A stretch of DNA of 64,000 nucleotides from Rhizobium sp. WSM4643 (lineage in GTDB: Bacteria > Pseudomonadota > Alphaproteobacteria > Rhizobiales > Rhizobiaceae), in assembly GCF_025152745.1 (NCBI RefSeq), contig NZ_CP104040.1, forward strand, positions 2,418,001 to 2,482,000. The letters are read 5' to 3'. Below, piece after piece: positions 1 through 64,000 of this stretch (within the stretch, counting starts at the first letter, position 1; every line of letters begins with the position of its first letter). Under the pieces are notes generated by a model. It saw only the letters and a program-made list of their open reading frames with translations, was not told the origin of the DNA and did not search any database. Both the position numbers and the translations under genes were made by a program.

Positions 1-35
1 GGCTGGAAAAGGCTTATCCCCCAGTCACCCCTTAG

Positions 36-103
36 AATGATCCGAACTCGGTCATCTGATCCGGCCCCGGCCGATATCTGATCCCGCGGTCAATATCTGA
101 TCC
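36..103. repeat. Short repeats of ATCTGATCC near the window edge
   Basis: Three exact copies of ATCTGATCC start at 54, 76 and 95, and a degenerate copy (AATGATCCG) starts at 36. The spacing is 18 to 22 bases. Multiple short repeats of this kind occur at the ends of some IS21-family elements, so this could be the terminus of an insertion sequence lying mostly outside the window. No transposase is visible here, so that is only an inference. Confidence 0.4.
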
Positions 104-133
104 GGCAATCCTCGGAAGAAAGCTGAATCGTCA

Positions 134-289
134 TTACTTCTTCGCGGCGCGGTCGACCGAGCGGCCGGCATCCTGCGTGGCGTTCACGGTATTTGCCGTA
201 TCCTTTCCTATGCCGCGGATCGTGTTGCCGCAGGAGGAAAGGGCAAGAAGAACCATCAAGGCTGCGGCAATTTTGGCCGTTGTCGTCAT
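134..289 (-). CDS. Entericidin A/B-like small lipoprotein
   Basis: This 51-residue protein starts at the ATG at 289, with AAGGA about eight bases upstream. A basic hydrophobic signal segment ends in the lipobox LSSC at residues 17-20, followed by GNTIRGIGKDTANTVN and a short basic tail ending in KK. That layout is typical of the entericidin A/B family, small outer- or inner-membrane lipoproteins often induced by stress. It stands alone between the repeat region and a LysR gene. The family call is strong from the lipobox plus the G-x-G-x-D pattern; its cellular role here is not shown by the sequence. Confidence 0.85.
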   Translation of the reverse strand: MTTTAKIAAALMVLLALSSCGNTIRGIGKDTANTVNATQDAGRSVDRAAKK

Positions 290-459
290 CTCGGATATCC
301 TTGTTTGAAATCAACCCCGAACGGCGACAATTGCCGTCCCGCGCCAATAACGCACGACAAACCAAAAGGTTCACTGGCTATAAGGATACCCGCTAGAGAC
401 ACGCGTTCCATAGAACGCGCTACCTACTTTCGATCGGCGCATAATCCTGTCCAATGCTG

Positions 460-1359
460 CTAGGCGGCGACTGCTTTCGCTCTCTCGGCAAAGGCGCCGC
501 GAATGCTGTCGGCCACCGTCTCGATCGGCCCCGATACCTGCGAGGCGGTCAGCAGGCGGATATCGAAGGCGCCGAGCTCCGGCAGCCCTTCCTGAGGCCC
601 GAGGATCGCCATGTCCTCGTTGACATAGGAAAGCGGCAACGGTGCGATGGCGAGATCGGAAAGCACGGCGGCGCGCTGCGCCATCGTGTGGCCGCTGAGA
701 TAGGCGACGCGATAATGCCGCTTGTTGCGTTCGAGCTGCGAGAGCGCTTCCTGGCGCCAGATGCAGCCATCCTCCCAGATCGAGATCGGCAGCGGATCGC
801 GGCGATGCGCCGAACCACACTTGGCGCCGGCCCAGACCAGCCGCTCGCGGAACACCACCTCACCGCCCGTCGGGAACGGCCGTGTCGCACAGTTGATCAA
901 CGCCAGGTCGAGCCGTTGCTCCTCCATGCGCTTCTTCAGCCCCATGCTCATGTCGATCGTCACGTCGACCATGATGCCGGGATAGCTCTCGGCGAAACTC
1001 TTCAGAATACTCGGCAGCAGCCGTTCGCCGATATCCTCCGGCGCGCCGAGCCGCACGACGCCGCTGAGCTCCGGCATGATGAAGCGCGACACCGCTTCGT
1101 TCGACAGCGCCAGGATGTTGCGAGCATATGACAGCAACATCTCGCCGTGGCGCGTCAGGGATACCGAGCGTGCGTCGCGCAAAAATAGTGTCGCACCAAG
1201 CTGCTCTTCAAGTTTCTTGATCTGCATCGACACCGCCGACGGTGTGCGGAAGACCGCCTCGGCGGCGGTCGAAAAATTGCCCGTCTCGGCGATGGCAACA
1301 AAGGTACGCAATACATCGTTGTCGAGCAGCGGAATGGGACGGCGAAAGGGAATGCTCAT
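460..1359 (-). CDS. LysR-family transcriptional regulator
   Basis: The 299-residue protein has the N-terminal LysR winged helix (about residues 14-73: LRTFVAIAETGNFSTAAE, then TPSAVSMQIKKLEEQLG) followed by a substrate-binding-like effector domain. I chose the ATG at 1359 because the longer reading to 1476 adds about 39 residues that precede the conserved LLDNDVLRTFV start. It is divergent from the mini-gene at 1475, and a LysR-type palindrome lies between them, so autoregulation and control of that small gene are likely. The effector is unknown. Confidence 0.9.
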   Translation of the reverse strand: MSIPFRRPIPLLDNDVLRTFVAIAETGNFSTAAEAVFRTPSAVSMQIKKLEEQLGATLFLRDARSVSLTRHGEMLLSYARNILALSNEAVSRFIMPELSGVVRLGAPEDIGERLLPSILKSFAESYPGIMVDVTIDMSMGLKKRMEEQRLDLALINCATRPFPTGGEVVFRERLVWAGAKCGSAHRRDPLPISIWEDGCIWRQEALSQLERNKRHYRVAYLSGHTMAQRAAVLSDLAIAPLPLSYVNEDMAILGPQEGLPELGAFDIRLLTASQVSGPIETVADSIRGAFAERAKAVAA

Positions 1360-1406
1360 CGTCGCATCTTTCAATTTTTCTGATTTATAACCCCATATCA
1401 TTTTGT

Positions 1407-1421
1407 TTGATTGAATGTCAA
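1407..1421. promoter_or_regulatory. LysR-type operator in the divergent promoter
   Basis: TTGA-N7-TCAA forms a perfect dyad between the divergent LysR gene (start 1359) and the small gene at 1475. It fits the T-N11-A rule for LysR-family boxes. Binding by the adjacent regulator is inferred from position. Confidence 0.5.
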
Positions 1422-1474
1422 TTGAACCCGATATTTCGCGTGTCGGCAGCAAAATGCAGCCAAGGAGGCCCAAC

Positions 1475-1663
1475 ATGTCTCAAACAAGCATCTGGAATAT
1501 CGTACAGGCCCTTTCCGCATTCAAGGCGCAGAGACGCAGGGATGCTAACCATGAGCATGCGCTCCGGGAGTTAAGGCGCTTTCCGCCACATCTGCTGGCG
1601 GATTGCCAGCGCGAAATGGAGTTAACCCTCCCGGAGCGCCGCGCATGCGATGGGACCCGGTAG
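1475..1663 (+). CDS. DUF1127-like small protein
   Basis: This 62-residue arginine-rich protein starts at the ATG at 1475, preceded by AAGGAGG at 1462-1468. The central stretch LRELRRFPPHLLADC resembles the DUF1127 pattern in which a basic helix is followed by a conserved short segment ending near D-I/C. DUF1127 proteins are abundant in rhizobia, are often under LysR or stress control, and some bind RNA or affect phosphate and carbon metabolism. This one diverges from a LysR gene, so co-regulation is likely. The C-terminus departs from the usual family ending, so the assignment is moderate. Confidence 0.6.
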   Translation: MSQTSIWNIVQALSAFKAQRRRDANHEHALRELRRFPPHLLADCQREMELTLPERRACDGTR

Positions 1664-1767
1664 AGACGCTTCATCACTTTGAATCCGCTCAGGCCAGATC
1701 GATGGCGGTCCACTTGCAACGTCCGCTCGACCTGCGCCGCAGCGGCCGACCGACAGTCGAACGGCGA

Positions 1768-2376
1768 TCACATCCCGCCCAGCAGTTTGAACGCAATGAT
1801 CCACATCGTGAAAGCGACGAGCGTTTCCAGCACGCGCCAGGATGAGGGTTTCGAGAAGATCGGCCGCAGCCGTGTAGCGCCATATCCGAGCGAAAAGAAG
1901 AACAGGAAGGAACCCGTCACCGCCCCTGTCGCAAATGAAGCCTGCTCTCCCGGATATCGTGTCGATATCGTGCCGAGCAGCACCACCGTGTCGAGATAGA
2001 CGTGCGGGTTGAGCCAGGTGAGTGCGAGGCAGGTCGCCAGTGTCTGCCGGAAACTCGACGTTGTGGCTTCCCCAGCCGTGAGAGCGGCGGATGACCGCAA
2101 GGCGGAATAGAGGCTTCTTGCCCCGTACCACACCAGAAATACGGCTCCGCCGTAGCGCATGACAGGATCGAGCCAGGGCATCAACCCAGCGATTTGCTGA
2201 AGGCTGGTCACGCCAAGCACGATCAACGCGGCATCCGATACCGCGCATGCGAGGCAGACGGCGAAGACATGTTCGTTGCGCAAGCCCTGACGGAGGATGA
2301 AGGCGTTCTGCGCGCCGATGGCGACAATCAGGCTGAGGCCCATCATCAGGCCGGTTCCATAGATCGAAAAATTCAT
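1768..2376 (-). CDS. lysE: LysE/ArgO-type amino-acid exporter
   Basis: The 202-residue membrane protein has about six hydrophobic segments and the LysE hallmark IGAQNAFILRQGL near the N-terminus. LTWLNPHVYLD in the middle is the second conserved LysE/ArgO signature. The family exports lysine or arginine across the inner membrane using the membrane potential. The ATG at 2376 has a purine-rich GAAGAG just upstream; a TTG at 2388 would add four residues. It is divergent from a LysG/ArgP-type regulator, the usual partner of these exporters. The exact substrate (Lys, Arg or canavanine-like) cannot be told from sequence. Confidence 0.9.
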   Translation of the reverse strand: MNFSIYGTGLMMGLSLIVAIGAQNAFILRQGLRNEHVFAVCLACAVSDAALIVLGVTSLQQIAGLMPWLDPVMRYGGAVFLVWYGARSLYSALRSSAALTAGEATTSSFRQTLATCLALTWLNPHVYLDTVVLLGTISTRYPGEQASFATGAVTGSFLFFFSLGYGATRLRPIFSKPSSWRVLETLVAFTMWIIAFKLLGGM

Positions 2377-2422
2377 CTCTTCAGCCAACGCCCCTCATTT
2401 CGGTGAGGTTGCGCTATCGTGA

Positions 2423-2440
2423 TTAGGCGAATTAGGCTAA
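2423..2440. promoter_or_regulatory. LysR-type operator between lysE and its regulator
   Basis: TTAG-N10-CTAA lies in the 100-bp divergent promoter. It is AT-rich in an otherwise GC-rich context and is the expected kind of binding site for the LysG/ArgP-type activator encoded at 2477. Confidence 0.5.
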
Positions 2441-2476
2441 TTAATCCACCTTACTCCAATGAAGCAAGACTAATCC

Positions 2477-3370
2477 ATGCTCGACTATCCCGCTCTTCGC
2501 GCAGTTGCAACCATTGTCCAGACAGGCAGCTTCGAAAGAGCCGCGACCGTGCTGAACGTGACGCCTTCGGCCATTTCCCAGCGCGTGAAGCAGCTCGAGG
2601 AACGTCTCGGCGTCGTCCTCATCGTCAGAGGCACGCCGTGCACGGCGACGGAAAAGGGAGAATGGCTCTGCCGCCATATGGAGAATGTCGGCATGCTCGA
2701 AGCCGAACTCTTCGGGCAGCTGCCGGCACTCGTCGATCCCGACGAACCCCGCCAAAGGGTCACGCTTCAAATCGCGACGAACGCCGACAGCCTCGGGACA
2801 TGGTTCGTCGAGGCCATGGCGAATTTCGCCAGGAGCTATTCTTATCTGCTGAACGTCGCCGTCGACGACCAGGACCATACCGCCGAATGGCTGCGGCGCG
2901 GGCGGGTGATCGCCGCCGTCACCAGCCTGGAAAAGCCGGTCCGCGGATGCCGGCGTTTTGCACTCGGCGTTCTCAGATACCATGCGACGGCAACCCCCGA
3001 CTTCGTCGCCCGTCACTTTCCGCATGGCGTGACATCAGAGGCAATCCGCAGCGCCCCGGCGCTGACCTTCAATCAGAAGGACAGGCTGCAAAGCAGCTGG
3101 ATCAGGCGGATGTTCGGACACGATCTCGACTACCCCACCCACTGGCTGCCGTCGCCGCAAAGTTTCGTCGAAGCCAGCCTCTCGGGCATGGGCTGGGGAA
3201 TGAACCCCACCCAGCTGACCCGCGAGCATCTGTTATCGGGACGGCTGGTGGAGCTGGTTCCCGATACGCCGTTGGACGTCCCGCTCTATTGGCAGATAAA
3301 CCGCTTTGCCGCCGATCGCTTGGCGGAGCTGACACGGGAGGTCATCAAGGTCGCGAAACGCAATCTCTGA
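2477..3370 (+). CDS. LysG/ArgP-type LysR regulator of LysE
   Basis: The 297-residue protein begins MLDYPALRAVATIVQTGSFE, then TPSAISQRVKQLEERLG, the ArgP/LysG version of the LysR winged helix. The C-terminal effector domain contains the ArgP-like segments DSLGTWFVEA and GMGWGMNP. Regulators of this subfamily sense basic amino acids and activate the divergent exporter gene. The gene order with lysE and the dyad at 2423-2440 support that role. Only a weak ribosome site precedes the ATG. Confidence 0.88.
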   Translation: MLDYPALRAVATIVQTGSFERAATVLNVTPSAISQRVKQLEERLGVVLIVRGTPCTATEKGEWLCRHMENVGMLEAELFGQLPALVDPDEPRQRVTLQIATNADSLGTWFVEAMANFARSYSYLLNVAVDDQDHTAEWLRRGRVIAAVTSLEKPVRGCRRFALGVLRYHATATPDFVARHFPHGVTSEAIRSAPALTFNQKDRLQSSWIRRMFGHDLDYPTHWLPSPQSFVEASLSGMGWGMNPTQLTREHLLSGRLVELVPDTPLDVPLYWQINRFAADRLAELTREVIKVAKRNL

Positions 3371-3462
3371 GGCTTCACTCATCTCAGCGACCGAGTGCGC
3401 TTTTGTCAGACGTAAGCGGTGCGGCTACCGAACTCGCTGGTCTCTACGCGAATAGCGCTCTC

Positions 3463-3945
3463 CTATGCTACGGCGATGATCTCCAGTTCCTGGCCGCCTG
3501 TCTCCACCATATCCCCAACAGCCTTGCCCATCAGGAGCCGCGCCACCGGGGAGACATAGGAAATGCACCCGGCCTTCGGATCAGCCTCGTCCTCTCCGAC
3601 GATGCGATAGGTCTGCACACGCCCGTCGTCACGACGGAAAGTCACCGTGCTGCCGAAGGCGACGGTATCGATTGACGTAGGGGCAGGCATGAGCTGAGCG
3701 GTGCGAAGTCTTGCGGCTAAGTAGCGAAGATCACGCAAGGGATTGGCCGTCTGCCGCCGCCGTTCGTTCACGTCTTCGATAGGGTTCGCAGCATCATAGG
3801 CCTCGCGAGCCTGCTGGAACTGCAATTCCAGAGCCTTCAATCCCGCTTCCGTAACGAGGTTCGGATGCGGCGAGATCGGACGATCGGGCAGCAGGGTTTC
3901 CGAAGCGGTTTCGAAACTCTCTTCCTTGGTGAAAGCGACGGCCAA
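3463..3945 (-). CDS. GreA/GreB-family elongation factor
   Basis: About 160 residues. An N-terminal coiled-coil region (ALELQFQQAREAYDAAN...) is followed by a GreA/GreB C-terminal domain (FGSTVTFRRDDGRVQTYRIVGEDEADP, SPVARLLMGKAVGD). Gre factors enter the RNA polymerase secondary channel and stimulate cleavage of backtracked RNA; this short rhizobial type may instead act like a Gre-fold stress protein. I see no ATG in frame near the domain start; TTG at 3945, with CGGAG upstream, gives the N-terminus LAVAFTKEES. An ATG at 4074 would add 43 residues of unrelated look. Confidence 0.8.
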   Translation of the reverse strand: MAVAFTKEESFETASETLLPDRPISPHPNLVTEAGLKALELQFQQAREAYDAANPIEDVNERRRQTANPLRDLRYLAARLRTAQLMPAPTSIDTVAFGSTVTFRRDDGRVQTYRIVGEDEADPKAGCISYVSPVARLLMGKAVGDMVETGGQELEIIAVA

Positions 3946-4182
3946 TCTCGGACTCCGTTTTAGCGCGATGCGGTCTCGTAGCTGATGGGCGATTGCCCAG
4001 ATCTCTGTTGGAACCATACACCGACTGCAGACGAACCGCCAATCGGGCCCATCGACGGCCGCTTTTCCTGTCACGCCCCCAACTTGGGAGCGTTAGGAAC
4101 GTCCTGCGCCGCATGGCGTTTATACCACGGTGCGCCGTGGCGCATCGGATACACTCTGATAACCACGGCCGAGGAGGAGCAA

Positions 4183-4245
4183 ATGCCCGGCGAGCAGCGA
4201 GAGGGCCAGGACAAAGTCTGGACCAAAACATGCCTTCGCTCCTGA
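4183..4245 (+). CDS. Possible 20-residue leader peptide overlapping mgtC
   Basis: A short reading frame (MPGEQREGQD...) starts at 4183 directly after a strong GAGGAGGAG ribosome site and ends at 4245, inside the MgtC coding region and in a different frame. MgtC genes in enterobacteria are controlled by translated leaders, so a coupling or attenuating role is conceivable. Nothing beyond the ribosome site and overlap supports expression. Confidence 0.25.
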   Translation: MPGEQREGQDKVWTKTCLRS

Positions 4246-4949
4246 CGGATGCCATGCCGCTGACGCCAGGCTGGTGGGATATCGGCGCGCGGATCATGCT
4301 GACATTGATTGCCGGCGGCCTCATCGGCCTTGATCGCGAGCGCGGCGGTCATGCGGCAGGTTTCAGAACCACGATCCTGGTGGCGCTTGCCGCCTGCCTG
4401 GCGATGATCCAGGCAAACCTTCTTCTGTCGACATACGGAAAGACGCCTGGCTCGTTCACGCAGATGGACGTGCTGCGCTTTCCGCTCGGCGTCCTGACGG
4501 GCGTCGGCTTCATCGGCGGCGGAGCGATCCTCAAACGCGGCGACATACTGACCGGGGTCACGACGGCGGCGACCTTGTGGTTCATGACGGTGGTGGGCCT
4601 CTGTTTCGGCGGCGGTCAGATCCTGACCGGCATCGCGGCGACGGCGGTTGGCTTTATCGTCCTGTCGCCCTTGAAGCGGCTGGACACATGGCTGCGCTGC
4701 GAACAGAAGGCGACGCTTGTCGTCCGCGCCTCGAACGGCAATATCCCCGACCTATCGGGAGTACTGAATCCGCTCAGATGCCATGCAGGCCTCCTGTCAC
4801 TCCACCGAACCGCCGATAGCGGCGCCGAGGTGACGTTCGAGCTGCGATGGCTCGCCAGGGACCCAGACGCATCGGCACGCGCGATCCTGAACGCGCTTTC
4901 GAACACGCATGAGGTCGCGGATTTCTCCATGAAGACGACCACGACATGA
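4230..4949 (+). CDS. mgtC: MgtC/SapB-family membrane protein
   Basis: The 239-residue protein starts at the ATG at 4230. Four to five hydrophobic segments in the first 150 residues carry the MgtC hallmarks GLIGLDRERGGHAAGFRT and GVGFIGGGAILKRG. The C-terminal region (KATLVVRASNG...) resembles the soluble ACT-like domain of MgtC. The family is inner-membrane and is linked to growth in low magnesium, acid tolerance and, in pathogens, inhibition of ATP synthase and survival in host cells. An upstream start is possible but would add a non-conserved arginine-rich stretch. Confidence 0.9.
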   Translation: MPSLLTDAMPLTPGWWDIGARIMLTLIAGGLIGLDRERGGHAAGFRTTILVALAACLAMIQANLLLSTYGKTPGSFTQMDVLRFPLGVLTGVGFIGGGAILKRGDILTGVTTAATLWFMTVVGLCFGGGQILTGIAATAVGFIVLSPLKRLDTWLRCEQKATLVVRASNGNIPDLSGVLNPLRCHAGLLSLHRTADSGAEVTFELRWLARDPDASARAILNALSNTHEVADFSMKTTTT

Positions 4950-4986
4950 GCTTCACGGTGACACGCCGGCGGCGGTTCCACATCTC

Positions 4987-5172
4987 TCATTTCGAAACGT
5001 GCTGAGGTTTGCCCTTCCTCTTGGTTGAGGCAAATTCCTCGAGCTGTTTCTCGCTCATGGATTCGACCATCTGTTTCGAGGCGCCTCTGAGTTCGCTCTT
5101 GGGCGTCTCGCCACGCTTGGCCGAAAGCGCGGCGCCTGCCGCCTTCTGCTGGGCCTTGGACTTGGCTGGCAT
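4987..5172 (-). CDS. DUF3008 small basic protein
   Basis: This 61-residue Lys/Ala/Ser-rich protein (MPAKSKAQQKAAGAAL..., then MVESMSEKQLEEFAST, ending KPQHVSK) matches the DUF3008 layout of an MPAKSK start, a flexible basic middle and an SEKQLEEFA helix. GGAG lies just upstream of the ATG. No enzymatic motif is present. It sits at the end of a cluster of stress-type DUF genes on the same strand. Confidence 0.8.
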   Translation of the reverse strand: MPAKSKAQQKAAGAALSAKRGETPKSELRGASKQMVESMSEKQLEEFASTKRKGKPQHVSK

Positions 5173-5305
5173 ATCGATCTCCTTTTGCTTGGCGGGCTCC
5201 GTTAAGGGCCTGATGCCGAAAAATGTGAGCGGTTTTCGGACGAGATCATGCTCTGATCATTCTGTTCAAGGAGGCTGCGGCCCGCGAGCCGCAGCCGACA
5301 GGCTG

Positions 5306-5539
5306 TCAGTTGATGGTGGCCCACTGGCTTCGGACATCCCTGGCGTTCTTCGACAGGTGGACGTGGGCGTCCACATGGTCGACCCAATCGAGCGGGATCA
5401 AGTGGTGCTTGCCATCTCCCGAGTCGGTCTTCGTCAGCTTGATGCGCGTGGGGCCGTCGAGATGATCGACTGTGCCGACATGGGTGCCGTCGGCAGCCCG
5501 AACTTCCATATGTTCACGGATCTGATCTGCGGAAATCAT
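5306..5539 (-). CDS. DUF2171 domain protein
   Basis: The 77-residue protein (MISADQIREHMEVRAADGTHVGTVDHLDG..., then HLIPLDWVDHVDAHVHLSK) is a PRC-barrel-like DUF2171 protein. I chose the ATG at 5539 because GAGGAAAC lies directly upstream and the longer frame to 5608 adds unrelated sequence. It follows the DUF2950 gene after 81 bases and has its own EcfG-like promoter. Proteins of this type are small, soluble and commonly stress-induced; no biochemical role is known. Confidence 0.8.
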   Translation of the reverse strand: MISADQIREHMEVRAADGTHVGTVDHLDGPTRIKLTKTDSGDGKHHLIPLDWVDHVDAHVHLSKNARDVRSQWATIN

Positions 5540-5577
5540 CGTTTCCTCCTTTGCATCATTGTCAGATACGAAGCGGC

Positions 5578-5602
5578 AACGACGTGGAGCGGACTTGGTT
5601 CC
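5578..5602 (-). promoter_or_regulatory. EcfG (general stress sigma) type promoter
   Basis: On the minus strand GGAAC (5602-5598) is separated by 16 bases from CGTT (5581-5578). That is the consensus for the alphaproteobacterial general-stress sigma factor EcfG. It lies 39 bases upstream of the DUF2171 start, so this gene is probably stress-induced apart from its upstream neighbours. Confidence 0.6.
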
Positions 5603-5620
5603 AAACACGAGCGACCGTGT

Positions 5621-6577
5621 TCAATCATCAGTCACGTCCCAATTGTCATCCGGGTTGAAGCTCCTGATGCCCGCGGCTATTTTTTCGGTCTCCCGACCGA
5701 GATCGGCCTGGTAGACCGTGCCGTTAGCATTCAGTTGGAACGTGTGCACGCCGGTTTCGCCATACCGGATCGGCCAGGCGATCAGTGCGAATCCTGCGAT
5801 CATGTTGCCGTTGATCACGTAATCGAACTTTCCGCCCGCGATGTTCGGCCCCTGGCTTTCGATAATCCTGTAGCGATAGCCGTAATAGCCCTCGCCGGCC
5901 TTCGCTTTATCAAGCGCCGCATTGTCTTCGAGGGCGTTGCCCGCCGGGCTGTCACCCTCGCCGAGATCAGGCGACCAGTAGAGACCGTCAGTTTTGCCGT
6001 CGCTGCTGATCAGTTTCTGGGCATATTCCAGGACGCCGTCATCGTCGTGGTCGGCGGAAGAATATTCCTTTTGGGCGTCGACATAGGCCCGCATCGTGTC
6101 GATGGTCTGCAATTCGTTCTCGCCGACGCGACGATCGATGATCTCCTCGAACCCGGCATAGGTGTCGAAACCCCATTTGCCATCGTCGCCCTTCGCGATC
6201 GGAAATGGCAGAGGCCACAGTTTGTCGCCGATCTCGATGATCTTGCGGCCATCGACGTCCTTCACGACGATTTTCTTGCTTGTGCCGTCCCGGATCTGTG
6301 CGTAGGTGTCCATCACGCCTTCGTCTGCCTTCGCTTTCGCCGCATCAATTCCCAGCAGCGCCGTAAACTTGTCGAAATCATCAGCCGACAAGGCCGCCTT
6401 GAAGGCCTCGACGGCTTGTTCCGGCGTCTCGAATACCGGGGGATCGCTCTGCGAAGCGAAGCCCGAGATGACGGTCGCATCGGATGGCTCTGCCGCAGAT
6501 GTCGAAACCGGATTGGTGGCGAGAGCCGCAAGAGCGAACACAGAACCCAGAAGCATGTTTCTGACTGACTTGGTCAT
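5621..6577 (-). CDS. DUF2950 exported protein
   Basis: The 318-residue protein has a Sec signal peptide (MTKSVRNMLLGSVFALAAL, cleavage near TSAAEP). The DUF2950 body includes FETPEQAVEAFKAALSADD, GWYWSP-like GLYWSPDLGEG and GEGYYGYRYRI. DUF2950 proteins are periplasmic and nearly always follow a DUF3300 gene, as here: only 20 bases separate it from the DUF3300 stop. I used the ATG at 6577, which begins the signal peptide; the longer frame adds eight basic residues. Function is unknown. Confidence 0.88.
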   Translation of the reverse strand: MTKSVRNMLLGSVFALAALATNPVSTSAAEPSDATVISGFASQSDPPVFETPEQAVEAFKAALSADDFDKFTALLGIDAAKAKADEGVMDTYAQIRDGTSKKIVVKDVDGRKIIEIGDKLWPLPFPIAKGDDGKWGFDTYAGFEEIIDRRVGENELQTIDTMRAYVDAQKEYSSADHDDDGVLEYAQKLISSDGKTDGLYWSPDLGEGDSPAGNALEDNAALDKAKAGEGYYGYRYRIIESQGPNIAGGKFDYVINGNMIAGFALIAWPIRYGETGVHTFQLNANGTVYQADLGRETEKIAAGIRSFNPDDNWDVTDD

Positions 6578-6597
6578 CACTTTCCTCCTTCTTTCGG

Positions 6598-7998
6598 TCA
6601 CCGACGACCGCCGCCGCGGCCACCACCGCGGCCACCACCACCGCCACCGCGGCCGCCGCCACCGCCGTGCATTACTCTACCGCCGCCGCGATTGCTCCCG
6701 GCCATGGCCTGTCTGCCGCGGTTGGACTGCATCTCAGCGCGCCTGCCGCTGTCGACCTGACCGAGGGCTGATGGCTTTCTGGGCCGGTTGTCGACGCGGG
6801 ACGCTGGCTTCGCCTTTGCGACTGGACGTTTGGCGTTGGCCCCGGACCTTGCCTTTTCGCCAGCTCTGTTCGTCGGCCTCGCGTCGGGCCTGCGGTTCTG
6901 CGCGGCCTGCGCTGCCTTCCCGCCTCCAGGAGCCGCTCCCGTATTGCCTGGCTTGTTGCGGGCAGCACTGATCCTGTCCGCATCGATCTTGCTCTTGCGG
7001 ACATCGTTGACGCTGATTTTGCCTGGCTGGTCGCGGATCGTGTTCGCACGGTCGTTGTCTCTGGCTCCGACCCTGTTGCCGGGATTCGCCTCGATACTGC
7101 TCCGGAAGGAGTTGCGGTCGATATTGTTGAGCTGCCCGCCGTCGAACCCGATCTTGCTGCGGTCGACATTCTTCCAGTCGACGTCGTTGATATTCACTTT
7201 GCCATTGATGTTGTTGAGGCAATTGTTGCAGTCGATATCGACGTTGCCGTTCCAGCGCCCGCCCCATACGCCCCAACGGTTCCAGTCGACGGCGGCGGCC
7301 CAAACCGCTCCCGTCACCACGCCCGCAAAAAAGGGGGCGGTCGGATAGTAGTAGTTCGGATACGGCTCTGAATAGTAGCCGATAGGCTCAGCCGCATAGT
7401 TCGGTTCATACAGCATCTCCGGCGCATACTGCGGAACGTAGATTTTGTCAGGACTGGCGGAGACGATCACGACGTTGTCGTTCTCCTGGCTGACCTTGAT
7501 CTTGTCATCGGTCTTGATAATGCCGTCGGCGACCGCTTTGTCGCGCAGTTGCTGTATGGCGATCAGAACGTCCTTCTGCTGGACGGAGAGCGCATCTCCG
7601 AGCGACTGCGTCCAGTCCAGGTCGTCGCTCATCATCGTAACGATCTGGGGATAGTTCAGCAGTGATACGATGCTGCCGTCCCACGTCGTCTTCGGCTTGA
7701 GCTCGGGCTGCTTCTTCAAGGTTTCGAGAAACCGGGCTGCTTCCACCACCTGCAGCGGATAGAGCGACGCCGATGTGACGAGCGCAACCAGTTCGTCCGG
7801 ATAAAGCGCAATCCGCGCCACCAGGATTTCGAGTTCGTCCTCGCTCAGCGGCGCCGGCGCTTCGTCTTCCGCTGCCACGGGACCGGCAGTGGCCGGTTGC
7901 TGCGCGGCGGCTGTCAGCGTCAGATGTGGCGAAAACAGGAAATCTGCAAAAGGCAGAAACAGGCCCGTGGCGAGCAACAATGCGTAAGGTCTAGCCAT
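6598..7998 (-). CDS. DUF3300 exported protein with Gly/Arg-rich tail
   Basis: The 466-residue protein has an N-terminal signal segment (about residues 1-32). The DUF3300 domain covers about 50-260 and includes LVARIALYPDELVALVTSASLYPLQVVEAARFL and KIYVPQYAPEMLYEP. A low-complexity basic region rich in N, R, A and K follows, ending in a run of GGGRGGG repeats. It is the first gene of an operon with DUF2950. The tail suggests binding to polyanions or the cell surface, but that is speculation. Its promoter region (7999-8230) carries a perfect inverted repeat and a 19-bp operator-like palindrome. Confidence 0.88.
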   Translation of the reverse strand: MARPYALLLATGLFLPFADFLFSPHLTLTAAAQQPATAGPVAAEDEAPAPLSEDELEILVARIALYPDELVALVTSASLYPLQVVEAARFLETLKKQPELKPKTTWDGSIVSLLNYPQIVTMMSDDLDWTQSLGDALSVQQKDVLIAIQQLRDKAVADGIIKTDDKIKVSQENDNVVIVSASPDKIYVPQYAPEMLYEPNYAAEPIGYYSEPYPNYYYPTAPFFAGVVTGAVWAAAVDWNRWGVWGGRWNGNVDIDCNNCLNNINGKVNINDVDWKNVDRSKIGFDGGQLNNIDRNSFRSSIEANPGNRVGARDNDRANTIRDQPGKISVNDVRKSKIDADRISAARNKPGNTGAAPGGGKAAQAAQNRRPDARPTNRAGEKARSGANAKRPVAKAKPASRVDNRPRKPSALGQVDSGRRAEMQSNRGRQAMAGSNRGGGRVMHGGGGGRGGGGGGRGGGRGGGRR

Positions 7999-8051
7999 CT
8001 CAAATCCTCCTTGCGGTCAGACATGGTGTGTAGGCTGTCGACTATTGTATT

Positions 8052-8108
8052 TTCGCTGGTGCCGCATACTCCTCCGAGTGGAGGAGTATTGATAGCTAAA
8101 CATCGGCC
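8052..8108. repeat. Direct repeat copy 1 with perfect inverted repeat
   Basis: This segment matches 8590-8647 closely (core GCCGCATACTC, then GGAG, TTGA, AGCTAAA and ATCGGC in register). Within it, 8066-8089 is a perfect hairpin with ten-base arms (ATACTCCTCC / GGAGGAGTAT) and a four-base centre, followed at once by TTGATA. It lies in the promoter region of the DUF3300 operon. It could be an operator or a mobile promoter remnant. Confidence 0.6.
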
Positions 8109-8166
8109 AAGCAGTCTTTTGCTCCAAATTTATCGCAAAGACAGCCCCAGGCGTAGTCGCTAGGAC

Positions 8167-8185
8167 GTATGTTACAGTAACACAC
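8167..8185. promoter_or_regulatory. Operator-like palindrome, site 1
   Basis: GTATGTTAC-A-GTAACACAC is a 19-base near-perfect dyad with one mismatch to the perfect copy at 15480. It lies about 170 bases upstream of the DUF3300 operon on the minus strand. Related sites precede four other transcription units up to 17.4 kb. Confidence 0.55.
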
Positions 8186-8261
8186 TTGCAAAAGCGGAGT
8201 TCAGCGCGCAAACTAAAATCGACGGCGGGCCGCTTGATCACGAAGTTATTGGCACGCCGAA

Positions 8262-8506
8262 AAAACGCATCCGCCAACAGCATCGCCCTGGGCGCCATTC
8301 GCACGCCGACCAAGACCTGCGCGTGGCGAACCTCGGAAACTGTGCCGACTTGATGAAGCTCATTCCGTACACGCATCGGCGCGACGGAGGAGATCGGCCG
8401 GACAGCGGTGCGGCTTGCGCCTGATTTCACCGACTACATCGTCGCAGCGACGATCTATATCGACGGCGGAATAACGCTGTACCCCGGTTTCGAAACCGAT
8501 GCCTAA
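8262..8506 (+). pseudogene. Decayed 3' end of an SDR dehydrogenase (glucose dehydrogenase-like)
   Basis: Pieces of a short-chain dehydrogenase C-terminus can be read across frames: NSIALGAIRTPT (usual NSIAPGAIRTPI), then LIPYT, then RIGATEEIGRTAVRLAP, then TIYIDGGITLYPGF before the stop at 8504-8506. At least two frameshifts separate them and no intact start or Rossmann motif is visible upstream. The fragment is enclosed by two diverged copies of a direct repeat (8052-8108 and 8590-8647). It is non-functional as read. Confidence 0.75.
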
Positions 8507-8589
8507 CGTTCCATCTCGGCGCGGTGCGCTGCCGCCCCCGTTTGGCACGTCAATGAGAGATAGAGCCGACACACTCCTGCTTCATGCAT

Positions 8590-8647
8590 TTCGCTCATGC
8601 CGCATACTCATCCCAGTTGGAGGGTGTTGACAGCTAAAATATCGGCA
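8590..8647. repeat. Direct repeat copy 2 upstream of the 8747 gene
   Basis: This is the second, diverged copy of the repeat at 8052. The inverted repeat is degenerate here (ATACTCATCC / GGAGGGTGT) but is followed by TTGACA (8627-8632), a consensus -35-like hexamer, where copy 1 has TTGATA. The operator-like site at 8652 follows directly. A promoter function for the gene at 8747 is likely. Confidence 0.55.
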
Positions 8648-8651
8648 GGCT

Positions 8652-8670
8652 GTAGGTAACCAGAACCTAC
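8652..8670. promoter_or_regulatory. Operator-like palindrome, site 2
   Basis: GTAGGTAAC-C-AGAACCTAC is a 19-base dyad with perfect outer arms (GTAGGT / ACCTAC). It is a diverged relative of the site at 15480. Like that one it is followed within a few bases by CATACGGTCT (8676-8685). It lies 77 bases upstream of the start at 8747. Confidence 0.45.
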
Positions 8671-8746
8671 AGTATCATACGGTCTAGTTTGACTTATCGA
8701 TGCTGTAGTTTTCGGTATTGGCCGTCGGCCATTGGGAGGCAACGTT

Positions 8747-9211
8747 ATGGCTGAAAGTGAAAAGTCAAATCCTCAGATGCTTAGCGCGGAAGAATTGAGA
8801 CAGAAAGCTCTGGAACTGCAGCTGATAGAAATGGAGCGTGAGGACAAAATCAAAGCGCGTGAAGCAAAAAAGCACGCGGAGTTCGTCGATGACTTCTTCC
8901 GCAAACACGTCGGCGACAAGGAACGTGACATTATCAGGCGCGTCATCATGAAGGCAGCCGCCGACGGCAAATCCGAGGCCATGGTCTATAGCTTTCCGTC
9001 GAGCTTCTGCACGGATAGCGGCCGCGCGATCAACAGTGCCCGGCCAGAGTGGCCGACGACGCTTCAAGGAAAAGCCAAGGAAATATATGATCTTTTCATC
9101 GAAGTCGCCCGGCCTCACGGCTACAAGCTGAAGGCGATGGTCATCAGTTTTCCGGGCGGCATGCCGGGCGACATCGGCTTCTTCCTGAATTGGGAGGCAC
9201 CAGTCGGCTAG
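8747..9211 (+). CDS. Conserved hypothetical protein with N-terminal coiled coil
   Basis: The 154-residue soluble protein starts at the ATG at 8747, seven bases after GGGAGG. Residues 10-55 are highly charged and helical (EELRQKALELQL..., EREDKIKAREAKKHAEF), probably a coiled coil. The C-terminal half (AMVYSFPSSFCTD, TLQGKAKEIYDLFIE, AMVISFPGGMPGDIGFFLNW) looks like a compact alpha/beta domain with a repeated SFP motif. I do not recognise the family. It has a promoter with a TTGACA hexamer and an operator-like dyad, so it probably belongs to the local stress regulon. Confidence 0.75.
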   Translation: MAESEKSNPQMLSAEELRQKALELQLIEMEREDKIKAREAKKHAEFVDDFFRKHVGDKERDIIRRVIMKAAADGKSEAMVYSFPSSFCTDSGRAINSARPEWPTTLQGKAKEIYDLFIEVARPHGYKLKAMVISFPGGMPGDIGFFLNWEAPVG

Positions 9212-9362
9212 GCCGCTGCGCACCTATGCGGTTCGTCAGCCATGGGTTCGGCCGGCACATCAGCGCCCGCGGCCAACCGTTCGGCTGATGGAGCGATCGG
9301 AGGCTACCCCACTGCTAGCCTGAGTTCGCTTCAGCAGATGAATGAATTCCGGGGGGAGTGGC

Positions 9363-11081
9363 ATGCTTCAAAGTTTTCATATGCCGATATTCAGGGGCCT
9401 GGAGGGATTTCGCGCGGACTGGCTGCGAAGCGATATTCCTGCGGGGCTGTCGATTGCAGCTGTCGGCCTGCCGAGTGCGATCGCTTATCCCGCCATCGCC
9501 GGCCTCCCCCCGGAAACCGGGATATATGCGAGTATCGTCGCGCCCGTTGCCTACGCCCTGTTCGGGCCATCGCGGTTATTGGTGGTCGGGCCCGACGCCG
9601 GGACCATGGCGGTTCTTGCGGCAGTCATGGCAACTGTCATCGCCGCCCAACCTGCCGGCACATCAGCCGATCCGGTTGCGATCGCGTCTGCCCTGGCGCT
9701 CGGCGTCGGAGCCTTCTATTTTGCAGCACGGCTGCTGCGGCTGGGCGTCCTCGCAAGCTTTCTATCCCGCCCGATTCTGGTCGGCTTCTTTGCCGGCGTA
9801 TCCATCTCCATCCTTGTCGGGCAGATCGGCCGCTTTACCGGGGTGCGTATCGAGTCCGACGGTCTCCTGCCGCCGATTGCCGAGATCATTCGCAAGAGTG
9901 CCTTGATCCATTGGCCGACATTGCTGTTCGGGCTCGCCATGTTCGCACTGTTGTGGATCGTGAAAGCCACGCGGCTGCCTGTACCGGGACCCGTCGTCGT
10001 TGTCGTCGTTTCCGTCATTCTCTCCGCCATCTTCAACTTTGAAGCCGCAGGCATCCGCGTCGTTGGCGATCTCCCCACCGGGCTGCCGTCATTCTCCCTC
10101 CATGCATTCTCTCAAATGCCCATGGACAGGATCGTCCTTGGGTCGGCAGCCGTCTTTCTGATCAGTTTTGGCTCGAGTATCGTCGCCGCACGAAGCTTCG
10201 GGGCGCGCTCCGGCGAGGAGGTCGACGCCAACCAGGAACTGATCGGGCTGGGCGCGGCGAACATCGCCCCCGGCCTGTTTGGTTCATTTCCCATCGCCGT
10301 CTCCGACTCGCGTACAGCGATCAATCTTGCAGTCGGCGGCAGATCGCAGGCAGCCGGTCTCGTTTCCGCCGTGACCCTGATGGCGGCGCTGCTGTTCTTG
10401 AATGGCGCCCTGCGCATCCTGCCGATCCCTGCCCTGGCGGCGATCCTGGCGGCAGCCGCAATCAGCCTGATCGACGTCAGCGAGCTGAGAAAGATATGGC
10501 ACATCAGCCGCGCGGAGTTCGTCTTCGCCCTCATCGCCATGTTCGGAGCCATCAGCTTCGGAGTCCTGAACGGCGTCATCGTCGCGATCGCCGCAACCCT
10601 GATCTATCTCCTGCGCAAGACGATGTTCCCGAAAGACACGCTTCTCGGCCGCATTGCCGGGCGCGATGGCTTCTACGACATGCAGCGCTTTCCGGACGCC
10701 CGGGGCGTTCCAGGCATCTCCATATGTCTCGTCCAGGGCAATCTGCTGTTTTACAACGCCGATTATGTCCGCATCCGGTTGCGCGCCATCGCTGACGGCC
10801 TGCCGGCCGAAACACGCTGGCTCATCCTCGACGCCAGCGCCATTGCGCATATCGATAGCACCGGAGCCGCCGCACTCGATGCCGTGCAGGCAAACCTCTC
10901 CGGGCGGGGCATCGCCTTCGGCGTGGCTCACCTAAACGCTGAGGCCACGGAGCTGCTGGGCCGCGCCGGCGTCGTCGGCGGCATCGGAGCCGGAAAGTTC
11001 TTTGACGACACGGAAGACGCGCTGCGTGCCGCGCGCCTGGGGGAAGGAAGCGACCGGCCTTTGGCCGGAGGTCATCAATAA
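9363..11081 (+). CDS. SulP-family anion transporter with STAS domain
   Basis: The 572-residue protein has about ten to twelve membrane segments. The SulP signature PSAIAYPAIAGLPPETGIYAS lies near residues 35-60, and a second conserved block NQELIGLGAANIAPGLFGSFP follows. A C-terminal STAS domain (about 435-560) contains LILDASAIAHIDSTGAAALDAV. SulP proteins move sulfate, bicarbonate or other anions; the substrate is not evident. I used the ATG at 9363 because GGGGGGAG precedes it; an ATG at 9342 would add seven residues. The PPK2 gene follows after 18 bases, probably in one operon. Confidence 0.9.
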   Translation: MLQSFHMPIFRGLEGFRADWLRSDIPAGLSIAAVGLPSAIAYPAIAGLPPETGIYASIVAPVAYALFGPSRLLVVGPDAGTMAVLAAVMATVIAAQPAGTSADPVAIASALALGVGAFYFAARLLRLGVLASFLSRPILVGFFAGVSISILVGQIGRFTGVRIESDGLLPPIAEIIRKSALIHWPTLLFGLAMFALLWIVKATRLPVPGPVVVVVVSVILSAIFNFEAAGIRVVGDLPTGLPSFSLHAFSQMPMDRIVLGSAAVFLISFGSSIVAARSFGARSGEEVDANQELIGLGAANIAPGLFGSFPIAVSDSRTAINLAVGGRSQAAGLVSAVTLMAALLFLNGALRILPIPALAAILAAAAISLIDVSELRKIWHISRAEFVFALIAMFGAISFGVLNGVIVAIAATLIYLLRKTMFPKDTLLGRIAGRDGFYDMQRFPDARGVPGISICLVQGNLLFYNADYVRIRLRAIADGLPAETRWLILDASAIAHIDSTGAAALDAVQANLSGRGIAFGVAHLNAEATELLGRAGVVGGIGAGKFFDDTEDALRAARLGEGSDRPLAGGHQ

Positions 11082-11099
11082 GGGGTCATGGAGGAAGTG

Positions 11100-11933
11100 A
11101 TGAACAAACGGCAGGACGACGACACCGAAGTGGACGAAAAGAAGCGCAAGAAGTCCTGGAACTACGACAAGGAAATCGTAAGACTTCAGGTCGAACTCGC
11201 GCATCTGCAGGCCTGGGTGAAGAAATCGGGCGCTCGCATCGTGATCATCTTCGAGGGCCGGGATGCTGCCGGCAAAGGCGGGATGATCAAGCGAATTACC
11301 GAGCGCGTCAGTCCACGGGTTTTTCGCGTGATCGCGCTGCCGGCCCCGACCGATCGCGAAAAGACGCAAATGTATATGCAACGCTACATCGCACATCTGC
11401 CGGCCGCGGGCGAAATCGTCATATTCGATCGCAGTTGGTACAATCGCCCCGGCGTGGACCGGGTGATGGGATTCTGCTCGGAGAAAAAGGCAAGGCGTTT
11501 CCTCGAGCTGGCTCCGGGTTTCGAAGCCTCGATAGTCGAAAGCGGCATAACCCTGCTGAAGTACTTCCTGACGGTCGGCGAGGAGGAACAGGATCGCCGC
11601 TTCAGACGGCGGATCGACGATCCGCTGCGGCAGTGGAAGCTCAGCCCGATGGATGTCGAGTCGTACCAGCGGTGGTGGGACTACTCGGCTGCTTACGACG
11701 AAATGATCCGGGCGACGGACCGCCAGCACGCCCCATGGTGGATTGTGCCGTCAGACGACAAGAAGCGCGCGCGCATCAACTGCATCTCGCACATCCTGAA
11801 ATCGATTCCGTATGAAAAGGTGAAGTTCGATGCGCCGGACCTCGGGAAGCGTCAGAAGCGGCCCGGCGGCTACGTCGAAGACAACAGCATCCGGCACGTA
11901 GTCCCGGATGTGATCGCCGAGGACATGCGATGA
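11100..11933 (+). CDS. ppk2: Polyphosphate kinase 2 (class I)
   Basis: The 277-residue soluble kinase has Walker A GRDAAGKGG near residue 58, the Walker B-type DRSWYNRPGVDRVMGF, and the lid-like block KYFLTVGEEEQDRRFRRRIDDPLRQWKLSPMD. These are the PPK2 hallmarks. PPK2 uses polyphosphate to phosphorylate nucleoside diphosphates (class I). Single-domain length fits class I. GGAGG precedes the ATG at 11100. Its place just after the SulP gene, in a stress-rich neighbourhood, fits a role in energy buffering or stress recovery. Confidence 0.93.
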   Translation: MNKRQDDDTEVDEKKRKKSWNYDKEIVRLQVELAHLQAWVKKSGARIVIIFEGRDAAGKGGMIKRITERVSPRVFRVIALPAPTDREKTQMYMQRYIAHLPAAGEIVIFDRSWYNRPGVDRVMGFCSEKKARRFLELAPGFEASIVESGITLLKYFLTVGEEEQDRRFRRRIDDPLRQWKLSPMDVESYQRWWDYSAAYDEMIRATDRQHAPWWIVPSDDKKRARINCISHILKSIPYEKVKFDAPDLGKRQKRPGGYVEDNSIRHVVPDVIAEDMR

Positions 11934-12015
11934 TCGGGGCCGTGTGAGACGACACCGCACCGGAACAGCGCTGGCTGTCCGGCGCGCTGATGTTTTCAAT
12001 CAACAGGAGTGTGTG

Positions 12016-12348
12016 ATGATCTATCCGTCGATCCGTGTGCTGTCCGTCGCTATTGCCTGCATTCTTCCCTTGGCCGGCATATCCGTTTCGAAAGCGCAGG
12101 CGGCCGAGCCGCTCGAACAATTTCCGATGGTCATAACCTGCGAATATAAAGGCCTGCACCAAGCCTTCTACTTCACGAGATTGGATGCAGATGGTATGGC
12201 CACCTACATCAATCCGAGCAAGGTTGCGGGAACGATATCGATCGGCGGGACCGCTAAAGCGTTAGGTGAACCAATCGGCGGAAGTTGTTTGGGCAAAACA
12301 CTTAAGGAGCTCAGGGCATCCGGACAAGCCCGCGATCTCAAGCCCTAG
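12016..12348 (+). CDS. Small exported hypothetical protein
   Basis: The 110-residue protein has a clear signal peptide (MIYPSIRVLSVAIACILPLAGIS, cleavage near KAQAAE). The mature part of about 82 residues has a Cys near its start (MVITCEYKG) and one near the end (GGSCLGKT), which could form a disulfide. AGGAG lies about eight bases before the ATG. It follows PPK2 by 82 bases. I do not recognise a family; periplasmic location is the only supported inference. Confidence 0.75.
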   Translation: MIYPSIRVLSVAIACILPLAGISVSKAQAAEPLEQFPMVITCEYKGLHQAFYFTRLDADGMATYINPSKVAGTISIGGTAKALGEPIGGSCLGKTLKELRASGQARDLKP

Positions 12349-12843
12349 CAACCTTCCCTTCCGGATGTCCTGGATCCGCATGCCGCAATCGACGGCCCGA
12401 TCCGGCAGGAGGGAGGCTGCACCTGCATACTCAATTTTAAAGTTCGGACAGCGGGGGCCTGGTCGGCAAGCACTGTCATTGAGGCTCGTCGTGGTTCGGA
12501 ACGACAAAGGGAGGCAAAGATGACCGCCGAGACCGTGCCGGGTTGAAAACAAAGACCTGATGCTAACGCATCGGCAGTCACCGCTGCAGGTCGTAGCACT
12601 GCGCCCTGCGGCTCCCGGGTCTGGCAGGTCGGCGAGAAATGGAGGCGATAGCGCCTTTGTTTCATGCATTCGCTGAAGCCCTTGGGGTCGGGTGGATCCT
12701 TCCAAAGATGGGCGAGTTCGCAGTGCTTGCGAACATTGATGAAGTCTTCTGCTCTCGGTGGCGTCAACTGAAGCCGCCGAAGCGGCTAGCGCCAAGAACA
12801 TCGCGGAACTCAAAGCAGCCGACGTCTTCAAGATAGGCTGCTC
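12349..12843. other. Gene-poor stretch with a possible broken exported gene
   Basis: This 495-base stretch lacks an intact gene I would defend. On the minus strand near 12833 a TTG start leads into LKTSAALSSAMFLALAASAASVDA, which reads like a signal peptide. A shift of frame then gives EDFINVRKHCELAHLWKDP followed by a Cys-containing segment ending near 12640. Together they look like a small secreted protein split by a frameshift. No family was recognised, and chance cannot be excluded in GC-rich DNA. Confidence 0.3.
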
Positions 12844-13890
12844 TCAGAGAACGCCTGAGTCATGCCGATATCCTCTTCGTTTCCCCCCCGTCCGCGGCCA
12901 CAGGATGACGGCAAACAGCAGCGCGTAGATCAAGGCTGCTGCGACATAGACGATGCGGGTGGCGAAGGATTCTGCGGCGCTGCCGGGCAGAGGCGAGACA
13001 CCGAGGCCGAAGAGAATCAGGAAGGTTGTCAGGGCGCCGGCAAATATCGGTGCGTCCTTCGAGCGGGCGGCCGCGCGCCCTCCGATGAGGAGGACTACGA
13101 TGAGAACGATGAGGAAGATCGAGAAAAGATTGGGACGCAGTGATAGCGCGGCATACGCAACGGAGGCGAGCACGCCGCCGAAGAGGTTGACGAGCACGAG
13201 CCCGATCGCCGCCCGCGCGCTCGCGGCAACGTCGAGCTGCCCGAGCAGCGACGCCACGGTTATCGGAATGACCGCCGCAGCGGTCAGGTTGTCGCTCGTC
13301 AGGCAGATCACGACAGAGCCCAGAAGGATAACCGTGTTTGCCAGCGCCCGACCCAAGGCCGGCGGCCGCTCGGAGATCGCCACCGCCTCAACCTCCGCGG
13401 CGAACGGCTCGGGAAAGATTGCATGGGCGAACCACATCAGAGCCGTGCCGGACAACACCCCGGCGACCAGGATGGACAGGATAGAATTGGCGAGTTCCTT
13501 GTTCAGGATGCCGAGCAGAGGCACGATGATCGAAACGACGAGCACGAGAAAGACGGCCGCTCCTCCCTTTCCCGTCGACTGCGCGGCGAAGCACGCAAAA
13601 TAGGTCAGCCCCAGGATCAGGAGAAAGGGTGCCGGACGGTCGCCGAGAACGTCGGTCAGAACCATCATCGCCATCCCTGCGATCAGGACGACCATCGCCG
13701 CCCCGATAGTCTTGCCGAGCGGCATCGGCCGCGAACTACCGAGCAGAAACTGGGCGGCAAAGAGCGGACCGAGGAAGGGCACAATGGCCCCCGCATAGAC
13801 TGCGAGCGTGAAGCCGATCGAGACCGCGAACGCAACCCGCAGCCCCTTGCGTTTCTGCTCCTCGATCGCGGGGCTCCTCTCAGCGGACAT
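12844..13890 (-). CDS. DUF2955 / FUSC-like membrane component of an efflux pair
   Basis: The 348-residue protein has two blocks of hydrophobic helices (about residues 18-160 and 190-335), as in aromatic-acid exporter (AaeB/FUSC) relatives and DUF2955. Conserved-looking parts are PFLGPLFAAQFLLGSSRPMPLGKTIGAA and TSDNLTAAAVIPITVASLLG. It overlaps the upstream HlyD-family gene by 11 bases, so the two are translationally coupled. The pair resembles MdtO/N or AaeA/B-type exporters of aromatic or other toxic compounds. An outer-membrane partner is not encoded nearby. Confidence 0.85.
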   Translation of the reverse strand: MSAERSPAIEEQKRKGLRVAFAVSIGFTLAVYAGAIVPFLGPLFAAQFLLGSSRPMPLGKTIGAAMVVLIAGMAMMVLTDVLGDRPAPFLLILGLTYFACFAAQSTGKGGAAVFLVLVVSIIVPLLGILNKELANSILSILVAGVLSGTALMWFAHAIFPEPFAAEVEAVAISERPPALGRALANTVILLGSVVICLTSDNLTAAAVIPITVASLLGQLDVAASARAAIGLVLVNLFGGVLASVAYAALSLRPNLFSIFLIVLIVVLLIGGRAAARSKDAPIFAGALTTFLILFGLGVSPLPGSAAESFATRIVYVAAALIYALLFAVILWPRTGGKRRGYRHDSGVL

Positions 13891-15007
13891 AGGTCAGCAC
13901 CGACATGATGCGGATCCAGAGCGATCCCCAGGCATTGGTGACCGGGTTGTCGCCGGTGTAGATGACGACGGTCGCCTGCGATCCGTAGCGGACGCCGCCC
14001 TTGGGCCTCTGCGCCTCCTCGATAATGAGCCGGACTGGAAACCGCTGCGGCTCCTGGACCCAGCCGCTATCGCTCCGGATCGTCGGCAATCCGGTGTTCG
14101 GGTCCGTGCTGCCTTGCGATACGCCGAAACCAACGCTCTCGACTTGCGCCGGAAACACCCGACCGGGAAGTGCGTCGAAAAGGACTTCCGCTCGGTTGCC
14201 GACTGCGACGTTCTCGAGGCTGTTCTCCTTGAAGGCGGCGGCGATCCAGATCGTTCCGACATCGATAAAGGTCATGGCCGACTGCCCAGCCGACACGACC
14301 TTACCGGTTGTAAGTTGGAGGTTGGTCACGACCCCGGCCGAAGGTGCCTGAACGGTGGTCCGCAGCAGATCGAGTCGTGCCTTTTCGAGCGCCGCCAGGG
14401 CCGCCCGGAGCTGCGGATTGTCATTTCCGCTCGGCCCGAGTTGCTCCTTGGCCTTGGCCAACTCAGCCTCAGCACCAGTGACGGCCGCCTCTGACTGACC
14501 GAAAGCCGATTTGGTTGAATCAGCCCGCGCTTTGGAATATACGCCCCTCTTTTGCAGCTCTGCGGCGCGCGCGGCTTGTTCGCGAAGATTGTCCCGATCG
14601 ACTTGGGCCGTTACGAGCTTTGCCTGCGCCGCATCGACAGCAGCCGTTGACGCGCCCATTGACTGGCCGACACTTGCAAGGCTCGCCTCGGCCTCACTGA
14701 CCGCGAGTTCGTAGCGCTCGGGATCGATGCGAAAGAGAATCTGGTCGGCCTCGACCCGCGAATTGTCGGCAACGCCCACTTCCACCACCCGGCCGGTGAC
14801 TTCGGGCGCGATGCCGACGATATAGGCCTGAACCTGAGCCTGCGATGTTGACGGCGTCCGCCGCTCCATGAAGACAGAGAGGGCGAACAGGGCGAGCGCC
14901 AGCAGGAGGACGATGAGGGCTATCCTGCGGAGTGGATTCCGAGGCGTTGGGGAAATGGCAGGCTCGTCCAAGTTTTCGGAAACCACGGCAATATCCTTCG
15001 GAGGCAT
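13880..15007 (-). CDS. HlyD/EmrA-family membrane fusion protein
   Basis: The 375-residue protein has one N-terminal membrane segment (about residues 28-47, IALIVLLLALALFALSVF). The biotinyl-lipoyl half follows (VQAYIVGIAPEVTGRVVEVGV), then a long coiled-coil hairpin, then the second lipoyl half (TVQAPSAGVVTNLQLTTGKVVSAGQ) and a beta-barrel. This is the periplasmic adaptor of an efflux complex with the downstream DUF2955 protein. An operator-like dyad 75 bases upstream (15082-15100) implies repressor control. Substrate is unknown. Confidence 0.9.
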   Translation of the reverse strand: MPPKDIAVVSENLDEPAISPTPRNPLRRIALIVLLLALALFALSVFMERRTPSTSQAQVQAYIVGIAPEVTGRVVEVGVADNSRVEADQILFRIDPERYELAVSEAEASLASVGQSMGASTAAVDAAQAKLVTAQVDRDNLREQAARAAELQKRGVYSKARADSTKSAFGQSEAAVTGAEAELAKAKEQLGPSGNDNPQLRAALAALEKARLDLLRTTVQAPSAGVVTNLQLTTGKVVSAGQSAMTFIDVGTIWIAAAFKENSLENVAVGNRAEVLFDALPGRVFPAQVESVGFGVSQGSTDPNTGLPTIRSDSGWVQEPQRFPVRLIIEEAQRPKGGVRYGSQATVVIYTGDNPVTNAWGSLWIRIMSVLTYVR

Positions 15008-15081
15008 TTCGTTTCGTGCAAGCGCAAAATTTCAGCGCCGGACATTTGTCGCGATGGTCGTTACCGGGCGATGGAACGCAA

Positions 15082-15100
15082 GTAGGTAACCGTAACATAC
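15082..15100. promoter_or_regulatory. Operator-like palindrome, site 3
   Basis: GTAGGTAAC-C-GTAACATAC matches the perfect dyad at 15480 with two differences, both in the left arm. It lies 75 bases upstream of the HlyD-family gene start at 15007 and is well placed to control the efflux pair. Confidence 0.6.
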
Positions 15101-15136
15101 GCCCCTCGATGGCTCCGCGTGCTTGGTCTCGCCTCG

Positions 15137-15394
15137 TCAGCGAGCGGTTGGCGGTACCGAGGCGTCAAGTGCGCCCTCTATCTCCTTGGAGAGTTCTGCG
15201 ATCAGCTCTCGGTATTCGGCGACACGCTCGTCGCGCTTCGGATCGGTTGAGACGTTCCATTTCTGCAGCGCCGATTGGGCGTCGGCAAAGTCCCTGCAGA
15301 TTTCCCGAAAGTCTTCACTGCGGGAAGAGAGATCGTCGATCGCCTTGATCCTGGCTGGAAACTGCCGACGGACTGCGGTCACGCCTTCGTCCAT
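15137..15394 (-). CDS. Small hypothetical helical protein
   Basis: The 85-residue protein is rich in charged residues and predicted helical (FPARIKAIDDLSSRSEDFREI..., RVAEYRELIAELSKEIEGAL). It has no signal peptide or membrane segment. The ATG at 15394 follows GGAGTGA. It is divergent from the winged-helix/TPR gene at 15541, and the perfect palindrome at 15480-15498 lies between them. I do not recognise the family. Its codon pattern fits the neighbours, so it is probably a real gene. Confidence 0.65.
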   Translation of the reverse strand: MDEGVTAVRRQFPARIKAIDDLSSRSEDFREICRDFADAQSALQKWNVSTDPKRDERVAEYRELIAELSKEIEGALDASVPPTAR

Positions 15395-15479
15395 GGTTCA
15401 CTCCTTACCGGCATTTCGAATGCTGCCACTGCAACGTGTGCCAGATCCCGATCTTCATGGACGGCGATCGGTTCGTGGA

Positions 15480-15498
15480 GTATGTTACCGTAACATAC
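15480..15498. promoter_or_regulatory. Operator-like palindrome, site 4 (perfect copy)
   Basis: GTATGTTAC-C-GTAACATAC is a perfect 19-base dyad with nine-base arms. It lies in the divergent promoter, 86 bases from the start at 15394 and 43 bases from the start at 15541. CATACGGTCT overlaps its right edge, as at 8676. This is the type of site a TetR- or MarR-like dimer would bind; the protein that binds it is not identified. Confidence 0.7.
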
Positions 15499-15540
15499 GG
15501 TCTGGCAGTGATATGACTCCATGGGGGATTGGGGACAGAC

Positions 15541-17361
15541 ATGCAGACGTCGATACCAGCAGAGGGGTCTGCGGCACCCATTTCTTCAAGGCCGGCGCCT
15601 CACGCCGACGACATCCGGGAACAACTGGAACGTGTCGTCTCCAGCCCTGAATTTCCCGGCGTCGGTCGCGCCGCCACGTTTCTCCGCTATGTCGTCTCGG
15701 AAACCCTCGAGGGCCGGGGCAACCGGATCAAAGCCTATTCGATCGCGATCGAGGTGTTCGGCCGGGATCCCGGCTTCACCCAGGACGATCCTGTGGTCAG
15801 GATCGAGGCCGGACGGCTCCGGCGGTCGCTTGAGCGCTATTATCTCGTCGCCGGGCAGCATGACCCCGTCAGGATCGACATTCCCAAAGGCGGATATGTT
15901 CCAACCTTCGCCTGGTCCTGTCCGGCATCAGTCGACACTGGAGACGAGGACGCTGGCGAAACATCGCCCTCTGAGGTCCGCCGCGGAGGCTGGTGGCGCG
16001 CAAGGCGGGTCTTGTTGCCGGGTGCTGCTGCGCTCGCTGCAGTGGCTATTTCGCTATTTTGGATCGCGGAGCGGTCTCCCGCTCCGTCGCTGGCACGCGT
16101 TGCAAGCCTGTCGCCCGATCGCCCGGCCCTCGTGGTGGCTCCGTTTGCCAATCTCGGCGAAGGGCCGGAGGCGCAGCTCTACACAGCCGGCCTGACCGAG
16201 GAACTGATGACTATCCTGCCACGGTTCAAGGAGATCAAGGTTTTCGGCCGCGAAACGTCCAAGTCCCTCCCAGCGGATGTGGGCGCATCGGAGATCCGGG
16301 CGGAATTCGGCGCACGCTATCTCCTTGCCGGCGGGGTACGCACGTCCGGCAAGCGCCTTCGTGTGACGGCGAGGCTGCTCGATACGTCGGACGGCGAAAT
16401 CCTCTGGTCGGAGAACTATGACAATGATCTCGCATCGGGAGACCTGTTTGCGATCCAGACGGATGTTGCCAGAAAGGTCGCGACCGCCATCGCCCAGCCC
16501 TACGGGGTGATGGCACAGGTCGACGCCGCCAGTCCGCCGCCGGATAACCTCGGTGCGTATGAGTGCACTTTGCGCTTCTATGCCTATCGTTCGGAACTGA
16601 GCGCCGAGGCGCATGCGCGCGTCCGGGATTGCCTCGAGGCCGCGCTCGCGCGGTTTCCGAACTACGCGACCGCCTGGGCAATGCTTTCGATCGTCTATCT
16701 CGATGAGGACCGGTACAAGTTCAATCCAACATCAGGGCAGGATACAGCCATACAGCGTGCACTCGATGCCGCCAGGCGCGCAACGCAGATCGATCCGAAC
16801 AATACGCGCGGACTTCAAGCCCTGATGACGGCGCTGTTCTTCGACAGGCAGCTTGCTGAATCACTTCGTGTGGGTGAGCTGGCGCTCGCCACCAACCCCA
16901 ACGACACCGAACTGATGGGCGAATTCGGAACCCGGCTTGCGATAGCTGGCCAGTGGCAGCGCGGAGCAGACCTTCTGGACCAGGCCATTGCTCTGAACCC
17001 AGGAAGTGGCGGCTTTTACCGTGGAACGCGAGCCTTGGCCGCCTACATGCTCCGCGACAACCACACCGCCGTGCTCGAAATCAAACAGGCGAACACGCAG
17101 AAGTTCCCTCTCTTCCATGTTGTCGCCGCCATCATCTACGCGGAGGCTGGCATGATGGACGACGCCCGCCGGGAAGGACAGGTGTTCGTCAGCATGCGAC
17201 CTGACTTCCTGCCGAACGTTGTAACGGAACTCGCAATGCGCAACATGCAGCCTGAAGATCGCGATCGTCTGATCGAAGGACTTCGCAAGGCGGGAATGAC
17301 CGTGCCCGATCCGAATGCAATGGCGTGGACCGCCGACACCTCGGATCTGCAACCCCGCTGA
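15541..17361 (+). CDS. Membrane-anchored CadC-like protein: winged-helix-type N-terminus, TolB/FlgO-like domain, TPRs
   Basis: The 606-residue protein has four parts. Residues about 28-120 form the N-terminal module seen in many CadC-like proteins (FLRYVVSETLEGRGNRIKAYSIA, DPVVRIEAGRLRRSLERYY, IPKGGYVP). One membrane helix lies near 155-175. A TolB/FlgO-like domain follows (ALVVAPFANLGEGPEAQLYTAGLTEELMTIL, then RYLLAGGVR). A TPR region runs from about 330 to the end. The layout is that of one-component membrane signal transducers. I chose the ATG at 15541; a TTG at 15529 would add four residues. It may read the local palindromes, but that is untested. Confidence 0.8.
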   Translation: MQTSIPAEGSAAPISSRPAPHADDIREQLERVVSSPEFPGVGRAATFLRYVVSETLEGRGNRIKAYSIAIEVFGRDPGFTQDDPVVRIEAGRLRRSLERYYLVAGQHDPVRIDIPKGGYVPTFAWSCPASVDTGDEDAGETSPSEVRRGGWWRARRVLLPGAAALAAVAISLFWIAERSPAPSLARVASLSPDRPALVVAPFANLGEGPEAQLYTAGLTEELMTILPRFKEIKVFGRETSKSLPADVGASEIRAEFGARYLLAGGVRTSGKRLRVTARLLDTSDGEILWSENYDNDLASGDLFAIQTDVARKVATAIAQPYGVMAQVDAASPPPDNLGAYECTLRFYAYRSELSAEAHARVRDCLEAALARFPNYATAWAMLSIVYLDEDRYKFNPTSGQDTAIQRALDAARRATQIDPNNTRGLQALMTALFFDRQLAESLRVGELALATNPNDTELMGEFGTRLAIAGQWQRGADLLDQAIALNPGSGGFYRGTRALAAYMLRDNHTAVLEIKQANTQKFPLFHVVAAIIYAEAGMMDDARREGQVFVSMRPDFLPNVVTELAMRNMQPEDRDRLIEGLRKAGMTVPDPNAMAWTADTSDLQPR

Positions 17362-17377
17362 TGCTGCCTCCCCGACC

Positions 17378-17398
17378 GTAACATACCCGATCATACGG
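17378..17398. promoter_or_regulatory. Operator-like half sites, site 5
   Basis: GTAACATAC (17378-17386) equals the right arm of the perfect palindrome, and CATACGG (17392-17398) repeats the motif found just after sites 2 and 4. No left arm is present. It lies 107 bases upstream of the hydrolase start at 17505 and could be a weak or single-dimer site. Confidence 0.35.
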
Positions 17399-17504
17399 GT
17401 AAGGCATCTCATCTTCGCATAGTCTCGCCTTAGTGCCGACTTCGACAGCCACAGCGCGCGGCGGCGAGGCCGGCTCAAACTTGATGTGGCTACGAGGAAC
17501 AGCA

Positions 17505-18815
17505 GTGAGCACAAGATGTCGCGATGGCCGAATTCAACCGGGCACTTCCCCAGGTCTGAAATGGATCTCGGCTCTCCTGCTGCTCTGCGCATTATCCGGA
17601 TGTGGAGGCCACGCGAAGAACGTGCTCATCCCCGTTGCCGACAGCGCGCCGAACGCCGCCAAAGTCGACATGCTCGTGGCCACGACGCGCAGCCGCTCCA
17701 CGATAAAAGGCGAGATGTTCACGGGCGAGCGCGCGCTCGCCCCGGCCTTTGCCGACATCACCGTATCCATTCCCCCTGCAAACGTCCGCAAGGTCGGCGA
17801 AGTCGCCTGGCCGATGAGGCTTCCTTCCAACCCGGCAACAGACTTCGCAACCTTGAAAGCCGATGAGATCACGCGCGACGACGCCAAGAAATGGCTAAGC
17901 GCCTCAGTCAGGAAGAGCCGCGATCGCAGCGTGCTCGTGTTCATCCACGGCTTCAACAACCGTTTCGAAGACTCCGTCTATCGCTTCGCCCAGATCGTCA
18001 AGGATTCCGGCGTCCATAGTGCGCCGGTGCTGGTGACATGGCCGTCGCGCGGCAGTCTGCTTGCATATGGCTATGACAGGGAGAGCACGAACTACACGCG
18101 TAACGCATTGGAGACCCTCTTCCAGTATCTCGCGAGGGATCCAGAGGTGAAAGAAGTCTCGATCCTGGCGCATTCCATGGGCAACTGGCTGGCGCTGGAA
18201 GCACTTCGCCAAATGGCGATCCGCAACGGCCGCCTTCCCGCCAAGTTCGAGAATGTCATGCTGGCCTCGCCCGACGTGGATGTCGATGTCTTCCGCCAGC
18301 AGATCGTCGACATGGGCAAGCAGCATCCGAAGTTCACCTTGTTCGTTTCGCGAGACGACCGCGCGCTCGCGGTATCCCGCAGGGTATGGGGCGACGTCGC
18401 CAGACTGGGCGCCATCGATCCCGAGCAGGCTCCCTTCAAGAAGGAACTAGCCGACAGCCAGATCACAGTGATTGATCTCACCAAGGTGAAGGCGGGCGAC
18501 AGGTTGAACCACGGAAAATTCGCAGAATCGCCCGAGGTCGTACAGCTCATCGGCGCGCGGATTTCCGACGGACAGACGCTGACCGACAGCAAGGTCGGGC
18601 TAGGGGACAAGATCGTTGCCGCGACGACGAGCACGGCGGCGGCGGCAGGCAGCGCAGCCGGCCTGATCCTTGCCGCCCCGGTCGCCGTCGTCGACGCCGA
18701 CACCAGAGATAATTATGCCGGCCAGGTCAGCGGCCTCGCGGGTCCTGTGGGTACACCGCCGAAGGCCTCCGAGTGCACCGCCGCGGGCCGATCGAAGGAG
18801 TCGTGCAGGCAATAA
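17505..18815 (+). CDS. DUF900 alpha/beta-hydrolase lipoprotein
   Basis: About 436 residues. A signal segment ends in the lipobox LSGC, so the protein is probably an envelope lipoprotein. The DUF900 hydrolase fold follows: VFIHGFNNRFEDSVYRFAQI (oxyanion region), AHSMGN (nucleophile Ser) and SPDVDVDVF (acid region). A hydrophobic Ala/Gly stretch occurs near the C-terminus. The GTG at 17505 has GAGGAAC upstream and gives a normal signal length; ATG codons at 17433 or 17484 would lengthen it. Likely an esterase or lipase; substrate unknown. Confidence 0.83.
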   Translation: MSTRCRDGRIQPGTSPGLKWISALLLLCALSGCGGHAKNVLIPVADSAPNAAKVDMLVATTRSRSTIKGEMFTGERALAPAFADITVSIPPANVRKVGEVAWPMRLPSNPATDFATLKADEITRDDAKKWLSASVRKSRDRSVLVFIHGFNNRFEDSVYRFAQIVKDSGVHSAPVLVTWPSRGSLLAYGYDRESTNYTRNALETLFQYLARDPEVKEVSILAHSMGNWLALEALRQMAIRNGRLPAKFENVMLASPDVDVDVFRQQIVDMGKQHPKFTLFVSRDDRALAVSRRVWGDVARLGAIDPEQAPFKKELADSQITVIDLTKVKAGDRLNHGKFAESPEVVQLIGARISDGQTLTDSKVGLGDKIVAATTSTAAAAGSAAGLILAAPVAVVDADTRDNYAGQVSGLAGPVGTPPKASECTAAGRSKESCRQ

Positions 18816-18862
18816 CGGTTCAGGAACCGGCAAACTGAGGTTCATAGAGATCAGGATAAACA

Positions 18863-21019
18863 ATGCCATTACTTTCCAAGATCCGCATGTTTAAACCACT
18901 TCTCACGGCGCTTGCCCTGGCTTCCGTTCTCCTTTGTGCCTCGATTGCTGTGGCGCAGAGCGTGACGCCTGCGAGCCCACAGCCAGAAAGTGTTCAGCGC
19001 TTTATCGGCATGTTCTCGGATCCGGATGTCCAGCGCTTCCTGCAGCAGCAATCGGCAGCAGCCAAGACCGCGGCGGAACCGCCCTTGGAAACCCGGAACG
19101 CAGACCCTTCATTCTCGGAATTCACGATGCGATTCCGTGCCCATGCCTCTAGTCTTCTCGACGCCATCCAGTCCTTTCCCCTGGAGACGATGCGAGGCGG
19201 GGCCGTGCTCGAACGGGACATCCAGGCGAATGGCGGGACGCGGCCGATCTTCCTGGTCGCTGCCTTCGTCGCCGTCGGGCTGGCCGCGCAATGGCTGTTC
19301 TGGTGGATCAGCGCCGGCTGGCGCTCATGGATGGCGCGCGCCCCCTTTGCCACGGTTCGCGAGCGGATGATCGCACTGGCCGCGAGGCTTCTGTGGGCGG
19401 CATGTTACGTCCTTTCCTTCGGCCTCGGCAGCATCGGCTTCTTCCTGATGTTCCAATGGCCACCTGTTATCAGGGAAGTGGTCGTGGGATACCTCTTCGC
19501 GATCGTGATCTTCCGTCTGGCGAGCGCTCTTTTCGAGGTGTTTTTGGCGCCAAACGCCGAGGAAGAAGGTCGGTTTCGTGTCGTGCCGATCACTGCGGAT
19601 GTCGCCGGCCATTGGACAAAACGCCTCGGTTACCTCATCGGCTGGTATGCCTTTGGCTGGGTGACGATCCGACTGCTCGGTACGCTCGGTTTTTCCGACC
19701 CGACCCGGCAACTCGTCGCCTATGCCCTCGGCCTCGTGCTCCTCGTCATCGGTATCGAAGCCGTCTGGAGACGTCCGGTTCAATTGGCTGCCGGTCAAGC
19801 CGGCCGGATCGGCCTGCAGGCGCGGAACTGGCTCTGGACAGTCTATTTCGTTGCCGTCTGGTTGCTGTGGGTGGTCGGCGCCATGAGGTTGTTCTGGATC
19901 GCGGTCGTTTGCGCCGCGCTGCCCGGTGCCATCGCCCTCACCAAGGCGTCGGTTAACAATATTCTGCGCTCTTCCACGGACGAAGTGGACGGCCACAAGA
20001 AAGGCAATGTGGTCTCGGTGATCGTCGAGCGCGGCATCAGGGCAGCGCTGATCGTCGGCGCCATCATCCTTCTTGCCGATGCGCTCGATATCAGGCTGAC
20101 GCAAATGACGATGCAGGATTCGCCGCTTCTACGCCTCGTGCGTGGCCTCCTCAGCGCCGGGATCATTCTTCTGGTCGTCGATCTTGCCTGGAATGTCGTG
20201 AAAGTGCTGATCGATCGCAAGCTCGGCGACACCGAGGCCGTCCTCGAAATCGGCAGCGAGCGGGAGCGGCGGCGCACACGTCTCAGAACCCTGCTGCCGA
20301 TCCTTCGCAATTTCCTCATGATCCTCTTCAGTGCCATCGCGATCATGATGGCGCTGTCATCGCTGGGGGTCGAAATCGGTCCGCTGATCGCAGGCGCCGG
20401 CGTGGTTGGCGTTGCGATCGGCTTCGGGGCGCAGACTGTCGTCAAGGACGTGATCAGCGGGATGTTCTACCTGCTCGACGACGCCTTCAGAGTGGGAGAG
20501 TATATCCAGAGCGGCAGCTACAAGGGCACCGTCGAGTCGTTCAGCCTAAGATCCATCAAACTCCGGCACCAGCGCGGCGCGGTCTACATCGTGCCCTTCA
20601 GCGAGCTTGGAGCAGTCCAGAACATGAGCCGCGACTGGGCGATCGAGAAGATGACGATCACCATCACCTACGATTCCGACATCGAGAAGGCCCGCAAGAT
20701 CATCAAGAAGATCGGCCTGGAGCTGTTCGAGGATCCGGAGTTCAAACCGACGACGCTCGAGCCGCTGAAGATGCAGGGGATCGATAGCCTGGGGGACTCC
20801 GGCCTGCTCCTGCGCATGAAGGTCATGACCCTTCCCGGCCAACAGTTCACGCTGAAGCGTCGAGCTCTGCGGATGATCCATGAGGCGTTCAACGAAAACG
20901 GCATCAAGCTCGCCGTGCCCACAGTTCAGGTCTCGGGCGGCAAGGACGACGCTGTCGCAGCCGCTGCCCAGCAGACGCTGGCAGCACACAACGCAGCCGC
21001 GGCCGCAAACTCGGCCTGA
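18863..21019 (+). CDS. Large MscS-family mechanosensitive channel
   Basis: The 718-residue protein has a signal peptide (about 1-32), an extracytoplasmic helical region, many membrane segments and the MscS core: GAGVVGVAIGFGAQTVVKDVISGMFYLLDDAFRVGEYIQ (pore helix TM3 and start of the beta domain). The alpha/beta cytoplasmic domain follows. The size and N-terminal extension resemble YbiO/YnaI-type channels. Such channels release solutes on hypo-osmotic shock. It follows the hydrolase gene by 47 bases, with a GGTTC-AG-GAACC dyad (18820-18831) between. Confidence 0.9.
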   Translation: MPLLSKIRMFKPLLTALALASVLLCASIAVAQSVTPASPQPESVQRFIGMFSDPDVQRFLQQQSAAAKTAAEPPLETRNADPSFSEFTMRFRAHASSLLDAIQSFPLETMRGGAVLERDIQANGGTRPIFLVAAFVAVGLAAQWLFWWISAGWRSWMARAPFATVRERMIALAARLLWAACYVLSFGLGSIGFFLMFQWPPVIREVVVGYLFAIVIFRLASALFEVFLAPNAEEEGRFRVVPITADVAGHWTKRLGYLIGWYAFGWVTIRLLGTLGFSDPTRQLVAYALGLVLLVIGIEAVWRRPVQLAAGQAGRIGLQARNWLWTVYFVAVWLLWVVGAMRLFWIAVVCAALPGAIALTKASVNNILRSSTDEVDGHKKGNVVSVIVERGIRAALIVGAIILLADALDIRLTQMTMQDSPLLRLVRGLLSAGIILLVVDLAWNVVKVLIDRKLGDTEAVLEIGSERERRRTRLRTLLPILRNFLMILFSAIAIMMALSSLGVEIGPLIAGAGVVGVAIGFGAQTVVKDVISGMFYLLDDAFRVGEYIQSGSYKGTVESFSLRSIKLRHQRGAVYIVPFSELGAVQNMSRDWAIEKMTITITYDSDIEKARKIIKKIGLELFEDPEFKPTTLEPLKMQGIDSLGDSGLLLRMKVMTLPGQQFTLKRRALRMIHEAFNENGIKLAVPTVQVSGGKDDAVAAAAQQTLAAHNAAAAANSA

Positions 21020-21072
21020 GGGCGGAATCTTCGAGGAAAAGAACACACACGAGAGCAATGGGAGGAAATGAA

Positions 21073-21471
21073 ATGAAGATCCTGGTTATCCCTACGCACA
21101 TGCTTGCGACACTTGCCGTCATCATGACGGTCTGCGCACCCGTCCTCGTTCCCACGACGGCCGAAGCCCGTCGCGGCGTAGCGGCATGCGGTCCGAGAGG
21201 CTGCGGTGCTGCGGCCTGCGGACCGCGCGGATGCGCTGCAGTCGGAAGCACCCGTCCTGCCGTTCGGCCGCCCGTCCGGCGCGGCGTCGTGGTCGTCGCC
21301 CCTCGCCGTTACTGGCGCCCGGGTACGGCAATCGCCGCAGGTGCTGCCATCGGCTTCGTCGCCGGAGCTGCCGCCGTCTCACTGGCAGGCACGCCGCCGC
21401 AGTCCGGTCAATGCTGGTACTACACCTCGCCCGCCAAGACGACGGGCTTCTGGGACGTGTGCCCGCGCTGA
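21073..21471 (+). CDS. Exported hypothetical protein with ACGPRGC repeats
   Basis: The 132-residue protein has a signal peptide ending near TAEARR and two tandem copies of ACGPRGC just after it. A basic Pro/Val-rich stretch, a hydrophobic Gly/Ala helix (AIAAGAAIGFVAGAAAVSLAG) and a Cys-containing C-terminus (GQCWYYTSP..., DVCPR) follow. GGGAGGAA precedes the ATG. The Cys-rich repeats could be disulfide-bonded or metal-binding in the periplasm. I do not recognise a defined family, but similar small exported proteins are common in Rhizobiales. Confidence 0.75.
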   Translation: MKILVIPTHMLATLAVIMTVCAPVLVPTTAEARRGVAACGPRGCGAAACGPRGCAAVGSTRPAVRPPVRRGVVVVAPRRYWRPGTAIAAGAAIGFVAGAAAVSLAGTPPQSGQCWYYTSPAKTTGFWDVCPR

Positions 21472-21520
21472 GCGATCCGTCAGAAAAGCTGACAGCTCGT
21501 TTGTTCTCTTCGTCGCCCGC

Positions 21521-21539
21521 CCTCCCCTGAGTTGGGAGG
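21521..21539. promoter_or_regulatory. Inverted repeat before marC
   Basis: CCTCCC and GGGAGG flank CTGAGTT. The core resembles the inverted repeat at 8066-8089 (CTCC, AGT, GGAGGA). It lies 41 bases upstream of the marC start and could be an operator. Confidence 0.3.
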
Positions 21540-21579
21540 ATCTCGATTTCCAGGTCACAAATCTCAGAGGGTACGTTCC

Positions 21580-22227
21580 ATGGATTTCACAGTCATCGAT
21601 GCCGCACTCGTCGGAAAACTTCTCCTGCTCCTTCTGATCGGCCTGGGGCCGAAGATCGCCTTGGTGCCGTTTCTGGAGAAGACCCATGCCTTCGATACCG
21701 AAACCAAGGCGCGTATCGGCCGCCAGATGGTTTTGGTCGCAGTGGTCACAGCCTTGATCCTTTTTGCCACCGGTGCTCTGCTGATGCGGCTTCTCCATAT
21801 CACGGGCGGCGCCGTCGCCGTCGCCGGCGGCATCATCCTGGCGCTGATCGCGATCAAGATGGCATCAGGACCAACAGAGAAGCCGCATGACGACATTGCG
21901 GCGCCCGTCGATCCCGAAAAGATCGCCGTCTTTCCGCTTGCGGTCCCTTACCTGCTCAATCCTGTCGGCATCACCGTCGTCATCATCGCCTCCGGCGAAG
22001 TCGTCTCGATCGCCAGCGCGATACTCGTCATTGCCCTTATCCTGATCGTCGGCGCGTTGGACTATCTGGTGTTCACCAACATCGACAAGCTCGCCAAACG
22101 CATGAAGCCTGCCAGTCTGATCGTCTCGGAGGTCGTCTTCGGCATTCTGCTGACCGCAGTGGCAGTCCAGCTGATCGTCGTCGGGCTTGGCAATCTCGGG
22201 ATCATTACCCCGACCGCTGCACACTAG
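21580..22227 (+). CDS. MarC-family integral membrane protein
   Basis: The 215-residue protein has six hydrophobic segments and MarC-family features: a GLGPKIALVPFLE start, GGIILALIAIKM in the middle and FPLAVPYLLNPVGIT in the second half. MarC (UPF0056) proteins are inner-membrane proteins of unclear function, once linked wrongly to antibiotic resistance. I used the ATG at 21580 since upstream codons are not conserved in style. It closes the 5-22 kb envelope/stress cluster. Confidence 0.85.
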   Translation: MDFTVIDAALVGKLLLLLLIGLGPKIALVPFLEKTHAFDTETKARIGRQMVLVAVVTALILFATGALLMRLLHITGGAVAVAGGIILALIAIKMASGPTEKPHDDIAAPVDPEKIAVFPLAVPYLLNPVGITVVIIASGEVVSIASAILVIALILIVGALDYLVFTNIDKLAKRMKPASLIVSEVVFGILLTAVAVQLIVVGLGNLGIITPTAAH

Positions 22228-22567
22228 GTGCGGACGATTTTAGTGCCCGGTCGGCATGAAATCGGATCTGATCTAAATCAAAGAAATAGATCGTGATGTC
22301 GTCCGGAACCGTTCATACTGCTCGGGATCATTTTCGCCTGCAGATCTGCGATTCCTTGCGCGGGAAAGCCAGGGATTAAGGTCCGCGACAGACTGTAAAG
22401 GTGTCGCCGATGGCTGGCCGCCGCGCGACGATCATTCAATATCTCTGATGTTATCCATAAGTTCTATTCGTTTGAATGATGAGTTTCCAAGGCCCATATT
22501 AGGATCATGGACATGGACGAACCTCCCAATGACGACCATGCCCCTGACCCAAGAAAGGAACCGGAAA
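22228..22567. other. Non-coding stretch upstream of the DUF1127-like gene
   Basis: No gene is seen in these 340 bases. The only structure I find is a perfect nine-base inverted repeat, ATCATTCAA at 22431-22439 and TTGAATGAT at 22472-22480, separated by 32 AT-rich bases. It is probably the promoter and operator region of the small gene at 22568, or holds a small RNA I cannot recognise. Confidence 0.5.
22431..22480. promoter_or_regulatory. Spaced inverted repeat in the DUF1127-like promoter
   Basis: ATCATTCAA / TTGAATGAT arms are perfect and 32 bases apart, about three helical turns. Such spacing fits a dimer or tetramer binding two half sites, as LysR tetramers do. It is 88 bases upstream of the start at 22568. 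Confidence 0.4.
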
Positions 22568-22768
22568 ATGACCACGCTCACCTATCGCGGTGGTGGTAAG
22601 TCCCTCACCTCCAGTGAAAGCCGCTTCGATCTGGCACATTATGCCCGTAAGCTCGTGCTCGCCTGGACGCGCTGGCAGACGGCCCGCGAAATCGAAGCCA
22701 TGCCCTTCGACATTCGCAAGGACATCGGCTGGCCGAGCACGGATGACAGCAAACACCGGACCATGTAA
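22568..22768 (+). CDS. DUF1127-like small protein
   Basis: This 66-residue protein starts at the ATG at 22568 after AAAGGAACC. The C-terminal half (LVLAWTRWQTAREIEAMPFDIRKDIGWPSTD) has the DUF1127 pattern of a tryptophan-containing helix, a Met/Leu-Pro-D/F-I-R-K-D-I-G-W core and a short tail. An earlier ATG at 22448 would add 40 residues not typical of the family. Its stop codon is the first base of a 64-bp repeat that includes a strong terminator and recurs at 25911. Confidence 0.75.
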   Translation: MTTLTYRGGGKSLTSSESRFDLAHYARKLVLAWTRWQTAREIEAMPFDIRKDIGWPSTDDSKHRTM

Positions 22769-22829
22769 TGAATGCGACATTCCTCCCAAAATAAGGGCGG
22801 CGTCTGCATTGTGCAACGCCGCCTTTTTC
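22766..22829. repeat. Direct repeat, left copy (stop codon plus terminator)
   Basis: The 64 bases from TAATGAATGCGACATTCC to the T-run match 25911-25974 with four mismatches, three of them in the hairpin loop. The copy begins at the stop codon of the DUF1127-like gene. The two copies enclose a 3.1-kb segment holding only the helicase gene, the geometry expected of an insertion that regenerates the 3' end of its target. Confidence 0.85.
22796..22828 (+). terminator. Rho-independent terminator of the DUF1127-like gene
   Basis: GGCGGCG (22796-22802) pairs with CGCCGCC (22817-22823), and an inner TGCA can pair in the loop. A run of five T follows. It also faces the 3' end of the convergent helicase gene. 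Confidence 0.85.
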
Positions 22830-22952
22830 ATCTTCTGAATGCCCGAATCTGCTTGTCGAATGTCGCTCGCCTTTCCGGCACTGGACGGCGCCGCAACTGC
22901 ATGCCAGGTGCAAACGCGCTGCGGCAGGCGGGAGCCCCATCAGGCTTTCCAA

Positions 22953-25742
22953 TTACTCCCACCGGCTAATTCTATCGGTTTTCTTTGTAAACGCGGAAGC
23001 GAATGATTTCGCGCGGAATTGGAGCAGTTTCAGGCGACCCTGGGCACTGCGCGTGTAGACAAGTTCCGAATCACCGACGTAACGATTCCAAAGTTCAGCG
23101 AAATAGATGGCATCCTCTCTTTTTCGGCCGATGATCGAAGGGACTGCATGATAATCCACCCGATTCATCCGCCAGAATGTTGACGACCTTACGAGAATGT
23201 AACGGGGATTCTGTGGGGGAACGAGGACTTCCCGTAGAGCGTCGAGAAAGCGGGACCGCTCAATTGTCGTGGCACCCTCAAGCCGGCAATAGATGATGCC
23301 GTTTTGGTCGAGCGTCGCCTCGACACTCACTTTTCCCAACTCGGTCCTTATCACGCCCATATGATGCAGCGTCTCCAGAACGGTTATTCCCACCTGCTTC
23401 ATGCTCCCCTCCAGCGAGCCGTTCCGCAGCAGCAACAGGCTAGCTTTCAGTGCGCCCGGCAAGCAGAAGATGGCCAGTAATGCGAACATAACGAACAGGA
23501 CCAACTCCAGTTGTTGGAGCGATCGGATGTGTGTAGCGCGAAAGCTGTGCAAGAATCCGTTCAAGATCATACCGGCGAGCGCGGCGCTGTGCGCAAACAG
23601 AAACTTTGTCGTATTCCAGTTAACCAGCCCCTTAGGGGCATAGTTGCTCTCCAATGTTTCTTGCATCCTGGCAACGGCGCGTTTGCTGTGCAGCGCGCTA
23701 TGCCAGCGGGATTTCAGTGATTTGCGGTCTGCAGCCCTCCGTTCCATCATTTTGTTGATCTCATCAACACCGCGCGCATTCCATTTGGCGGTACCCAGCA
23801 TCAATCGTTGAAAACCGCTTTCGATCAGCGGAGGCTCGCCGAAGGACAAACCCTCAAACGCGTAAAATCGGCGCTTCAGCGCATCGACGTCGCTGCCCAG
23901 GTCTATTGTCATAGTGTCAAAGGGATCGGGCGCTTTTCTAGCGGTCGATTTCCTCCCGAAGCGCAGCAATATTCTCTGCTCGAGCTTTTCAGGGTCGATG
24001 ACCGCCAGATGCCAGACGTTCGCTGCCTTCTGAGGGTTTCGAGGATCGATGCGAATGGCACGACCGCGCATCTGATTGGAGAGTACGTATGATCCCACCG
24101 TACTTGCCAGGGTCAAAGTGTTTACGGACGGCGCGTCCCATCCTTCACCCAGCAAAGCCTGTGTGCCGACCAGGGCTGTGATCCCGCCGCGACTGAACAA
24201 CTCGGTGATTATATGCACGATATTGCGGCTCCGCTCGCCGCAGAGTTCCACGCTCAGAAAGCCTGCATCGAATGCCGCCTGTTGATAACGGATGTGTTCG
24301 GCACCGATGCCAAGACGGTCTGCGATCTCGTCAAGAATTCCTTTTGACTCCGCAGGAATGAGAATCAGACTCCCGGTCAGAATTCCAAGCTTGAGATCAA
24401 GTTCGGACCGCCGCAGCGTCTCGAAGATTGGCACAACGCCCATTCTCTCGATGGGCTGAAGGTCCGTGGGGGCAGTGGGCAGCGCATCCTTCCTTATATA
24501 GTCGGAAAGGATAACCATACGGAGTTCGTCACCCATCGACGCGCTTTCGAGCCGGGTAATATCGACGATCGCGTTGAGCTTGCTCACACTTGATACCAGC
24601 AGCTTCTGAACCGATCGTGGATCAGTCAGTCGCACTCTGCTGTGCTCCAGTGCCCTAATTTCCCTCAACCTGTCTTGCTGGCAGCGGATTGCCTCTTCAG
24701 CTTCTTCGAAATCATTGCGATAGGTGTAGATAACGCCGTTCAACATTACCTCTATCCATTCAAGCGTCAGATCCGGTATTTCACGCGCCTTGACGCCGAG
24801 AATGTCGAGAATCGACTGCGGCAAGTCGACATATTGTGAATTTAGGAAGATCAGCATGCTGGAGAAAAAGCGTGCGTCGTCCAGTATATGCTCCACATTC
24901 TCGATCGGCTGCGCAATCCATGGATGACGTAGAATTGCCTCCTTGAATTCTGCACTCTGCAGCGTTTCGATGAAGTCTCCGATCTGCGCGCGAAACTCGG
25001 TCAGCTTCTGTGCTTCCAATGCACTCGGCAGACTGAAGTGGACATAATCCTGGTGTGGGCAAAGATCGCCTTGCAACACAAGTTCCGGCACGGAAATTTC
25101 GCCGTCGATCGGCCCGCAAAGCGCCTGATAGCGGTCCCATTCCTGAGGATCTACATCATAAGGAGGCGTAGCTGTCAGCGCGACGACAGTGGGCTGGCCT
25201 AGTGCTTCCTTGAGCATCGTCAGCGCCTTCCACCACTCGTTTCTAAGATGGTGCGCTTCATCGAGCACAAGGGTGCGAACCTTCTCCTCGCGCAGCTTCG
25301 CGATGATTTTCTTTCTCGCCTTCTCCGTTTCCTGCTTGCCTAGTTCGCCGGATTGCGCCCCGTCGCTGCCCTCCTCTTCACCGTCGAGGATTTCTTCTTC
25401 GGACGGATGGCCCGAGAGCGCCGCATGCAGAGCTTGATAGGTGATGATCGTGACGGTTCCGGGCGCTTTCACATCGTGGGAAATCCACTCCGGTTCGGCA
25501 AGGTCGGCGGGCAAGAACATCGTGCGCAGCCGATGCGCCCATTGGTCCCGAATGGTCTTGCTCGGAGCCAGAATCAAAGTCGCCTCACCGAGCCTGCACA
25601 TCACTTCAAGACCTAAAACCGTTTTACCGGAGCCGGGTGCCGCCACAATATGCAACCCGTCATCGCCAATGAGATTTGTCAGATCATCAAGTATCTTCTG
25701 CTGATATTTTCGCCACTTTCCCTGAAAAGCGAGGTCCTTCAT
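22953..25742 (-). CDS. SF2 DEAH-type helicase with two C-terminal membrane segments
   Basis: The 929-residue protein has an SF2 helicase core: Walker A AAPGSGKT at 34-41, motif II DEAH at 161-164, motif III TATPP near 190-194, motif V GTQALLGEGWDAP and motif VI QMRGRAIR. An acidic insert (EEEILDGEEEGSDG, about 115-128) lies between Ia/Ib and II. The C-terminal part has two hydrophobic helices (about 712-730 and 746-771) and a further domain of about 150 residues. I know of no named family with this order. It is alone between direct repeats and its AT content looks higher than its neighbours, so it is probably acquired; a phage-defence role is plausible but unproven. Confidence 0.85.
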   Translation of the reverse strand: MKDLAFQGKWRKYQQKILDDLTNLIGDDGLHIVAAPGSGKTVLGLEVMCRLGEATLILAPSKTIRDQWAHRLRTMFLPADLAEPEWISHDVKAPGTVTIITYQALHAALSGHPSEEEILDGEEEGSDGAQSGELGKQETEKARKKIIAKLREEKVRTLVLDEAHHLRNEWWKALTMLKEALGQPTVVALTATPPYDVDPQEWDRYQALCGPIDGEISVPELVLQGDLCPHQDYVHFSLPSALEAQKLTEFRAQIGDFIETLQSAEFKEAILRHPWIAQPIENVEHILDDARFFSSMLIFLNSQYVDLPQSILDILGVKAREIPDLTLEWIEVMLNGVIYTYRNDFEEAEEAIRCQQDRLREIRALEHSRVRLTDPRSVQKLLVSSVSKLNAIVDITRLESASMGDELRMVILSDYIRKDALPTAPTDLQPIERMGVVPIFETLRRSELDLKLGILTGSLILIPAESKGILDEIADRLGIGAEHIRYQQAAFDAGFLSVELCGERSRNIVHIITELFSRGGITALVGTQALLGEGWDAPSVNTLTLASTVGSYVLSNQMRGRAIRIDPRNPQKAANVWHLAVIDPEKLEQRILLRFGRKSTARKAPDPFDTMTIDLGSDVDALKRRFYAFEGLSFGEPPLIESGFQRLMLGTAKWNARGVDEINKMMERRAADRKSLKSRWHSALHSKRAVARMQETLESNYAPKGLVNWNTTKFLFAHSAALAGMILNGFLHSFRATHIRSLQQLELVLFVMFALLAIFCLPGALKASLLLLRNGSLEGSMKQVGITVLETLHHMGVIRTELGKVSVEATLDQNGIIYCRLEGATTIERSRFLDALREVLVPPQNPRYILVRSSTFWRMNRVDYHAVPSIIGRKREDAIYFAELWNRYVGDSELVYTRSAQGRLKLLQFRAKSFASAFTKKTDRISRWE

Positions 25743-25910
25743 TCACTGCTGCCTCTTGGATCAAATGTGACGAGTCGTCGCGGAAGCTGCGACTAAAATG
25801 CTCTTCAGGAGACACTGCACCATCTTGGCGCGCGTCATGCAGCGCCAGTTATGCTCCCCGCAGTCCTTTTGACGAAATTTCAACGTCAGCGCAACGACAT
25901 CAGCTCGCTA

Positions 25911-25974
25911 TAATGAATGCGACATTCCTTCCAAAATAAGGGCGGCGTCTGCACCATGCAACGCCGCCTTTTTC
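25911..25974. repeat. Direct repeat, right copy with terminator
   Basis: This repeats 22766-22829 (60 of 64 bases), including TAATGAATGCGACATTCC. Here it does not end a visible gene: upstream is helicase promoter DNA. That asymmetry suggests the right copy marks the distal junction of an insertion. Confidence 0.85.
25941..25973 (+). terminator. Duplicate rho-independent terminator
   Basis: GGCGGCG (25941-25947) pairs with CGCCGCC (25962-25968), followed by five T. No plus-strand gene ends just upstream, so this terminator appears to be displaced from its original gene by the inserted segment. Confidence 0.8.
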
Positions 25975-26196
25975 GTGGCCTCACCATCCATTCCTAAGCC
26001 ATTTTCAACATTGAATTTCAGTCGCCTATGAGCCTGTCTTTTGCCCCGCCCGCAGCCATTCCGGCGGTTTCACCGGCCAAATCGCGGGCGATGTCGCATA
26101 TTTGCTCTTCCCGGCCGCATTTTTCCATGCCAGTGTCGCTTTCAGGACATCGGCGCGACGCATTCCGCGCAACGAATGTGTCATCGCCCCTCGAGC

Positions 26197-27228
26197 ATGG
26201 ATTTCGCTATGAACAGGATGCAGATCAAGAAGCGTTCGGTAGTCTTCTTTATGGTACCGCAATTCACCATGCTGCCCTTTTCGGCGGCCGTGGATACCTT
26301 GCGCATCGCCAATCGCATGCTCGGCTACCAGGCCTATACCTGGCGGCTGACCTCCGTCGATGGAGAAAAGGTCTATTCTTCCTGCGGCATCGGCGTCGAG
26401 GCAAATTCCTCGCTTGCCGAGGAGCGCCGTCATCTCGGCGGCGAAAACCGGCCAGGCATGGTGCTCGTCTGTTCCGGCATCGATGTCGAGCAGTTCAACA
26501 ACAAGTCGGTCAATGCCTGGCTGCGTGAATGCTACAATCGCGGCGTCGCCGTCGGCAGCCTCTGTACGGGCGCGCATGTGCTTGCCCAGGCCGGTCTCCT
26601 GAACGGCAAGCGCTGCGCCATCCACTGGGAAAACCTGCCGGGCTTTTCGGAAGCCTTCCCACAGGCGGAGGTCTATGCCGATCTCTACGAGATAGACGGC
26701 AATCTCTACACCTGCGCCGGCGGCACCGCCTCTCTGGACATGATGCTCAACCTCGTCGGCGAGGATTTCGGCGAAAGCCTCGTCAACCGCATCTGCGAGC
26801 AGCACCTGACCGACCGCGTGCGCAACCCGCACGACCGCCAGCGTCTACCGCTGCGCGCCCGCCTCGGCGTGCAGAACGCCAAGGTACTGTCGATCATCGA
26901 ACTGATGGAAGGCAATCTCGCCGAGCCGCTGTCGCTGATCGAGATCGCCGACGGCGCCGGCCTCTCGCGCCGCCAGATCGAGCGGCTGTTCCGTCAGGAG
27001 ATGGGCCGCTCGCCGGCCCGCTACTATCTGGAAATCCGCCTCGACCGTGCGCGCCACCTCCTGGTGCAGTCCTCGATGCCCGTCGTCGAGGTTGCCGTCG
27101 CCTGCGGCTTCGTCTCGGCCTCGCATTTCTCCAAGTGTTATCGCGAACTCTACCACCGCTCGCCGCAGCAGGAGCGCGCCGAGCGCAAGATGACCATGGC
27201 GACGGCAAGACAGGCGGTCGCCGCGTGA
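26197..27228 (+). CDS. GlxA-type AraC-family regulator (DJ-1/PfpI plus HTH)
   Basis: About 343 residues. The N-terminal half is a DJ-1/PfpI-like domain (SVVFFMVPQFTMLPFSAAVDTLRIAN, then GSLCTGAHVLAQAGLLNGK), which in this group senses small amines such as carnitine, betaine or arginine. The C-terminal AraC domain has two helix-turn-helix motifs (IEIADGAGLSRRQIERLFRQEMG and VVEVAVACGFVSASHFSKCYRELY). ATGs at 26197 and 26209 are both possible starts; the conserved part begins at QIKKRSVVFF. The regulated genes are not obvious from the neighbourhood. Confidence 0.88.
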   Translation: MDFAMNRMQIKKRSVVFFMVPQFTMLPFSAAVDTLRIANRMLGYQAYTWRLTSVDGEKVYSSCGIGVEANSSLAEERRHLGGENRPGMVLVCSGIDVEQFNNKSVNAWLRECYNRGVAVGSLCTGAHVLAQAGLLNGKRCAIHWENLPGFSEAFPQAEVYADLYEIDGNLYTCAGGTASLDMMLNLVGEDFGESLVNRICEQHLTDRVRNPHDRQRLPLRARLGVQNAKVLSIIELMEGNLAEPLSLIEIADGAGLSRRQIERLFRQEMGRSPARYYLEIRLDRARHLLVQSSMPVVEVAVACGFVSASHFSKCYRELYHRSPQQERAERKMTMATARQAVAA

Positions 27229-27295
27229 GACATCAAGAAAGGCCGCAACCGCCGCGGCCACTTGGACAAGTAACGATCTAACGGCAGCAAAACCG

Positions 27296-27613
27296 TCACT
27301 TCGGTTGTTGCTGCCCGGGTAGATTGTCGGGCCGAATGACCGGTGTCTTGCCTTCCTCAGGCGCGGGCTTGCTGAAATCGCTGTCTCCGGTCGGGGGCGG
27401 TTTCAGTACACCTTGGCAATCGTCCATCTTTTGCGACAGCGAACCGTCCTTGGCCGCCTTCCCGGCGTCCTCCGCTGCCGACTGATTGTTTTGATCTGCA
27501 GGCGATGCAGTGCAACGTTCCGAGCCGGCCGACGGTTGTTCTTTTGTCTGTCCAATAACGTTTGAACTTGAAAATGCGACCATCGCAAAGATCAATGCAG
27601 CTTGGATACGCAT
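27296..27613 (-). CDS. Small exported Pro/Gly/Asp-rich hypothetical protein
   Basis: The 105-residue protein has a signal peptide (MRIQAALIFAMVAFSSSNVIG). The polar, low-complexity mature part has two Cys (SERCTASPADQ and DDCQGVL) and ends in PGQQQPK. It starts 19 bases after the CBS gene stops on the same strand, so the two are probably cotranscribed. I do not recognise the family. I chose the ATG at 27613, which starts the signal peptide. Confidence 0.7.
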   Translation of the reverse strand: MRIQAALIFAMVAFSSSNVIGQTKEQPSAGSERCTASPADQNNQSAAEDAGKAAKDGSLSQKMDDCQGVLKPPPTGDSDFSKPAPEEGKTPVIRPDNLPGQQQPK

Positions 27614-27632
27614 TGGCTTTTCCCGCGCCGCT

Positions 27633-28079
27633 TCAGCCTCTCGCGCCGCCGGTCTGGGAGTGTGCGCCACCTGGCCTGGAGATGTGGGAAAGCGCCGATG
27701 CTGCAGCCCCGTCACTGGACGTCACCGCGATGTCTCCAAGCGACAGGATGCCGACGAGGCGCTTGTTCCGATTGACAACCGGCAGGCGACGAATTTGTTG
27801 ATCGCCGAGGTTCTCAAGCACGTCATTAACATCATCGTCTTCGAAGCAGTATTTCACATCGGCAGTCATCACATCCGCAATCTTGGCATCCGGCCCTTTG
27901 CCGCGGGCAACAGCGCGGACGGCAATGTCTCTATCCGTGATCATTCCCACCAGCCGGTCCCGATCGCCAACCGGAACCACACCCGCATCAATGTCTGCCA
28001 TCATTTGTGCGGCATCCTGGATTGACTGGTCGGGGCGAGCGACCAGAACGTCGCGCGTCATGGCTTCCCTGACTTGCAT
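27633..28079 (-). CDS. Paired CBS-domain protein
   Basis: The 148-residue protein is built of two CBS domains (MQVREAMTRDVLVARPDQSIQDAAQMM..., VPVGDRDRLVGMITDRDIAVRAVA; then KIADVMTADVKYCFEDDDVNDVLENL, RRLPVVNRNKRLVGILSLGDIA). CBS pairs bind adenine nucleotides and act as energy or redox sensors. Stand-alone pairs of this type are frequent stress-induced proteins in rhizobia. An EcfG-like promoter lies 34-58 bases upstream. Confidence 0.9.
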   Translation of the reverse strand: MQVREAMTRDVLVARPDQSIQDAAQMMADIDAGVVPVGDRDRLVGMITDRDIAVRAVARGKGPDAKIADVMTADVKYCFEDDDVNDVLENLGDQQIRRLPVVNRNKRLVGILSLGDIAVTSSDGAAASALSHISRPGGAHSQTGGARG

Positions 28080-28112
28080 GATGAATCCTCCGTATTTCGG
28101 TTGAATCCGCTA

Positions 28113-28137
28113 AACTTGCGGCTCAGGCATTTGTTCC
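28113..28137 (-). promoter_or_regulatory. EcfG-like promoter of the CBS gene
   Basis: On the minus strand GGAAC (28137-28133) is followed after 16 bases by AGTT (28116-28113), one mismatch from the EcfG consensus CGTT and with the same spacing as the site at 5578-5602. Confidence 0.45.
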
Positions 28138-28249
28138 ACGCCGCCATCGTCAACAGGTTTTCGGAAACAAAGCCCAACGCAACGCCACCGGCACCGCCGA
28201 CGCATTTCAGCTCGCGTTTCCGGATAGGCGAGCTGAAATGAGGTGCGCG

Positions 28250-29581
28250 CTATTGCGCCGCCTCCTCCGTCATCTTGACGTCGGAATAGACCTGGTTGCG
28301 GCCCCTATGCTTGGCCATGTAGAGGAACTGGTCGGCGGCGTTGAGGTAATTCTCGAAGGTCTCGTAACCGGCGATCTCGGCGATGCCGATCGAGATCGTG
28401 ACGCCGAGTTCCTCGTCGTCGGCCGTGACTTTCAGTCGCGAAATGTCCGACCGGATCTCGTCGCAGAGCTTGGTCGCGGCAGCGGAATCCATCTGAGGAA
28501 AGAGGATGGCGAATTCCTCGCCCCCGAGCCGCGACAGAAGATTGTCGCTGCCCTCGAAGATCGTAAACAGCCTGTTTGCGACAGCCTTCAGCACCTTGTC
28601 GCCGATCTCGTGGCCATAGGTGTCGTTCAGCCGTTTGAAATGGTCGATATCGAGAATGGCGACGGAACTCGGCACCTTCAGCCGCAGGCACGCATTCACC
28701 AGCTTCGGGCCGTTGTCGTAGAAATAGCGGCGGTTATAGAGACCAGTCAAGTAATCGCAGGCGGCCGCCGCCCGGAGCTGCCGCATCTGCGCCAGCGTTT
28801 CGGCGTTGTTGGCGATGCGGCATTGCAGTTCCTCGGCAACGAAGGGCCGGTAAACGAAATCGCTGGCGCCGGCCTTGAGAAAACTCGCCGAAAGCATGCG
28901 GTCGTTGGAGGAGGAAACGCCGATGACACGCAGCCTGTCCGAACCGAAGCGATGGCGGATGCGCCGCGTCAGCTCATAGCCGCTCATATCGGGCATATGG
29001 TGGTCGGTGACGACAAGTTCGATATCGCTGTAGGCCTCGAGCGCCGCCAGCGCCTCGAGCCCCGAATTTGCCTCGACGACGAGATATTGCTGTGCCTTCA
29101 GCAGGTCGACGAGCACCTGGCGCGCCGAGACGACGTCGTCGACGACGAGCACCCGCGTCTTACGGTTGGAAATCGCCCGCCGGACGGTGGCGACCAGATT
29201 GTCGAGCGCGAATTCATTGTCCTTCAGCACGTAGTCGATGACATTGCGCTCCATGATCTTGTTGCGCGTGTTGAGATCGAATGTCGCAGTGAAGACGATT
29301 GCCGGGATATCGTGCTCGATCGTGCAGTCGAGCGCTTCACCATAGGGCGAATCCGGCAGGTTGAGATCAACGACGGCCATGGTGTAGCCGTGACCGTCGT
29401 CGGCAAGTTCCTTGCGAAGAGCTTTCAGCGACGGGCAGGATTTGACGGCAAGGCCGAGCTCTGTCTGGAACCGGTGACAGAGCACGGCGGAAAACATCCG
29501 GGAATCTTCAACCAGAAGTATCTTGAGCCCGCCGGAGCGCAGCCCGATGCCATCTCGCTGGAAATCCGCTTGAAAAGCCAC
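28250..29581 (-). CDS. PleD-like diguanylate cyclase: REC-REC-GGDEF
   Basis: The 443-residue protein has two receiver domains and a GGDEF domain. The first receiver has VEDSRMF and AVVDLNLPD (phospho-Asp present); the second has VVDDVVSARQ and VTDHHMPD. The cyclase domain carries DHFKRLNDTYGHEIGD and the active-site GGEEF. The RxxD product-inhibition site expected just before GGEEF is not seen (GSDNLLSRL). It should make cyclic di-GMP on phosphorylation. It follows the paralogous double-receiver gene (29759-30589) after 177 bases on the same strand. Confidence 0.92.
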   Translation of the reverse strand: MAFQADFQRDGIGLRSGGLKILLVEDSRMFSAVLCHRFQTELGLAVKSCPSLKALRKELADDGHGYTMAVVDLNLPDSPYGEALDCTIEHDIPAIVFTATFDLNTRNKIMERNVIDYVLKDNEFALDNLVATVRRAISNRKTRVLVVDDVVSARQVLVDLLKAQQYLVVEANSGLEALAALEAYSDIELVVTDHHMPDMSGYELTRRIRHRFGSDRLRVIGVSSSNDRMLSASFLKAGASDFVYRPFVAEELQCRIANNAETLAQMRQLRAAAACDYLTGLYNRRYFYDNGPKLVNACLRLKVPSSVAILDIDHFKRLNDTYGHEIGDKVLKAVANRLFTIFEGSDNLLSRLGGEEFAILFPQMDSAAATKLCDEIRSDISRLKVTADDEELGVTISIGIAEIAGYETFENYLNAADQFLYMAKHRGRNQVYSDVKMTEEAAQ

Positions 29582-29758
29582 AGCCCCTACTCCCCGACGG
29601 GCTCGACTCGGCCCTTTCCCCGGCGGGGACGATAACCGAGAGGCGTGTGCGCGTGAAGGGGATAAATAACGGCGACATTACCTATAATTGCAGAAATTCT
29701 GCGACTGTCCGCGAACGTGATATCCGGCCCGCTGGCGATACCGATACTGGAAGAGCCG

Positions 29759-30589
29759 TCAGGCAACCGCCCGTTCCTTGCGCATCGATTGAATCTGCAG
29801 CAGCGTATCGAGGTTCTGATTGACGCGGCAGTAGAACTCCTCGTCGATGAAGGGACGCAGCATGAAATCATTGCCGCCGGCCTTCAGGAATCGTGCCGAA
29901 AGCAGCCGGTTCGAAGAGGAGGAAACGCCGATGATGCGCAGCTCGTGCGAGCCGATATTGGCGCGGATGCGCCGCGTCAGCTCGAAGCCGTCGATGTCGG
30001 GCATATTGTAGTCGGTGATGACAAGGCCGATATCGCGATTGGCCTTCAGGATTTCCAGCGCCTTGCCGCCGCTTTCGGCGACGCTGACACGGAAATTGTA
30101 GCGCTTCAGCCGGCTCGACAGCAGGGCGCGCGCAGTCGCACTATCGTCGACGATCAGCACGTGGTGGCGATGATTGGTGAGGAAGCGGCAGATCGATTCC
30201 GCCAGCAGGTCGACGGCGAAGATATTGTCTTTGAGGATATAATCGACGATATCCTTGGCCATCAGCTTGTCGCGCATCTTTTCATGGAAGGTGCCGGTGA
30301 AGACTATGGTCGGGATGGAGAGATCGACCAGATATTCGAGCGCTTCGCCGTTTTCGGCGCCGGGCAGGTTGATGTTCGAGATCGCCAGCGTGATCGCATC
30401 GGAAGACTTGTCGTAGGAAACCTGCAGATCCTCGAAGCTGCGGCAAATCTCGACATCGATGTCGAACAGCTCCTTGAGGCGTTTGCTGATCATCGATGTG
30501 AATACGTTGGAATCTTCCGCGACAAGAATACGCGCACCAGCAAACATTTCCCCGGAATATTGCATCCCCGAAATACCTAGAAACGCCAT
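29759..30589 (-). CDS. Double receiver protein with degenerate first receiver
   Basis: The 276-residue protein has two receiver domains and no output domain. It is paralogous to the N-terminal part of the neighbouring cyclase. In the first receiver the phospho-acceptor is replaced (AISNINLPG, with Asn where the paralog has Asp in VVDLNLPD). The second keeps it (VITDYNMPD). Both retain acidic pockets (AEDSNVF, VDDSATA) and the switch Lys region (YILKDN). It could be an adaptor or phosphate sink for the cyclase. The ATG at 30589 has AAAGG upstream. Confidence 0.88.
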   Translation of the reverse strand: MAFLGISGMQYSGEMFAGARILVAEDSNVFTSMISKRLKELFDIDVEICRSFEDLQVSYDKSSDAITLAISNINLPGAENGEALEYLVDLSIPTIVFTGTFHEKMRDKLMAKDIVDYILKDNIFAVDLLAESICRFLTNHRHHVLIVDDSATARALLSSRLKRYNFRVSVAESGGKALEILKANRDIGLVITDYNMPDIDGFELTRRIRANIGSHELRIIGVSSSSNRLLSARFLKAGGNDFMLRPFIDEEFYCRVNQNLDTLLQIQSMRKERAVA

Positions 30590-30962
30590 AGTAAACCTTT
30601 GATGTAAAATCTGTCCCGGGATCAAGCTGATACATCAATTGATTTGAATAATTATTAATCGGCGCGCCTGGATATAAATGAAGAGGCGGCCCGATGGGGT
30701 CGCCTCCGATTTCTTTGCGGATATGATTAAGAAATCGGGCGCGAAGTGCCGCATTCTCGGCATCGAACGGGCTCTCGCCGACAAACGTCGCATCGTAGGT
30801 CGATGCGAGGATTTTGATCTTCAGCTTCGTTGCTTCCTTGCGTCGTCACGCCGCGACCACGTCGGATTTAGACAACTTCCCGCGCGCCCCTTCGGCTGGC
30901 ACCGCTTGGCAGAAGCGATTATAAACAAACCATTCACCCCGACCCGCCGACAGGTTCGCCTC
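30590..30962. other. Non-coding stretch between divergent units
   Basis: These 373 bases hold the promoter of the receiver operon (AT-rich DNA near 30640-30660) and that of the cyclase-like gene. GAGGCG / CGCCTC arms (30684-30705) form a short hairpin without a T-run. I see no gene or RNA. Confidence 0.4.
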
Positions 30963-31945
30963 ATGATCCAATCCGACCCGGTGATCGCATGGCTTCTCGA
31001 CTCCGACCCGTCGATCCGTTGGCAGGTGATGCGCGACCTGCTCGACGCCACGAAGCGGGAGTGGATGGCCGAGCGGGCCAAAGTCGAGACCGAGGGCTGG
31101 GGGCCAGGCTGCTCTCCTGCCAGGACGAGGACGGGCAGTGGGCAGGCGGCGCTTTCCTGCCCGCCGGTTTCGACCCTCGGGAGTGGAAGGAGCATGGCCA
31201 GCCGTGGACGGCCACGACGTTCTCGCTGTCGCAATTGCGGGAGTTCGGTCTCGATCCCGCCTGCGGCTGCGCCAGGCGCACTGTCAAATTGATCAGCGCC
31301 AACGCCCGTTGGGAAGAAGGCGGCCAACCCTATTGGGAAGGCGAAGTCGAAGAGTGCATCAACGGCCGCACCGTCGCCGACGGCGCCTATTTCGGGATCG
31401 ACGTCTCGCCCATCGTCGACAGGCTGGCCGGCGAGCGTCTCGACGACGGCGGCTGGAACTGCGAGCGGATCAATGGCTCTGTCCGCTCGTCTTTCGCCAG
31501 CACCATCAATGTGCTGGAAGGCTTGCTGGAATACGAGAGAGCGACCGGTGGCACGCATCGGTCTCGAGAGGCGCGCAGGACGGGCGAGGAGTTTCTGCTG
31601 GCCCGCAACCTCTTCCGCCGCCTCGGCACCGGCGAGCCGGCCGACGAACGCTTCCTGCGCCTCCTGCATCCGAACCGCTGGCGCTATGACATTTTGCGCG
31701 CGCTCGATTATTTCCGCTCCAGCGCAATCCTGACCGGTACCCACCCCGATCCGCGCCTCGGCGAGGCAATTGACCACCTTCGTTCCAGACGCTTGCAGGA
31801 CGGCACCTGGCCGCTCGACGACAGCCCTGCAGGTCGGGTGTGGTTCGAGGTCGATGACGGGCAAGGCAAGCCCTCGCGGTGGGTGACGCTCCGGGCGATG
31901 CGGGTGCTCAGATGGTGGGATGCCCAGCCCTCAATCAATGCCTGA
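30963..31945 (+). pseudogene. Squalene-cyclase/prenyltransferase-like protein, frameshifted
   Basis: The ATG at 30963 opens MIQSDPVIAWLLDSDPSIRWQ... and runs to about 31103. There the frame shifts and the protein continues as ARLLSCQDEDGQWAGGAFLPAG to the stop at 31943-31945. One extra G in the run 31099-31103 (EGWG then ARLL) would restore about 328 residues. Repeated QxDG-W blocks (DEDGQWAG, DDGGWNCE, LQDGTWPLD) suit an alpha/alpha barrel of the terpene cyclase/prenyltransferase type. The shift may be a sequencing error, a true mutation or a slippery site. Function unknown. Confidence 0.75.
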
Positions 31946-32047
31946 TGGCAGACCCAGCACGCGCAGGAAATGCACCCATGACTGACTGGTGGTCAGTCAA
32001 ATCCGATCTTGCTGCCACCCTGCCCTGCCGCGCGATCTTATGTATCC

Positions 32048-32572
32048 TTACGCGCAGCAGCCGCTCGCTGCCGATTGCGGCCCACAGCAGGCCGCTGCCT
32101 TGCTGTTTTCCTCTGCCAGCCAGCGATCGCGCGGCTTGCAGCTTGCCGGCCGCGGCGAAAGCGAAACATGGACAGCGCCGGCGCGAAGAACCGGCATCGC
32201 CGCGCAATAAAGCTGCATTGGCCGCACGCCGTCGCTGACTTCGAACGTCAGCTTCGCCGAACCATCCAGTTGCACGTGATCGGAAACCTTGCGGATGATT
32301 GCATGGAACTTGCCGGCCGGCATATGCGTGCGGTCGCCTTCCTCGATATCCCAGAGCTGGATGAAGATTTCCGCCCACGCTTCTGGATTGGCGCCGCAAT
32401 CCAGGCCTGAGAATTGGCCGGCCTTGACCTCGGTGACATGATAGCCAGGCTTCACCGCCTTGCCGCCATAATAGAAAATCAGCGGAGAACCCTTGGCTCC
32501 GGTAAGCACATTGAGCAGCAGGCCGAGATCGATGTCGTTCTCTTGAATTTTGCTGTTGTCGATGACTTCCAT
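32048..32572 (-). CDS. DUF6428 family protein with Cys-rich tail
   Basis: The 174-residue protein (DIDLGLLLNVLTGAKGSPLIFYYGGKAVKPGYHVTEVK..., then CGANPEAWAEIFIQLWDIEEGDRTHM) belongs to a family often divergent from arsR. The C-terminus ends with two CC pairs (AACCGPQ and SGCCA), suggestive of As(III) or metal binding. It is divergent from arsR and shares its 50-bp operator region. I used the ATG at 32572; the ATG at 32593 would run through the operator. Biochemical function is not known. Confidence 0.8.
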   Translation of the reverse strand: MEVIDNSKIQENDIDLGLLLNVLTGAKGSPLIFYYGGKAVKPGYHVTEVKAGQFSGLDCGANPEAWAEIFIQLWDIEEGDRTHMPAGKFHAIIRKVSDHVQLDGSAKLTFEVSDGVRPMQLYCAAMPVLRAGAVHVSLSPRPASCKPRDRWLAEENSKAAACCGPQSAASGCCA

Positions 32573-32588
32573 TTGCGCTAATCCTCGC

Positions 32589-32620
32589 TTCAATGATTCA
32601 ATGATTCAAGGATTATTGAA
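32589..32620. promoter_or_regulatory. ArsR operator with tandem repeats
   Basis: Three tandem eight-base units (TTCAATGA, TTCAATGA, TTCAAGGA, 32589-32612) are followed by an inverted TTGAA (32616-32620). TTCAA-N6-TTGAA at 32605-32620 is the usual ArsR/SmtB dyad. It ends three bases before the arsR ATG, so repression of both divergent units by ArsR is likely. Confidence 0.7.
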
Positions 32621-32622
32621 AT

Positions 32623-32979
32623 ATGGATCAGCGTCAAGCCCTCATCGCATTCGGCGCGCTCTCGCAGGAAACCCGCCTTCATATCGTCCGCATGCTCGTG
32701 GTTTCGGGTCCCGACGGCATGGCGGCAGGCGCGATCGCTGAGAAGGCGGAGGTCTCTCCCTCTAATATCTCCTTCCATCTGAAAGAGCTGGAGCGGTCGG
32801 GGTTGATCGCGCAACAGCGTGAATCCCGGTCGATCATTTACACCGCAAACTACGAGGCGCTTGGTGGCTTGGTTCGCTTTCTGATGGAAGATTGCTGTTC
32901 CGGGCACCCGGAAATCTGCGCACCCGCCGCGGAGGTCGCGGCCTGCTGCACTCCTAAAATGGAGGAGAAACTGCAATGA
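32623..32979 (+). CDS. arsR: ArsR-family arsenite-responsive repressor
   Basis: The 118-residue winged-helix protein (LIAFGALSQETRLHIVRMLVV, ISFHLKELERSGLI, ESRSIIYTANYEAL) is an ArsR/SmtB regulator. Likely As(III) ligands are the C-terminal cysteines (EDCCSGHPEICAP and ACCTPKM), as in ArsR types with C-terminal Cys sites. No Shine-Dalgarno precedes the ATG, and the operator ends right before it, so the message may be nearly leaderless. It overlaps arsC by four bases. Confidence 0.92.
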   Translation: MDQRQALIAFGALSQETRLHIVRMLVVSGPDGMAAGAIAEKAEVSPSNISFHLKELERSGLIAQQRESRSIIYTANYEALGGLVRFLMEDCCSGHPEICAPAAEVAACCTPKMEEKLQ

Positions 32980-33506
32980 CCACTGACCGTGCTTATAATG
33001 TGCTGTTTCTCTGCACGGGCAATTCTGCCCGCTCGATCCTGGCGGAATCCATTCTGGAGACCGAAGCCAGGGGTCGATTCAAGGCTTATTCGGCCGGTAG
33101 CCAGCCGAAGGGTGAGGTCAATCCCTATGCGCTGAAGGAGCTTGCGGCGCAGGGCTATCCAACAACCGGCTTCCGCTCGAAGAGTTGGAACGAGTTCGCC
33201 GAGCCGGGCGCTCCAGAGATGGATTTCATCTTTACTGTCTGCGACAGCGCCGCCGGCGAGGCCTGCCCGGTCTGGATCGGTCACCCGATGACCGCTCATT
33301 GGGGCGTCGAGGATCCCGCTGCCGTCGACGGCAGCGAAGTCGACAAGGGCCGCGCTTTCGCACAGGCCGCCCGATTCCTCAAGAGCCGGATCAGCGCCTT
33401 TTTGAGCCTGCCTCTTTCCTCGATCGACAAGCTCGCCCTGGAATCGCACCTGCACCAGATCGGCACGATGGAAGGCGCCAGCACTAAACAGCCCAAGGCG
33501 AGCTGA
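32976..33506 (+). CDS. arsC: Arsenate reductase, thioredoxin-linked (LMW-PTP fold)
   Basis: The 176-residue enzyme has the P-loop CTGNSARS at about residues 14-21 and further Cys in FTVCDSAAGEACPVW, the LMW phosphatase fold. These ArsC proteins reduce arsenate to arsenite with electrons from thioredoxin. A C-terminal extension of about 30 residues is present. It overlaps arsR (ATGA) and the next gene (TGATG). Confidence 0.93.
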   Translation: MTTDRAYNVLFLCTGNSARSILAESILETEARGRFKAYSAGSQPKGEVNPYALKELAAQGYPTTGFRSKSWNEFAEPGAPEMDFIFTVCDSAAGEACPVWIGHPMTAHWGVEDPAAVDGSEVDKGRAFAQAARFLKSRISAFLSLPLSSIDKLALESHLHQIGTMEGASTKQPKAS

Positions 33507-33949
33507 TGAGTTTCGATTTGAACCAGCACTCCTTGGAAGGGCACGACGACAGACTTCGCGGCGCGCTCGCAGGCGCCGGGCTTCCGGTCGATGACCTCAT
33601 AGACGCCGGCCGAAGCTTCTATCGGTTTTCACGTGGCGGCGAGACGGTCGGCTTCGGCGGGCTGGAACTCTATGGCGAGACTGTGCTCCTGCGTTCCATT
33701 GTCGTGCTGTCCGATCAGCAAGGCTTTGGCTTCGGCCATGCGATCACCCTTGGCCTGCTCGATCAGGCCCAAAGGAAAGGCGCAACCGCCGCCTATCGGT
33801 TGACAGAAACAGCCGCCCCCTTCTTTCAATCGCTCGGCTTTCGTCCGATCGGCCGCGATGAAGCGCCGGCCGAGATCCTGACGACGCGGCAGGCCGCAAG
33901 CCTCTGCCCGGCATCGGCCGCCCTGATGGTCCGGAGCCTGCCGGCATGA
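33506..33949 (+). CDS. arsN2: ArsN2-type GNAT acetyltransferase
   Basis: The 147-residue GNAT protein has the LYGETVLLRSIVVLSDQQGFGFG acetyl-CoA-binding region, AAPFFQSLGFRPI and the C-terminal LCPASAALM motif seen in the ArsN2 group. Members sit in ars operons; the ArsN1 branch acetylates the arsenical antibiotic arsinothricin, while ArsN2 substrates are less clear. The start overlaps arsC and the stop overlaps the aquaporin start (ATGA). Confidence 0.85.
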   Translation: MSFDLNQHSLEGHDDRLRGALAGAGLPVDDLIDAGRSFYRFSRGGETVGFGGLELYGETVLLRSIVVLSDQQGFGFGHAITLGLLDQAQRKGATAAYRLTETAAPFFQSLGFRPIGRDEAPAEILTTRQAASLCPASAALMVRSLPA

Positions 33950-34652
33950 GCGCGCCGGTGTTCCCCCCGTCTCGACGACTGTCGCCGAAGCGATCGGCAC
34001 GCTGCTGCTCGTAGCAACCGTCGTCGGCTCGGGCATCATGGCGGACAGCCTGACGGACGATACGGCGCTTGCGCTGCTCGGCAATACGCTGGCAACGGGG
34101 GCAATCCTCGTCGTCCTGATCACGATCTTGGGCCCGATTTCCGGGGCTCATTTCAATCCGGTCGTGTCGCTGGTGTTTGCGCTCCGGCGCGAACTGCCTG
34201 CCTCCTCCGTTCCCGCCTATATCACCGCGCAGATCGTCGGCGGCATTGCCGGAACCATGCTCGCTCATGCGATGTTTGCCCTTCCCGTGCTGCAGGCCTC
34301 GGAAACCGTGCGCACCGGCGGCGCGCAATGGCTCTCTGAAGCGACGGCAACCTTCGGCCTGGTCTTCGTCATCTTAGCCGGTGTGCGCTTTCGCGCCGAC
34401 GCCGTGGCATGGCTGGTCGGCCTTTATATCACCGCCGCCTATTGGTTCACAGCCTCGACGTCCTTTGCCAATCCCGCCGTCGCGATTGCTCGATCGCTGA
34501 CGCACACTTTTTCCGGGATCCGCCCGATCGATCTACCGGGCTTTATCGCCGCTGAAGTCCTCGGCGCCTTGCTGGCGCTGATGCTTGCGGGATGGCTGCT
34601 GATGGAGGCCCGCGGTCCTGAAACCCTCCCCAAGACGGAATCCGCCTCATGA
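33946..34652 (+). pseudogene. aqpS: AqpS aquaglyceroporin with a one-base frameshift near the start
   Basis: The coupled ATG at 33946 runs only to a stop near 34012. The frame carrying TTVAEAIGTLLLVATVVGSGIM is reached if one C is added to the run 33963-33968. From 34038 the protein is intact: GAHFNPVVSL (first NPA-type motif, NPV), then SFANPAVAIARSLTHTF (second NPA). AqpS in Sinorhizobium lets arsenite flow out after arsenate reduction. If the shift is real, the first helix is lost or translation restarts at 34038. A homopolymer sequencing error is equally likely. Confidence 0.85.
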
Positions 34653-35077
34653 CCATAGATGTTACGATCTATCACAACCCCGAATGCGGCACCTCGCGCA
34701 ACACGCTTGCGATGATCCAGAACGCCGGCATTGAGCCCAACGTTATCGAATATCTGAAAAACCCGCCGTCGCGGGAGCAGCTAATCAAGGTGATTGCAGA
34801 TGCAGGTTTGAGCGTTCGCGAGGCGATCCGCGAAAAGGGCACGCCCTATGCGGAGCTCGGCCTCGACAACCCTGATCTTACCGACGAGCAACTGCTCGAC
34901 GCGATGCTGAAAGACCCGATCCTGATCAACCGGCCCTTCGTCATGACGCCGCTCGGCACGCGTCTGTCGCGGCCGTCGGAACTTGTCCTCGAAATCCTGC
35001 CAGAAACGCATCAGGGCGCCTTCACCAAGGAAGACGGCGAGAAAGTGCTCGATGCCGGAGGCAAGCGCATTGTCTGA
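34649..35077 (+). CDS. arsC: Arsenate reductase, glutaredoxin-linked
   Basis: The 142-residue protein has the ArsC active site [11 protein letters not shown] (catalytic Cys at about residue 13) and the arsenate-binding arginines region ([22 protein letters not shown]). This family uses glutathione and glutaredoxin. The operon thus carries two reductases with different electron donors. It overlaps aqpS by four bases. Confidence 0.93.
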
Positions 35078-35777
35078 TCTGCCTGCCATATCGCCAATGC
35101 ATCTGCGTCAACCGGATGTGGACGCGCTCAGGCCGGCGTTCTCGACGCACAAGCCGCGCATCCTGATCCTCTATGGCTCGCTGCGAGCGGTGTCCTACAG
35201 CCGCTTCCTCGCACAGGAGGCCGCGCGGCTGCTCGAATATTTCGGCTGCGAAGTGCGCATCTTCAACCCCGAAGATCTGCCGCTGCCTGATGCGGCGCCG
35301 GCGAGCCACCCAAAAGTTCAGGAACTGCGCGAATGGTCGGCATGGTCTGAAGGCCAGGTGTGGGTCAGCCCCGAACGTCATGGCGCGATGACCGGCATCA
35401 TGAAAGCGCAGATCGACTGGATTCCGCTGTCGGTCGGTTCGATCAGGCCGACGCAAGGCAAGACGCTGGCGGTGATGCAGGTCTCCGGCGGCTCCCAGTC
35501 CTTCAATGCGGTAAGCCAGCTCCGCATCCTTGGCCGATGGATGCGGATGATCGCAATTCCCAATCAGTCCTCGGTAGCCAGAGCTTTCCAAGAATTCGAC
35601 GCGGACGGCCGTATGAAACCCTCGTCCTATTACGACCGCGTCGTCGACGTCTGCGAGGAATTGGTGAAGTTCACGCTGCTGACCCGTGATGCCTCGAACT
35701 ATCTGACCGACCGCTACAGCGAGCGGAAGGAAGAAGTCGAAAAGCTCGAACAGCGCGTGAGCCTCAGATCCCTATGA
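35070..35777 (+). CDS. arsH: ArsH NADPH-dependent FMN reductase
   Basis: About 235 residues. [20 protein letters not shown] is the FMN phosphate-binding loop, and [22 protein letters not shown] and [17 protein letters not shown] are ArsH-specific. ArsH oxidises trivalent methyl and aromatic arsenicals and reduces quinones or azo dyes. The TTG at 35070 lies eight bases after GGAGG and overlaps arsC; an ATG at 35055 would add five residues. Confidence 0.92.
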
Positions 35778-37012
35778 CAATCGTCAGCACCGAACGACCG
35801 CCGGTAGCGGCCATCGCCGCGCTCGGGCTGACGCAGATCATCGGATATGGATCGCTTTATTACAGCTTCAGCATCCTCGCCCCCGACATGGCCCGTGATC
35901 TGGGCTGGTCATCGGAATGGATCTTCGGCGCGCTCTCTGTGGCCCTTCTGATCGGCGGTCTGGCCGCACCTCTCATGGGCACGTGGATCGATCGCTTCGG
36001 CGCAGGCAGGATCATGACCTCGGGCTCGGCGATTGCCGCCGCCGCCCTCGTCGCCTGCGCCTTCGCGCCGGGAAAAATCGCTTTCGTCGTGGCATTGATC
36101 GGCATCGAGATCGCCTCGAACCTGGTGCAATATGGCGCAGCCTTCGCCCTGCTGGTGCAGATCAGGCCGCAGGTCGCCCAGCGCAGCATCACGTATCTGA
36201 CCCTGATCGCCGGCTTTGCCTCAACCATATTCTGGCCGATCACCACGGCGCTACATGCGCATCTCTCATGGCAGAACGTCTATCTGATCTTCGCCGCGCT
36301 CAATCTCGTTGCCTGCCTTCCCATTCATGCCTGGCTCTCCCGTGGCGTCAGGCAAACCAGGAGACGGACCGGAGAGGAGGCTGCAAAACGCGTCGAGCCG
36401 AGCCTTCCGCCGTCGGTGCGCAGGCCGGCCTTTATCCTGATGGTGACGGGCTTTGCTTTGGAAAGCGTCGTGAACTCGGCACTTCTGGTTCACATGGTGC
36501 CTGTGATGTCGGCCCTCGGCCTCGGCGCCATGGCAGTGGTGGTCGGAACGCTCTTCGGCCCGTCACAGGTGCTGAGCCGCCTCATCAACATGGTCTTTGG
36601 CGAGAGCTTGTCGCAGGTGATGCTCGCGATCATTTGCGCCATCCTGCTGCCGACAGCCCTTGTCATCCTCATCGCCACCGCACCCTCGGTGCCCGGTGCG
36701 CTGGTCTTCGCCGTCGCCTTCGGCCTCGGCTCGGGTCTTAACAGCATCGTCTACGGAACCTTGCCGCTCGCGCTCTTCGGAAGCGATGGCTACGGCCGGC
36801 GGCAAGGACAAATCATGTCGGTGCGTCTCGTCGTCTCCTCGATGGCGCCGTTCGCGCTCGCCTTCCTGATGGGCAATCTCGGCGCATCGTGGTCGCTGTC
36901 GATCGCTGCATTGCTCGGCACCGTCGCCGTTGCCGCATTCTTCGCCATCATGCGGCTGACGCGCCCGGTTGTTGCCCGGCCGGAAACTGTTCCCAATCCC
37001 GGAGAAGCTTGA
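35774..37012 (+). CDS. arsK: ArsK-type MFS arsenite efflux transporter
   Basis: The 412-residue protein has twelve predicted membrane segments and MFS features ([16 protein letters not shown] between TM2 and TM3). Its place as last gene of the ars operon and its length fit ArsK, described in Agrobacterium as an exporter of As(III), Sb(III) and trivalent organoarsenicals. No arsB or acr3 is present, so this would be the active efflux step beside AqpS. It overlaps arsH by four bases. Confidence 0.85.
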
Positions 37013-37033
37013 GCGCATTAATTACGACAAGCG

Positions 37034-37300
37034 CTACTTGACGACGGCCGAGCCCTTGACGATGTCGATAGTCTCGCCGCCGTCGAGCCCGATGCGGTCG
37101 CCGTCGGGCGTCGCCATGAAGCAGCCGGAAGCGCAGAGGTTTTCCGAAGCGCCGGCATCGACCACGACCTCGACGCGCTGGCCGCTCTCGGTGATGACGA
37201 GCACGACGGCGGCTGGATCGGTGTTGGTGATGGACGCCGCTTCAGCCGCGGGTGCGGCAAGCAGCGGGACAAGCAGAACGGCGGCAAATCTTGCCATCAT
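37034..37300 (-). CDS. Small exported hypothetical protein
   Basis: The 88-residue protein has a signal peptide (MMARFAAVLLVPLLAAPAAEA) and a short beta-rich mature part (SITNTDPAAVVLVITESGQRVEVVV..., ENLCASGCFMATPDGDRIGL) with two nearby Cys. It is convergent with arsK. Periplasmic location is likely; the function is not recognised. Confidence 0.75.
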   Translation of the reverse strand: MMARFAAVLLVPLLAAPAAEAASITNTDPAAVVLVITESGQRVEVVVDAGASENLCASGCFMATPDGDRIGLDGGETIDIVKGSAVVK

Positions 37301-37412
37301 GTGCGGTGGCGCTGGCGCGCCCTCCCCTCGAACGATCGGTGCTGCCCCCGGCAGCGATCCCGATAGTGGAGATCATGCACAGATAGCTGTGAATGATGGC
37401 TGAATGACCCGT

Positions 37413-39947
37413 TCAGCCTTTCAGATTGCCGTCCGCCGTCTTGCTGCGCAATTGCCGCACCGGCCGCTCTTCCTCCTCCATGAGCACATCCCCCGATTTT
37501 TCCTGCTCGTTGGGTTGATCCCTGCCTGCAACGGGAAGGACGGGAGGAGCGTCCCGATGGATAGTGAGATCGCTCCGCGGCAGCGGGATCTCGATGCCCT
37601 CGGCCCTGAAGCGCTGGAGGATCTCGATCCTCAGATTGTTGCGCACCGTCATGCCGTCGCCCATGTCGGCGAGGAAGAAGCGCAGTTCGAAATCCAGCGA
37701 ATAGGGGCCAAAGCGCAGGAATTCGACATGCGGCTCGGGATTGCGCATGACGAGCGGTATCTTGGCGGTCAGTTCCAGCAAGATATCCATCACCTTCTGC
37801 GGATTCGCGTCGTAGCTGACGGAAACGGGAATTTCCGAGCGGCCGATCTTGTTGCGGTGCGTCCAGTTACCGACCAAGCCGTTGATCAGCTCCGAATTCG
37901 GCACGATGATCGACTGCTTGCGGAAGGTCTCAATCTCCGTGGCGCGCACCGAAATGCGTTTGACGATGCCTTCAGCCGTGCCGGAAACGACATGGTCGCC
38001 GACCTTGAACGGCCGTTCGACGAGCAGGATCAGGCCGGAGACGAAGTTGGAGACGATGTTCTGCAGGCCGAAACCGATACCGACCGAAAGTGCGGAGGCG
38101 ACGAGCGCGAAGCTCGACAGATCGATGCCGGCCGCCGAAACGCCGATGATCGCCGCGATGCCGACGCCGAGATAGCCGATGCCCGTCTTCACCGAATTGC
38201 GCACGCCGAGATCGACATGGCTTCTGGCCATGACATTGCCGTCGAGCCAGCGCTGCAGCCAGCGCGTCAGCAGATAGACACCGGCAAACAAGAGGATTCC
38301 CGTGCAGATGCCGAGCAGCGAGATGCTGATGCCGCCGAGCCTGACCTCGGTGAACAACCTGTAGGCAAGAATCTGCAGGTCCTGCACATGGAAGCCCCAC
38401 ATCAGCAGGATCAGCGGGATGCCGACGAGAAGCGCCACCGCATAGATGGCAAGACCGACAAGCAGGCCGGCCTGGTCGATCGCCACCGGCCCGAGCTTGA
38501 AACGGCGCGTCAGGAAGCTTGCGAAGAAGGTGTCGCCGAAGCTTTCCTGCCTTGATATCGCCTTGCCGGAAAGCAGGCCGACATACATGGTGACGACGAC
38601 GGCGCCGGTAATGATGAGCTGTGTGGCGACGAAGCGCGCGAGCCCGACATAACCGGTGAGCGCGGTGAGGATGAGGCCGGTGCCGACGATCCGCAGGATG
38701 ATCGCCATGCCGCGCGGCCAATGCCTTCCCGGCGCATCGGGATCGCCGTTCTTCGCCAGCATCGGTTTTCCGAACGAGACCGCGATCAGGATCAGGCCGA
38801 TGATCAGCGCGGCGATCAGGCTTCTGACCACGGTCAGCACCAGCGGCGAGCCCATCGCCTCGCCGATCGTGCCGAACAGATAATCGAGCGCGTTGACGAT
38901 CGCCATTGCCAGCAAGCAGTAGCCGATCGAGCGCGCGCCGAGATTGGAAAGCCGAACGAGGCGCCAGCGCGGTTCGTGCGGTGCAAAGATGGCATTGACG
39001 AAGCGGCCGACGAAATAGACGAGGCCGATCGCCCCGAACAGCGCGCCGATGACAGGTGCGATGTCGGGCCTCAGCACATTGAACCCGTTAAGGAAAAAGA
39101 ACGAGGTGACGAGCAGCACCGATAGCGCCAGCGTGCGGATCAACGTCGACCAGAAGGCGATCGACAGCCGGCCGATATAGGAGGGGTTCTCGACAGCCTC
39201 GTCGCGCTGCAGGTAGGAGCCGAATAGCCGGTAGCTGCCGGAGAGAAGGATCAGGGCCGCGGCAAGCGACAGGAAGATCGCGGCAAACATCGGGAAACGC
39301 TTGAATTTCCAGACGAAGGTGGCCCAACTGGACAGGGCCTGCGAGAATTCTCTGGCCTCGTGCACGAAGGCGCTGGCGGCATCGTCGAGCACCGAGACCG
39401 AAATCTCGGTCCGCCTGAGCAGCGTATCGGCAAACAGCCGCCGCCGCATCTCGGTGATCTCGTTGACGAGCTTCGTCACCGTGATCGACAGGTTTTCGGC
39501 ATCGCCCGTCAGCGCGTTGATCTGCGCGCGTTCGGCGGCGAGCGCGTTGCGCTCCTGGGTGACGATCTCGGCTTCAGGCGGCTGCCCGTCCTTCGGCGGA
39601 TCGCCGATCTCGGCAAGCCGGTTCTTGATCTGGTCGAAACGCGGCCTGAGATTGACCGATATGGTGATAACGGCGCGGCTGAGTTCATCGGCCTTGGTCG
39701 CAAGCCCGACGAGGGCGTCGTCATTGTCGGCATTCTGTTTGACGCCGTCCTGAAGCGCCGTCAGTTGGACCTTCGCCTTGTCGATCTCCTTTGTCGCCTG
39801 GTCGAGCGGGCTATCTGCAAGCGGCGCCTGCGCGGACGCCGGTGCCTGCGGCTCCTGCGCGAAAGCCGCAGCACCGTTGAAATGCGCGCCGGCAACCGCC
39901 AGCATCAGCAGAAGAATGGTGCGAAGCAGGATCGGTCTCAGCCGCAA
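37413..39947 (-). CDS. DUF3772 / MscS-type mechanosensitive channel
   Basis: The 844-residue protein has a signal peptide (MRLRPILLRTILLLMLAVAG), an N-terminal periplasmic helical DUF3772 region (about 50-210), about eleven membrane segments and a C-terminal MscS core (ALSVGIGFGLQNIVSNFVSGLILLVERPFKVGDHVV). A cytoplasmic alpha/beta domain and a basic/acidic tail follow. The layout is like MscK/YjeP-type large channels. A monocistronic unit is likely. Confidence 0.9.
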   Translation of the reverse strand: MRLRPILLRTILLLMLAVAGAHFNGAAAFAQEPQAPASAQAPLADSPLDQATKEIDKAKVQLTALQDGVKQNADNDDALVGLATKADELSRAVITISVNLRPRFDQIKNRLAEIGDPPKDGQPPEAEIVTQERNALAAERAQINALTGDAENLSITVTKLVNEITEMRRRLFADTLLRRTEISVSVLDDAASAFVHEAREFSQALSSWATFVWKFKRFPMFAAIFLSLAAALILLSGSYRLFGSYLQRDEAVENPSYIGRLSIAFWSTLIRTLALSVLLVTSFFFLNGFNVLRPDIAPVIGALFGAIGLVYFVGRFVNAIFAPHEPRWRLVRLSNLGARSIGYCLLAMAIVNALDYLFGTIGEAMGSPLVLTVVRSLIAALIIGLILIAVSFGKPMLAKNGDPDAPGRHWPRGMAIILRIVGTGLILTALTGYVGLARFVATQLIITGAVVVTMYVGLLSGKAISRQESFGDTFFASFLTRRFKLGPVAIDQAGLLVGLAIYAVALLVGIPLILLMWGFHVQDLQILAYRLFTEVRLGGISISLLGICTGILLFAGVYLLTRWLQRWLDGNVMARSHVDLGVRNSVKTGIGYLGVGIAAIIGVSAAGIDLSSFALVASALSVGIGFGLQNIVSNFVSGLILLVERPFKVGDHVVSGTAEGIVKRISVRATEIETFRKQSIIVPNSELINGLVGNWTHRNKIGRSEIPVSVSYDANPQKVMDILLELTAKIPLVMRNPEPHVEFLRFGPYSLDFELRFFLADMGDGMTVRNNLRIEILQRFRAEGIEIPLPRSDLTIHRDAPPVLPVAGRDQPNEQEKSGDVLMEEEERPVRQLRSKTADGNLKG

Positions 39948-40039
39948 AAGCGCCTCCGGGAAAGGTTGTCATCGGAATAGAATGCCAGCTTGTCTTAGTA
40001 AAGAAAGGCGACAGAAAGGCGGAAGCTCCCTGGAAAGAC

Positions 40040-40591
40040 TTAGAAACCGGCGCCGGGCTTGGAGAGATAGTCGCGTTCCCCCGCCGTCGACTCCCGCCCG
40101 AACATGGCATTGCGGTGCGGAAAGCGGCCAAAGGCAGCGATCACGTCGCGGTGGCGGATCGCATAATCGAGATATTCTTCATCGCCAAGCGCGGCGAACA
40201 ACGCTACCGATCGCTCCTGTTCGCCAAGGTCTTCGGCATGTTCGAAAGGCATGTAGAAAAAGGTGCGGCACGCGGCTTCTACCAACAGATCGGCGCCGGA
40301 TGCCAGTGCGAGTTTGGCTTCGCGAAGCGCCAACCCGTCGGTCGCAACGGCAAGCGCCGTGCCGCGATAGATATTGCGGGGAAACTGGTCGAGCACGATC
40401 ACAGCCGCCAGCCGGCTCTCCGCATCCGCCCGCCATTCGGCGCCAACATCCGCTGCAAGGGCCAGATGGGTGTCGCGAAAGACCGTGCTGATCTCCGCGT
40501 CGAGGTCAGGCGTCGCGCGGAACCACAGCTCCCGGCCGCATCTGACGAACCAGAAATCATAGACTTCGCGTGGCGTACGAATAGTCGTCAT
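40040..40591 (-). CDS. DUF924 family protein
   Basis: The 183-residue soluble helical protein has the DUF924 hallmarks VYDFWF near the start, LIVLDQFPRNIYRG-type IVLDQFPRNIYRG in the middle and FFYMPFEHAED followed by FPHRNAMFGRES. The family is TPR-like and widespread in proteobacteria; no enzymatic function is established. Confidence 0.9.
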   Translation of the reverse strand: MTTIRTPREVYDFWFVRCGRELWFRATPDLDAEISTVFRDTHLALAADVGAEWRADAESRLAAVIVLDQFPRNIYRGTALAVATDGLALREAKLALASGADLLVEAACRTFFYMPFEHAEDLGEQERSVALFAALGDEEYLDYAIRHRDVIAAFGRFPHRNAMFGRESTAGERDYLSKPGAGF

Positions 40592-40670
40592 GCTTTCTCT
40601 CCCCTAGCGTAAAGCTTGTTAATGCGGCGTCTGCAAACTATTGTAAATATAGGGTAAACGGCGTGGCGTG

Positions 40671-40790
40671 AGGCCCCCTCATCCAGCTGCCGCCACCTTC
40701 TCCCCGAGGGGAGAAGAGACTTGCGGCAGCGCCTCGTTCCCCCTTCTACCCAGCGGGGAGAAGGTGCCGGCAGGCGGATGAGGGGGCTGC
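40671..40790. repeat. RIME-like palindromic intergenic element
   Basis: Inverted arms CCCCCTCATCC...CACCTTCTCCCC (from 40674) and GGGGAGAAGGTGCC...GGATGAGGGGG (to 40786) enclose a second pair around GAGAAGAG and CCTTCTACC. This matches the Rhizobium-specific intergenic mosaic element type in sequence feel and size (about 120 bases). It lies between the DUF924 gene and the stop of the kinase gene and could form a strong cruciform or RNA hairpin. Confidence 0.75.
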
Positions 40791-40819
40791 AAACTCAGCG
40801 CCCGGACAGGGAAAATCCC

Positions 40820-41884
40820 CTACTTCCCCTCATCCAACGAAAACACCAGCGTCGCCTTGGTTCCGTCGTGGCCGGGGTCATAGGCGAAATCCGATTTCAG
40901 GCTGGCGGCCATTGCTGTCAGAATGCGTGTGCCGAGGCCCGTTCCTTTCGCCGGGCTCGACGGATCGAAACCCGCGCCGTCATCCTCGACGATGACGCGT
41001 AATGCGCCATCTGTCTGGTCGACCATGACGCGGATCTCGCCCGGCACGCTCTCCGGATAGGCATATTTGAAGGCATTGGTGACGAGCTCGCTCACGATCA
41101 GCCCGAGCGTAATCACCTTGTCGGTCGCCAGATTGACCGGTTGCGCGGTAAGTACGATGCGGTGCGGCCGCTTGTCGTCGCGCATCGAGGTTTCGAGTTC
41201 GGTGAGCAGGCTGTCCAGATATTCGTCGACCTGCACCGAGCCGACCTGGCGGTTGGTATAGAGCCGGCGGTGCGCGCTGGCGATGGCGTTGATGCGCATC
41301 TGCGTTTCGTGCAGCGCGTCGATCGCCACTTGGTCGGTGGTCATCGAGGATTGCATGCGGATCAGCGCGCCGACGAGGCCAAGGCTATTAGCGATACGGT
41401 GATTGACTTCGGCGAGCAGCATTTCGGCAAGGTCGCGCTGCTGGCGGATCATCTCCTGCGCCTGCGCCGTCTCGCGGCGAAAACGCGTCCGCTCCAGCGC
41501 CTGTTCGAGGGCGGCGGCCAGCAGGTCGAAATAGTCGGCCGAGATCCCTTTGAGCATGTAATCGTCGGCGCCGGCCTTCAGCGCCGCGACCGCGATGCTG
41601 ATATCGTCCGAACCCGTCGCATAGATGACCGGCGGGTGATCCGGCATCGCCGCGATGCTGGGCAAAATATCGAGGCCGGTCTCGCCAGCCAGGACATGAT
41701 CAAGCACGACGGCGTCGATACCGCCTTCGCCCAGTCTCGCAAGGCCTGCAGCGCCGCTCTCGGCCCACTCGACCGAAAAGCCGCGCCGACGGAGGTTTTT
41801 CTGCATCAGTAGAGCAAGCCCCTCGTCGTCGTCGATATAGAGGATGTGGATCAGGGCATCCGCATCGCCGCTAGAATTGTTCAT
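40820..41884 (-). CDS. Receiver-histidine kinase hybrid (HisKA_2/HWE-like)
   Basis: The 354-residue cytoplasmic protein has an N-terminal receiver (YIDDDEGLALLM, phospho-Asp in VVLDHVLAGETG). A coiled linker leads to a HisKA_2 dimerisation domain (LAEVNHRIANSLGLVGALIRMQS, with the phospho-His) and a HATPase domain (LIVSELVTNAFKYAYPES, EDDGAGFDP, KGTGLGTRIL). No membrane segment is present. The order resembles regulators in the general-stress PhyR/EcfG pathway, but no partner lies next to it. GGGAGACGG precedes the ATG at 41884. Confidence 0.88.
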   Translation of the reverse strand: MNNSSGDADALIHILYIDDDEGLALLMQKNLRRRGFSVEWAESGAAGLARLGEGGIDAVVLDHVLAGETGLDILPSIAAMPDHPPVIYATGSDDISIAVAALKAGADDYMLKGISADYFDLLAAALEQALERTRFRRETAQAQEMIRQQRDLAEMLLAEVNHRIANSLGLVGALIRMQSSMTTDQVAIDALHETQMRINAIASAHRRLYTNRQVGSVQVDEYLDSLLTELETSMRDDKRPHRIVLTAQPVNLATDKVITLGLIVSELVTNAFKYAYPESVPGEIRVMVDQTDGALRVIVEDDGAGFDPSSPAKGTGLGTRILTAMAASLKSDFAYDPGHDGTKATLVFSLDEGK

Positions 41885-42161
41885 TCCGTCTCCCGGCGTT
41901 CTCTCGCAGCGACGACCGACCGCAAGCGTCCGAGTCGTCCGCATCGCAATGTCGTATTGCATTGGCCGCCTGGGGTAAACAGCGGTTGTCCCTCGCTCTT
42001 GTCGCAGGCGGCGCGGAAGGAGGATGTCGGGAATCCGGCATTTTCAGAACATGACCCTAGCTGGCGAGCATCCCTATGGAAGCCGTTGAAGGAGATGGGA
42101 AAACGAAAACCTGAAATGAGATGCATCAACGCCAAGCGACCCGTTTGGTTCCGTGGATAAG

Positions 42162-43607
42162 CTAATTTTTCTGGAATTTCCGATGACCCGATACTTCGGC
42201 TCCAGCCTCCGCCGGCAATTGCAGGAAGCGCAGCGATGAGACGACGCCGATCACGCCGACTACGATGAAAGCCCAGCGGAAATCGGCAAGGACGGGATTG
42301 CCGGCGCCCCTGAGAGCAGAGGCGATGTTGAGCACGGCCGCCGCCACTGCCACGCCGAGCAGCATCGATACCTGCTGCAGCATGCTCGACAGCGTCGAGG
42401 CCGAGCTTCGCTGCGCGGGGCCGATATCGGCGAAGGCGAGTGTGTTCAGCGCGGTGAATTCCATCGACCGTGAGAGACCGGCGAGAAAAAGCAGCGCATG
42501 GATGAAAAACGGCGGCGTCGTCGGCGACAGGAAACCGCAGGAGACGATCGAAAGCGCGGCGATCAGCCCGTTAACCCCAAGCACGGTACGAAAGCCGAAG
42601 AAGCGCAGCAGCGGCGTCGTCACCGCCTTCATGCTGAAATTGCCGAGGAAATAGACGAGCAGATAGGTGCCGGCGGCAATCGAGCTCAGGCCGAAGCCGA
42701 GTTGGAAGAGCAGAGGCAGCAAAAACGGCGTCGCATTGATCGCCATCCGGCAGGCCGTGCCCGCCGACAATGTCGACATCGAGAAGGTCTGGATGCGGAA
42801 GGCCGAAAGGTCGAGCAGCGGATTGTCGACGGCGAGGAAATGCCGCGTCGCCATGACCGACAGCACGATGCCCGCCGCCAGCATTGATATCACGGGCAAA
42901 AGCCCGCCGTCCCATTTGACCGAGAGTTCGAGGGCGGCGAGCAGGAAGGTCAGCCCCGCAGCGCTCAGCATAAAGCCCACGAGATCCAGCCGGCCGGGAT
43001 TGGTCTCGCGCTGCTCCGGCACGAAGCGCAGCACCAGCGCCATGCCGACAATGCCGATCGGGATGTTGATCAGGAAGTTCCAGTGCCAGCTGGCATAGGT
43101 GGTGACGAAGCCGCCGAGCACCGGGCCGAGCACCGGCGCCGTCAGTGCCGGCCAGGTGATCAGCGCGATCGCCTGGACGAGTTCCGACTTGCGGGCGTTC
43201 TTGAGCACGATGATGCGCCCGACCGGCGTCATCAGTGCACTGCCCGCGCCCTGGATGGCGCGCCACAGCACGAATTCCGCAAGGCTGCCGGACAGCCCGC
43301 AAAACAGCGAGGCGCCGGTGAAGACGGCGATCGACATCAGAAAGATGCGGCGCGCGCCGAACCGATCGCCGAGCCAGCCGGACAGTGGAATGAAGGCGGC
43401 CATCGTCAGCATGTAGACGGTGATGCCGATGCTCATCGACACCGGCTGCACGTTAAAGCTTGCCGCCATCTGCGGCAGCGAGGTGGTGACGATCGTGCCG
43501 TCGAGGATCTGCATGAAGAAGGAAACGGCAACGACCAGTGCCACGATCTTCGCCTGGCGGCCGCCTTCGGCCTCTTGCACATTCTCGCTCGTCTCTGCCG
43601 TGGTCAT
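42162..43607 (-). CDS. DHA2-family MFS exporter (EmrB-like)
   Basis: The 481-residue protein has 14 predicted membrane segments and the DHA2 motifs LDGTIVTTSLPQMA (TM1 motif D1) and GWLGDRFGARRIFLMS (motif A), then a TM5-type block ITWPALTAPVLGPVLGG. It should export drugs or metabolites by proton antiport. No fusion-protein partner is adjacent. The ATG at 43607 gives a normal N-terminus; the frame to 43757 adds an unlikely basic 50 residues. Confidence 0.9.
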   Translation of the reverse strand: MTTAETSENVQEAEGGRQAKIVALVVAVSFFMQILDGTIVTTSLPQMAASFNVQPVSMSIGITVYMLTMAAFIPLSGWLGDRFGARRIFLMSIAVFTGASLFCGLSGSLAEFVLWRAIQGAGSALMTPVGRIIVLKNARKSELVQAIALITWPALTAPVLGPVLGGFVTTYASWHWNFLINIPIGIVGMALVLRFVPEQRETNPGRLDLVGFMLSAAGLTFLLAALELSVKWDGGLLPVISMLAAGIVLSVMATRHFLAVDNPLLDLSAFRIQTFSMSTLSAGTACRMAINATPFLLPLLFQLGFGLSSIAAGTYLLVYFLGNFSMKAVTTPLLRFFGFRTVLGVNGLIAALSIVSCGFLSPTTPPFFIHALLFLAGLSRSMEFTALNTLAFADIGPAQRSSASTLSSMLQQVSMLLGVAVAAAVLNIASALRGAGNPVLADFRWAFIVVGVIGVVSSLRFLQLPAEAGAEVSGHRKFQKN

Positions 43608-44177
43608 CGATCTGCCAATTAAAATTCCGGATGACGCGGCAGGGAAACGGGAAGGAAGCCGATCGGAGATCTGCCGCGCGGGCGAGCGCGGACTTGGTAA
43701 GCCGCGCACTGGCTGAATACGCCCGTTGCATCCGGCCGGAAAGGCTAAATCTCGCACTACGCAGGAATATTCCCGATGCGGCTGGATAGCTGACCGCTAT
43801 CGACCCAAGAAAGGATTCAAGAAAAAGGCCCCACCGAAGCGAGGCCAAGCTTGAACCGCTCCGGGGAAAAGCAGGAGCGGCGTGCAGTCCATATCGTGCG
43901 ATCGATGTCGCAGCGAGGCCAGATGTCGCTGCATCGGTACGCTCGCCAAAGATTTTTTCGCGATCTGCCGAAAAAAGATCGGCCCCAAAACTATCTGCCC
44001 ATGTGGCGCGACACCTGTCGCATTGCAGCAACGAATGGCGCTTGCAATGTTTATAAAAATTGGTATCACTAAACATATTGCTAAACATGATGATTGAGGA
44101 GTTCATGTGAGCATTCTCTGAAGTGGGTGAACATGCTACGCCGGCGGGGAGCCGGCCCTTGGTTCTGGGAGGAACTT
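43608..44177. other. Non-coding stretch before the ABC/DHA operon
   Basis: These 570 bases hold no gene I can support. The last 150 are AT-rich and contain the TAAACAT repeats at 44047-44088, so they are the promoter of the large operon. The first part carries the MFS promoter on the minus strand. Confidence 0.5.
44047..44088 (+). promoter_or_regulatory. Operator candidate: three TAAACAT half sites
   Basis: ATGTTTA (44047-44053) is inverted relative to TAAACAT at 44070-44076 and 44082-44088. The two direct copies are 12 bases apart. Such half sites fit a DeoR- or LacI-type repressor of sugar operons. The binding protein is not in this window unless it is the small HTH candidate at 54532. Confidence 0.5.
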
Positions 44178-45503
44178 ATGCAGAAAACATCGAAAGCCCT
44201 TTTCGGGCTGGCCACGGCATTCGTCATGTCGTCGGCATTGCCCAATCTCGCCAAAGCCGATGAACTGACGCTGTGCTGGGCCGCATGGGACCCCGCCAAT
44301 GCGCTCGTCGAGCTGTCGAAGGATTTCACCGCCAAGACCGGCACGCAGATGAAGTTCGAATTCGTTCCCTGGACGAATTATGCCGATCGCTTCCTCAACG
44401 AGCTAAATTCCCACGGCAAGCTCTGCGATCTCATCATCGGCGACAGCCAGTGGATCGGCGGCTCGGCCGAGAATGGCCACTACGTCAAGCTCAACGACTT
44501 CTTCGACAAGGAAGGCATCAAGATGGATGACTTCGTGCCGGCGACGGTCGTCGGCTACTCGGAATGGCCGAAAAACACCCCGAACTACTGGGCGCTGCCC
44601 GCCATGGGCGACGTCGTCGGCTGGACCTACCGCAAGGACTGGTTCGAGAAGCCGGAACTGCAGAAAGAATTCAAGGAGAAATACGGCCACGATCTCGCAG
44701 CGCCGAAGACCTACGACGAGCTGAAGCAGATCGCCGAATTCTTCCAGAAGCGTCAGATCGACGGCAAGACCGTCTACGGCGCCTCGATCTATACCGAGCG
44801 CGGCTCCGAAGGCATCACCATGGGCGTGACCAACGTGCTCTACGATTGGGGCTTCCAGTACGAGAACCCGAAGAAGCCCTATGACATGGAAGGTTTCGTC
44901 AACTCGGCCGATGCTGTGAAGGGCCTCGAATTCTACAAGTCGCTCTATGATTGCTGCACCCCGCCCGGCAGCTCCAACGTCTACATGGTCGAATCCGCAG
45001 ACGCCTTCAAATCCGGCCAGGTCGCCATGCAGATGAACTTCGCCTTCACCTGGCCCGGCCTCTACAAGGACGAGAAGGTCGGCGGCAAGAAGATCGGCTT
45101 CTTCCCCAATCCGGCTGAAAAGGCCCACTTCGCCCAGCTTGGCGGCCAAGGCATCTCGGTGGTCTCGTACTCCGACAAGCGCGATGCCGCCCTGCAATAC
45201 ATCAAGTGGTTCGCACAGCCGGACGTGCAGGCCAAATGGTGGGAACTCGGCGGCTTTTCCTGCTTGAATTCCGTCGTCAACGCGCCAGGCTTTGCCAAGA
45301 GCCAGCCCTATGCCCAGGCCTTCCTGGACTCGATGGCGATCGTCAAGGACTTCTGGGCAGAGCCGAGCTACGCCTCGCTGCTGCAGGCCATGCAGAAGCG
45401 CGTTCACAACTACGTGGTCGCCGGCAACGGCACCGCCAAGGAAGCGCTCGACGGTCTGGTGAAAGACTGGAGCGACGTCTTCAAGGACGACGGCAAGATC
45501 TGA
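44178..45503 (+). CDS. ABC transporter substrate-binding protein (sugar/polyol type)
   Basis: The 441-residue protein has a Sec signal peptide (MQKTSKALFGLATAFVMSSALPNLAKA). A family-1 solute-binding fold follows (LTLCWAAWDPANALVELSKDFTAKTG, then SAENGHYVKLNDFFD, then GWTYRKDWFEKPEL). GGGAGGAAC precedes the ATG at 44178. It captures the substrate for the two permeases and two ATPases downstream. The kinases in the same operon point to a short polyol or ketose such as dihydroxyacetone, erythrulose or a related compound; the ligand cannot be read from sequence. Confidence 0.9.
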   Translation: MQKTSKALFGLATAFVMSSALPNLAKADELTLCWAAWDPANALVELSKDFTAKTGTQMKFEFVPWTNYADRFLNELNSHGKLCDLIIGDSQWIGGSAENGHYVKLNDFFDKEGIKMDDFVPATVVGYSEWPKNTPNYWALPAMGDVVGWTYRKDWFEKPELQKEFKEKYGHDLAAPKTYDELKQIAEFFQKRQIDGKTVYGASIYTERGSEGITMGVTNVLYDWGFQYENPKKPYDMEGFVNSADAVKGLEFYKSLYDCCTPPGSSNVYMVESADAFKSGQVAMQMNFAFTWPGLYKDEKVGGKKIGFFPNPAEKAHFAQLGGQGISVVSYSDKRDAALQYIKWFAQPDVQAKWWELGGFSCLNSVVNAPGFAKSQPYAQAFLDSMAIVKDFWAEPSYASLLQAMQKRVHNYVVAGNGTAKEALDGLVKDWSDVFKDDGKI

Positions 45504-45523
45504 CGCGTGGCATCCCTGATGCG

Positions 45524-45573
45524 CGCCATCCTCGACAGGATGGCGGCCCGGATCGGCAGACGAGCCGGGCCGC
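45524..45573 (+). other. Two tandem RNA hairpins between binding protein and permease
   Basis: CGCCATCCT-CGAC-AGGATGGCG (45524-45545) is a perfect nine-base-pair stem with a four-base loop. It is followed by GCGGCCCGG and CCGGGCCGC arms (45543-45551 and 45565-45573), a second perfect stem. No T-run follows. Such structures commonly protect the upstream binding-protein message and lower expression of the permeases. Confidence 0.65.
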
Positions 45574-45625
45574 CAGATCTCTCATACCCCAAAAGACCCG
45601 TACCCCAAAAAGACCAGGTGAAGAC

Positions 45626-46594
45626 TTGACCATTTCCCATTCCTCCATCGTCGAGAAGGCGGCCGATGCAACCGCGAGGGCAACGCCTTCCTCGGTCGCC
45701 CGGCGCGTCCGCGGCCTTTCCGACAGGGCGATCGCCTGGCTATTCATTGCCCCTGCCATCACCCTGCTGCTCGCGATCAACATCTTTCCGCTGCTTTGGG
45801 CGGTCTATCTCTCCTTCACTAATTACCGCGCCAATCGGCCGAATGCGCCGGTCGTAGGCGTCGGCTTCGGAAACTACCAGCGCGTTCTCAACGATCCCGA
45901 TATCTGGCAGGCGATGCAGACCACCGCGCATTTCGTCTTCTGGACGATTGTACTGCAGACGGTGATCGGCTTTACGCTCGCCTATCTGATCGACCGCAAG
46001 TTTCGCGGCCACGCCTTCTGGACGACGATCATTCTGATCCCGATGATGCTGTCGCCCGCCGTCGTCGGCAATTTCTGGCGCTTTCTCTACGAGCCGCAGA
46101 TCGGCCTCTTCGCCTATGCCGTGTCGCTGGTCACAGGCATTCCGACATCGGATATCCAGATGCTCGGCAACGTTACGCTGGCGCCCTGGGCGATCATCAT
46201 CGTCGATACCTGGATGTGGACGCCTTATGTGATGCTGATCTGCCTCGCTGGCCTGCGCTCGATCCCCGATTATATCTATGAGGCGGCCGAGGTCGACCGT
46301 GCCTCGCCCTGGCGGCAGTTCTGGTCGATCACCGTGCCGATGGCCCTGCCTTTCATCATGCTTGCCGTGCTTTTCCGCGGCATCGAGAATTTCAAGATGT
46401 TCGACATGGTGACGCTGCTCACCGGCGGCGGGCCGGGCTCGATTACCGAGGTCGCCTCGATCACGCTGAAACGCGCCGCCTTCGAAAGCTGGGCGACCGG
46501 CCGGGCCTCGGCCTTCGCCATCATCCTCTTCGTCGCGGTGTTCGGCCTCGCCAACATCTACGTCAAGGCATTGAACAAGGTGAAGCAACGATGA
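45626..46594 (+). CDS. ABC permease 1 (MalF-type)
   Basis: The 322-residue protein has six membrane segments and the EAA loop (YEAAEVDRASPWRQFWSITVPM), which docks onto the ATPases. A leading cytoplasmic segment of about 35 residues is present. I see no ATG near the first helix; TTG at 45626 (LTISHSS) is the best start. Residue style fits sugar/polyol importers. It overlaps the next permease by four bases. Confidence 0.9.
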   Translation: MTISHSSIVEKAADATARATPSSVARRVRGLSDRAIAWLFIAPAITLLLAINIFPLLWAVYLSFTNYRANRPNAPVVGVGFGNYQRVLNDPDIWQAMQTTAHFVFWTIVLQTVIGFTLAYLIDRKFRGHAFWTTIILIPMMLSPAVVGNFWRFLYEPQIGLFAYAVSLVTGIPTSDIQMLGNVTLAPWAIIIVDTWMWTPYVMLICLAGLRSIPDYIYEAAEVDRASPWRQFWSITVPMALPFIMLAVLFRGIENFKMFDMVTLLTGGGPGSITEVASITLKRAAFESWATGRASAFAIILFVAVFGLANIYVKALNKVKQR

Positions 46595-47544
46595 GCGCCG
46601 CCAACTCAGCCCATTCGGTCGTCGAACCGAGCCTGTCCAGCAAGCGCATCGCCGGCACCATCGTCGTCCTCTATGCGCTGATCACCCTCATCCCGCTCGT
46701 CTGGATCTTCCTGACCAGCATCAAGTCGCCGCCGGATTCGATCAGCTATCCCCCGAAGATCGTCTTCACGCCGTCGCTGGAAGGTTATTGCAACCTGTTC
46801 ACCACGCGCACGCGCCAGACGCCTGATTATATCGCCTCGCTGCCGGCGCCGGTCGGCACCTGCGATGAGGTGACGCGCAAGCGCAACATGGTGATCGCCG
46901 GCCCATCGAACTTCCTGCCGCGCTTCGTCAATTCGCTGGTGATCGCCTTCGGCTCCACCTTCCTCGCGGTCTTCCTCGGCACCCTCGCCGCCTATGGTTT
47001 TTCCCGCTTCAAGATACCGCTCGCCGACGACCTGATGTTCTTCATCCTGTCGACGCGCATGATGCCGCCGATCGCCGTCGCCATCCCGATCTATCTGATG
47101 TATCGCGAACTCGGCCTGTCGGACACGGCCTTTGGCATGATCCTGCTTTACACCGCCGTCAATGTCTCGCTCGCCGTCTGGCTGCTCAAGGGCTTCATCG
47201 ACGAAATCCCGCGCGAATACGAGGAAGCGGCAATGATCGACGGCTATACGAGGCTGCAGGCCTTCCGCAAGGTCGTGCTGCCGCAGGCAACCACAGGCAT
47301 CGCCGCCACCGCGATCTTCTGCCTGATCTTCGCCTGGAACGAATATGCCTTCGCCGCGCTTCTGACCTCGGGCGAGGCCCAGACCGCGCCGCCCTTCATC
47401 CCGACGATCATCGGCGAAGGCGGGCAGGACTGGCCGGCCGTCGCCGCCGGCACGACAATTTTCCTGATCCCGATCCTGGTCTTCACCATTCTATTGCGCA
47501 AGCAGCTGCTGCGCGGCATCACCTTCGGAGCCGTCCGCAAATGA
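46591..47544 (+). CDS. ABC permease 2 (MalG-type)
   Basis: The 317-residue protein has six membrane segments. A periplasmic loop of about 60 residues between TM1 and TM2 holds two Cys (YCNLFTT..., TCDEVTRKR). The EAA loop is YEEAAMIDGYTRLQAFRKVVLPQ. It forms the translocation pore with permease 1. Start and stop overlap both neighbours by four bases, so the genes are translationally coupled. Confidence 0.92.
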   Translation: MSAANSAHSVVEPSLSSKRIAGTIVVLYALITLIPLVWIFLTSIKSPPDSISYPPKIVFTPSLEGYCNLFTTRTRQTPDYIASLPAPVGTCDEVTRKRNMVIAGPSNFLPRFVNSLVIAFGSTFLAVFLGTLAAYGFSRFKIPLADDLMFFILSTRMMPPIAVAIPIYLMYRELGLSDTAFGMILLYTAVNVSLAVWLLKGFIDEIPREYEEAAMIDGYTRLQAFRKVVLPQATTGIAATAIFCLIFAWNEYAFAALLTSGEAQTAPPFIPTIIGEGGQDWPAVAAGTTIFLIPILVFTILLRKQLLRGITFGAVRK

Positions 47545-47753
47545 CCCACCTGATCGAAACACGCACTCCTGCTCGCCCGAAACGGCCGTTCTTTCTGCGA
47601 CGCGGCCCGATGGAGACCATTGCCACCGTGCTGATCGGACTCGGCTTCCTGATGCTGTTCCAGCCCTTCCTGCTGGTGCTCTACACCTATTCGCTGGTGA
47701 CACTGCTCGCAGGCACCGTCATGTTCATCATCGTCTCGAAATTCCCGGAGTGA
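47541..47753 (+). CDS. Small membrane protein of the ABC operon
   Basis: The 70-residue protein has two hydrophobic helices (about 26-45 and 48-65: TVLIGLGFLMLFQPFLLVLYTYS, TLLAGTVMFIIVSKF) and a basic N-terminus (RPKRPFFLRRGP). It overlaps permease 2 by four bases and is followed by the ATPase gene after three. Small membrane proteins occur at the same place in rhizobial glycerol-type importers (DUF2160), but this one is not recognisably that family. It may modulate or stabilise the transporter. Confidence 0.8.
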   Translation: MTHLIETRTPARPKRPFFLRRGPMETIATVLIGLGFLMLFQPFLLVLYTYSLVTLLAGTVMFIIVSKFPE

Positions 47754-47756
47754 ACC

Positions 47757-48854
47757 ATGGCGGACATCCGGATCGAAAATCTCCGCAAGGAATTCGGCAG
47801 CTTCGTCGCCGTTCAGGATTCGAGCTTCACCGTCCATGACGGCGAGTTCCTGGCGCTTCTGGGCCCCTCCGGCTGCGGCAAGACGACGACGCTTCGCATG
47901 ATCGCCGGCCTCGAGCTGCCGTCGAGCGGCAAGATCTATCTCGACGGCGAGGACGTCACCTTCAACCGCGCCAGCGCCCGCGACATCGCCTTCGTCTTTC
48001 AGCTCTTCGCGCTCTACCCGCATATGAACGTGCGCAAGAATATCGGCTTCCCGCTGCTGTCGCAGGGCATGCCCAAGCCCGAAATCCGTCAGCGTGTCGA
48101 GGAGACCGCGCGTCTGCTGCAGATCGACCATATTCTCAACCGCTCGGTCTCCGGTCTTGCCGGCGGCGACCGGCAGCGCGTGGCGCTCGGCCGCGCCATC
48201 GTCCGGCGCCCGAAATGCTTCCTGATGGACGAGCCGCTCGGCACGCTCGACGCCGAATTCCGCGAGATCATGGTTCACGAGCTGCGCGAATTGCACAACC
48301 GCATCCACGCGACCACCGTCTACGTCACCCACGACCAGCATGAGGCGATGGCGATGGCCGACAAGATCGCCGTCATGAACCATGGCATCATCGAGCAGTT
48401 CGGCACGCCGCAGGAGATTTATGCCAAGCCCGCGACCATGTATGTCGCCGATTTCATCGGCTCGCCGTCGATGAACTTCATGCGCTTCACCTCCAGCCTG
48501 AAAAGCGGCGATCGCTCCATCCTGCTCGACGGCGTCGATGTCGCCGTTCCCGAGATCCACCAGGACATGGCCCAAAGCCAGCTGGCGCTCGGCGTGCGGC
48601 CGGAGCATATCCGCTTCAGCGACGCCTCGGCGCTACGCGGCGCCGTCTATGGCAGCGAATATCTCGGCACCAATCAGGTCGTGGCTGTGGAAACCCCGGG
48701 CGGCATGATCAAGGCCCGCGTTCCCGCCAATCGCAGCTTCCAGATTGGCGAAAGGGTCGGCCTCGAATTCAACCCGGCGAAACTCGCGCTCTTCGACTGC
48801 ACCTCGGGCCGCGCGGTCCCATCCTCGCTTTATCAGGAGACCCGGCATGGCTGA
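47757..48854 (+). CDS. ABC ATPase 1 (MalK/UgpC-type), atypical signature motif
   Basis: The 365-residue protein has Walker [10 protein letters not shown], the Q-loop region ([12 protein letters not shown]) and Walker [13 protein letters not shown]. The His switch is VTHDQHEAM, and a C-terminal TOBE/OB regulatory part is present. The signature is [15 protein letters not shown], where LSGGQ is usual, so the Ser is replaced by Ala and the Gln by Asp. The second ATPase has a normal LSGGEMQRV, so the pair may have one consensus and one degenerate site. Confidence 0.9.
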
Positions 48855-49854
48855 TGTCGTCCTCAGGAACCTCGCCAAGCGCTTTGGCGACACCCAGGCT
48901 TTGGCCGACCTCGATCTTTCGATCCGCGACGGCGAGTTCGTCGTGCTGCTCGGTCCGACAGGCGCTGGCAAGACCACGACGCTGCGGTTGATCGCCGGCC
49001 TCGAAAAGCCCGATAGCGGCCGCATCGAGATCGGCGGCCGCAATGTCGCCACTGAGGCACCCGCCGAGCGCGACGTCGCCTTCGTGTTCCAGCAATATTC
49101 GCTCTATCCGCACATGACGGTTTACGAAAACCTCGCCTTCCCGCTGAAGGCGCCGGTCCGCAAGCTGAGTGCGCAGGAGATCGACCGGCGCGTGCGCGAA
49201 GTGGCGCGCATGGTCCGGATCGACCACAAGCTGGAAAACCGCTCAACCAGGCTTTCCGGCGGCGAGATGCAGCGTGTCGCGATCGGCCGGGCGTTGGTGC
49301 GCAAGCCGGCGATCTACCTAATGGACGAGCCGCTCTCCTCGCTCGACGCCAAGCTGCGCGCCGAACTGCGCCTGGAGCTGAAACGCATCCAGAAGGAACT
49401 CGGCTCGACGCTGCTCTATGTCACCCACGATCAGGTTGAAGCCATGACCATGGCCGACCGCATCGGCATCGTTGCCGAGGGACGGCTGATGCAGGTGGGA
49501 ACGCCGCGCGAGATCTACGGCAATCCAGCCAACCTGCATGTCGCGGCCCGTCTCGGCCAGCCGCACATCAATCTTCTGCCGGCGGACCTCTTGCCGGGCG
49601 GCGGGCCGCCGCCCGGCACGAAGACCGTGGGCGCCCGCACGGAGCATCTCGATATCATTGTCGGCAAGGACGCCAATGCCGAGATCGACTGGATCGAGCA
49701 TCTCGGTGACCAGAACCATCTGCACATCAGAGTCGGCAATCACAAGCTCGTCACACTTGCAGATCCATATCTGGCGATCGCGCCGGGCGACCGGATCAGC
49801 CTGACGCTGCGCGATCCGCTTTATTTCGATGCGGCTGGACAGCGCCTGTCCTGA
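48847..49854 (+). CDS. ABC ATPase 2 (MalK-type)
   Basis: The 335-residue protein has Walker A GPTGAGKTT, signature RLSGGEMQRVAIG, Walker B IYLMDEPLSSLD, His switch VTHDQVEAM and a short TOBE region. It overlaps ATPase 1 by eight bases. Two ATPase genes in one importer operon are typical of rhizobial glycerol- and polyol-type systems, where they form a heterodimer. Confidence 0.92.
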   Translation: MADVVLRNLAKRFGDTQALADLDLSIRDGEFVVLLGPTGAGKTTTLRLIAGLEKPDSGRIEIGGRNVATEAPAERDVAFVFQQYSLYPHMTVYENLAFPLKAPVRKLSAQEIDRRVREVARMVRIDHKLENRSTRLSGGEMQRVAIGRALVRKPAIYLMDEPLSSLDAKLRAELRLELKRIQKELGSTLLYVTHDQVEAMTMADRIGIVAEGRLMQVGTPREIYGNPANLHVAARLGQPHINLLPADLLPGGGPPPGTKTVGARTEHLDIIVGKDANAEIDWIEHLGDQNHLHIRVGNHKLVTLADPYLAIAPGDRISLTLRDPLYFDAAGQRLS

Positions 49855-49907
49855 CCGGCAAACAGACTTGATGATGGCATGAAAAACAAACAGACGGGTC
49901 TCAATCG

Positions 49908-51551
49908 ATGAAACACTTCTTCAACCGCAGGGAAAGCATCGTCACCGAAGCCTTGGACGGTCTGCTTCTGACGAGCAGCAAGGGTCGTCTTGCCCGCCTC
50001 GACAGCTTTCCCGACATCAAGGTGATCCTGCGTGCGGACTGGGACAAGTCGAAGGTGGCGATCATCTCAGGCGGCGGCGCCGGCCATGAGCCCTCCCATG
50101 CCGGCTTCGTCGGGAAGGGCATGCTGACGGCTGCCGTATCCGGCGAAATCTTCGCCTCGCCGAGCGTCGATGCCGTGCTGACGGCGATCCGCGCCGTGAC
50201 CGGCGAAAAGGGCGCCCTGCTGATCGTCAAGAACTACACCGGCGACCGGCTGAATTTCGGCCTTGCCGCCGAAAAAGCGCGCGCCGAGGGCTTCGACGTC
50301 GAGATGGTCATCGTCGCCGACGATATCGCCATTCCCGGCATCAACCAGCCGCGCGGCGTCGCCGGCACGCTGTTCGTTCACAAGATATCGGGCTATCACG
50401 CCGAAAAGGGAGAGGACCTGAAGACGGTGGCAAGCCATGCCGCGGCAGCCGCCGGTGACATCGTCTCGCTCGGCATGTCGCTCTCCACCTGCAGCGTGCC
50501 CGGCCAGGCACATGAGGATCGCCTGGGCGAAAACGAAGGCGAACTCGGCCTCGGCATCCATGGCGAGCCCGGCGTCGAACGCATCACGCTGCAGCCGGTC
50601 GTCGATATCGTCTCCACCATGGTGGCACGCCTGTCGCCTGCGCTGCACAAAGGGGCAAATTATGCGCTCCTCATCAACAATCTCGGCGCAGTGCCGCCGC
50701 TCGAAATGACCATCATTGCCAAGGCCGTTCTGTCCTCCGCACTTGCCGATCGCATCCGGCTGATCATCGGGCCTTCGCCGATGATGACCGCGCTCAACAT
50801 GAACGGCTTCTCGCTGTCGCTGATCCGGCTGGACGCCGTGCGCGAGGCCGCGCTGACGGCAGCGGTCGAGCCGCATGCCTGGACGCCGGCCGTCGAACGC
50901 CACGAGATCGAGGTCATCGCCGCACCGAGAACATCAGGCGGACTGGACAGCGCCAACGGCACGGCCGGAGAAAATGATCGCAACCGGCGCCTGATCACGG
51001 CGCTCTGCGAGCATTTGATCTTGCAGGAAAGCGACCTCAACTGGCTGGACGGCCGCGTCGGCGATGGCGATACCGGCTCGACGGTGGCGACGGGCGCCCG
51101 CAGCGTGCTGGCCCGCCTCGACACGCTGCCGCTCGACCGGCCGGCGGCAACGCTTGCCTCGCTCGGCGATATCCTCGGCACCAGCATGGGCGGATCGAGC
51201 GGCGTGCTGCTGTCGATCTTCTTCACCGCCGCAGCAAAGGCGATGGCTGACAAGGCCGATATATCAGCCGCTCTTCTTGCCGGGCTCGACAGGATGACGT
51301 TCTATGGCGGAGCCGCGGTCGGCGACCGGACGATGGTCGACGCGCTGTCACCTGCCTTGCAGGCGCTTGCATCCGGCGATGTCGTCGCAGCGGCAAAGGC
51401 AGCGGCAGCCGGTGCCGAGTCGACGAAGACGATGATGAAGGCGAGAGCCGGACGCGCCTCCTATGTCGGCGAAAGGGATCTGGCGGGCGTTGCAGATCCC
51501 GGCGCCGTCGCGGTTGCCGGCGCGTTCGGCGTGGTGGCAAGCCTCGCCTGA
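49908..51551 (+). CDS. ATP-type dihydroxyacetone kinase (fused DhaK-DhaL)
   Basis: The 547-residue protein joins a DhaK (DAK1) domain, about 1-330, to a DhaL (DAK2) domain, about 350-547. DAK1 has IISGGGAGHEPSHAGFVGKGML and GLGIHGEPGVER, whose His forms the hemiaminal with the substrate. DAK2 has VGDGDTGSTVATGA and GGSSGVLLSIFF. The length and fusion match the ATP-dependent kinase of Citrobacter type. The product with dihydroxyacetone would be DHAP; relatives use erythrulose or other short ketoses. It follows the ATPase gene after 53 bases. Confidence 0.9.
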   Translation: MKHFFNRRESIVTEALDGLLLTSSKGRLARLDSFPDIKVILRADWDKSKVAIISGGGAGHEPSHAGFVGKGMLTAAVSGEIFASPSVDAVLTAIRAVTGEKGALLIVKNYTGDRLNFGLAAEKARAEGFDVEMVIVADDIAIPGINQPRGVAGTLFVHKISGYHAEKGEDLKTVASHAAAAAGDIVSLGMSLSTCSVPGQAHEDRLGENEGELGLGIHGEPGVERITLQPVVDIVSTMVARLSPALHKGANYALLINNLGAVPPLEMTIIAKAVLSSALADRIRLIIGPSPMMTALNMNGFSLSLIRLDAVREAALTAAVEPHAWTPAVERHEIEVIAAPRTSGGLDSANGTAGENDRNRRLITALCEHLILQESDLNWLDGRVGDGDTGSTVATGARSVLARLDTLPLDRPAATLASLGDILGTSMGGSSGVLLSIFFTAAAKAMADKADISAALLAGLDRMTFYGGAAVGDRTMVDALSPALQALASGDVVAAAKAAAAGAESTKTMMKARAGRASYVGERDLAGVADPGAVAVAGAFGVVASLA

Positions 51552-51597
51552 CCGGAGTAAAGTTTGAGAGCCTGCGGGGGGCGCGGCGACAGGGAGG

Positions 51598-52218
51598 ATG
51601 ACAGTGCAGGCGGAACCGGTGCTTGTGGCAGGGTTGATCGAGGTATGTCGCGCGACGATCGCGGCAAACAGCGATCACCTCTGTGCGCTCGATCGCGCCA
51701 TCGGCGATGGCGATCACGGAACCAATATGCGGCGCGGCTGCGAGGCGGTGAGCGCCGAAGGCGAAACCCTGTCCGGCCTGCCCTTGCCCGACGCCATGGA
51801 AAAGATCGGCCTGACCCTAGTAATGAATGTCGGCGGTGCGGCCGGGCCGCTCTACGGCACGCTGCTGATGGAGATCGGCCGCGAGCTTCGCAAAAACGAC
51901 GAGAAGGCCGATTTCTCGCAGGTGCTGAAACAGGCGATCGATGCCGTCGCAAGACGCGGTCGGTCGCATGCCGGCGACAAAACCCTGCTCGACGTGCTCT
52001 ATCCCGTGCATGCGGCACTCGCCAGCCGCTCGCCGCTCGGCGCAATCGCCCGCAGGGCCGAGCGTTCCGCCAACCGCACCGCTGACATGAAGGCGATGCG
52101 CGGGCGCGCCGCCTATCTCGGCGACCGCTCGATCGGTCATGTCGATCCCGGCGCGTCGAGCTGCGCGCTGCTGACCACGGCGATCTGCCGCTATCTCGGG
52201 GAGCATCGTCCGCAATGA
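51598..52218 (+). CDS. dhaL: DhaL, ADP-binding subunit of PEP-dependent DHA kinase
   Basis: The 206-residue DAK2 protein carries the metal-binding IGDGDHGTNM motif typical of PTS-type DhaL, in which ADP stays bound and is rephosphorylated by DhaM. A second conserved block is MNVGGAAGPLYGTLL. GGGAGG lies directly before the ATG. It overlaps dhaM by four bases. Confidence 0.92.
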   Translation: MTVQAEPVLVAGLIEVCRATIAANSDHLCALDRAIGDGDHGTNMRRGCEAVSAEGETLSGLPLPDAMEKIGLTLVMNVGGAAGPLYGTLLMEIGRELRKNDEKADFSQVLKQAIDAVARRGRSHAGDKTLLDVLYPVHAALASRSPLGAIARRAERSANRTADMKAMRGRAAYLGDRSIGHVDPGASSCALLTTAICRYLGEHRPQ

Positions 52219-52613
52219 ATGGAAAGACCGCAAATGTGGGCATTGTGATCGTCTCCCACTCGCCGCTGGTGGCACAGGGGATCGCCGATATGGTGCGGCA
52301 AATGGTGGGCGACAGCGTGCCGCTCGCCTGGTCGGGCGGCAATGTCCATGGTGAACTCGGCACCGATGCCGGCGGCATCCTGAGGGCAATCGAAGCCGCT
52401 TGGTCCGATGCCGGCGTCGCCGTCTTCGTCGATCTCGGCGGCGCCGAAACCAACAGCGAGATGGCGATCGAAATGCTGGGCCTTCCCCGCTCGGCCCTCG
52501 TCTCCATCTGCAACGCGCCGCTGGTCGAAGGCGCCGTCATCGCCGCCGCCGAGGCGTCGGGGGGCGCGTCGCTGGCCAAGGTCGTCGCCACAGCCGAGGA
52601 ACTGTCCCCCTGA
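52215..52613 (+). CDS. dhaM: DhaM, PTS EIIA(Man)-like phosphoryl donor
   Basis: The 132-residue protein has the EIIA-Man/DhaM fold with the phospho-His in GIVIVSHSPLVAQG (His about residue 15) and GGNVHGELGTDAGGI. It passes phosphate from HPr to ADP on DhaL. In E. coli DhaM also contains HPr and EI-like domains; here those are separate downstream genes. The stop overlaps the HPr start (TGATG). Confidence 0.9.
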   Translation: MNGKTANVGIVIVSHSPLVAQGIADMVRQMVGDSVPLAWSGGNVHGELGTDAGGILRAIEAAWSDAGVAVFVDLGGAETNSEMAIEMLGLPRSALVSICNAPLVEGAVIAAAEASGGASLAKVVATAEELSP

Positions 52614-52969
52614 TGACCAGCGGATTGCGTAGTGAAAAACAGGAGCCCGAGCCATTGCCCGAGCCATTCAAGGTGAATTGCCAGACGGAGGTAGAAGTCA
52701 AGCACGGCGTCGGGCTGCATGCCCGCCCCTCCGTTACCTTCACGCGGCTTGCCAAGTCCTTCCCCTGTTCGATCGAGATCGCCGTCAACGGCAGCGACGT
52801 CTGGCTGAACGGCAAGAGCATCATCAAGATCATGAGCGCAAAAATCCGAAAAGGATCGATCCTCCGGATCCGCGCCGACGGCATTCTCGCCGAAGAGGCG
52901 ATCCGCGCGCTGAAGGAACTCATCGAGCGCAACTTCGATGAGGAAAAGAAACATGGCCGCACCGCTTAG
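52613..52969 (+). CDS. Dedicated HPr-like protein
   Basis: The 118-residue protein is an HPr domain (about 30-112) with the active-site loop GVGLHARPS (phospho-His in LHARP) and NGKSIIKIMSA around the Ser46 position. It has an N-terminal extension of about 27 polar residues and a short basic tail. The place between dhaM and the enzyme I gene implies a private phosphorelay for DHA kinase, separate from the nitrogen PTS. It overlaps both neighbours. Confidence 0.88.
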   Translation: MTSGLRSEKQEPEPLPEPFKVNCQTEVEVKHGVGLHARPSVTFTRLAKSFPCSIEIAVNGSDVWLNGKSIIKIMSAKIRKGSILRIRADGILAEEAIRALKELIERNFDEEKKHGRTA

Positions 52970-54530
52970 GCTGACAGCAAAGAGTGCATCCCCGGGCATC
53001 GCATCCGGCCCGGCCTTTCTGGCCGAGCGGCCGGACGCCCCCGCGCCCAGCACGGCCGGCGGATACGGCGCGCTCGAGAAGGCGATCGACATCTCGATCG
53101 GCGAACTCGAGCGCCTTGCCGACGGAGCCGATGCCGAAAGCCGGGATATCATCGATTTCCAGATCGAGGTGCTGCGCGATCCGACCATCGCGGAAGCGAC
53201 CGGCGCGCGCATGGAAGCCGACGAGAACGTCGTCTTTGCCTGGGTCGCCACCCTCGACGCCTATATCGGCGAACTCGAAGCGGCCGACGAAGAGCAGATG
53301 CGGGCACGCGCCGTCGATATTCTCGACATCAAGAACCGTGTGCTTGGGGCGCTCGCCGGCACCCCGATCGCCGATTTTCCGCCCGGTTCGATCTTCGTTG
53401 GCAAGGATATGGAGCCGAGCCGCTTTCTCGCCCATGACTGGTCGAAAGGCGGCGGCATCGCGCTGTTTTCAGGCAGCACCGCCGGCCATGTCGCCCTGCT
53501 CGCCCGGGCCAAATCGGTACCGATGGTGATCGGCACCGGCCGCTTTTCGGCAGCGGACGGAGATCCGGTCAGAGTGGATGGCGATGCCGGCGCGGTCGTC
53601 CTCAAGGCCGGCGGCATACTGATCCCATCGCCGATGCCCGCACGAACTTCTGCCGCCGACGCGCAAACCGAATACGGCGAACTGCGCACGGCGGACGGCG
53701 TGCCGATCCTGCTCTCCATCAACATCAACGACCCCGCAGAGATCGACGCGCTCGATCCGGCGACGGCAGGCGTCGGCCTGATGCGCTCTGAATTTTCAGT
53801 CGCCTCGATCGCCGAGGCCGCCAATGAGGAACGGCAGCTGGCGATCTATCGCCGCGTGCTGGAACAGGCGGGCGACAGGCCGGTGACCATAAGAATGCTG
53901 GATATCGGGGGCGACAAGCCGCTCGCCGGGTTCGAAGACCTGCCTAGTCTCTCGGCCTCTGGCCTGCGCGGCATCCGACTGCTGCTTGCCCGGCCGGAAA
54001 TCGCCCGCGTGCAGGCCCGCGCCCTGCTGCGCGCCGCCATCTTCGGCAAGCTTTCGGTGATGCTGCCGATGGTGACCTTTCCCGACGAGATCGACAGGAT
54101 GCGCGAATTGTTCCGCGAGGAAGCCGAAAAGCTCGGCCGCCGATCCCTGCTCCACCGGATGCCGCCGATCGGCATGATGGTGGAGGTGCCGGCCGCAGCG
54201 TTGATGCTCGATACTTTCGGGTCAGCAGCATTCTTTTCGTTCGGCACCAATGATCTTACCCAGTATCTCGCCGCCTCCTCTCGCGACGATATCGATGCCG
54301 ATACCGGCAAGGCCGCACCCGCCGTGCTCCGGCTGCTTACCCAGGCGGTGAAGCTGACTTCCGGCAAGCCACTCAGCATCTGCGGCGACATGGCCGGCAA
54401 TCCGCACCATCTGCCCGGGCTGCTCGCCGCCGGCCTCCGGCATTTTTCCGTGGCGCCGGCCCGGCGTCCCGCGATAAGATCGGCGATCATCGGGCTCAAC
54501 GCCGATGGCACAGGGGCAGCCGGAGAGTAG
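52953..54530 (+). CDS. Dedicated PTS enzyme I (PEP-protein phosphotransferase)
   Basis: The 525-residue protein resembles enzyme I but is shorter than the usual 570-575. The phospho-His lies in GSTAGHVALLARAKSVP; the PEP-binding barrel has VGLMRSEFSVA, FGTNDLTQYLAASSRDD and the catalytic Cys in ICGDMAGNP. No GAF domain of the PtsP type is present. It starts inside the HPr gene. It should take phosphate from PEP and feed HPr, DhaM and DhaL. Confidence 0.9.
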   Translation: MAAPLRLTAKSASPGIASGPAFLAERPDAPAPSTAGGYGALEKAIDISIGELERLADGADAESRDIIDFQIEVLRDPTIAEATGARMEADENVVFAWVATLDAYIGELEAADEEQMRARAVDILDIKNRVLGALAGTPIADFPPGSIFVGKDMEPSRFLAHDWSKGGGIALFSGSTAGHVALLARAKSVPMVIGTGRFSAADGDPVRVDGDAGAVVLKAGGILIPSPMPARTSAADAQTEYGELRTADGVPILLSININDPAEIDALDPATAGVGLMRSEFSVASIAEAANEERQLAIYRRVLEQAGDRPVTIRMLDIGGDKPLAGFEDLPSLSASGLRGIRLLLARPEIARVQARALLRAAIFGKLSVMLPMVTFPDEIDRMRELFREEAEKLGRRSLLHRMPPIGMMVEVPAAALMLDTFGSAAFFSFGTNDLTQYLAASSRDDIDADTGKAAPAVLRLLTQAVKLTSGKPLSICGDMAGNPHHLPGLLAAGLRHFSVAPARRPAIRSAIIGLNADGTGAAGE

Positions 54531-54531
54531 A

Positions 54532-54939
54532 ATGGCGCGCGAAGACACCGAAGACGCCATTATCGCCTACAAGTCCATTCTGGCGCAGATTATCGACAAC
54601 AGGCCATCCGGCACGCGCCAGCGCCTGGCGACGGCGCTTGGAAAACATCGCAGCTTCGTCACCCAGATCACCAGCCCGACCTATGCGACACCGCTGCCGG
54701 CGCGCCATCTCGCGACCATCGTCCGGGTCTGCCATTTCAGTGCCACTGAGGAGGAACGTTTCCTCGAAGCCTATCAGGCCGCCCATCCCGGCAAGCTGCC
54801 GGACCTCGGCCATTCCGAGAAATTGCGGCACCTTTCGCTAATGGTGCCCGACTTCGGCGACGACAGGAAAAACCGCCTATTGGAAGAGGCGATCTCCGAT
54901 CTGGTGCAGAAGATCGTCGCGATATCGGGTGCTGAATGA
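54532..54939 (+). CDS. Possible XRE-like small regulator of the DHA operon
   Basis: The 135-residue soluble protein starts at the ATG at 54532, one base after the enzyme I stop. Residues about 28-60 (TRQRLATALGKHRSFVTQITSPTY) look like a Cro/C1-type helix-turn-helix in which the second helix is SFVTQITS. The rest is helical. It could be the local regulator or a partner of the kinases. The family is not recognised with certainty. Confidence 0.7.
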   Translation: MAREDTEDAIIAYKSILAQIIDNRPSGTRQRLATALGKHRSFVTQITSPTYATPLPARHLATIVRVCHFSATEEERFLEAYQAAHPGKLPDLGHSEKLRHLSLMVPDFGDDRKNRLLEEAISDLVQKIVAISGAE

Positions 54940-54990
54940 CGAGTGCGCTGGTTGACGTAGCGTAATACTTTTGGCCTTGGGAGGGGCTTG

Positions 54991-55983
54991 ATGAAGAAGT
55001 TCATGAACACTGCGGAAACCATGGTCGCCGAAAGCGTCGAAGGCTTCGTGCGCGCCCATGAGGCCTTGGTGGTGTTCGGGCCTGAGCGCAGATGCATCCG
55101 CCGCCGCCATCTCACCGCTGGCAAGGTGGCGCTTATATCAGGCGGCGGTGCCGGCCATGAGCCGATGCATATCGGCTTCGTCGGCCAAGGCATGCTGGAT
55201 GCCGCCTGCGTCGGCCATATCTTCACCTCTCCGACACCGAGCCAGATCATCGCCGCGATCGAAGAGGCCGATGCCGGCGCCGGCTGCCTGCTCGTCGTCA
55301 AGAACTATGACGGCGATCTGATGAATTTCGAAATGGCGATCGAGATGGCCGGCGACCGCCACAACCTCGACATGGTCGTCGTCAGCGACGATATCGAGAC
55401 ATCAAGGTCCGGCGAAGGTAATGGCCGGCGCGGTGTTGCCGGAACGCTGATCGTCGAAAAACTCCTGGGTGCTGCGGCCGAACGCGGCATGTCGCTGGCC
55501 GAATTGAAGCAGCTTGGCGAGGGATTGAACACACGCATCCGCTCGATGGGTGTCGCGCTGAACGGCGTGACGGTGCCGCAGACCGAGCGCACGACATTTT
55601 CGCTGGGGCCCGGCGAGATGGAAATGGGCGTCGGCATCCATGGGGAACCCGGCCATGCCAGGCAGCTCTTCGCCGCCGCCGACGCGATCATCGGCCATCT
55701 CTGCGAGACCATCGCCGGCGACATCGCAGTGACGCCGGGCGCGAAAGCACTGCTCTTCGTCAACGGCCTCGGCGGCACGCCGCCGGCCGAACTCTACCTC
55801 GCCTATGCCGGCGCCCGCCGCTTCATCGAGGAACGAGGCATCCCGATCGAGCGCTCGCTTGTGGGAACCTATGTCACTTCGCTCGATATGCAGGGACTGT
55901 CCGTCACCCTTGCTTTGTTGATCGACGAGGAGATCGCACTCTGGGACGCGCCGGTGGCGACGGCGGCGCTGCGTTGGCCATGA
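54991..55983 (+). CDS. dhaK: DhaK, substrate-binding subunit of PEP-dependent DHA kinase
   Basis: The 330-residue DAK1 protein has ISGGGAGHEPMHIGFVGQGML, NYDGDLMNFEMA and GVGIHGEPGHAR with the substrate His. It lacks the DhaL domain, unlike the fused kinase at 49908, so it should work with the DhaL and DhaM of this operon. GGGAGGGG precedes the ATG at 54991. It is the last gene, 51 bases after the small regulator, and faces the ClC gene. Confidence 0.9.
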   Translation: MKKFMNTAETMVAESVEGFVRAHEALVVFGPERRCIRRRHLTAGKVALISGGGAGHEPMHIGFVGQGMLDAACVGHIFTSPTPSQIIAAIEEADAGAGCLLVVKNYDGDLMNFEMAIEMAGDRHNLDMVVVSDDIETSRSGEGNGRRGVAGTLIVEKLLGAAAERGMSLAELKQLGEGLNTRIRSMGVALNGVTVPQTERTTFSLGPGEMEMGVGIHGEPGHARQLFAAADAIIGHLCETIAGDIAVTPGAKALLFVNGLGGTPPAELYLAYAGARRFIEERGIPIERSLVGTYVTSLDMQGLSVTLALLIDEEIALWDAPVATAALRWP

Positions 55984-56051
55984 CCAGTAAGCCGGGCGGC
56001 GCAAGACTCTGCCTCTGCCAGCCGGCAAAAGCGTACCATCGCCCGACGCCG

Positions 56052-57416
56052 TCACTCGCCCCGCAGAACCATTGTCTCCTCGCCTCTGTCGGCCGCGCGC
56101 CGCGCCCGGATGGCGGCGGCGATGAAGACGCGCGAGAGGCCGTGATAGAGGGGCTCGCGGGACAGCACGCGCGAGGTGATATAGCCGATCATCGAGACGG
56201 CCATGATCGGAATGACGGCCTCATGGTCGCCGGTCATCTCCAGAATGATCACGAAGGCGGTCATCGGCGCCTGCACCACGCCGGCGAAATATCCAGCCAT
56301 CCCCAATATCGCCGCCAGCGCAATGCTCGTTCCCATCAACGTGCCGACGGTGCTGCCGAAACCGGCGCCGACGGCGAGCGAGGGTGCGAAGATCCCGCCC
56401 GGAATGCCTGAAATCATCGACAGGAAACTGGCAGCGAGTTTCTCGACAAAGAAAAGCAATGGCAGGGCGTGACCCTCGACGGCGCCCCTCGCCTGCTCGT
56501 AACCGGTGCCGAAGGTCGCGCCGCCGGATGCAACGCCAATCACCGCAACGGCAAGACCACAGAGCCCGGCAAGCGCCAGCATGCGCCTCAGCGGCTGCGG
56601 CTGCGCCCAGCGCCGGATACGCTGCCCGAAATGCAACGCGAAACCGCTGAAGGCGGCGCCAAGCGCGCCGCCGCCGACGCCGCAGACGAGAACCAGTCCC
56701 CAATCGCGCGCGACGGTCGGCGCGGCCGAAGCAAAGCCGAAATAATTGTAGCTGCCGGAGAGCCCGAGAGCCGCGAGCCCGGAAAGGATGACGGCCGTCA
56801 GCACCAGCCCGTTGGCGCGCGATTCATAGGTGCGGCTCATCTCCTCGATCGCAAAGACGATACCGGCAAGCGGCGTGTTGAACGCCGCCGCGATGCCGGC
56901 GGCCGATCCGGCAAGGATCAGCCCACGCGCCTGCGCCACGCCACCGAAGCGGGCGACGGCGAGCATGATCGATGCACCCACCTGCACGGTCGGCCCCTCG
57001 CGGCCGATCGAGGCGCCGGAAAACAGCCCAAGCACTGTGAGCACGATCTTGCCGAAGGCGATCCGCAGCGACAGCAGCCGCGTGCGGTCGGCCTCATCCC
57101 TCAGGTGCCTGGCGGCGATCGCCTGCGGAATGCCGCTGCCTTGCGAATTGGGAAAGAGGGTTGCCGCAAGATAGGCCGCCACAACGAAGCCGAGCGGCGT
57201 CAGCATCAGCGGCAGAACGAATGCCCATTCCCCCGAGGCAGTCAGGCTGCCGAAGGCCTTCTGCGCGAGATCGGCGAGTTTTGCGAAACCGACGCTGATC
57301 ACCCCGATCGCCAACGCCCCGCACCAGAACACCAGCCGCGGTCGCCAAAGGGAAAACGAGCCCCAGAAAACACGGGAGCGGCGCAGAAGCTTGGATTTCC
57401 TGATGAGAGAGGGCAA
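56052..57416 (-). CDS. ClC-family chloride channel/antiporter
   Basis: The 454-residue membrane protein carries the ClC signatures GSGIP (about 93-97), SIGREGPTVQVGA and GIFAPSLAVGAGFG. It lacks a C-terminal CBS pair. The GREGP motif contains the gating Glu, consistent with a proton-coupled antiporter that helps in acid stress. It is convergent with the DHA operon. Confidence 0.92.
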   Translation of the reverse strand: MPSLIRKSKLLRRSRVFWGSFSLWRPRLVFWCGALAIGVISVGFAKLADLAQKAFGSLTASGEWAFVLPLMLTPLGFVVAAYLAATLFPNSQGSGIPQAIAARHLRDEADRTRLLSLRIAFGKIVLTVLGLFSGASIGREGPTVQVGASIMLAVARFGGVAQARGLILAGSAAGIAAAFNTPLAGIVFAIEEMSRTYESRANGLVLTAVILSGLAALGLSGSYNYFGFASAAPTVARDWGLVLVCGVGGGALGAAFSGFALHFGQRIRRWAQPQPLRRMLALAGLCGLAVAVIGVASGGATFGTGYEQARGAVEGHALPLLFFVEKLAASFLSMISGIPGGIFAPSLAVGAGFGSTVGTLMGTSIALAAILGMAGYFAGVVQAPMTAFVIILEMTGDHEAVIPIMAVSMIGYITSRVLSREPLYHGLSRVFIAAAIRARRAADRGEETMVLRGE

Positions 57417-57615
57417 GGAACGTCTCTATTCCAGTTGCGGCATTACAAGCAAGCGATGATATACTAGGTCTCATTGCCCACGGATGGCGGCAAGGCGAGC
57501 GCAGGCCCGCTATGTCGCCGAAGAATACCTGATTCCTTAGCGCGCGTAAGGGCACCGATGGACGCAGCACTTGCGGCGAGCAGACCCATCGGCGGCGGCT
57601 CCCTTGGCGCCACGC

Positions 57616-58008
57616 TCACGGATTCCAGCCGCCGCTGCCATAGGGACGCGTGATGATTTCAAGCAGATGGCCGTTCGGATCTTCGAAATAGACACCGCGC
57701 CCACCGTCGTGGTCATTGGTCTCATCGGGCTTCCGCTGACCGGGGTCAGCCCAGTAGCTCAGGTTCCGCTCGCGAATTCGGTTGAATATCGCCTCGAATT
57801 CAGCGTCGCCGACGAGGAAAGCGTAGTGTTGGCGAGCGATCTGACCTTCCGTTTCCATGTAGTCGAGATTGGCGTCGTTGTCGGTTGTGACCATGTGGAA
57901 CGGCCCCCAGCGCCGCGGCGCCGGCAACCCTAACATATCGGCCAGGAAATCTGCCGAGGCCTTGCTGTCGTGAGCCGACAGGATGGTATGATTGAAGTGG
58001 ATGGCCAT
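57616..58008 (-). CDS. VOC-family (glyoxalase-like) protein
   Basis: The 130-residue protein has two beta-alpha-beta modules of the vicinal oxygen chelate fold: HFNHTILSAHDSKASADFLADMLGL and GRGVYFEDPNGHLLEIITRPY. The HIS near the start and Glu near the end are the usual metal ligands. The substrate is unknown; the family includes glyoxalases, dioxygenases and drug-resistance proteins. The start at 58008 removes 19 non-conserved residues. Confidence 0.88.
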   Translation of the reverse strand: MAIHFNHTILSAHDSKASADFLADMLGLPAPRRWGPFHMVTTDNDANLDYMETEGQIARQHYAFLVGDAEFEAIFNRIRERNLSYWADPGQRKPDETNDHDGGRGVYFEDPNGHLLEIITRPYGSGGWNP

Positions 58009-58227
58009 AGTGGTTTCTCGCAAATGAGGAACTGCAAACTCGATGGAAGCTTTGCCGGTTAACACCCGCGGCCGCCTCTTGTTCCGAACTTCGACCGCGC
58101 CTCTCCGCCTTCAAATCTCTTTCGAAACGAGGTAAACTCCATCGGTGGAGGAGCCGCGACAAATGGCACGAAACACGCTCCCCATGCGCTGGAATTCCGG
58201 GGACCACGAGATCGGATGGGTGGCGGC

Positions 58228-58710
58228 ATGAACGAGGCGAACGGCAATTTGCGCGACACTTCAGGCGCCGCGGTGCGGCCGCCGATCGCTTGGGCGCTGA
58301 CGGTCATCGCCGGGCTCGCGCTTAACTGGCTCTACGCGCTGCCGTTCATGCCGGCGGCCGTGCCGGCTGGCGTGCTCGGCGGCATCGTGTTCCTTGCCGG
58401 CCTAGCGCTACTGATCTGGGCGGCAGCAACCTTCCGCCGGGCGGGGACACAGGTCCAGCTCAGCCGGCCGACGACGACGATCGTCGACGAAGGCCCCTAT
58501 CGCTTCACGCGCAACCCGATCTACATCGGTATGTTCCTCGGCCTCATCGGCCTCGCCGTCGCCTTCGACAGCCTGTGGCTCATCCTCCTGCTGGTGCCGT
58601 TCTACCTTGTCATCCGCTATGGCGTGGTTGCTCGCGAGGAGGCCTATCTCGAGCGGAAATTCGGTGACGGCTATCTCGCCTACAGGGCTCGCATCAGGCG
58701 GTGGCTGTAG
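58228..58710 (+). CDS. Isoprenylcysteine methyltransferase-like (ICMT/PEMT) membrane protein
   Basis: The 160-residue protein has four or five membrane segments and the family motif GPYRFTRNPIYIGMFLGLIG near residue 90, followed by EEAYLERKFGDGYLAYRARIRRWL, which forms the SAM-binding part. Bacterial members methylate unknown lipids or small molecules. ATGs at 58216 and 58228 are possible; I used the second. Confidence 0.88.
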   Translation: MNEANGNLRDTSGAAVRPPIAWALTVIAGLALNWLYALPFMPAAVPAGVLGGIVFLAGLALLIWAAATFRRAGTQVQLSRPTTTIVDEGPYRFTRNPIYIGMFLGLIGLAVAFDSLWLILLLVPFYLVIRYGVVAREEAYLERKFGDGYLAYRARIRRWL

Positions 58711-58850
58711 CGAGACGAAGAAGCGTCGACCTGCTGAAACCCGAATGACGGAAACGGGTCGAGATACGACCCTCGCGGCATCATGGCCATCGCCAAGCAA
58801 GCCGGCGATCGGCATCGCCGCTTCACCGGCCGCTGAGATCAGTTCGTGTT

Positions 58851-59621
58851 CTACCCCGCCGCCTCGATGATCAGCCGGGCGATCTCGTCAGGGTGGGAGA
58901 TCAGCGACAAATGGCTGGCCTTCACCTCGATCGTCTTCGCCCCCATGCGCTTGGCCATGAAGCGTTCGAGATCGGGATTTATCGTCCGATCCTCGGTCGA
59001 AACGGCATACCAACTCGGCTTCGAACGCCAGGCCGCCTGTATCGTCTTGCCGGTCAGCAGCGCCTTTTGGAATGGCTGCTGCACGGCATAGAGAATTTTC
59101 GCCTTCGCCTCCGGCAAGTCGCCTGCGAAATCGCGCAAGAAGGCTTCCTCGCTCAGCCGACCTTCGTCGCCGTCGAAGACGATGCCGGCCGAAGCCGGCG
59201 GCGTCGGAAAGGTCTTGGCGAGAGCAGTATAATCCTCACCTGCATCCGGCGCCCGCGCCGCCACATAGACGAGCGCCGAAACATCAGGGTGCACACCGGC
59301 CTCGGTGACCATCATGCCGGAAAACGAATGCCCGACCAGAACCGTCGGCCCATCCTGCCGGTCGAGCACCCGCTTCACGGCAGCGACGGCCTCGGGCAGC
59401 GTCGTCAGCGGGTTCTGCACCGCCGTGGCATTGAGCCCAGCCGCCTGCAGGCGCGCGATCACCTCGGCCCAGCAAGAGCCGTCGGCAAACAATCCGTGCG
59501 CCAGCACAACGTTGTGCGCCTTAACGGGAGCGGATGTCGCGGCGATGCCGCGGGTAGCAAGCAGAGAAGTAGCGGCGCCAGCAATAAGGGCAGCCGAGAA
59601 GGTCCGTCTGTTCATCATCAT
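58851..59621 (-). CDS. Exported alpha/beta hydrolase
   Basis: The 256-residue protein has a twin-arginine-like signal (MNRRTFSAALIAGAATSLLATRG). The fold has AHGLFADGSCW (oxyanion), GHSFSGMMV (nucleophile Ser) and a His near the C-terminus (KASHLSLISHPDEIA). It resembles the esterase/EstC-like group. ATG codons occur at 59621, 59618 and 59615. Confidence 0.88.
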   Translation of the reverse strand: MMMNRRTFSAALIAGAATSLLATRGIAATSAPVKAHNVVLAHGLFADGSCWAEVIARLQAAGLNATAVQNPLTTLPEAVAAVKRVLDRQDGPTVLVGHSFSGMMVTEAGVHPDVSALVYVAARAPDAGEDYTALAKTFPTPPASAGIVFDGDEGRLSEEAFLRDFAGDLPEAKAKILYAVQQPFQKALLTGKTIQAAWRSKPSWYAVSTEDRTINPDLERFMAKRMGAKTIEVKASHLSLISHPDEIARLIIEAAG

Positions 59622-59815
59622 GATCTGGTTCCTTGTGCGTCCGGTGGGAATCTTTGCTGAAACCGTTACCGACAGGGTGGCGATAAGAAGGCCCGACATC
59701 AAATCTCCAAAGCTCGCGATGGCTGAGCTTTGATCGGGAAAGTATCGGAAATTAGCTCCAAACGCGTCCTCTCTTTTTGCTGCAACCAAAAACCAGTTCG
59801 CCGCCCGCCCTCGCC

Positions 59816-60433
59816 TCATTCTCGATCGAAGCGGCTGACCTCGAGCCCGCTGCCGACCGGCAGCAGCACGCTTGATATCCCGGGCTTGGCACGGACAGCC
59901 TCGCCGTAGCGTTTGAGATCGTCGCCTCCTGGGCGCAGCATGTTGTCGGCAACGATGATCGCGCCCGGATTGAGCTTGGGGTAGAAGGCTTCGAGGCAGG
60001 GAACGTAGAGATCCTTCCAGAGATCCACCAGCACGAAGTCGATGCCCTGGGAAAGCTCGTCGATCATCTGGACGGCGTCGCCGACCTTGAATTCCATATG
60101 GTCTGCGAGCCCCGCCTTGACGGCCATGTCGCGCGCGTAGGCCGATTTGTAATCGTGCAATTCGATGGTGATCAGCCGCCCGCCCGAGGCGCGCGCGGCT
60201 TCCGCCAGCCAGATCCCGGAATAGCCGAAGGAGGTGCCGAGTTCGAGAATGGTCGGGCTCTTGAGGCTCTTGGCGAGGATATTGATGAACTGTCCGGTCG
60301 CAGGTCCGACCGCGCGCAGCCGCTGATCTTGTCCTCCGTCGCGGCCGCCGGGAGGCAGTTCGCGCGGGCTGTTATGCTCCGTCTCGATCATCGTGTGATA
60401 GTTATCGAGCACGTCCTGGATCCTGCTGTCCAT
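59816..60433 (-). CDS. O-methyltransferase (SAM-dependent, family 3-like)
   Basis: The 205-residue protein has the SAM-binding motif ILELGTSFGYSGIWLAEAA, then LITIELHDYKSAYARDMAVKAGL, then DFVLVDLWKDLYVPCLEAFYPKLNPGAIIVADNM, the pattern of caffeoyl-CoA-type O-methyltransferases. The ATG at 60433 follows GGAGAAGAG; an ATG at 60445 would add four residues. Substrate unknown. Confidence 0.88.
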   Translation of the reverse strand: MDSRIQDVLDNYHTMIETEHNSPRELPPGGRDGGQDQRLRAVGPATGQFINILAKSLKSPTILELGTSFGYSGIWLAEAARASGGRLITIELHDYKSAYARDMAVKAGLADHMEFKVGDAVQMIDELSQGIDFVLVDLWKDLYVPCLEAFYPKLNPGAIIVADNMLRPGGDDLKRYGEAVRAKPGISSVLLPVGSGLEVSRFDRE

Positions 60434-60693
60434 TCTCTTCTCCATAACCGCTGATCGGCCGATCATTGCCCAACCGGAACGGCGCCGGAAAGTTAAACTT
60501 TGGCAATCATCGCCCTTGTTGGTTCCCTTGCAGTTGCACATGCCGCCGCCGTCGGCTACATCAGCCCTCAATGGTCGGGTCACCCGGCCACGTAAGCGTT
60601 AACGTCACTCAACGCGTATGATCGAACGGCTTTGCGGCTTCGATCTGCGCGACTATGTCCTGCGGATCGAGTTCAAAGAGCTCCTGAGGACAC

Positions 60694-61464
60694 ATGGACA
60701 ACAATCAACTCAAAGGTCAGACTTCACCGGCTCCCGGCATCGAAAGGGTCCGCCACGACACGCGACGGCGCACCCTGGCGGTCCAAAGCATTGTCGTCAT
60801 CACCCCCGGCATGCGCCGCATCACATTGACCGGCGATGATCTTGCCGATTTCATCAGCCTTGCGCCCGACGACCACATCAAGATTTTCGTACCGGCCGCC
60901 GATGGCGGCGAAGAACGCCGTGACTACACGCCGCGCCGTTACGATAACACCGAACGAAAACTGACCATCGACTTCGCCTTGCATGAGGCAGGCCCGGTAA
61001 CCCAATGGGCGATCGACGCGCGCGCCGGCGACAAGCTCGATATCGGCGGACCAAGGGGCTCTGCCGTAGTGTCGAAGACAGTCAAACGGTGGCTGCTGAT
61101 CGGCGACGAAACCGCGCTGCCGGCGATCGGCCGCCGGATCGAGGAGAGCGGCGCCGGAACCGTCATCACCACAATCGCAGCCGTCACCGGCCCGTTGGAA
61201 GAACAAGTCTTCGAGACATCGGCCGAACTGCACGCCCACTGGGCGCATCGGCCTCTTTCTCAGGCAACCGATGCCGCGGCGCTGCTGAAACTGTTGAGCA
61301 CGGTCGATATCCAGCCGGAAACCTTCGTCTGGGTCGCGGCGGAAGCCTCGGTGACACGCGATATCCGCGCCTACCTGCTGGAACGAGGTTGCCCGCTCGG
61401 CTGGATCAAGGCATCCGGCTACTGGGTGTCCGGCAAGGCCGACACGACCGAGAAGTTCGGCTAG
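60694..61464 (+). CDS. Siderophore-interacting protein (ferric reductase-like)
   Basis: The 256-residue protein is a FAD/NAD(P)H reductase of the ViuB type. It has the flavin-binding segment RDYTPRRYD, GDKLDIGGPRGS, LLIGDETALPAIGRRIEE (nucleotide binding) and a C-terminal WVAAEASVTRDIRAYL. It should release iron from ferric siderophores in the cytoplasm. A siderophore transporter is not adjacent. Confidence 0.9.
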   Translation: MDNNQLKGQTSPAPGIERVRHDTRRRTLAVQSIVVITPGMRRITLTGDDLADFISLAPDDHIKIFVPAADGGEERRDYTPRRYDNTERKLTIDFALHEAGPVTQWAIDARAGDKLDIGGPRGSAVVSKTVKRWLLIGDETALPAIGRRIEESGAGTVITTIAAVTGPLEEQVFETSAELHAHWAHRPLSQATDAAALLKLLSTVDIQPETFVWVAAEASVTRDIRAYLLERGCPLGWIKASGYWVSGKADTTEKFG

Positions 61465-61551
61465 GCGGCAAGGCGCCGACACTGGCCGCCGCTCCGGAAG
61501 CTGGAAGCGACGGCCGGATAGGCCGTCCAAAAATAGCTGTCGATTCAGTTG

Positions 61552-61562
61552 CGATTTAATCG
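61552..61562. promoter_or_regulatory. Operator-like dyad before the MarR gene
   Basis: CGATT-T-AATCG is a perfect 11-base palindrome 50 bases upstream of the MarR/OhrR-type start. AT-rich DNA (ATATATATAAG) follows, probably the -10 region. Autoregulation is likely. Confidence 0.45.
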
Positions 61563-61611
61563 GACGCGATATATATAAGTCCTAGCATTCAGAGCCTAAT
61601 AGGATGAACCC

Positions 61612-62118
61612 ATGCCCGCATCTAAAACCGCAAGACAGCCTGGCAGCCCCGCGCCCGCCTCCCCGCCAGTGGGCAAGGAAGGCAGGAAACTTTCGAATTT
61701 CCTGTGCTTCGCGGTCTATTCGGCAAATCTCGCCTTCGGCCGCGCCTATAAGCCGATCCTAGACGAGCTTGGCCTGACCTACACCCAATATATCACCATG
61801 GTGGCTCTCTCCGAAGAGGATGACCAGACCGTCGGCGCATTGGGGGAAAAGATGTTCCTCGAATCCAACACGCTGACGCCCATCCTCAAGAAGCTGGAGT
61901 CGAATGGTTATATCACCCGTCACCGCGATCCCGCCGACGAACGGCAGGTGCGGGTCAGCCTGACGCCGGCAGGACGCCAACTCGTTGAGACCGATCCCGG
62001 CAACGCGCTGCTTGGCGCCATCGGCCTCGGTGACGACTTTCCCGTCGTGCAGAAATCGGTGACGACGCTGCGCGACAACCTGCTGCGGTCAACGCAGGGC
62101 GAAGCGGAGAAATCTTGA
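61612..62118 (+). CDS. MarR-family regulator, OhrR type
   Basis: The 168-residue protein has an OhrR-like start to its core: LSNFLCFAVYSANLAFGRAYKPILDELGLTY, with the reactive Cys in FLCFA that senses organic peroxides. The winged helix is VGALGEKMFLESNTLTPILKKLE with DERQVRVSLT in the wing. Classical ohrR genes are beside ohr; here no ohr is seen and the convergent neighbour is an epoxide hydrolase. The N-terminal 25 residues are a Pro/Ser-rich extension. Confidence 0.88.
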   Translation: MPASKTARQPGSPAPASPPVGKEGRKLSNFLCFAVYSANLAFGRAYKPILDELGLTYTQYITMVALSEEDDQTVGALGEKMFLESNTLTPILKKLESNGYITRHRDPADERQVRVSLTPAGRQLVETDPGNALLGAIGLGDDFPVVQKSVTTLRDNLLRSTQGEAEKS

Positions 62119-62149
62119 TCGCGGCATCAGCCGCCTGATCCAGCTGGGT

Positions 62150-63451
62150 CTACTGCCGCAGCGGCCGGAACGCCGTCCTGAGCTCGGCAGTGAAAGCCAT
62201 CGGCTGTTCCCAGGCGGCGAAATGACCGCCCTTCGGCAGCCGGTTATAGTGGATGAGCTTCGGATAGGCCCTCTCCGCCCAGCTCTGCGGCGCCTGGTAG
62301 ATCTCATCGGGAAAAGCACTGACCGCCACCGGGATCTTGACGCCCCTGGGGTCGAAGAACCCGCCCGACGGATGGTGCGCATTGTCCCAATAGAGACGTG
62401 CCGAGGAGATTGCTGTGTTCGTCAGCCAGTAGAGCGTGACGTTGTCGAGGATGTCGTCCTTCGTCAGCCCCTCGGGCTCTCCGTCGAAAACGCGGGCGAT
62501 CATCCGGTAACTGCGGATGTCGTGATCGAGCATCCACGATGCAAGCCCGACCGGCGAGTCGACGATCCCGTAGAGCGTCTGCGGTCGGTTGTTCATCTCG
62601 ATCGCATAACCCAGCCCATTCTTGTAGAAGTCGTCGAGCTGATCGAAGGCGCGCCTTTCGTCCGGCGAAAGGTCGGCCGGCGGCATGCCGCCGGCGGCAA
62701 GAGCCTTGGCGACGTCAGCCGGAACCGTGGCCGCCATGTTCGTATGGATGCCGAGCAATCCCGGCGGCTCCTGCACCGCCATCAATTCGGTGACCGCGTT
62801 GCCCCAGTCGCCACCCTGCGCCACGAACTTCGTGTAACCGAGACGTTGCATCAGCGTCACCCAGGCGTGCGCGATGCGCGGCGGGTTCCAGTTCCCCGAC
62901 CCCGTCGGTTTCCCGGAAAAGCCGTAGCCCGGCAAAGACGGGATCACCACGTCAAATGCGTCCTCTTCGCTCCCGCCATGCGCTGTCGGATCGGTGAGCG
63001 GTTCGATGATCTTCAACTGCTCGATGATGGAGCCAGGCCATCCATGCGTGACGATCAGCGGCAGCGCATTTTTATGCTGGGAGCGCACGTGAATGAAGTG
63101 AATATCCAGCCCGTCGATCTCGGTGATGAACTGCGGCAGCGCATTGAGCCGCGCCTCCATCTTGCGCCAGTCGTAATCCGTCGCCCAATGCTTCGCGAGT
63201 TTCTGGATCGTTGCGAGCTGCACGCCCTGCGTATCATCCGCGACTGTCTCCTTGTCAGGCCAACGGGTGGCCGCGACGCGCCGGCGCAGATCGTCAAGCT
63301 GATCCTCGGGGAAATTGACGCTGAAGGGGCTAAGTCCGTCGCCGTTTGCCTGAGCACTACGCGTCCCGGCAAGCATGCTCATGGCTCCGGCGGCGGCTGT
63401 GGCGGCAAGCAGTTCGCGCCGCGTGGGCGCTGATAGGGATGTGGGTGGCAT
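62150..63451 (-). CDS. Exported epoxide hydrolase (EHN domain)
   Basis: The 433-residue protein has a Tat-type signal (TRRELLAATAAAGAMSM). An epoxide hydrolase N-terminal (EHN) domain is near 40-140 and an alpha/beta hydrolase domain follows with HGWPGS (oxyanion), QGGDWGN (nucleophile Asp) and KGGHFAAWEQP (catalytic His). The enzyme should open epoxides by the two-step Asp mechanism. GGAGAGGAG precedes the ATG. It is convergent with the OhrR-type gene. Confidence 0.92.
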   Translation of the reverse strand: MPPTSLSAPTRRELLAATAAAGAMSMLAGTRSAQANGDGLSPFSVNFPEDQLDDLRRRVAATRWPDKETVADDTQGVQLATIQKLAKHWATDYDWRKMEARLNALPQFITEIDGLDIHFIHVRSQHKNALPLIVTHGWPGSIIEQLKIIEPLTDPTAHGGSEEDAFDVVIPSLPGYGFSGKPTGSGNWNPPRIAHAWVTLMQRLGYTKFVAQGGDWGNAVTELMAVQEPPGLLGIHTNMAATVPADVAKALAAGGMPPADLSPDERRAFDQLDDFYKNGLGYAIEMNNRPQTLYGIVDSPVGLASWMLDHDIRSYRMIARVFDGEPEGLTKDDILDNVTLYWLTNTAISSARLYWDNAHHPSGGFFDPRGVKIPVAVSAFPDEIYQAPQSWAERAYPKLIHYNRLPKGGHFAAWEQPMAFTAELRTAFRPLRQ

Positions 63452-63684
63452 GACGCTCTCCTCTCCGTTTGATCTGTTCGGAAACGGACGAAGATCGACT
63501 GACCGACCTCGTTCGCATCAGCAGGTCATTCGCGTCTGTCCGGGGACTATGCTCCCGGGCAACGTCGGGGGTCAACCTGCCCGGTCAGGCTATGCCTCGA
63601 CTGTCTCGATGGACGACTGGTCATTGCAAAGAGCCGTGGTTGCGGGCAGCATCGGCGCGAGATCGATGAGGCAGAGGAGAATGC

Positions 63685-64000
63685 ATGCCCGACATCGCGA
63701 TGGGCGTCTTGAGCCGGAACGGAACCGTTCTTCTGGCCAGGCGCAGTTCCGAGCGCAAGGTGGACCCGGATCGCTGGAGCCTCCCGGGCGGCCATATCGA
63801 AGAGGGCGAAGACGCCGAGACGGCAATGTTCCGGGAATTGATCGAAGAAATAGGCGTGACGCCGGAGCTCTGGCAGTTTGCAGGACGGTTCACCTCGGAA
63901 GACCCGCCCGAAGCATCCGCGACATTCCATGTCTATCACGTCGATAAATGGCAGGGCCAGCCGCGACTGATCGGTGACGAACACACCGAGCTCAGGTGGT
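63685..64000 (+). CDS. NUDIX hydrolase, cut by window end
   Basis: The first 105 residues are present. The ATG at 63685 follows GAGGAGA. The NUDIX box is GGHIEEGEDAETAMFRELIEEIG, fitting G-x5-E-x7-REUXEEXGU. LLARRSSERKVDPDRWSLPGG precedes it. The enzyme should hydrolyse nucleoside diphosphate-linked compounds, perhaps oxidised dNTPs. The C-terminus is outside the window. Confidence 0.88.
   Translation, partial: MPDIAMGVLSRNGTVLLARRSSERKVDPDRWSLPGGHIEEGEDAETAMFRELIEEIGVTPELWQFAGRFTSEDPPEASATFHVYHVDKWQGQPRLIGDEHTELRW

Follow-up and report, generated by a model that had tools for sequence, protein, structure and literature searches.

An accessory SF2 helicase gene with predicted membrane segments, inserted between duplicated gene ends at one chromosomal site in Rhizobium

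Introduction

XPB-type SF2 helicases (archaeal XPBII/RAD25; NF045503) are the top matches among solved chains to a 929-aa helicase encoded in a 64,000-nt stretch of Rhizobium sp. WSM4643 DNA (hereafter the window), with which they have core motifs in common. The XPB-type chains match residues 154–224 or 11–74 of the window protein when a single sequence is used, and profile positions 13–112 when alignment A1 is used. With NF045503, the model for XPB equivalogs, the helicase scores 39.6 against a curated cut-off of 610, and it adds to the XPB-type plan an insertion between the lobes, a membrane segment and a C-terminal domain. PbeA and the Dnd-linked restriction helicase (TIGR04095) gave weak matches to the core, of 36.1 and 27.3 bits, the latter far below its curated cut-off of 600 and reflecting the generic motor only; in contrast to these systems, the 3.1-kb insert that carries the window gene shows no partner genes. 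Mokosh MkoA, which we take to be a membrane-linked helicase defence protein, resembles the window protein in combining a helicase with a membrane segment. Unlike it, MkoA is presumably of SF1 type with a partner gene; it was not among the PADLOC matches of the window protein up to E 1.

Integrase-type islands commonly show regenerated 3′ ends of genes, long direct repeats, a fixed site and low GC. Those whose att repeats lie at the 3′ terminus of a gene share with the locus described here the fixed site, the regenerated gene end, the direct repeats and the empty sites, whereas this locus has a single cargo gene, no integrase and no other cargo in 104 genomes. Its junction repeats regenerate the end of the target gene, as in such islands and in IMEs, and no integrase gene was found in the element, in which the helicase is the only long ORF and whose length is alike in nine copies. 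As to DDE transposons, the inverted-repeat pairs listed, 10 in number, include none that joins the insert ends, and the duplication is of 46–112 bp, not short.

Results

The left side of the locus is formed by a small gene (22568–22768, + strand, ORF call) of 66 aa, the start codon of which was chosen by us inside ORF 22448–22768, and whose 3′ end and terminator are duplicated. The label "DUF1127-like" given to it by the first-pass annotation expresses a resemblance only, as a Pfam search with the product gave no match at E values to 10. The inserted segment (22830–25910, unstranded; 3081 bp) is lacking in 95 of the 104 genomes measured and has a GC content of 54.8%, against 61.2% for the window. 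A single gene had been noted there, and the 929-aa SF2 helicase (22953–25742, − strand; ORF, profile matches and alignment) is indeed its sole long ORF. The right neighbour is an AraC-family regulator with DJ-1/PfpI and HTH_18 domains (26197–27228, + strand, profile match; start codon chosen within ORF 26041–27228). DNA matches to the regulator were found in all 148 genomes of the genus, and to the small gene in 106 of them, some partial and two being 30-nt matches elsewhere. Rfam returned two matches only, both far below their gathering scores.

The insert is bracketed, as the first-pass annotation had described, by two 64-nt direct repeats (22766–22829 and 25911–25974, both + strand) identical at 60 of 64 positions, with one reverse-strand gene between them. 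The left repeat starts on the TAA (22766–22768) of the small ORF and comprises this stop codon and a terminator-like hairpin; the right repeat has the same hairpin without its gene and is joined to the ancestral right flank. That both copies carry the same terminator, also claimed at first pass, agrees with their common fold: the hairpin, followed by five U in both repeats, has −24.7 and −24.8 kcal/mol, and none of 200 shuffles folded equally well. The term terminator is used because of this fold, since a simple terminator scan of the + strand listed neither hairpin, probably due to a bulge in the stem. With the right copy excluded, no other ungapped 64-nt stretch of the window matches the left repeat better than 33/64, and in the 6.4-Mb genome these two are the only full-length copies, the other 11 matches being of 14–31 nt. 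The gene end and hairpin duplicated on both sides of the insert at present span 46–112 bp. In genome G083, the left–right similarity runs from −39 to +72 around the stop codon, a 112-bp block that takes in 39 nt of the coding end of the small gene; in three other genomes it extends to −12 or −13, bringing to four of nine the occupied genomes in which homology enters the coding sequence, by 12–39 nt. The two repeats of a genome resemble each other more than they resemble those of other genomes (0 of 20,000 permutations).

The site could be measured in 104 genomes of the genus, being empty in 95 (201–239 bp) and occupied in nine (3228–3377 bp). Of the 95 empty sites, 26 were read, and in all 26 a single repeat copy precedes the right flank; in most relatives the small gene and the AraC regulator are separated by one repeat copy. 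This is what had been predicted for relatives lacking the helicase; of the outcomes named beforehand as adverse, the helicase was not present at the same place in all relatives, nor were the repeats a common dispersed terminator family. The proposed insertion with regeneration of the gene 3′ end is thus supported by the empty sites, the single repeat copies and the extent of left–right similarity. The empty state was taken as ancestral because the site is empty in those genus members whose small gene and regulator have diverged most. No cargo other than the helicase was found in the 104 genomes measured, for which a general cargo hotspot was rejected. The right edge of the insert could be aligned across the nine copies and its spacing to the gene start is constant, as expected of one founding event. 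By comparison, the left non-coding edge is 44% identical over 70 aligned nt between G000 and G083, against 72% for the right edge, and this poor conservation between clades leaves a single founding event unproved and gives weight to repeated insertion.

The helicase is full-length in 10 of the 148 genomes, in all of them as an open frame without stops, and dN/dS values of 0.08–0.29 over 45 pairs indicate purifying selection. Presence and absence on an AraC-gene tree of 35 genomes entailed eight changes, at least four of them forced by supported branches, and the distribution was not clustered compared with shuffles (280 of 500 as low). Between G033 and G031, the dS of the helicase is 0.029, against 0.156–0.190 in three neighbouring genes, and the insert is 98.4% identical, against 85.9 and 87.5% for the repeats and 92.2 and 89.5% for the flanks (Fisher p 2e-14 and 3e-10), pointing to a recent exchange of the helicase between these two species. 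The non-coding edges of this pair are 92.0% (left) and 96.5% (right) identical (edges against repeats plus flanks, p 0.018); with the left edge at only 92.0%, the exchange need not have ended inside the repeats. Between clades, helicase dS is 0.37–0.59, about equal to or above that of neighbours, which would fit old residence and equally the separate entry of diverged alleles. The gene appears to be exchanged and lost among species. Genome G058 was considered as a case of loss by recombination between left and right repeats and was dropped, having one informative site.

The protein consists of an XPB/ResIII-type core (residues ~1–585), one or two membrane segments (~715–765) and a C-terminal domain (~776–929) that matched no known family. 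Membership of SF2 is given by a ResIII match (8.1e-20, residues 9–194); a Helicase_C match over 494–565 (0.0013) is below its cut-off. Residues G37, G39, K40, T41, D161, E162, H164, Q557, R559, G560 and R561 are invariant in 10 family sequences and correspond to what we take to be Walker A, DEAH-type motif II and motif VI. A long insertion separates the two motor lobes. The acidic insert of the first-pass annotation exists, in the form of a length-variable stretch between helicase motifs that is missing in one homologue. Two membrane helices had also been noted, of which the segment at 747–765 exceeds the hydropathy cut-off and the one near 715–733 falls below it in the window protein; among the 10 sequences of alignment A1, six have two membrane segments, three have one and one has none. 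The protein is probably membrane-bound. The view that no named family has this domain order held, in that none in Pfam, NCBIfam or PADLOC covers the whole protein. A full-length AlphaFold2 model reached a pLDDT of 54.3 and was not used; a fold search on this poor model ranks XPB top. Judged by its sequence, the helicase is predicted to belong to the XPB/RadD/RIG-I branch and to be active, using ATP to translocate on nucleic acid; it would be attached to the inner membrane, with its motor and C-terminal domain in the cytoplasm. Narrow word searches of the literature returned nothing on this protein or site, so that absence from print is unproven.

Full-length homologues occur in 13 of 87 and 2 of 146 genomes of two other families, and relatives were found in at least two bacterial phyla, Pseudomonadota and Bacillota. 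In another family of the order, several genomes have the helicase 0.7–1.7 kb past a tRNA-Leu(GAG) gene, and in genus g215 this tRNA is present in eight of nine stretches. At 30 tRNA loci read (of 45 genomes), the helicase was within 1.5 kb in six, an mgtE-like gene in four and neither in 20, among which G1224, G1195 and G1208 have the helicase farther off. No convincing duplicated tRNA end was found beside the tRNA-linked homologues (best E 0.018, in L101). Around homologues in 16 genomes, within 1.5 kb, no repeats comparable to those of the window were found; the strongest, in G1189, is a 31-nt pair of 84% identity near the gene (E 1.5e-4). Three loci were scanned for repeats as well. Viral contigs, scanned twice, gave no helicase relative; two matches labelled as phages (33 and 32%) proved to be short unannotated gut contigs, one beside ordinary bacterial genes. 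On plasmids there are four helicase matches at 29–38%, the one from Rhodovulum being split into separate pieces in its annotation. Carriage by phages or plasmids was rejected.

A role in phage defence, guessed at first pass, has so far found no support: the best PADLOC 2.0.0 match of the window helicase is weak and partial (36.1 bits over 67 residues, through the helicase core), and four homologues gave a similar weak match or none. Inspection of homologue neighbours, suggested in the same annotation, gave no better result. Nine of ten proteins beside five homologues had no PADLOC match, and one, which we read as a cardiolipin-synthase type protein, matched DrmC profiles (8e-16) via its PLD fold. 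Genes around the homologues are mostly ordinary-looking.

Discussion

The helicase gene and its edges may be regarded as an accessory single-gene islet that arose by one ancestral insertion, followed by exchange and loss through homologous recombination, an account to which we give somewhat better than even weight. An ancestor of the present Rhizobium group would have received the ~3.1-kb piece in a single event, by Campbell-type integration of a circle carrying the gene end, thereby duplicating this end, through a recombinase acting in trans or through RecA. Duplication would have let both neighbours keep a terminator. Homologous recombination would then have carried the islet between species and maintained the similarity of the repeat pair in each genome; recombination between the repeats would have removed it. 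The route of entry is hypothetical, as viral contigs, phages and plasmids yielded no donor form, circle or att-like copy.

That no copy of the site turned up in these sources weighs against a remnant integrase-type island. On this reading the repeats would be attL and attR, located where the small gene terminates, with the helicase left as sole cargo and its integrase lost or supplied in trans. The regenerated gene end, long repeats, single fixed site and low GC are what such an island would leave, and the tRNA-Leu(GAG) association in another family of the order points the same way; yet none of the nine copies has room for an integrase, other cargo was seen in 0 of 104 genomes, and the tRNA-linked homologues have no convincing duplicated tRNA end, all of which makes this origin unlikely. 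Independent, repeated insertions, by which several lineages would each have acquired the gene at this site, would account for its scattered presence, for repeats that follow the host lineage more than the helicase and for the poorly conserved left edge. We consider them more improbable still, as the right edge is alignable in nine copies with equal spacing to the gene start and homologous exchange with gene conversion accounts for the repeats without a mobile enzyme. That the repeats belong to a dispersed terminator family and flank the helicase by coincidence has practically no likelihood and was rejected: they do contain a terminator-like hairpin, but the genome has two full-length copies only, each of the 26 empty relatives read holds one, and four of nine genomes have homology that extends into the coding region.

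As to function, the helicase could be an enzyme of the repair or RNA-metabolism type, similar to RadD or XPB, accessory by chance and not defensive. Archaeal XPB ATPases are its closest solved relatives by sequence, it is under purifying selection, and ordinary-looking genes surround its homologues, although a full-length gene in few genomes of the genus and of two other families, its exchange between species and its membrane segments, which to our knowledge are unusual among repair helicases, speak against this reading; we regard it as a serious contender, if somewhat on the improbable side. Phage defence is plausible. The helicase might bind foreign or abnormal DNA or RNA near the membrane and block or signal its entry, a role that we put forward tentatively, at less than even confidence, as the step of our account of which we are least sure. 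A wider proposal is doubtful: a hitherto undescribed family of one-gene antiviral systems in Pseudomonadota and Bacillota, combining a membrane-tethered XPB/RIG-I-like motor with an orphan C-terminal domain, whose Rhizobium cassette would move in and out of one site by homologous recombination via the duplicated terminator, with no recombinase of its own.

An islet of this kind offers a natural experiment, in which species differ by one gene at one locus and the empty site is preserved. Pfam, NCBIfam and PADLOC gave no name to the protein family, which has membrane segments and a conserved C-terminal domain, though relatives exist in at least two phyla. If protection against phages proved true, the gene would represent a small, self-contained, membrane-linked helicase system; if it is not protective, the locus would suggest how duplication of a gene end may ease the gain and loss of a single gene without a mobility gene.

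Identification of the insertion and its empty site

In the window, two direct repeats of 64 nt (22766-22829 and 25911-25974), identical at 60 of 64 positions, bracket a segment (22830-25910) whose sole long ORF, on the reverse strand at 22953-25742, encodes a helicase of 929 aa. When the left copy was compared with the whole genome, full-length matches were found at those two places only, together with 11 fragments of 14-31 nt. Both copies are predicted to form a GC-rich hairpin with a run of five U behind it; a simple terminator scan listed neither hairpin on its strand. The GC content of the insert is 54.8% versus 61.2% for the window, and a value as low was found in 2 of 122 same-length tiles, which may overlap the insert itself.

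The genus was sampled with 148 genomes, including the window's own. The helicase was matched in 12 of them, at full length in ten and by weak partial matches in two (G069 and G111), the AraC-type gene to the right of the insert (26197-27228, forward strand) was matched in all 148, and the small gene to its left (22568-22768, forward strand) was matched by DNA in 106. The distance between these two neighbours was measured in 104 genomes, leaving out the 42 without a small-gene match as well as G086 and G089, in which the match was of 30 nt and lay elsewhere; distances that involved a partial match were corrected for the query bases missing from it, by subtraction. The site was empty in 95 genomes (spacing 201-239 bp) and occupied in nine (3228-3377 bp), with no intermediate spacing or other cargo among the 104. 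All 26 empty sites read, which were those of the 95 whose loci were returned, carried a single repeat copy followed by the window's right flank, as the first-pass annotation had predicted for relatives lacking the helicase. The insertion seen in that annotation is real. The tenth full-length helicase (G042, 66%) is at a different location, and no window-type repeats were found around it.

In the window, MscS- and MarC-type genes lie left of the small gene (17000-22300). None was found next to the small gene in G031, G084, G112, G068 and G065, which makes this stretch a second variable segment, adjoining the site. An ARAGORN tRNA call at 33429-33504, with an unassignable 4-base anticodon (tcca), is probably a pseudo-tRNA or a false call.

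Extent of the duplication and history of the insert

Left and right copies were compared within each genome by local alignment. The alignment covers 64 nt in the window, 46 nt in R. ecuadorense CNPSO 671 (G017) and, in Rhizobium sp. L43 (G083), positions -39 to +72 around the stop codon (112 nt, 93%); in Rhizobium sp. J15 (G084), R634 (G080) and G112 the match enters the coding end by 12 or 13 nt. Since some of these alignments reach into the coding end, the last codons of the small gene, its stop and the hairpin were apparently all duplicated in the founding event, the longer match in G083 being perhaps a product of conversion from its left copy. At occupied sites the hairpin is kept at its usual place for both neighbours, which may make the insertion silent for either gene.

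Presence of the insert was placed on an AraC-type gene tree with 35 rows (nine occupied and 26 of the 95 empty); a single-gene tree of this kind is weak evidence on species relationships. Eight changes were counted, four of them forced by supported branches; shuffled labels gave 8.2 on average. Between clades of occupied genomes, dS of the helicase was 0.37-0.59, about equal to or greater than that of neighbouring genes, whereas within clades it was mostly lower. The clearest such pairs were G033 and R. leguminosarum bv. viciae USDA 2370 (G031), with 0.029 versus 0.156-0.190 in neighbouring genes, and G084 and G080, with 0.041 versus 0.108 in the one neighbouring gene compared. Identity between G033 and G031 is 98.4% in the insert, 85.9 and 87.5% in the repeats, 92.2 and 89.5% in the flanks (Fisher p 2e-14 for insert versus flanks, 3e-10 versus repeats) and 96.0% over some 1 kb of the regulator gene. 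The non-coding edges of this insert (92.0 and 96.5%) are more diverged than its core, which leaves the precise points of exchange uncertain; between G068 and G112 a high-identity tract begins within the helicase gene.

Between clades, the left insert edge shows little conservation (44% across 70 aligned nt in G000 versus G083), which counts against a single origin. On average, 5.9 differences separate the two repeats of one genome, versus 8.8 for repeats of different genomes. None of 20,000 permutations matched this likeness, which either gene conversion or entry into the resident site would explain. Exchange and loss by recombination are the best-supported history of the insert. The ten full-length genus copies are all open frames, with dN/dS of 0.08-0.29 in their 45 pairs.

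Distribution beyond the genus

Outside the genus the helicase protein is rare. In samples of the family (394 genomes), order (397) and phylum (299), scoring at most two candidates per genome, beyond-genus matches were limited to G871 (50%) and G1164 (40%). Among genomes around these two, themselves included, the helicase was present in 13 of 87 for G871 and in 2 of 146 for G1164; Tritonibacter and Rhodovulum have further relatives, as does a Paenibacillus plasmid (38%). The family of G871, another one of the order, includes genus g215, in which several copies lie near tRNA-Leu(GAG) with flanking DNA in common, which makes the gene accessory in that genus as well; window-type repeats were not found with these copies. 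At locus L100 (6182-9884) and related loci of this genus, the helicase occupies a variable segment beyond the tRNA gene. Neither the helicase nor an mgtE-like gene was within 1.5 kb in 20 of 30 such tRNA loci read, so other cargo may lie there.

A homologue is also encoded in the gut contig MT836806.1 (L061, 371-3771), deposited as 'Bacteriophage sp.'. A possible partner, an ORF interpreted as a NUDIX hydrolase, overlaps the start of this homologue by 4 nt, and the genes that follow resemble an amino-acid ABC transporter, so that the contig looks chromosomal.

Features and possible role of the helicase

Pfam matched the protein to ResIII (8e-20) and, more weakly, to helicase and AAA families, leaving the C-terminal third without a match; among solved structures, sequence search retrieved archaeal XPB ATPases. 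Ten sequences with 33-95% identity to the window's show no variation at residues of Walker A, the DEAH-type motif and motif VI. Two membrane helices had been proposed for the window's protein: hydropathy supported one strongly (747-765), the segment before it being marginal. In an alignment of ten family members, two segments were found in six, one in three and none in the Tritonibacter protein, which keeps the C-terminal domain nonetheless. At the Tritonibacter locus (L059, 7540-10310), an overlapping 145-aa ORF precedes the helicase gene. The C-terminal domain bears the motifs NPRY and YTR...GR, and no Pfam match to it was found in the window's protein. Its structural model was middling (pLDDT 68.0), and a search with it gave no convincing structural relative; the full-length model (pLDDT 54.3) was too poor for use.

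A PADLOC scan covered ten proteins whose genes lie next to five homologues: nine gave no match, and the tenth matched DrmC profiles (8e-16) via its PLD fold and is read as of the cardiolipin-synthase type. The neighbourhood evidence that usually backs a claim of defence is missing for this helicase. The gene has conserved motor residues, is kept by selection, is present in a minority of genomes and has been exchanged between species; its product would translocate on nucleic acid at the expense of ATP and is probably tethered to the membrane. That it defends the cell against incoming DNA or RNA is our guess: mobility, patchiness and selection fit such a role, but would also fit any conditionally useful gene.
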